Shown piece after piece: positions 1-16,872 of a stretch of 16,872 nucleotides of DNA (its first letter is position 1; the number at the start of each line of letters is the position of its first letter). The translations under genes and the position numbers were made by a program. Source of the stretch: DRGV01 sp018903055 [NCBI: bacterium] (GTDB lineage Bacteria; UBP18; UBA7526); assembly GCA_018903055.1 (NCBI GenBank), contig JAHIPW010000064.1, forward strand, positions 1-16,872, given 5' to 3'. The notes beneath the pieces are model-generated. The model saw nothing but the letters and a program-made list of their open reading frames with translations, was not told the origin of the DNA and did not search any database.

Positions 1-203
1 AGATTAGGCAACTGGTAAGTAAAATAAAAGAGATTAAGGCCACTGTTTTAATTGTCTCCAATGAAGTAGGGATGGGTATCGTTCCTGATAACAAATTAGC
101 CCGAAGGTTTAGAGACATTGCGGGCAGAGCAAACCAGATAGTGGCCCAAGCAGCAGATGAAGTCTATTTAGTAGTATCGGGAATATCCATAAAGGTGAAG
201 TAA
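1..203 (+). CDS. cobU: Bifunctional adenosylcobinamide kinase / guanylyltransferase, C-terminal fragment
   Basis: The gene is cut by the window start. The reading frame begins with the complete codon at position 3 and ends at TAA 201-203, giving 66 residues. CobU phosphorylates adenosylcobinamide and then transfers GMP to give adenosylcobinamide-GDP, the substrate of CobS. The fragment shows the typical CobU C-terminus: a VSNEVGMGIVP strand and loop, then LARRFRDIAGRANQ, then ADEVYLVVSGI, ending IKVK. The P-loop half lies upstream and cannot be seen. A 50-bp gap with a partial repeat (AATCGGA twice) separates it from cobT, so the two are probably co-transcribed. Identity rests on family motifs I recognise. 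Confidence 0.9.
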   Translation, partial: IRQLVSKIKEIKATVLIVSNEVGMGIVPDNKLARRFRDIAGRANQIVAQAADEVYLVVSGISIKVK

Positions 204-253
204 GGAGTAAAAAGTAAAATCGGAATGCGAATCGGACATTGGCGAGGTAAAAG

Positions 254-1387
254 ATGGGCAAGATTGAAGAGATGATTAAAAGGATAGGGCCAGTTGATGA
301 GAAACTAATGGAAGAGGCTCAAGGGAGATTGGATAATCTCACTAAGCCACAGGGTTCTCTGGGAAGGTTAGAAGAGCTAGCCAAAAAAGTGGTAGGAATA
401 ACGGGAAAGAAAAATCCCTCTTTAAGGAATAAGGTTATCTTTACTATGGTTGGGGATCATGGAGTAGTTGAAGAAGGGGTGAGCGCCTTTCCCCAGGAGG
501 TAACCCCTCAGATGGTCTATAATTTTATAAAGGGGGGAGCGGGAATAAATGTCCTGGCTCGACATATAGGAGCAAGGGTAATAGTAGTGGATATGGGAGT
601 AAAATCTGATATCAGATATCCCCCTAGAAATTGCGAAACAATTTCAGGGACTGAGTCCCGGAAATCCTTTGGATTTCTCGGGGAGAAATCAGATATCAGA
701 AATTTTAAAGTTAAAAAGATTGGTTATGGAACGAAGAATATGGCTAAGAGGTCGGCCATGACCAGGGAAGAGGCAATAAAGTCCATCGAGGCGGGAATTG
801 AAGTATTTGAGGAAGAATATAAGAAGGGAATTGACATCCTGGGTTTGGGAGATATGGGAATCGGGAATACTACGCCTTCAAGTGCCGTTACAGCGGTCAT
901 TACTGGTAGGCCAATAGAAGAAGTCACTGGTCGGGGAACAGGAGTAAATGATGGAATATTTGAGAATAAGATAAAGGTAATAGAGAAGGCCATCAAATTG
1001 AATACACCCAACCCAAAGGACCCCATAGATGTTTTGGCTAAGGTGGGTGGTTTTGAGATTGGAGGGTTAGCTGGTTCTTTTCTGGCGGCTGCAGCTCATA
1101 AAGTACCAGTGGTTACCGATGGTTTCATCGTTACTACTGGAGCATTGATTGCTTTTGGATTAGAGCCCAAGATAAAGGATTATATCTTTGCTAGCCATTC
1201 CTCAGTAGAGGTGGGTCATAAGGCTATCTTGGAAAGAATGGGGCTTCAACCTTTACTGGATTTAGACATGCGCTTAGGAGAAGGAACCGGCGCCTGTTTG
1301 GGTATCAGTCTCATCGAGGCCGGAGTAAAGATACTGACCGAGATGGCGACCTTTGGTGAAGCAGAGGTCTCCGAGGCTTTAAAATAA
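254..1387 (+). CDS. cobT: Nicotinate-nucleotide--dimethylbenzimidazole phosphoribosyltransferase
   Basis: CobT makes alpha-ribazole phosphate from a lower-ligand base and nicotinate mononucleotide, supplying the nucleotide loop that CobS attaches. Visible family motifs are LTKPQGSLGRLEELA near residues 29-43, MVGDHGVVEEGVSAFP near 65-80, GDMGIGNTTPSSAV in the middle, and LDLDMRLGEGTGA near the end. Glu343 in GEGTGA matches the position of the known catalytic glutamate. The ATG at 254 has GAGG six bases upstream. The protein has 377 residues; the family usually has about 350. The excess is a 28-residue in-frame insertion at about residues 117-144, flanked by KSDIR on both sides and encoded by a palindromic DNA element described separately. 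Without it the length would be 349. The active-site motifs are intact, so the protein is probably functional. Confidence 0.95.
   Translation: MGKIEEMIKRIGPVDEKLMEEAQGRLDNLTKPQGSLGRLEELAKKVVGITGKKNPSLRNKVIFTMVGDHGVVEEGVSAFPQEVTPQMVYNFIKGGAGINVLARHIGARVIVVDMGVKSDIRYPPRNCETISGTESRKSFGFLGEKSDIRNFKVKKIGYGTKNMAKRSAMTREEAIKSIEAGIEVFEEEYKKGIDILGLGDMGIGNTTPSSAVTAVITGRPIEEVTGRGTGVNDGIFENKIKVIEKAIKLNTPNPKDPIDVLAKVGGFEIGGLAGSFLAAAAHKVPVVTDGFIVTTGALIAFGLEPKIKDYIFASHSSVEVGHKAILERMGLQPLLDLDMRLGEGTGACLGISLIEAGVKILTEMATFGEAEVSEALK
602..700 (+). mobile_element. In-frame palindromic element inside cobT, cloverleaf-like
   Basis: A near-perfect 15-bp direct repeat (14/15 identical, aaatcNgatatcaga) lies at 602-616 and 686-700, exactly 84 bp (28 codons) apart. 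Between the copies the DNA is densely self-complementary. An outer stem pairs 606-613 with 692-699, and CCCC 620-623 pairs with GGGG 680-683. Inside are three hairpins: 627-633/639-645 (7 bp), 647-651/655-659 (5 bp, triloop) and 661-667/671-677 (7 bp, loop ttt). The layout is a four-way junction. Removing 84 bp restores a CobT of normal length. The structure is read directly; that it is a mobile element is inference. No transposase is encoded nearby. Confidence 0.75.
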
Positions 1388-1388
1388 T

Positions 1389-1441
1389 GTCCAAAGTCCA
1401 TCCGTCCAACTGGCAAAGACAGTTGGACGGACCAAAGTCCA
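1389..1441 (+). repeat. Direct-repeat-flanked hairpin in the cobT-cobS gap
   Basis: A perfect 12-bp stem (1401-1412 with 1420-1431, loop 1413-1419) is bracketed by the 10-bp direct repeat CCAAAGTCCA at 1391-1400 and 1432-1441. The left side also reads as degenerate 7-bp units (GTCCAAA, GTCCATC, CGTCCAA). No T-tract follows, so it is not a convincing terminator. The plan of direct repeat, palindrome, direct repeat is the same as in the elements inside neighbouring genes. It could still affect mRNA stability between cobT and cobS. Confidence 0.7.
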
Positions 1442-1457
1442 ATGTCAGAGAGGTTAA

Positions 1458-2270
1458 ATGAACCCCGTTAGAAATAAGTTGCCAGAGGCGACTGCCGCAC
1501 CTTTGGTGTGGATTTCTAACGGGGTGAAAAGTTTTTTTATTGCTCTCCAATTCCTGACCAGGCTCCCCGTTGGTGAATATCCTGAAGATGAGAAGAGACT
1601 GGGAAGGTCCATGGCCTATTTTCCGATTGTGGGACTGATTTTAGGGGGGATATTAGTCTTAGTCAACTGGGGATTCTCCATTTTTTTAACCCCCTTAGTA
1701 GCAGATGTCTTAACCATTATTGCTTTAGTCATCCTAACGGGAGCCCTACATATCGACGGCTTTGTCGATACTGTTGATGGGTTTGCCGGAGGAAAGACAA
1801 AGGAAGAGATTCTAAGGATTATGAGAGATAGTCGGGTGGGTGCTTTTGGCATTATAGGAATAGTCTCTTTAATAATGCTCAAGTTAGTCTTACTTCACGA
1901 GATGCCTTTAGAAATAAAGAGGGGGGCCCTACTTCTCTTTCCTGTTATGGGAAGATGGGCCATGGTAGTTGCCAGTTCCTTGTCTCTCTATGCCCGGAAG
2001 AAAGGAACAGGAAAGGCGTTTCTTGATTATTGTGGAAGAAAAGAGCTAATTGTTGCCAGTTTAATTACCTTAATAATTGCTAGAGGTTTCTTAAAGATCT
2101 TGGGCCTGGAACTATTTCTCTTTATTCTGGCCCTGACTCTTCTTTTGACAAGATTTATCTCTAAAAGGGTTGGAGGAATGACGGGTGACACCTTAGGAGC
2201 AGTAAACGAAATAATTGAAGTGGGGGCCTTATTCATTCTTTTCCTACTGTTTAATCTTGCTAAAGGATAA
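1458..2270 (+). CDS. cobS: Adenosylcobinamide-GDP ribazoletransferase (cobalamin synthase)
   Basis: CobS is an integral membrane enzyme that joins adenosylcobinamide-GDP to alpha-ribazole (or its phosphate), closing the nucleotide loop. Visible motifs are FFIALQFLTRLPVG, the acidic signature HIDGFVDTVDGFAGGKTKEEILRIMRDSRVGAFG near residues 97-131, and GGMTGDTLGAVNEI near the C-terminus, with several long hydrophobic segments between. The ATG at 1458 has GAGAGG about six bases upstream. Residues 2-23 are foreign: they come from a 66-bp palindromic element, after which the expected N-terminus (KSFFIALQF) begins. A GTG at 1524 could give a start without the insert but has a poorer upstream site. 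Length without the insert is 248, normal for CobS. The stop is six bases before the next gene. Confidence 0.94.
   Translation: MNPVRNKLPEATAAPLVWISNGVKSFFIALQFLTRLPVGEYPEDEKRLGRSMAYFPIVGLILGGILVLVNWGFSIFLTPLVADVLTIIALVILTGALHIDGFVDTVDGFAGGKTKEEILRIMRDSRVGAFGIIGIVSLIMLKLVLLHEMPLEIKRGALLLFPVMGRWAMVVASSLSLYARKKGTGKAFLDYCGRKELIVASLITLIIARGFLKILGLELFLFILALTLLLTRFISKRVGGMTGDTLGAVNEIIEVGALFILFLLFNLAKG
1459..1528 (+). mobile_element. TGAA-flanked palindromic element at the cobS start codon
   Basis: TGAA occurs at 1459-1462 and 1525-1528, 66 bp (22 codons) apart. A perfect 14-bp stem (1462-1475 with 1512-1525) encloses two 7-bp hairpins, 1477-1483/1487-1493 and 1495-1501/1505-1511, each with a 3-base loop and one G.T wobble. 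Only positions 1476 and 1494 are unpaired at the three-way junction. Removing one TGAA plus the stem-loops gives ATGAAAAGTTTT, which reads MKSF, the usual CobS start. The insertion therefore kept the start codon and frame. The encoded extension runs MNPVRN...ISNGVK. Confidence 0.85.
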
Positions 2271-2276
2271 AGGTAA

Positions 2277-3272
2277 ATGAAGGATACTGTAGATATTACT
2301 GATGAATTAAGGGAAAGATTAAAGAAGGCTGTCGGGCGGAATTCTGCAGAGGGGTTACTCTTCTCTGGAGGATTGGATACCAGTATCTTGGCGGTTCTAA
2401 ATCCCAATATGAACCCCGCCCATTTTACTTCGAAGCATTCCTTTGTAGCAGAAAGGGGCGGGGTGAAGGCCATCACGGTTAGCCTGGAATCCTTTGGAGA
2501 AGATGTCTCATACGCTAAATTGGTAGCCAACCATTTAAAACTAAACCATTATCATAGAAGGGTAAGTATAGATGAAGCGATAGATTCTATTCCCGATGTA
2601 ATAAAAATCCTTAAGAGCTTCGACCCAGCAATCCCTAATGATTTGGTTGTTTACTTTGGCTTAAAATGGGCGAAAGAGCTGGGGATTAAAAAGATAATGA
2701 CGGGCGATGGAAGTGATGAGTTATTTGCCGGCTATGATTTTATGAGAAATATCCGAAACCTGGACGAGTATCTGAGAAGAATAACTAAAACTATGTCTTT
2801 TAGTTCTAACCAATTAGGCGACTTTTTTGACATTAAGATTAAACAGCCCTTTTTAAATAAAAGATTCATTGATTTTTCTCTTGGAATACCCGTAGAACTT
2901 AAGATAAAAGAAGAAAACGGAAATTTATGGGGGAAATGGATTCTACGAAAGGCCTTTGAAAAAATGCTGCCTGCCGAGATTGTCTGGCAGGACAAAAGAC
3001 CCCTGGAGTATGGCTCGGGTATGAGGAAGTTAAGAAAGATTATTACCTCAAAGATCTCGGATGAGGAGTTTGAACATAAAAGCAAACAATATCCAATAAA
3101 GTTTATGAATAAGGAGCATCTCTACTATTATGAGATTTACAAAAAAGAAGTGGGAGAAATTCCTGGGCCTAAGAATAATCAAAAAGAATGTCCGGGATGC
3201 GGGGCGGGAATGGAACCCACTGCCTTTCACTGTAAGGTTTGTGGATATGTTTGCGAGAGGGAGGTGAATTAG
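2277..3272 (+). CDS. Asparagine-synthase-like ATP pyrophosphatase with C-terminal zinc ribbon
   Basis: This is the synthetase half of the asparagine synthase family without the glutaminase domain. It shows the PP-loop FSGGLDTS near residues 29-36, a second nucleotide and metal motif TGDGSDELFAGYDF near 142-155, and the conserved LPAEIVWQDKRPLEYGSG segment. Such enzymes adenylate a carboxylate and pass it to a nitrogen nucleophile. The last 30 residues carry CPGCG...CKVCGY, a Cx2C...Cx2C zinc ribbon, which may bind a partner. Residues 46-63 are an in-frame palindromic insertion; without it the protein has 313 residues and reads NPN-MKAITV after the PP-loop. The gene is six bases after cobS and directly abuts the small peptide gene. 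Roles in corrinoid side-chain amidation or in modifying the adjacent peptide are speculation. The family call is firm, the substrate unknown. Confidence 0.85.
   Translation: MKDTVDITDELRERLKKAVGRNSAEGLLFSGGLDTSILAVLNPNMNPAHFTSKHSFVAERGGVKAITVSLESFGEDVSYAKLVANHLKLNHYHRRVSIDEAIDSIPDVIKILKSFDPAIPNDLVVYFGLKWAKELGIKKIMTGDGSDELFAGYDFMRNIRNLDEYLRRITKTMSFSSNQLGDFFDIKIKQPFLNKRFIDFSLGIPVELKIKEENGNLWGKWILRKAFEKMLPAEIVWQDKRPLEYGSGMRKLRKIITSKISDEEFEHKSKQYPIKFMNKEHLYYYEIYKKEVGEIPGPKNNQKECPGCGAGMEPTAFHCKVCGYVCEREVN
2410..2467 (+). mobile_element. TGAA-flanked palindromic element inside the asnB-like gene
   Basis: TGAA lies at 2410-2413 and 2464-2467, 54 bp (18 codons) apart. The arms CCCCGCCC (2414-2421) and GGGCGGGG (2456-2463) are perfectly complementary. 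The interior is weaker, with a CTTCGAAG palindrome. The encoded ends read MNP... and ...GVK, as in the cobS element. Precise removal gives NPN-MKAITVSLE, a sensible strand after the PP-loop. The insertion follows the first strand and loop of the ATP-binding fold, so tolerance there is surprising. Confidence 0.8.
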
Positions 3273-3389
3273 ATGAAAAAACCAAATTGCAAGGCAAGTC
3301 ACAGGGCAAAGAAAGACATTATTGCCCACCGAAAGAAATGTAAGGCAAGTGGAACTGGTCTTTCCCATTACGTCCTTGAGAAGAAATGA
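3273..3389 (+). CDS. cbpA: Small Cys-containing modified-peptide precursor (CbpA / cobopeptide-like)
   Basis: A 38-residue basic peptide starts at the base after the stop of the preceding gene, with GAGGGAGG about seven bases upstream. It has two Cys in an internal repeat: CKASH at residues 6-10 and CKASG at 23-27, followed by TGLSHYVLEKK. There is no signal peptide. It lies just before a radical SAM/SPASM enzyme, the classic arrangement of a ribosomally made peptide and its maturase. From memory this matches the TIGRFAM-defined 'cobopeptide' precursor CbpA, named for its occurrence among cobalamin genes; I could not run a search. The mature product and its function are not known to me. Translation is probably coupled to the upstream asnB-like gene. 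Confidence 0.75.
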   Translation: MKKPNCKASHRAKKDIIAHRKKCKASGTGLSHYVLEKK

Positions 3390-3407
3390 TGTAAAGTTTC
3401 ATTTAAA

Positions 3408-3450
3408 CCGGCTGAAAGGTTCCGGGTTACTACACCGGGACCTTTCCCGG
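3408..3450 (+). promoter_or_regulatory. Strong hairpin between the peptide gene and its maturase gene
   Basis: A 12-bp stem (3414-3425 with 3435-3446, one T.G wobble, 9-base loop) is extended by CCGG/CCGG pairing (3408-3411 with 3447-3450) across a 2-base bulge. No T-run follows, so it is not a canonical terminator. Its place in the 88-bp gap between the precursor and maturase genes suggests it could protect the short upstream mRNA or reduce read-through, giving more peptide than enzyme. It could also be another dispersed palindrome. The structure is read directly; the role is inference. Confidence 0.6.
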
Positions 3451-3477
3451 CAGGCAGAAGGGAGTAAGGAATAAGAT

Positions 3478-4932
3478 ATGGAAAAGTTGCAAATGAAAGA
3501 CAATTGCGTCTCATCTCGGGGAATTTATTTTAATACCGGAGGTGGGATCCAGCTTCAAGTTATAGATATCAAACATAAAGACTATATAGGATTGGTATCA
3601 GCGGATACTGCATTCTGGTCACTTGTCAAAAAAACCCGACTGGGCCAGGCACTGACTGATTCGTCTTTCCTCAGCAAGTACCGTAAAAAAGAAAAATCTT
3701 TCGCTGATGAGATAAGCGCCCTAAGGTTTGGTTTGAAACCTTCCGCAGTTTATTTTAACCCTACTGATCGCTGTAACCTGAATTGTTCTTATTGTTATAT
3801 TCCGGAAAGATTGCGCAAATATGGCAAACATATGTCACAAGAAAGACTCATGCAAGCGCTTGAAATTCTAAAGATTTATTTCAAGTCAACTATACCTAAG
3901 GGTCGGATACCACAAATTGTTTTCCATGGCGCTGAACCAATGCTTAACAAAAAATCAGTTTTCCGCGCTATAGACAAATTTAGGGAAGATTTCGATTTCG
4001 GCATACAGACCAACGGCACACTTCTGAATGATGAGGAAATAAAATTTCTAACCTCAAGAGGAATAAGCATCGGGCTTTCCCTCGATGGTCACATTCGGGA
4101 GGTAGCCGACCGGCTACGCAAGACCTGGGATGGCCAGGGAGTTTTTAACAAGATAGTAGACGTAATGAATCGCCTCAGAGGTTACAGGAATTATTCAGTG
4201 ATTTGCACGGTAACAAAAGAAAATATGAGTTCGCTTACTAAGATGGTTGACTTTTTACATAATATAGAAGTGCCAGTTTGTATGTTAAATCCTGTTCGCT
4301 GTACACTGCCGGGTGGCCGGGAGAGTAAGCCGGCGGATCACCAACTTGCCAAGTATTACCTGAGGGCACTTGACCGAACCTACGAGCTTTATAGAAAGAC
4401 GGGCCGCCGTCTTGTGGTGGCAAACTTTGCCAATGTCTTGATGAGCATTATTGCGCCGAATGGCCGACGGCTGATGTGTGATATCTCACCCTGCGGTGGT
4501 GGAAGATGCTTTTTTGCGCTTTCCAGCAGTGGGGATTTATTTCCCTGTAGTGAATTTATTGGTCTGAAAAAATTCAAAGGCGGCAACATCTTTAAAGATG
4601 ATATCAATGAGGTTTTAGAAACAGAGCCATTCAAACTTGTTACCAACAGGCTTATTGAGAATATCGAACCCTGTTCTCATTGCGCCATTCGTCATTTTTG
4701 CGGCTCACCTTGTCCTGCCGAGGCCTATGAAATGAACCCCGCCCTTTCTAAAAAGACCTTAAGAAAGAGCGGGGTGAACGGATCCCTAGAGAAGCCAGGA
4801 GCATTTTGTGAACTTTATGAAGAGCAGGTGCGTTACGCCTTACGTTTGATTGCCGACGGCAAAGAAGATGCGTATCTTTGGGATGGTTGGGATAAGGGAA
4901 TATCTACCAGTCTTGAAATAACAAAACTTTAA
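3478..4932 (+). CDS. cbpB: Radical SAM/SPASM peptide-modifying enzyme (CbpB-like)
   Basis: The radical SAM core carries CNLNCSYC at residues 99-106 (Cys99, Cys103, Cys106), which would bind the 4Fe-4S cluster that cleaves S-adenosylmethionine, followed by HGAEPM and GLSLDG, typical of peptide maturases. The C-terminal third is a SPASM domain with many Cys (CDISPCGGGRC, FPCSEF, EPCSHCAIRHFCGSPC, GAFC) for auxiliary iron-sulfur clusters. The N-terminal ~90 residues may form a peptide-recognition region. Its likely substrate is the 38-residue peptide encoded just upstream. From memory it corresponds to CbpB, the partner of CbpA near cobalamin genes. Residues 420-433 are an in-frame palindromic insertion between two Cys groups of the SPASM domain, yet all recognisable Cys remain. 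The start is the ATG at 3478, after GGAGTAAGGAATAAG. Confidence 0.82.
   Translation: MEKLQMKDNCVSSRGIYFNTGGGIQLQVIDIKHKDYIGLVSADTAFWSLVKKTRLGQALTDSSFLSKYRKKEKSFADEISALRFGLKPSAVYFNPTDRCNLNCSYCYIPERLRKYGKHMSQERLMQALEILKIYFKSTIPKGRIPQIVFHGAEPMLNKKSVFRAIDKFREDFDFGIQTNGTLLNDEEIKFLTSRGISIGLSLDGHIREVADRLRKTWDGQGVFNKIVDVMNRLRGYRNYSVICTVTKENMSSLTKMVDFLHNIEVPVCMLNPVRCTLPGGRESKPADHQLAKYYLRALDRTYELYRKTGRRLVVANFANVLMSIIAPNGRRLMCDISPCGGGRCFFALSSSGDLFPCSEFIGLKKFKGGNIFKDDINEVLETEPFKLVTNRLIENIEPCSHCAIRHFCGSPCPAEAYEMNPALSKKTLRKSGVNGSLEKPGAFCELYEEQVRYALRLIADGKEDAYLWDGWDKGISTSLEITKL
4733..4778 (+). mobile_element. TGAA-flanked palindromic element inside cbpB
   Basis: TGAA lies at 4733-4736 and 4775-4778, 42 bp (14 codons) apart. 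Stem CCCCGC (4737-4742) pairs with GCGGGG (4769-4774), and after one mismatch CTTTCT (4744-4749) pairs with AGAAAG (4762-4767). It is the shortest of the three TGAA elements and has a single hairpin with a 12-base loop. The encoded ends again read MNP and GVN. Removal joins AYEM to NGSLEKPGAFC, a natural-looking SPASM sequence. Confidence 0.8.
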
Positions 4933-4949
4933 CCGGAGATTCTTACATA

Positions 4950-5627
4950 ATGGATAATACTAAACAACCCCTAAAAACTTTTGTCTCCTGGAGTGGGGGC
5001 AAAGAGACGTCTCTGGCCTGCTATAGAGCAATGCAGGATAAGAATCTTGAAGTCAAATATCTTTTGAATATGGTATCAGAGGATGGTAGGCATTCTCGTT
5101 CTCATGGAATCAGTTCAGCTCTTTTAAAAGCCCAATCAGATACTATGGGCATCCCCATCATCCAAAGAAAGACCACCTGGAAAGGTTATGAAGGGGTATT
5201 TAAAGAAGCAGTTTCCGGATTAAAAGAGGAAGGTATCAAGGTAGGCGTTTTTGGCGATATTGACCTTCAGGAACATAGGGATTGGGTCGAGAGGGTATGT
5301 AGAGAGATAGGGATTAAGCCATTATTACCCCTATGGAAAGAAGGTCGGGAGGGGTTGCTTAAAGAATTTATCCGGGCTGGTTTCAAAGCCATTGTCATAG
5401 CTACTAGGGCTGATTTGTTAGGCAGAGAGTGGTTAGGCCGCAAGATAGATGAAGAATTCATAAGAGATCTGAAACGATTAGGCAGTATCGATCTCTGTGG
5501 GGAGAAAGGTGAATACCATACTTTTGTTTATGATGGCCCTATTTTTAAAGAACTTGTAAGATTTTCAATCGGTAAAAAGATATTTAAAAATAAACATTGG
5601 TTTTTGCAACTTGCGGTCAAAAAATAA
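4950..5627 (+). CDS. DUF71/COG2102 (Dph6-like) ATP pyrophosphatase, probable B12-salvage subgroup
   Basis: This 225-residue protein is an adenine-nucleotide alpha-hydrolase-like enzyme. It has the PP-loop WSGGKETSLA near residues 14-23, a MVSEDGRHSRSHG segment that would follow the second strand, GDIDLQEHRDWVERVC in the middle, and the signature LCGEKGEYHTFVYDGPIF near the C-terminus. Eukaryotic and archaeal relatives amidate diphthine on EF2, which bacteria lack. I recall a comparative-genomics study of DUF71/COG2102 that predicted a B12-salvage role for a bacterial subgroup; the surrounding genes here support that. The substrate is unknown. It lies 17 bp after cbpB and 16 bp before the small radical SAM gene, in an apparent operon. 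The family call is firm. Confidence 0.83.
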   Translation: MDNTKQPLKTFVSWSGGKETSLACYRAMQDKNLEVKYLLNMVSEDGRHSRSHGISSALLKAQSDTMGIPIIQRKTTWKGYEGVFKEAVSGLKEEGIKVGVFGDIDLQEHRDWVERVCREIGIKPLLPLWKEGREGLLKEFIRAGFKAIVIATRADLLGREWLGRKIDEEFIRDLKRLGSIDLCGEKGEYHTFVYDGPIFKELVRFSIGKKIFKNKHWFLQLAVKK

Positions 5628-5643
5628 TTAAATAGGGATAAAA

Positions 5644-6372
5644 ATGGGAGTTTATCACATAACTTATACACCAAACTTAAAAGAGATTTGTCTTTATTTC
5701 AATGGAGGATGCAATTTTTCCTGCCATGGATGTATTACTGACCATCATCCCCAGGATTGCCATTTAGAAAAGAGCATCAGAGCACCAGAGCATAAGAGCG
5801 CCAGTATTTTTATAGATAAAGTTATTTCTTATTTAGAGCCGTTAAGTTTTAAGAAAGTAATCTTTTTAGGTAAAGAGCCGACGCAGGATGCAGATTTTTT
5901 AGCTCTGGCAAAAATTCTGAAAGAAAAGCTCTCCACTTATAATATCCTTCTCACCAATGGTTACAGATTTGTAGAAGATAGGGCAATTGATGAAATCTGC
6001 GTAAGCATTAAGGCTATATCAAAAAATATCTTCAGTGATTTTACCGGCAAGAATAACATAGAATATGTTTTGGAGAATTTCGTCAAATATACCAGTATAC
6101 CCAATCTTAAGGTACGAGCAGAGAGTGTTTTTATTCCAGGATATATCGATAAAGAAGAGATAGAGAAAATTGCCCAATTCATTGCTGGCGTAAGTGTGGA
6201 AATACCTTATCGTATTGATGGTTATATTCCCATTAAAGAGAAGGACAGATTTAGAAGACCTACAAAAGATGAGATGGAGGAAGCCAGGAAGGCTATAGAA
6301 AAATATTTAAAGAATGTCTCTATTCTGCATTATGGAGTAAGAGTAAAATATAAAGTTAAGAGGATATACTGA
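5644..6372 (+). CDS. Small radical SAM protein of unknown substrate
   Basis: The 242-residue protein has CNFSCHGC at about residues 23-30, the CxxxCxxC cluster motif, then a TIM-barrel-like sequence with FLGKEPTQDADF in the position of the GGEP motif and LLTNGY afterwards, as in glycyl-radical-activating enzyme relatives. There is no SPASM domain or extra Cys cluster at the C-terminus. AGGGATAA precedes the ATG. The stop overlaps the btuF start by one base, so translation is probably coupled to the B12 importer. Residues near 43-53 (SIRAPEHKSAS) come from a tandem array of four 8-bp units, an apparent low-complexity insertion shortly after the cluster motif. A role in corrinoid salvage is suggested only by position. 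Confidence 0.75.
   Translation: MGVYHITYTPNLKEICLYFNGGCNFSCHGCITDHHPQDCHLEKSIRAPEHKSASIFIDKVISYLEPLSFKKVIFLGKEPTQDADFLALAKILKEKLSTYNILLTNGYRFVEDRAIDEICVSIKAISKNIFSDFTGKNNIEYVLENFVKYTSIPNLKVRAESVFIPGYIDKEEIEKIAQFIAGVSVEIPYRIDGYIPIKEKDRFRRPTKDEMEEARKAIEKYLKNVSILHYGVRVKYKVKRIY
5771..5802 (+). repeat. Four degenerate 8-bp tandem units inside the radical SAM gene
   Basis: The units read AGAGCATC, AGAGCACC, AGAGCATA, AGAGCGCC. The first four bases (AGAG) and the fifth (C) are constant. Eight is not a multiple of three, so gain or loss of one unit would shift frame. The divergence of the copies suggests the array is old and no longer slipping. Confidence 0.7.
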
Positions 6373-7235
6373 TGATAAAATCAAATATCAAAAATCAAAT
6401 ATCAAAAATTTTATCCTTTATTTGTGCTCTTTTACTCTTTTGCTCTTTTGCTCTTACTAAAGAAAATTATCCACAGAGAATAATCTCTTTGGGTCCAGGT
6501 ATAACTGAAGAACTTTATCTCTTAGGAGTAGAAAATAAACTTATAGCGAATACCGTATATTGCGAGAGACCACCCGAGGCACAGAAGAAAGAAAAGATAG
6601 GAACAGTAATAAAAGTAGATTTAGAAAAAATTGTAAGTCTCGAACCCGATCTGGTAATAGCTACTTCCCTGAGTAATCCAGAGCAGGTGGAGAAGTTAAA
6701 GAATTTAGGAATAAAGGTGGTGACTTTCCCTGCTACGAAAAGCTTCTTCCAACTTTGTGAGCAGTTTTTAGAATTAGCAAAATTAGTGGGCGAGGAAGAA
6801 AAAGCAGCCAGAATTATTCATCAGGCAAAAAAGGAAGTAGACGCTATTAGAAAAAAAGTTAAAGATTTGCCAATGCCCAAGGTCTTTGTCCAGGTAGGAG
6901 CTAAGCCTTTATTTACAGTAACTAAAAATTCCTTTGTTCATGATTTCATAAAATTTGCTGGTGGGATAAATATTACAGAAAAGGCAAAATCTGGACTTTA
7001 TAGTCGTGAGAAAGTACTTAAATCTAATCCGGATATAATCATTATTGTAACTATGGGAATTGCCGGAAAAGAAGAAAAGAAAATCTGGCAAAAATATAAG
7101 ACTATGAAAGCTGTAAAAAATAATAGAATTCATATTATTGACTCTTATAAACTTTGCTCTCCCACACCAGTAACCTTTGTGGAAGCATTAAAAGAGATGG
7201 GGGAGATTTTACATCCCCGCTTAGAAACGGACTAA
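6372..7235 (+). CDS. btuF: Periplasmic cobalamin-binding protein of the ABC importer
   Basis: BtuF captures corrinoids in the periplasm and delivers them to BtuC. The 287-residue protein starts with basic residues and a hydrophobic stretch (about residues 12-28), consistent with a Sec signal peptide; there is no clear lipobox. The mature part begins PQRIISLGPGITEELYLLG, the usual start of class III binding proteins, and continues with LVIATSLSNPEQVEKL, PKVFVQVGAKPLFTV and a C-terminal PTPVTFVEAL. The ATG overlaps the previous stop by one base and lies three bases plus a stop before btuC. The N-terminal coding region holds two tandem arrays, a 14-bp unit twice and an 8-bp unit about 3.6 times, so the leader seems to have been rebuilt from repeats. 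A heme or siderophore relative is less likely given the neighbours. Confidence 0.88.
   Translation: MIKSNIKNQISKILSFICALLLFCSFALTKENYPQRIISLGPGITEELYLLGVENKLIANTVYCERPPEAQKKEKIGTVIKVDLEKIVSLEPDLVIATSLSNPEQVEKLKNLGIKVVTFPATKSFFQLCEQFLELAKLVGEEEKAARIIHQAKKEVDAIRKKVKDLPMPKVFVQVGAKPLFTVTKNSFVHDFIKFAGGINITEKAKSGLYSREKVLKSNPDIIIIVTMGIAGKEEKKIWQKYKTMKAVKNNRIHIIDSYKLCSPTPVTFVEALKEMGEILHPRLETD
6378..6456 (+). repeat. Two tandem arrays in the btuF signal-peptide region
   Basis: A perfect 14-bp unit occurs twice (6378-6391 and 6392-6405). Further on, 8-bp units read CTCTTTTA, CTCTTTTG, CTCTTTTG and a partial CTCTTA at 6427-6456. Both encode the basic and hydrophobic parts of the signal peptide, where sequence is loosely constrained. 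An 8-bp slip would shift frame and silence btuF. Confidence 0.7.
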
Positions 7236-7238
7236 ATT

Positions 7239-8255
7239 ATGAGAGAAAAATTAATCCGCTGGATTATCTGGATATTAATTTTAGGGGGCATTCTTTTAGG
7301 AGTAAGTATCTTCTCTCTCTGTGTTGGTTCAGCCGGTATACCGGTTAAGAAGATTGTTTCTTTAATTCTTGAGGGTAGGGGTACCACTGAATATAGCATT
7401 CTTTTTGATATTCGCCTGCCACGCATTATTTTAGGTTTTGCTATAGGCGGTGCATTGAGTCTGGCTGGGGTAATCTTGCAGGGAATGTTTCGCAACCCCT
7501 TAGTAGAACCCTATACCCTGGGTATTTCTGGCGGAGCCGCTCTGGGTGTGTGTTTAAATATTGTTTTCCGATTAAATAAGGCTTTAGGTATCTTAAGTTT
7601 GCCTCTTTGTGGTTTTTTAGGAGCGCTTTTGGTTATTTTGCTGGTTTATTCTTTAAGTATGAGAAAGGGCATATTAAAGATTCAAGGACTGCTCCTTACA
7701 GGAGTGATGATAAGTTTTATCTCATCATCCTTAATCATGCTTATTATGGCTATTTCTCGCACAGAAGACCTCCATGGGATTGTCTTCTGGATAATGGGCT
7801 CTTTAGAAGAGCCAAATTGGTTTCTTATAAAAATAGCTCTTCTGGTATCTATTCTTGGTTTAGTTATATCTTATCTTTTTTCAATAGACCTTAATGCCTT
7901 TGCCTTAGGAGAAGAAGAGGCCTTACATTTAGGGGTAAATACAGAAAGAACTAAAAAGATACTTTTTATACTTGCTTCTTTACTTACTGGTTGTAGTGTG
8001 TCAATGGCGGGCATTATTGGATTTGTAGGATTGGTTGTTCCCCATTTTGTGCGTATGTTTGTTGGGGGAGACCATCGGATTCTTTTGGTTAGTTCCTTTC
8101 TTTGTGGGGCAAGTTTCTTAATTTTCTGTGATACCTTAGCAAGAACAGTTATCTCCCCTATGGAGTTACCTGTGGGAGTAATTACTGGTATATTGGGAGG
8201 AAGCCTTTTTGTTTACGCCTTAACTAAAAGGCAGGTTCTTTTAGGAGAAAAATAG
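7239..8255 (+). CDS. btuC: Cobalamin ABC transporter permease
   Basis: A 338-residue FecCD/BtuC-type permease, very hydrophobic, with about ten membrane segments. Family motifs include LFDIRLPRIILGFAIGGALSLAGVILQGMFRNPLVEPYTLGISGGAALG near residues 48-96 and the C-terminal GIIGFVGLVVPHFVRMFVGGDHR near 251-273, which lies by the coupling region that contacts the ATPase. It would form the homodimeric channel of BtuC2D2F. The ATG is three bases after the btuF stop; the ribosome site is weak, so coupling is likely. The stop TAG overlaps the btuD GTG start by one base. Assignment to corrinoids rather than siderophores rests on the surrounding cobalamin genes. Confidence 0.9.
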   Translation: MREKLIRWIIWILILGGILLGVSIFSLCVGSAGIPVKKIVSLILEGRGTTEYSILFDIRLPRIILGFAIGGALSLAGVILQGMFRNPLVEPYTLGISGGAALGVCLNIVFRLNKALGILSLPLCGFLGALLVILLVYSLSMRKGILKIQGLLLTGVMISFISSSLIMLIMAISRTEDLHGIVFWIMGSLEEPNWFLIKIALLVSILGLVISYLFSIDLNAFALGEEEALHLGVNTERTKKILFILASLLTGCSVSMAGIIGFVGLVVPHFVRMFVGGDHRILLVSSFLCGASFLIFCDTLARTVISPMELPVGVITGILGGSLFVYALTKRQVLLGEK

Positions 8256-9055
8256 TGCTTAACATAAAAAATCTGACTTGTGGATACGATTCAAAAATAG
8301 TCCTTCGAGATATCAGTCTTAGAATAGAAAGCAGAGAACTTGTAGGAATAATTGGCCCAAATGGTTCAGGAAAAACAACTCTTCTTCGGGCGATAACTAA
8401 GATAATTAAACCGGCAAAAGGTGAAATCTTATTTGAAGGAAAGAATATCGAGGAATTAAGATATAAAGAACTGGCTAAAAATATAGCTGTTGTTTCTCAA
8501 AGTCCAGCGATAAATTTTATGAGCGTGGAAGAATTTGTTCTTTTAGGCAGGATTCCACATTATAAAAGATTTCAATTTTTAGAGACAAATAAGGACAAAG
8601 AGATTGCTAAAAAGTGCGCCATCCTAACCGATACCCTCAAGCTAAAAGACCGGCCTATGCCAGAGATAAGTGGTGGAGAAAGACAACTTACCCTTATCGC
8701 TCGCGCTCTAACTCAGGAACCAAAACTACTTTTATTGGATGAACCCACTGCTCATCTTGATATAACCCATCAGGCAGCAATTCTGGACCTGATAAGGAGA
8801 TTAAATAGAGAATTTGGTCTCACAGTAATTATGGTTTTGCATGACCTTAATTTAGCCAGCGAATATTGTCATCGGTTAGTACTTATTAATGAAGGACGAA
8901 TCTACAAAACTGGATTACCCCAAGAAGTATTAAACTATCGGATTATTGAAGAGGTTTATAAAACAGTGGTGGTTGTGGAAAAAAACCCTATTTCTTTTAA
9001 ACCTTATATATTGGTAGTGTCTGAGGAGGAAAGGCAGAAGAGGGGGGAACGATGA
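8255..9055 (+). CDS. btuD: Cobalamin ABC transporter ATPase
   Basis: A 266-residue ABC ATPase that powers BtuC. All motifs are present: Walker A GPNGSGKTT near residues 35-43, Q-loop VVSQSPA, signature EISGGERQ, Walker B LLLLDEPTAHLD and the switch histidine in LHDLN. The start is GTG at 8255, overlapping the btuC stop (TAGTG), with AGGAGA about eight bases upstream. The end overlaps the cobA start by four bases (ATGA). It is of normal length and has no visible insertion. Tight coupling from btuF through cobA suggests one transcript for import plus adenosylation. Confidence 0.92.
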   Translation: MLNIKNLTCGYDSKIVLRDISLRIESRELVGIIGPNGSGKTTLLRAITKIIKPAKGEILFEGKNIEELRYKELAKNIAVVSQSPAINFMSVEEFVLLGRIPHYKRFQFLETNKDKEIAKKCAILTDTLKLKDRPMPEISGGERQLTLIARALTQEPKLLLLDEPTAHLDITHQAAILDLIRRLNREFGLTVIMVLHDLNLASEYCHRLVLINEGRIYKTGLPQEVLNYRIIEEVYKTVVVVEKNPISFKPYILVVSEEERQKRGER

Positions 9056-9582
9056 AAAGAAAAGGACTAATTCAGGTCTATACTGGAGATGGTAAGGGCA
9101 AGACCACGGTCGCTGTTGGATTAGCCTGTCGGGCATGCGGTCATAATTTAAAGGTCTGTTATGTCTATTTCCATAAAGACCCCAAAATTTGGGAATATGG
9201 CGAGCACCGTACGCTACGAAAATTAGGAGTAGATACCTTCGGATTTGCGAAAAAGCATCCGCATTTTTTTAAAGAGATAGGCCCAGATGAAATCCGCAGA
9301 GAATGTCTTGAAGGTTTGGAATTTATCAAAAAAGTTTATCAAGAAAACAAATACGACATTCTGATATTAGATGAGATAAACATCTCTATACGGGATGGAT
9401 TTTTGAAAGAAGAGGAGGTTTTGAATATATTAGATTCCAAGCCAGAAAATTTAGAACTCATTCTGACTGGCCGCGGTGCAACAGAAAAGATAATTGAAAA
9501 AGCAGATTTAGTTAGCCAGATAAAAAAGATAAAACACCCCTATGATTTTGGGGTAAAAAGAAGAAAAGGAATTGAATATTAG
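9052..9582 (+). CDS. cobA: ATP:cob(I)alamin adenosyltransferase (CobA/BtuR type)
   Basis: CobA transfers the adenosyl group of ATP to reduced corrinoid cobalt, needed before nucleotide-loop assembly. The 176-residue protein has the family P-loop YTGDGKGKTT near residues 10-19, the strand VCYVYFHKDP, the Walker-B-like DILILDEIN near 103-111, LILTGRGA and the ending HPYDFGVKRRKGIEY, close to the HPF..G...R.GIE terminus typical of CobA. The start overlaps btuD (ATGA). Placement directly after the importer suggests incoming cobamides and precursors are adenosylated at once. Confidence 0.93.
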   Translation: MKRKGLIQVYTGDGKGKTTVAVGLACRACGHNLKVCYVYFHKDPKIWEYGEHRTLRKLGVDTFGFAKKHPHFFKEIGPDEIRRECLEGLEFIKKVYQENKYDILILDEINISIRDGFLKEEEVLNILDSKPENLELILTGRGATEKIIEKADLVSQIKKIKHPYDFGVKRRKGIEY

Positions 9583-9593
9583 ATAGGTAATAG

Positions 9594-9758
9594 ATGATGC
9601 ATCTGAGTAAAATTTTCGCCGATTACTTAAAGAAAAGGAACAAAGAGATAATTAGATTGCGCAAACAGGGCATACTCATAAAGGAAATTGCCTATAAGTT
9701 CAAACTGTCAGAAAGACATATCAGACGCATTATCCGTGAAGCATCGGAATTTCAATAG
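9594..9758 (+). CDS. Small helix-turn-helix protein, hypothetical
   Basis: A 54-residue ORF starts 11 bases after the cobA stop (ATG 9594 or 9597; AGG about seven bases upstream). The segment IIRLRKQGILIKEIAYKFKLSERHIRRIIRE (residues 19-48, shown here in its key parts) fits a trihelical DNA-binding fold of the resolvase or Mor C-terminal kind: a helix, then KEIAYKF, a turn, and SERHIRRII as recognition helix. The sequence is rich in Arg and Lys. It could be a small regulator or a remnant of a mobile-element protein. I do not recognise a named family member. It lies directly before a dispersed repeat and the btuB promoter. Confidence 0.5.
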   Translation: MMHLSKIFADYLKKRNKEIIRLRKQGILIKEIAYKFKLSERHIRRIIREASEFQ

Positions 9759-9769
9759 TTACACAGATG

Positions 9770-9857
9770 GGCACAGATTAGAAGACACGGATTAGCACTG
9801 ATTCTCATTGCGCTAAATCCGTGCTAATCAGTTTAGTCAATCCGTGCTAATCTGTGA
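9770..9857 (+). repeat. Imperfect palindromic repeat built on the motif CACGGATTAGCAC
   Basis: CACAGATTA at 9772-9780 is complementary to TAATCTGTG at 9848-9856. Between them CACGGATTAGCAC-like words occur in both orientations (9786-9805 and 9817-9848). The related words CACAGATT and AATC...GTGTAATC recur at 10250-10330 and near 12670-12695. It looks like a dispersed non-coding repeat. It could also act as a weak end for the upstream transcript, but no T-run follows. Confidence 0.65.
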
Positions 9858-9916
9858 AGAATGCCGAGCGATAGTGAGGCTTATCTTGATTGGACGTGAT
9901 GTCCTCAAATGTCATC

Positions 9917-9945
9917 TTGACAAAATCCTTTTATCCGGTTATACT
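9917..9945 (+). promoter_or_regulatory. Sigma70-type promoter for btuB
   Basis: TTGACA (9917-9922) and TATACT (9940-9945) are separated by exactly 17 bp, a near-consensus match. Transcription would start near 9952, shortly before the riboswitch. Position, spacing and downstream elements agree. Confidence 0.85.
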
Positions 9946-9969
9946 AAATACAGTTCTTTTAAATCAGAA

Positions 9970-10140
9970 ACCAGATAGGCGGAGGAAGTTTCCGTGCTTG
10001 TCCCACTCCTGCACGCAGGAGCGGGATGAAATCCGGCCACCTCTCCGGTGGCTCGCCGATGAGGCGAGAACACTGCCCCGCAACGGTAATAGGCCGATAT
10101 TACATATCGGACTGAGTCCGGACGATCGCCTATCAGTGGA
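9970..10140 (+). promoter_or_regulatory. Cobalamin riboswitch upstream of btuB
   Basis: The closing stem pairs GATAGGCG (9974-9981) with CGCCTATC (10127-10134). Inside are the family landmarks: a GCGGGATGAAATCCGGCCA segment (10021-10039), ACTGCCCCGCAACGGTAA (10072-10088), and a B12-box-like GAGTCCGGACGATCGCCT (10114-10131). Extra hairpins include CCTGC/GCAGG (10008-10019) and CCGATAT/ATATCGG (10094-10110). Ligand binding would be expected to favour the terminator just downstream, lowering receptor synthesis when B12 is plentiful. Exact ends are uncertain by about ten bases. The subtype (AdoCbl or aquocobalamin preferring) was not determined. Confidence 0.9.
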
Positions 10141-10183
10141 AAGTACTTTCGTGGGAAGGGAAGATAAATTCCTATTAAAAGTT

Positions 10184-10216
10184 ACCCGACCTGTGAAGGT
10201 CGGGTTTTTGTTTTTC
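10184..10216 (+). terminator. Intrinsic terminator of the riboswitch expression platform
   Basis: ACCCGACC (10184-10191) and GGTCGGGT (10198-10205) form a perfect 8-bp GC-rich stem with a 6-base loop, followed by TTTTGTTTTTC. It lies about 45 bases after the riboswitch closing stem and before btuB, as expected for transcription attenuation. Confidence 0.92.
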
Positions 10217-10217
10217 T

Positions 10218-10244
10218 GAGATTTCTGGAAAAGCCAGAAATCTC
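10218..10244 (+). repeat. Perfect 11-bp hairpin after the attenuator
   Basis: GAGATTTCTGG (10218-10228) is complementary to CCAGAAATCTC (10234-10244), with loop AAAAG. It starts directly after the terminator T-run. CTGA flanks it at 10216-10219 and 10244-10247. It may be another small palindromic insert; no function is evident. Confidence 0.55.
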
Positions 10245-10330
10245 TGATTTCACAGATAAAGTATAGATTGCACAGATTTTTTTATCATTGAGGTAATTAG
10301 TGTAATCTTCCTAAATAATCGGTGTAATCA

Positions 10331-10370
10331 GAGGGCTCTGAAGGTTTTTCAGAGACCTCCTTTAAGGAGG
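10331..10370 (+). promoter_or_regulatory. Possible bistable ribosome-binding-site switch before btuB
   Basis: CCTCCT (10356-10361) can pair with the Shine-Dalgarno AGGAGG (10365-10370) and hide it. The same CCTC bases can instead close an upstream hairpin, pairing 10331-10342 with 10348-10359 (11 of 12 positions). The two folds are mutually exclusive, so one exposes and the other masks the btuB ribosome site. This is read from base pairing; regulation is inference. Confidence 0.45.
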
Positions 10371-10376
10371 TAGGAG

Positions 10377-12305
10377 ATGAAAGAAAAAAAAGGTTTAACA
10401 ATTTTACTAGCGGCGGTAGCCAGCGTTCTGGCTTTACTGGTCACTGGTCACTGGTCACTGGTCACTCCTGCCTATGCGGCTGAGGATAGGCAGGAAGAGG
10501 TCTTTGATTTGGGAGAGGTGGTCATTACCCCTACCAGAACACCCAAACTTTTAGGGGATGTATCTCTCCACACTACCATCATCACCAAAGAAGAGATTGC
10601 AAAGAGCGGAGCGAGAAACATTGGAGAGGTGATAGAGAAGGAGACCGGGGTGAAGGTGGATAGCTGGGGAGCCATGGGAGCTCAGACCATCATGAGCATG
10701 CGTGGTTGCTCATCGAAGCAGGTTTTAATACTCATCGATGGCCAGAGAATGAACTGTATCCGAGGTGGAGATGTAAACTTTGCTGAGTTTCCCCTTTTAG
10801 AGCATGTTGAGAGAATAGAAATAGTGAGAGGTCCAGGCTCTGCCCTCTATGGCTCAGGCGCTATGGGTGGGGTAATCAATATTATCACTAAAGACCCGCC
10901 CAAGAAGCCTACCTTTAGTTATGAAACATCCTATGCTACGCATAATACCTTCATTAACAAATTTAGTCACGGGGCAAAGATAAAGAAGTTTGGTTACTTA
11001 CTTTCTGGAGGACAGTATCAATCTCAGGGCCATCGCCTCAACAGCGACTATAATGCCCATGACATCTTTGGAAAGTTTACCTATGACCTAACTGATTGGT
11101 CAAAACTCATCCTTGAGGGCGGATACTATAATGGAGAGGTTGGTACCCCGGGAGCGAAGGCTGGCTGGAAAGCAAACGATCCGGACAATAGACTACATAC
11201 CCACCGAGTCTGGGGAAGTCTGGGATGGAAAGCAAAGTTAGGTGAGCGGTCCGACCTCTCTTTGAAGGCCTATGGAAGGGAGGAGAAATTAAAGAATATT
11301 ACTCACACCGCAGCGCCCACTTTTCATAGAATGGATACCTTAGGGGGTGAGGCAGAGTACTCCATAAAGATTGGAGAAAGAAATAGGCTTACTCTTGGGG
11401 CTGACGTTCACGAGGATGGGTTAGACTCCGTACAACCGGGGGTGAGACCAGACATTAGGCATGATCTGACCACCCAGGCCTACTGGATTCAGGACGAGAT
11501 AAAAATATTTGAGCCCTTAACCTTTACTATGGGAAGCAGATGGGATTACCATCCGGCCTTTGGCACAGAGGGCTCTCCCAAGGCAAGCCTGCGCTATAAA
11601 GTAACCAAGGAGACCACCCTGAGGGCCTCTGTGGGCAAGGCCTATCGAGCTCCCACCTTGGACGACCTCTATGCCAATGTTCCTGGAATGGGGGTAGGAA
11701 ACCCGGATTTGAGGCCAGAGAAGGCCTGGGCCTGGGATGTGGGAATTGACCAGACATTCACCAAAAACCTACTGGGAAAGGCGACCTTCTTCAGAAGGGA
11801 GGTGAGCAATCTTATTATTTGGGCGGATGAGGATGGAGACAACACCTGGAATCCGACGAATGTAGATAGCGCTTTGATCTGGGGAATAGAATCGGAACTG
11901 AAAGCCAAATTCTTAAAATATTTCTCGAGCGGCATAGGCTATACTTGGTTAGAAACCAGGCATAAGACTGTAGGTGCTAATTACAACAACCATCTCGCTT
12001 ACTACCCAATGCATAAGGCCAATGCTTACTTGGAGTATAAGACTAAGTTTGGACTTTTGGCTCGGGTGGAGGAGGAGTTTGTTGATTCTCGCTTTACTAC
12101 TGCGGCAAATGATAAAAGGACTGCAGAACTTCCCCCCTATTTCCTGACCAACCTGAGGGTAGAATATACTCCTGAGAAACATCTCAAGAAGCATCTCACC
12201 TGGTATGCTGGGGTCAACAACCTCTTCAACACCTATTATGAGATGAGGAATAACTACCCTATGCCCCGAAGAACAGGCGTGGTGGGGATGAAGATAAAGT
12301 TCTGA
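10377..12305 (+). CDS. btuB: TonB-dependent outer-membrane corrinoid receptor (BtuB-like)
   Basis: A 642-residue receptor with an N-terminal signal peptide (about residues 1-35, ending near AYAA), a TonB-box-like DLGEVVITPTRTP near residues 44-56, a plug domain (NIGEVIEKETGVKV, MRGCSSKQVLILIDGQRMN, VERIEIVRGPGSALYGSGAMGGVINIITK) and a beta-barrel with YRAPTLDDLYA, NPDLRPEKAWAWDVGI and GVNNLFNTYYE, ending in Phe as outer-membrane barrels do. It imports cobamides or precursors with energy from the TonB complex encoded downstream. Control by the cobalamin riboswitch makes the substrate assignment strong. SD AAGGAGG lies six bases before the ATG. The signal-peptide coding region holds a perfect 7-bp tandem array, so slippage could switch the gene off. 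Confidence 0.92.
   Translation: MKEKKGLTILLAAVASVLALLVTGHWSLVTPAYAAEDRQEEVFDLGEVVITPTRTPKLLGDVSLHTTIITKEEIAKSGARNIGEVIEKETGVKVDSWGAMGAQTIMSMRGCSSKQVLILIDGQRMNCIRGGDVNFAEFPLLEHVERIEIVRGPGSALYGSGAMGGVINIITKDPPKKPTFSYETSYATHNTFINKFSHGAKIKKFGYLLSGGQYQSQGHRLNSDYNAHDIFGKFTYDLTDWSKLILEGGYYNGEVGTPGAKAGWKANDPDNRLHTHRVWGSLGWKAKLGERSDLSLKAYGREEKLKNITHTAAPTFHRMDTLGGEAEYSIKIGERNRLTLGADVHEDGLDSVQPGVRPDIRHDLTTQAYWIQDEIKIFEPLTFTMGSRWDYHPAFGTEGSPKASLRYKVTKETTLRASVGKAYRAPTLDDLYANVPGMGVGNPDLRPEKAWAWDVGIDQTFTKNLLGKATFFRREVSNLIIWADEDGDNTWNPTNVDSALIWGIESELKAKFLKYFSSGIGYTWLETRHKTVGANYNNHLAYYPMHKANAYLEYKTKFGLLARVEEEFVDSRFTTAANDKRTAELPPYFLTNLRVEYTPEKHLKKHLTWYAGVNNLFNTYYEMRNNYPMPRRTGVVGMKIKF
10436..10466 (+). repeat. 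Perfect heptamer array in the btuB signal peptide
   Basis: ACTGGTC occurs four times without mismatch (10436-10463), followed by ACT. It encodes part of the hydrophobic core, LVTGHWSLVT. The unit is not a multiple of three, so loss or gain of one copy would frameshift btuB near codon 20. Confidence 0.85.
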
Positions 12306-12320
12306 AACGCAGATAAATTA

Positions 12321-12385
12321 GTTCGGAGTTAGGAGTTCGCCTCTCGTCCCGAGGGGACTCGAGGTCCCCGAGGGAGAGTTCGGAG
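12321..12385 (+). repeat. Intergenic palindromic element, inverted twin of the cbiB insertion
   Basis: GTTCGGAG flanks the element at 12321-12328 and 12378-12385. The core reads CTCTCGTCCCGAGGGGAC, CTCGA, then complementary arms. Its reverse complement matches positions 14984-15036 inside cbiB essentially base for base. It lacks the second GC-rich hairpin of the cbiB copy. The left edge also reads as heptamers (GTTCGGA, GTTAGGA, GTTCGCC). It lies 15 bases after btuB, outside coding sequence. Confidence 0.85.
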
Positions 12386-12417
12386 ATAAACGATGGTCCA
12401 TCTTATGACCATTTGAG

Positions 12418-12441
12418 AAGGCCGCTATTAAACGGCCTTTT
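12418..12441 (+). terminator. Intrinsic terminator after btuB
   Basis: AAGGCCG (12418-12424) pairs perfectly with CGGCCTT (12433-12439) around an 8-base loop, followed by a short T-run (TTTT at 12438-12441, then CGT). An additional 6-bp hairpin (12393-12398 with 12407-12412) precedes it. It separates btuB from the exbB promoter. Confidence 0.7.
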
Positions 12442-12449
12442 CGTAATAT

Positions 12450-12478
12450 TTGACCTATTCTTCCCAATATGGTAATAT
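12450..12478 (+). promoter_or_regulatory. Sigma70-type promoter for exbB-exbD-tonB
   Basis: TTGACC (12450-12455) and TAATAT (12473-12478) have a 17-bp spacer. It lies just after the btuB terminator and about 270 bp before exbB, in the right direction. The long leader holds repeats but no second cobalamin riboswitch that I can see. Confidence 0.65.
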
Positions 12479-12525
12479 TTGTCTTACAGTGTATGACGGG
12501 AAACGAATTTTTCTAATATCTGTGA

Positions 12526-12695
12526 TCTGCCTGCCCCGTAGCTCGCCGTCCTGCCCTGTTGGAAGTCGAAGGCTTTTCTTCGGGGAGGCGATGGTATGGG
12601 GTGTCTATCTGTCCCGCCACGAAGCGGTCCCTTTGGGAAATAGATCCCTTTGGGATGTTTATCTGTGGTTCCAATATCCGTGATTATCCGTGTCT
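12526..12695 (+). repeat. Repeat-filled leader upstream of exbB
   Basis: No gene is evident from 12306 to 12749; the leader part is repeat-like. GCCTGCCCCG (from 12528) is loosely complementary to CGGGGAGGC (12579-12587). Then an 11-bp direct repeat TGTYTATCTGT at 12602-12612 and 12656-12666 (10/11 identical, 54 bp apart) encloses three hairpins in a row: CCGC/GCGG, TCCC-ttt-GGGA and ATCCC-ttt-GGGAT. After it come words of the CACGGAT family. Open frames crossing this stretch look non-genic. Confidence 0.65.
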
Positions 12696-12749
12696 TTAAT
12701 CCCAAGCAGTATGCAGAATAAAGAAATCTGTGTCTAAGGAGGTTGTATT

Positions 12750-13376
12750 ATGTTTAACATTATAGTAAAGGGTGGAGTCTTGATGTGGCCCATTCTTCTC
12801 TGTTCGATAATATCCGTTGCCATTATTTTGGAACGTCTCTATCACTTCCATCGAATACGGATAAATATCCCTGACTTTTTCGTATCTATAAGAGGGCTTC
12901 TCCAGAAGAAAAAAGTCGAAGAAGCGCTGGACCTGTGTCAAAAAACTCAAGCCCCAATAGCACGTATATTAGCCTGTGGCATCCAGAATCATAAAAAGGA
13001 TGCTCGAACTCAGGAAAAATCAATCTCTCGCGTAGGCTCCTGGGAAGTAAGGGGTTTAGAAAAACACCTAAGAGGCCTGGCTACTATTGGCAACATCACT
13101 CCCCTTATAGGTCTTTTGGGCACCGTTGTGGGGATGATTAAGGCCTTTGTAAAGATCCAGGAGCTGGGCGGTAGGGTGGATGCCAGCGTGCTTGCTGGCG
13201 GTATCTGGGAAGCGCTCCTTACTACTGCCGCCGGATTGACCGTAGCCATCCCTACTCTGGTTGCCTATCACTATTTTGAGGGCAAGATTGACAATATGTC
13301 TTGCTGGATGAATGAGATAGCATCAGAACTCATTGAATTCCTGGGAACAAAGCCAGCTACAGAGAAGATAGAATAG
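12750..13376 (+). CDS. exbB: ExbB/TolQ-family proton channel subunit
   Basis: A 208-residue inner-membrane protein with three predicted membrane segments: about residues 8-27, then after a cytoplasmic domain near 110-132 (ITPLIGLLGTVVGMIKAF) and near 150-172 (AGGIWEALLTTAAGLTVAIPTLVAYHYF). These last two motifs are diagnostic of ExbB/TolQ/MotA proteins. With ExbD it uses the proton gradient to energise TonB. SD AAGGAGG lies seven bases before the ATG. It precedes exbD and tonB, and the context favours service to the btuB receptor rather than TolQ. A repeat array begins directly at its stop codon. Confidence 0.9.
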   Translation: MFNIIVKGGVLMWPILLCSIISVAIILERLYHFHRIRINIPDFFVSIRGLLQKKKVEEALDLCQKTQAPIARILACGIQNHKKDARTQEKSISRVGSWEVRGLEKHLRGLATIGNITPLIGLLGTVVGMIKAFVKIQELGGRVDASVLAGGIWEALLTTAAGLTVAIPTLVAYHYFEGKIDNMSCWMNEIASELIEFLGTKPATEKIE

Positions 13377-13636
13377 GCTTCAGGCTGCAGGCTACAGGCT
13401 ACAATAAGCTAAGGGTGTAGAAGCTGGTTTAAGGTTTTCGAAACTCGTAACGAGGCTTGAATCTAGAAGCACGATACTGGATTGTTCTAAAGAAATGCAA
13501 GAAAATCGAGCATCGGGTCTCTACAACTAGCATCGATACGAGCATCGACAACGATAAACGATAAGTAATTACAACGCTTGCGGATTGAAGCTTGCAGCAT
13601 GAGGCTTGAGGCTTGCAGCTTGTAGCAGGGGATAAA
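13375..13636 (+). repeat. Repeat-rich spacer between exbB and exbD
   Basis: The 262-bp gap has no credible gene. It opens with four 7-bp units (AGGCTTC, AGGCTGC, AGGCTAC, AGGCTAC, 13375-13402) that overlap the exbB stop. It closes with related, roughly complementary words (GCTTGCAGC, GAGGCTTGAGGCTTGCAGC, to about 13625). The middle holds GAGCATCG words several times (13508-13550). A gap this long inside an exbB-exbD operon is unusual and may lower coupling between them. No promoter is clear. Confidence 0.65.
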
Positions 13637-13638
13637 TT

Positions 13639-14052
13639 ATGCAATTCGAAGGACGAAGAAGAATTAGCACCCGTCTCAATATTGCTCCCCTAATAGACGT
13701 CGTCTTCCTCCTTTTGATTTTCTTTATGCTCTCTTCTCACTTTGTTACTCAACCGGGAATAAAAATTACCCTGCCTTCGGCAATTACTGCCAAACTACAT
13801 CCTGAGGAAGATATTATTATCTCTATCACAGAAGATAGTAACCTATATCTGAATGAAAGACTGGTAACCCTGGAAAATCTTCTGGAGCAATTAAGAATAG
13901 AGATAACAAAGACTGAGAAGAAGACGGTAATTATTAAGGCTGATGAAAAGATAGACTTGGGCTTAGCGGTTAAGGTTATGGACATCGCCAAACAAGCCGA
14001 TGCCCAAAAGTTAATCATTTCTACCAGATTGAAAGAAGATGTTAAAAGATAG
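13639..14052 (+). CDS. exbD: ExbD/TolR-family protein
   Basis: A 137-residue protein with a short cytoplasmic N-terminus, one membrane helix (about residues 18-37) that starts with IAPLIDVVFLLLIFFML, and a periplasmic domain with DSNLYLNERLVTLENLLEQL and KTVIIKADEKIDLGLAVKVMDIAKQAD. The Asp in PLIDVVF is the conserved proton-carrying residue. GCAGGGGAT precedes the ATG. It overlaps tonB by 14 bases, indicating coupled translation. It works with ExbB and TonB in energising outer-membrane import. Confidence 0.92.
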   Translation: MQFEGRRRISTRLNIAPLIDVVFLLLIFFMLSSHFVTQPGIKITLPSAITAKLHPEEDIIISITEDSNLYLNERLVTLENLLEQLRIEITKTEKKTVIIKADEKIDLGLAVKVMDIAKQADAQKLIISTRLKEDVKR

Positions 14053-14635
14053 AGTAATTGGAACTACATTTATAATTTCCCTTATTAGTCATGGCTTATT
14101 TTTAGGTACGCCCTCATTTAATATAAATTCGCCCAAGACGGAAAGACCCAAAGAGATTACTTTCCAAATAGAGATAGAAAAACCATTCCTTCTCCCTAAA
14201 GTAGAGAGAATGGGTGAAGAAAAGAAGTTGAAAGAGGTGGTCTCCGATTCTCCAAAGCCAGAACCTGAAAGAGAGGTTAAAGAGGTAGTATTAGAAAAAG
14301 CAAAACCCACTAAAGAAAGGGTAGAAGTTTTAAAACCAGCCGATGAAGCCATGCTTCGTTATCAGGATATGGTCAAACAGAGGATAGAAGAGGTGAGAAA
14401 ATATCCTGAATGGGCGAAAGAGCAGGGAATAGAAGGAGTTGCCCATCTTGAATTCGTAATTTTGTCTAATGGCAACAGCCAAGAAATTAAATTAATACAT
14501 TCCTCTGGCTCTAAAATATTAGACCAGGAAGCAATTGCCACCATAAAGAGAGCCTCTCCTTTTCCACCCTTTCCAAAGGAAATAGCCAGTTCTTCCATCC
14601 AAATGGAAGTCTCCCTTGTCTTTACCTTGAAATAA
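14039..14635 (+). CDS. tonB: TonB energy transducer
   Basis: A 198-residue protein with an N-terminal anchor helix (about residues 7-24, FIISLISHGLFLG, containing the conserved-type Ser and His), a Lys/Glu/Pro-rich periplasmic linker (about 30-105) and a C-terminal TonB domain: KYPEWAKEQGIEGVAHLEFVI, then SSGSKILDQEAIATIKRASPFPPFP. It spans the periplasm and contacts the receptor TonB box. The chosen ATG lies inside the end of exbD, and the anchor helix would be lost with a later start. The linker is short compared with enteric TonB. Confidence 0.9.
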   Translation: MLKDRVIGTTFIISLISHGLFLGTPSFNINSPKTERPKEITFQIEIEKPFLLPKVERMGEEKKLKEVVSDSPKPEPEREVKEVVLEKAKPTKERVEVLKPADEAMLRYQDMVKQRIEEVRKYPEWAKEQGIEGVAHLEFVILSNGNSQEIKLIHSSGSKILDQEAIATIKRASPFPPFPKEIASSSIQMEVSLVFTLK

Positions 14636-14664
14636 TACGATTGACTATTAACTTTGAGGGATTC

Positions 14665-14790
14665 GGTTAGGGTTAAGGTTAGGTTGTTAGTTTGGTTGTT
14701 AGGTTAGGTAGTTGGTCTTTAAATACCTAACCCTTACCCAACCACTAAACCCCTGTCTGCCGCCAGGCAGGCACTACTTTACCCTAACCC
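14665..14790 (+). repeat. Left 126-bp inverted repeat flanking cbiB
   Basis: This 126-bp block is the reverse complement of 15979-16104 with three mismatches (about 98% identical). It is also an imperfect hairpin in itself: GGTTAGGG at one end, CCCTAACCC at the other. It contains the compact palindrome CTGCCGCCAGGCAG (14756-14769). Degenerate TTAGG words make up the left half. It is followed by three heptamers (CCATTAA, CCATAAA, CCATTAA, 14789-14809). Confidence 0.9.
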
Positions 14791-14826
14791 ATTAACCATA
14801 AACCATTAACTGTTCAGAGGAAGCCG

Positions 14827-15960
14827 ATGGAACTAGCCTATATCTGTATAATTGCCTATATCATGGATTTGACCTTGGGGGACCCAAAGTGGCTGGGTTA
14901 TCCCGTAGTCTGGATAGGAAAGATCATCGCTTTTTTAGAAGCGAAACTCAGAAAGAAGATCGTTTACTATAAGAAGTCAAAAACTCCGAACTCTCCCTCG
15001 GGGACCTCGAGTCCCCTCGGGACGAGAGGCGAACTCCCCGGCCTCGCTCCGCGAAGCGGGGCGGGCCGAACTCCGAACTATGAAAAGATTGCCGGAATCA
15101 TTCTCACAGTTATTGTTGCTGGTGGAAGTTTCTTATTTGCCTGGACAGTTATTAGAATAGCCTATAAGTTATATCCTGCTTTGGGTTTAATTGTAACCAT
15201 CTGGGGTGCCTTTGCTACCCTCTCTATAAGAGGATTGGGCCAGGGAGGAGAGAGAGTTTATTTAGCGCTGGAAAATCAGTCTAACCAGTCGACCGGTAGA
15301 CGGACAGACGGACAGACGGACAGACGGACAGGCCTTAAGTTAGCCCGCAAAAGACTTTCTGAAATTGTGGGAAGGAATACTAAAAATCTAAGGGAAGAGG
15401 GAATAATTAGAGGGACGGTGGAGAGCATCTCCGAGAACACCATAGATGGAGTAGTGGCTCCTTTATTCTATCTCTTCTTAGGTGGTGTTCCCTTGGCCCT
15501 TGCCTATAAGGCGATAAATACTTTAGACTCTATGATCGGGTATCAGAATAGGAGATATAAGGACTTTGGTTGGGCAGGTGCAAAGTTGGATGATATTGCC
15601 AACTACATTCCTGCTCGCATAGGAGGGGTATTAATTTCTCTGGGAGCGTTTTTCTTTAAGAAAGATGGGAAGAACGCCTTCCGAATTATGCTTAGGGACG
15701 GAAGAAAGTATCATAGCCCAAATGCCGGTCTTCCCCAGGGAGCAATGGCTGGAGCACTGGGAATAAGATTGGGCGGGATAAATTATTACCGAGGGAAAAA
15801 GATAATTAAGCCATATCTGGGCCATCCAAAGAAAAAACTTTCTTCAATTCATATCAAAGAATCCAGCAATCTAATGTATCTGACATCCTTTCTCACTTTA
15901 ATACTCGGACTACTAATAAGATGGTTAATAATTAAATTCTTGATTCCGGCTATATCTTAA
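14827..15960 (+). CDS. cbiB: Adenosylcobinamide-phosphate synthase (CbiB/CobD type)
   Basis: This membrane enzyme attaches aminopropanol phosphate to adenosylcobyric acid. Motifs include LTLGDPKWLGYPVVWIGK near residues 15-32, the central REEGIIRGTVESISENTIDGVVAPLFYLFLGGVPLALAYKAINTLDSMIGY, and HSPNAGLPQGAMAGALGIRLGG near 298-319. It has several hydrophobic segments. Length is 377, against roughly 310-330 in the family. Two insertions explain the excess: residues 53-81 (29 codons of palindromic DNA between TPN repeats) and a basic TGRRTDGQTDRRTG stretch near 157-169 from an 8-bp tandem array. Catalytic-region motifs are intact. AGAGGAAG precedes the ATG. The gene stands alone between two 126-bp inverted repeats. 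Confidence 0.93.
   Translation: MELAYICIIAYIMDLTLGDPKWLGYPVVWIGKIIAFLEAKLRKKIVYYKKSKTPNSPSGTSSPLGTRGELPGLAPRSGAGRTPNYEKIAGIILTVIVAGGSFLFAWTVIRIAYKLYPALGLIVTIWGAFATLSIRGLGQGGERVYLALENQSNQSTGRRTDGQTDRRTGLKLARKRLSEIVGRNTKNLREEGIIRGTVESISENTIDGVVAPLFYLFLGGVPLALAYKAINTLDSMIGYQNRRYKDFGWAGAKLDDIANYIPARIGGVLISLGAFFFKKDGKNAFRIMLRDGRKYHSPNAGLPQGAMAGALGIRLGGINYYRGKKIIKPYLGHPKKKLSSIHIKESSNLMYLTSFLTLILGLLIRWLIIKFLIPAIS
14982..15078 (+). mobile_element. In-frame two-hairpin palindromic element inside cbiB
   Basis: AACTCCGAAC occurs at 14982-14991 and 15069-15078, 87 bp (29 codons) apart. The first hairpin is CTCT-CCC-tc-GGGGAC, loop CTCGA, GTCCCC-tc-GGG-ac-GAGAG. The second pairs 15039-15052 with 15056-15068 (13 bp, one bulged T, loop GAA). 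Removal gives KSK-TPN-YEK. The first hairpin is the inverted twin of 12321-12385; the second is absent there, so it looks like a nested addition. Confidence 0.85.
15298..15331 (+). repeat. Perfect 8-bp tandem array inside cbiB
   Basis: AGACGGAC occurs four times without mismatch (15298-15329) plus AG. It encodes RRTDGQTDRRT. A one-unit change would frameshift cbiB before its central conserved motif. The perfect copies suggest recent origin or continuing slippage. Confidence 0.85.
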
Positions 15961-15978
15961 GCCCAAACATAAATAGTT

Positions 15979-16104
15979 GGGTTAGGGTAAAGTAGTGCCT
16001 GCCTGGCGGCAGACAGGGGTTTAGTGGTTGGGTAAGGGTTAGGTGTTTAAAAACCAACTACCTAACCTAACAACCAAACTAACAATCTAACCTTAACCCT
16101 AACC
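15979..16104 (+). repeat. Right 126-bp inverted repeat flanking cbiB
   Basis: This is the reverse complement of 14665-14790 with three mismatches and equal length. The pair encloses 1188 bp that holds only cbiB. The block starts 18 bases after the cbiB stop and could act as a large hairpin in the transcript. Confidence 0.9.
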
Positions 16105-16120
16105 AAATATTTTCTTATTG

Positions 16121-16152
16121 ACTTATCAACTTATTAACTTATCAACTTAACC
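16121..16152 (+). repeat. 8-bp tandem array upstream of the pduX-like gene
   Basis: The units are ACTTATCA, ACTTATTA, ACTTATCA, ACTTAACC. A TTGACT (16118-16123) overlaps the start and could be a -35 box, but I see no good -10 box at the right distance. The array ends at the ribosome site CCGAGG of the next gene. Confidence 0.7.
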
Positions 16153-16161
16153 GAGGTTGTG

Positions 16162-16872
16162 ATGATTGGTATAGCAAAAGCGCCTGGTTCTTGCGGGGAA
16201 CTGGTCCAGGGAACGCTTAATGGAGAGAGCTTCCATGTCTCCTGTCCGATAAATCTATACTCGCAGGTAAAAGTTGTCTTGAATGGCAAGGGCAAGATAA
16301 TCGGTCCTCTTGACAAGTGGAAGACGAAGGAAGCAATCAAAAGGATCTTAAAATTCTTTGGCAAGGAGAATCTTGGAGCGAGTTTTGAGATTGACTCTAA
16401 GTTACCTTTGGGAAAGGGGATGGCTTCCTCCACCGCAGACATTGGAGCCGCCTCCCTTGCCACTGCTAATGCCTTAAAGAAGAAGATATTTCCTCAAGAA
16501 ATTGCCAAGATTGCCCTATCCATCGAGCCTACAGATGGGACCTTGTTTAATGGAATAGTCATCTTTGACCACAGAAACGGTGCCCTTTTCAAATTCTTAG
16601 GAAAGACGCCAGATATGGAGATACTTGTTATTGATCTGGGAGGAAAAGTTGATACCTTAGAGTTCAATAAGAAGGATTTAACCAGGATAAATCAAGAGAG
16701 AGAAGGAGAGGTAAAAAAGGCCTTAAAATTAGTGGAAAAAGGAATAAGAGAAAAGAATCCAAGATTGATTGCTCAAGGAGCAACGATTAGCGCTTTCAGC
16801 AATCAGAAAATCCTTTATAAGCCTGCTCTCGATAGAATATGGAAGATTTCTCAGGATGCGGGGGCTTTAGGA
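16162..16872 (+). CDS. pduX: GHMP-family L-threonine kinase (PduX-like), truncated by window end
   Basis: The first 237 residues are visible and the frame is open at the window end. The N-terminus IAKAPGSCGELVQG is the signature of PduX-type kinases, and LPLGKGMASSTADIGAASLA near residues 77-96 is the GHMP ATP-binding loop. PduX makes L-threonine phosphate, later decarboxylated to the aminopropanol phosphate that CbiB attaches; adjacency to cbiB supports this. The ATG at 16162 is preferred over GTG 16159 because GAGG lies five bases upstream. A homoserine kinase or diphosphomevalonate-type relative is less likely given PGSCGELVQG. A CobD-type decarboxylase may follow beyond the window. Confidence 0.88.
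   Translation, partial: MIGIAKAPGSCGELVQGTLNGESFHVSCPINLYSQVKVVLNGKGKIIGPLDKWKTKEAIKRILKFFGKENLGASFEIDSKLPLGKGMASSTADIGAASLATANALKKKIFPQEIAKIALSIEPTDGTLFNGIVIFDHRNGALFKFLGKTPDMEILVIDLGGKVDTLEFNKKDLTRINQEREGEVKKALKLVEKGIREKNPRLIAQGATISAFSNQKILYKPALDRIWKISQDAGALG

What the first reader, a model, noticed from the sequence alone, without database searches (positions are those of the whole stretch)
3273..4932. Putative modified-peptide system embedded in a B12 salvage locus
A 38-residue peptide with repeated CKAS motifs, unlisted by simple long-ORF scans, lies just before a radical SAM/SPASM maturase. I recall this pair as CbpA/CbpB (cobopeptide), defined by sequence and context; I know of no described product. 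Possible roles are a corrinoid-binding or trafficking peptide, a redox cofactor, or a B12-responsive signal. The two Cys and repeated motif suggest two modification sites.
Basis: partly seen in the sequence, partly recalled or inferred. Interest (0 to 1): 0.85.

Follow-up and report, generated by a model that had tools for sequence, protein, structure and literature searches.

The report
B12-linked modified peptide and its maturase
A tiny gene and the enzyme that probably alters its peptide sit among vitamin B12 genes, and in many relatives the pair lies behind a B12-sensing RNA switch, so the uncharacterised peptide probably helps bacteria handle scarce vitamin B12.

Summary
The 38-residue peptide (3273-3389) and the radical SAM/SPASM enzyme (3478-4932) exceed the curated NCBIfam cut-offs for CbpA and CbpB. 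Window included, 72 of 72 loci with a located cbpB start and enough upstream DNA carry cbpA just upstream. Its core, R-x-x-C-x(5-7)-G-L-S-H-[YF], is nearly invariant, and its spacing classes follow the CbpB tree.

New here: a cobalamin riboswitch lies just upstream of cbpA in 43 of 69 testable related loci, several of which look like stand-alone cbpA-cbpB units. Most others sit among cobamide genes; 69 of 75 loci show one link or the other. CbpB genomes include ones with and without corrin-ring genes, pointing to a shared step. No riboswitch was found in the window or its draft genome.

Most likely: a peptide made when B12 is scarce, modified by CbpB on its Cys...GLSH segment, that handles corrinoid inside the cell. 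A RiPP is strongly suggested; the corrinoid role is inferred. It is a new member of a named, uncharacterised family.

The parts
3273..3389 (+). cbpA, 38-aa modified-peptide precursor
   Evidence: TIGR04164 40.2 bits, cut-off 35; conserved upstream of cbpB
3330..3371 (+). conserved core of CbpA, residues 20-33 (RKKCKASGTGLSHY): the likely modified segment
   Evidence: R 73/73, C 72/73, G 73/73, L 73/73, S 72/73, H 73/73, Y 58 or F 15 of 73 cores
3288..3299 (+). first CKAS (residues 6-9), not conserved in relatives
   Evidence: alignment A2 and precursor list
3408..3450 (+). RNA hairpin between cbpA and cbpB; role unknown
   Evidence: 91-nt intergenic stretch z -2.38; L002 -3.23, L006 -4.11, L019 -6.39; four loci of other types -0.93 to -2.29; 101-nt window stretch z -2.90. 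L082, same operon type, has too short a gap for it
3478..4932 (+). cbpB, radical SAM/SPASM peptide maturase with an N-terminal domain that may be an RRE
   Evidence: TIGR04163 713.8 bits; model pLDDT 88.8; best fold match 5WHY (CteB) Z 33.6, model residues 25-460
2277..3272 (+). AsnB-like synthetase domain protein with C-terminal zinc-ribbon-like Cys motif, abutting cbpA
   Evidence: PF00733; upstream of cbpA also in L002, L006, L019, L082, L085, L088
4950..5627 (+). DUF71 ATP pyrophosphatase, B12-type by motif (EKGEYH)
   Evidence: PF01902 185.7 bits; compare ENGE[FY]H in passages of PMC3541065
5644..6372 (+). second, small radical SAM protein
   Evidence: PF04055 42.8 bits
254..2270 (+). cobT and cobS, lower-loop assembly
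   Evidence: TIGR03160 and TIGR00317 above cut-offs
6372..9582 (+). btuF-, btuC-, btuD-like corrinoid importer genes and cobA-like adenosyltransferase
   Evidence: PF01497, PF01032, PF00005; CobA models matched below their cut-offs, 151.6 vs 167.75 for TIGR00708
10377..15960 (+). TonB-dependent receptor (BtuB-like, below the TIGR01779 cut-off), ExbB, ExbD, TonB, CbiB
   Evidence: CbiB by similarity to the L018 protein that carries PF03186

Best explanation
cbpA-cbpB is a two-gene RiPP-type system of cobamide (vitamin B12) metabolism. Steps: (1) in many lineages a cobalamin riboswitch precedes it, so it should be made when B12 is scarce (riboswitch found by sequence; repression by B12 inferred from the known behaviour of such switches). 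(2) The N-terminal domain of CbpB, RRE-like by fold, holds the short basic front of CbpA (inferred). (3) The radical SAM core activates a residue of the invariant GLSH[YF] segment and links it to the single conserved Cys, closing a loop of 5-7 residues, most likely as a thioether (inferred from the nearest relatives; no chemistry shown). (4) The modified peptide stays in the cell and binds or hands on corrinoid, with the invariant His and/or the Cys as cobalt ligand, at a step shared by salvage and de novo pathways such as post-import handling, adenosylation or late assembly (inferred).
For: Family models. cbpA directly upstream of cbpB in 72 of 72 loci with a located cbpB start and enough upstream DNA (window and L046 included), and in L064 by motif. 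Five core classes lie on the tree of 70 CbpB with the minimum of 4 changes; shuffled mean 34.1, 0 of 200 as low. Cobalamin riboswitch on the same strand ahead of cbpA in 43 of 69 related loci with enough upstream DNA: 77-300 nt (median 115) before the start codon in 42, about 160 nt before the core in L064 (from; counts repeated); 27 of 29 opened loci of the phylum of G015. L006 and L019 have it ahead of cobC, about 6 kb upstream in the same gene run. 67 of 75 loci have a riboswitch or a B12 gene within the DNA held; L056 and L057 add a same-strand cbiC match just upstream, so 69 of 75. CobS in 73 of 80 CbpB+ genomes against 39 of 80 without CbpB; CbiC (corrin ring) in 49 against 15. Genomes with CbpB and no CbiC match exist (31 of 80, among them G000, G006-G011, G023), so a role in corrin-ring making or cobalt insertion alone is unlikely. 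Best fold matches of CbpB are mostly peptide or protein modifiers: CteB, anSME, ChlB, TigE, SuiB, SkfB. Radical SAM and SPASM cysteines invariant in 54 sequences. A Cys as axial cobalt ligand has a precedent in BtuM (abstract start of PMC6072759 in the listing).
Against: No direct evidence of corrinoid binding or of any modification. No riboswitch in the window or elsewhere in its 85%-complete genome; the contig begins 253 nt before cobT, and L006 and L019 carry theirs further upstream than that. 24 of 69 testable related loci have none in the DNA held, among them 17 of 17 of the divergent group L090-L106. The Methylovirgula plasmid copy (L107) has no match to a riboswitch model that found 9 of 9 loci known to have one, and lies near pqqA, pqqD, pqqE with no B12 gene annotated within 12 kb. 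L084 and L090 show no B12 link. One core (L104) has Gly for the Cys. The CbpA model is poor (pLDDT 65.7). Genome counts are not corrected for shared ancestry or for draft genomes.
Confidence: 0.4

Rival explanations
1. CbpA is the source of a small redox or other cofactor, as PqqA is for PQQ: CbpB makes the cross-link, the rest is trimmed away, and the product helps reduce or adenosylate corrinoids.
For: Radical SAM/SPASM enzymes make such cofactors (PqqE, passages of PMC8326336); PqqE is among the fold matches; the Methylovirgula copy lies near pqqA, pqqD, pqqE; a cobA-like gene lies in the window.
Against: No peptidase or finishing enzyme was seen to recur beside riboswitch-led loci (only L002-L022 were compared gene by gene, and ten neighbours were annotated). 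Conservation spans the core rather than two residues.
Confidence: 0.18
2. CbpA is a secreted corrinoid-scavenging peptide (a 'cobalophore', working as methanobactin does for copper, a recalled comparison) taken back through the TonB-dependent receptor and BtuFCD.
For: Riboswitch placement; receptor, TonB-ExbBD and BtuFCD genes in the window and several operons.
Against: By eye no hydrophobic signal sequence in the precursors listed (no predictor was run); no exporter recurs beside riboswitch-led loci in the part compared; CbpB is commoner in genomes with a corrin-ring gene, which should need scavenging less.
Confidence: 0.14
3. CbpA is a B12-starvation signal or a competitive antimicrobial peptide.
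For: Small basic peptide apparently under nutrient control.
Against: Core almost invariant across loci of several phyla; no immunity or export gene seen to recur; placement inside cobamide operons.
Confidence: 0.1
4. The CbpA product stands in for a B12-dependent function when B12 is missing, as MetE does (recalled comparison).
For: Riboswitch ahead of what looks like a stand-alone two-gene unit in several loci.
Against: Elsewhere it runs together with genes that make or import B12, which a substitute would not need; found mostly in genomes with CobS (73 of 80).
Confidence: 0.08

Closest known systems
CbpA/CbpB ('cobo_pep'), NCBIfam TIGR04164/TIGR04163
   Same: Both proteins exceed curated cut-offs; precursor upstream of enzyme.
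   Different: This copy has an extra, non-conserved N-terminal CKAS and no detected riboswitch; no function was found described in the papers searched.
SCIFF / CteA-CteB ranthipeptides
   Same: Closest solved fold (that 5WHY/5WGG is CteB is recalled and fits PMC8326336); thioether-forming precedent (PMC8326336 passages).
   Different: One conserved Cys per core, not six; CbpB scores 120.8 bits against the SCIFF maturase cut-off of 425.
PapB-type ranthipeptide maturases
   Same: Second-best NCBIfam model (149.8 bits).
   Different: Below the cut-off of 340; no conserved acidic residue near the Cys in CbpA.
DUF71-B12 salvage clusters (PMC3541065, passages)
   Same: DUF71 beside Btu transport genes, as the paper reports for 75 of 102.
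   Different: The paper's main text has no occurrence of 'radical SAM' or 'cobopeptide'.

Membership tests
CbpA (TIGR04164) | profile score at or above curated cut-off | tested here: met
   40.2 bits vs 35
CbpB (TIGR04163) | profile score at or above curated cut-off | tested here: met
   713.8 bits vs 375
CbpA/CbpB | precursor encoded directly beside maturase | tested here: met
   88 nt apart in the window; 72 of 72 testable loci
Radical SAM/SPASM peptide maturase | CxxxCxxC motif and SPASM cysteines | tested here: met
   C99, C103, C106 and C334, C339, C357, C399, C402, C408, C412, C444 invariant in 54 sequences; PF04055, PF13186. The SPASM spacing pattern is recalled
Radical SAM/SPASM peptide maturase | N-terminal peptide-recognition (RRE) domain | tested here: inconclusive
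   alignment to 5WHY spans model residues 25-460; the domain was not folded or searched alone
RiPP | enzyme-dependent modification of the peptide | not testable with these tools
   needs mass spectrometry
SCIFF | six cysteines in about 45 residues | tested here: not met
   two Cys in the window peptide, one conserved
PapB ranthipeptide maturase (NF047865) | score above cut-off | tested here: not met
   149.8 vs 340
Cobalamin-riboswitch-led unit | RF00174 upstream in this genome | tested here: not met
   none in window or genome; the contig edge lies just before cobT, so loss by truncation is possible
Cobalamin-riboswitch-led unit | RF00174 upstream in relatives | tested here: met
   43 of 69 testable loci directly, 2 more about 6 kb upstream, 24 none

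The most novel reading that the evidence does not exclude
A ribosomally made, radically cross-linked peptide serves as an intracellular corrinoid carrier: a peptide chaperone for vitamin B12, switched on by B12 shortage and shared by salvagers and de novo makers in several phyla.
Probability: 0.3. Interest if true: 0.88.

Novelty: new member of a known kind. Interest (0 to 1): 0.62.

Why it matters
Cobamide metabolism is among the best-mapped cofactor pathways, yet here is a two-gene unit, often behind its riboswitch, whose product I could not find described. The riboswitch, the core motif, the evidence against a corrin-ring-only role and a sequenced soil bacterium carrying the pair (Methylovirgula sp. 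HY1) turn a named but orphan family into a testable question.

Tried and rejected
Two modification sites from repeated CKAS: rejected, the first copy is not conserved. Some relatives do have an N-terminal Cys (for example L088, L094-L096, L099, L100, L103, L104), but at no fixed place.

Riboswitch in the window: none at gathering score, at E up to 10, with a model built from nine relatives, or in the whole genome. Control: the model found the switch in 9 of 9 loci searched that Rfam had marked, though it missed the second, weak site of L006.

Role in corrin-ring synthesis or cobalt insertion only: unlikely, 31 of 80 CbpB+ genomes have no CbiC match (drafts). A recurring extra partner gene (exporter, peptidase) beside riboswitch-led loci: none seen; RND pump genes near L009, L012 and L015 only (Pfam run on L012). 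The 1.5-kb flanks of L053-L106 were compared only with known B12 proteins.

CbpA fold: low-confidence hairpin, not relied on. CbpA profile against solved structures: two antibody chains at E 0.05-0.07, taken as chance. Phages: no CbpB; plasmids: one.

Papers: 35 papers held three of four terms and 20 were listed; in the two opened, 'cbpa' is part of a journal DOI, and the rest were judged by title only. The one paper speaks of B12-dependent radical SAM proteins, not of this system (two passages).

Script slips: the motif was too narrow; one search lost ten peptides through an index error, corrected; L064 is missed by the cbpB pattern. L003 and L087 have too little upstream DNA for cbpA; L021 and L022 lack the cbpB start.

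Limits of the counts: one search tested 80 CbpB+ genomes and left out two (G764, G790) to fit the cap; the 80 CbpB- genomes are 5 of the window's phylum plus 75 taken at about every fourth handle from the first parts of two lists. Searches scored at most four candidates per genome, so 36/395 and 33/384 are lower bounds; 30 matches of each were opened as loci, the weakest not. In one search, seven of the eight comparison genomes had been picked from loci already seen to hold CobQ.

Full report
What is there. The ORF at 3273-3389 encodes 38 residues with CKAS at 6-9 and 23-26; the ORF at 3478-4932 encodes a 484-residue radical SAM/SPASM protein. Both exceed the curated NCBIfam cut-offs for CbpA and CbpB (40.2 vs 35 bits; 713.8 vs 375). 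The peptide's start codon follows the stop of the upstream AsnB-like gene directly. An RNA hairpin lies between cbpA and cbpB (3408-3450; z -2.38), with stronger stems in three relatives of the same operon type (L002, L006, L019) and weaker ones in four other loci; L082, of the same type, has no room for one. Its role is unknown; setting the ratio of precursor to enzyme is a guess.

Relatives. A scan of genome contigs gave 21 loci; 20 of their 21 genomes pass the CbpB cut-off. Searches of whole genomes with TIGR04163 found CbpB in 36 of 395 genomes of the phylum of G015 (locus L011, Thermodesulfobacteriota by the label), 33 of 384 of the phylum of G009 (locus L005, Omnitrophota), and 1 of 6 in the window's own phylum. 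I examined 75 distinct loci (L002-L022, L053-L106) besides the window, and L046. Of 74 cbpB start regions located by motif (window and L046 included), 72 carry a cbpA just upstream and the other two (L003, L087) have too little upstream DNA; L064, missed by the cbpB motif, also has cbpA. The motif R..[CG]x5-7GL[SA]H[YF] occurs 73 times in 1,042,590 six-frame codons, always in cbpA.

The core. Across 73 cores (72 loci, L018 with two): Arg 73, Cys 72, Gly 73, Leu 73, Ser 72, His 73, Tyr 58 or Phe 15. The peptides were found by a GLSH-like pattern, which would bias these figures if peptides had been missed, but no testable locus failed. The distance from Cys to GLSH is 5 (52 cores), 6 (4) or 7 (17). 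Third-position changes dominate clearly in the two large spacing-5 classes; the spacing-7 class is more diverged, with more non-synonymous than synonymous codon differences (1252 vs 749). On a tree of 70 CbpB the five core classes need four changes, the least possible: peptide and enzyme classes travel together. The window's first CKAS is not part of the core. L018 has two whole cores in tandem, L104 has Gly in place of Cys, and L020 leaves the usual tail after GLSHY and has cbpB split over two ORFs.

B12 control. Rfam searches found a cobalamin riboswitch on the same strand ahead of cbpA in 43 loci; for 42 the gap to the start codon is 77-300 nt, median 115, and L064 fits the same place. 27 of the 29 loci opened from the phylum of G015 (L053-L081) have it. 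In L009 and L014 the next gene downstream of cbpB lies on the other strand, and in L013 it comes after a TPP riboswitch of its own, so the pair looks like a complete unit there; in L018 and L058 cobamide genes follow. Of 69 loci with enough upstream DNA, 43 have the switch directly, L006 and L019 about 6 kb upstream ahead of cobC, and 24 show none in the DNA held: the 17 loci of the divergent group L090-L106, and L002, L056, L057, L082, L084, L085, L088. Of those 24, 20 lie among cobamide genes, and L056 and L057 follow a same-strand cbiC match. In all, 69 of 75 loci are tied to B12; the other six are four loci at contig edges (L008, L010, L021, L022) and L084 and L090. The DNA held ranges from about 1.5 to 10 kb on a side, less at contig ends.

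Genomes. CbiC (corrin ring) matched in 49 of 80 CbpB+ and 15 of 80 CbpB- genomes, CobS (late assembly) in 73 and 39. Split by phylum, for that of G015 CobS is in 34/36 and 26/42 and CbiC in 33/36 and 15/42; for Omnitrophota CobS 31/31 and 10/33, CbiC 11/31 and 0/33 (Fisher p from 9e-4 to 7e-10). Among CobS+ genomes alone CbiC is in 32/34 vs 13/26 (p 1.5e-4) and 11/31 vs 0/10 (p 0.04) (no correction for shared ancestry). CbpB thus goes with cobamide assembly and more often with de novo synthesis; yet the window's genome and several Omnitrophota have it without CbiC (drafts, so single absences are weak). A step common to both lifestyles is the simplest reading.

The enzyme. The CbpB model (pLDDT 88.8) matches 5WHY best (Z 33.6, rmsd 3.3, 374 aligned, model 25-460), with anSME and ChlB within 1.5 Z. 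I recall 5WHY as CteB; in passages of PMC8326336 CteB has an N-terminal RRE and forms a Cys thioether. That supports a peptide maturase that uses the conserved Cys; which residue it joins is not shown. GLSH[YF] is the only other near-invariant stretch besides the Arg. The Tyr/Phe swap argues against chemistry at a phenol ring.

How it most likely works. See Best explanation. I hold the RiPP step at about 0.85, a role in corrinoid supply at about 0.75, and the specific corrinoid-handling mechanism at about 0.4. A Cys as axial cobalt ligand has a precedent in BtuM (abstract start in the listing).

Counter-evidence. The window and its genome have no detectable riboswitch.

Known or new. The family was named before. 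Four paper searches (cobopeptide: 0 papers; the two accessions: 0; CbpA/CbpB with radical SAM and SPASM: 35, of which 20 listed, judged by title and two opened at passages; cobalamin riboswitch with radical SAM and precursor peptide: 0) gave no description of it; a fifth listed one skin-microbiome paper whose passages do not concern it. The library lacks most subscription journals, so the riboswitch link may be known to the family's curators; the name itself suggests that a B12 connection was noticed.

Noticed in passing
window 2277-3272: AsnB-like synthetase matching only the C-terminal part of AsnB, with a zinc-ribbon-like tail, sits where some sister operons carry cobQ. Of 7 genomes with it, 5 have no CobQ match, G023 a weak sub-cut-off one and G621 a true one; 8 of 8 comparison genomes have CobQ, but seven were picked because their locus showed it. 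It may be a non-orthologous corrinoid amidating enzyme.
   Followed up: partly
window 5644-6372: Small radical SAM protein of no exact family; matches beside the AsnB-like gene in L002, L006, L019 and L085 (30-64% identity), none in the flanks held of L082 and L088.
   Followed up: no
window 4950-5627: DUF71 protein carries EKGEYH, close to the ENGE[FY]H motif given for the B12 subgroup in passages of PMC3541065; 116.7 bits against the diphthine ligase cut-off of 197.3.
   Followed up: partly
L107 11804-13383: cbpA-cbpB on a 278-kb plasmid of Methylovirgula sp. HY1, an alphaproteobacterium, near pqqA, pqqD, pqqE.
   Followed up: partly
L104 1679-1807: CbpA core with Gly in place of the conserved Cys; real variant or assembly error.
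   Followed up: no
L090-L106: Divergent Omnitrophota CbpB group (about 478-524 bits) with YRLKCAKTANGLSHF-type peptides; 16 of 17 lie among cobamide genes, none has a nearby riboswitch.
   Followed up: partly
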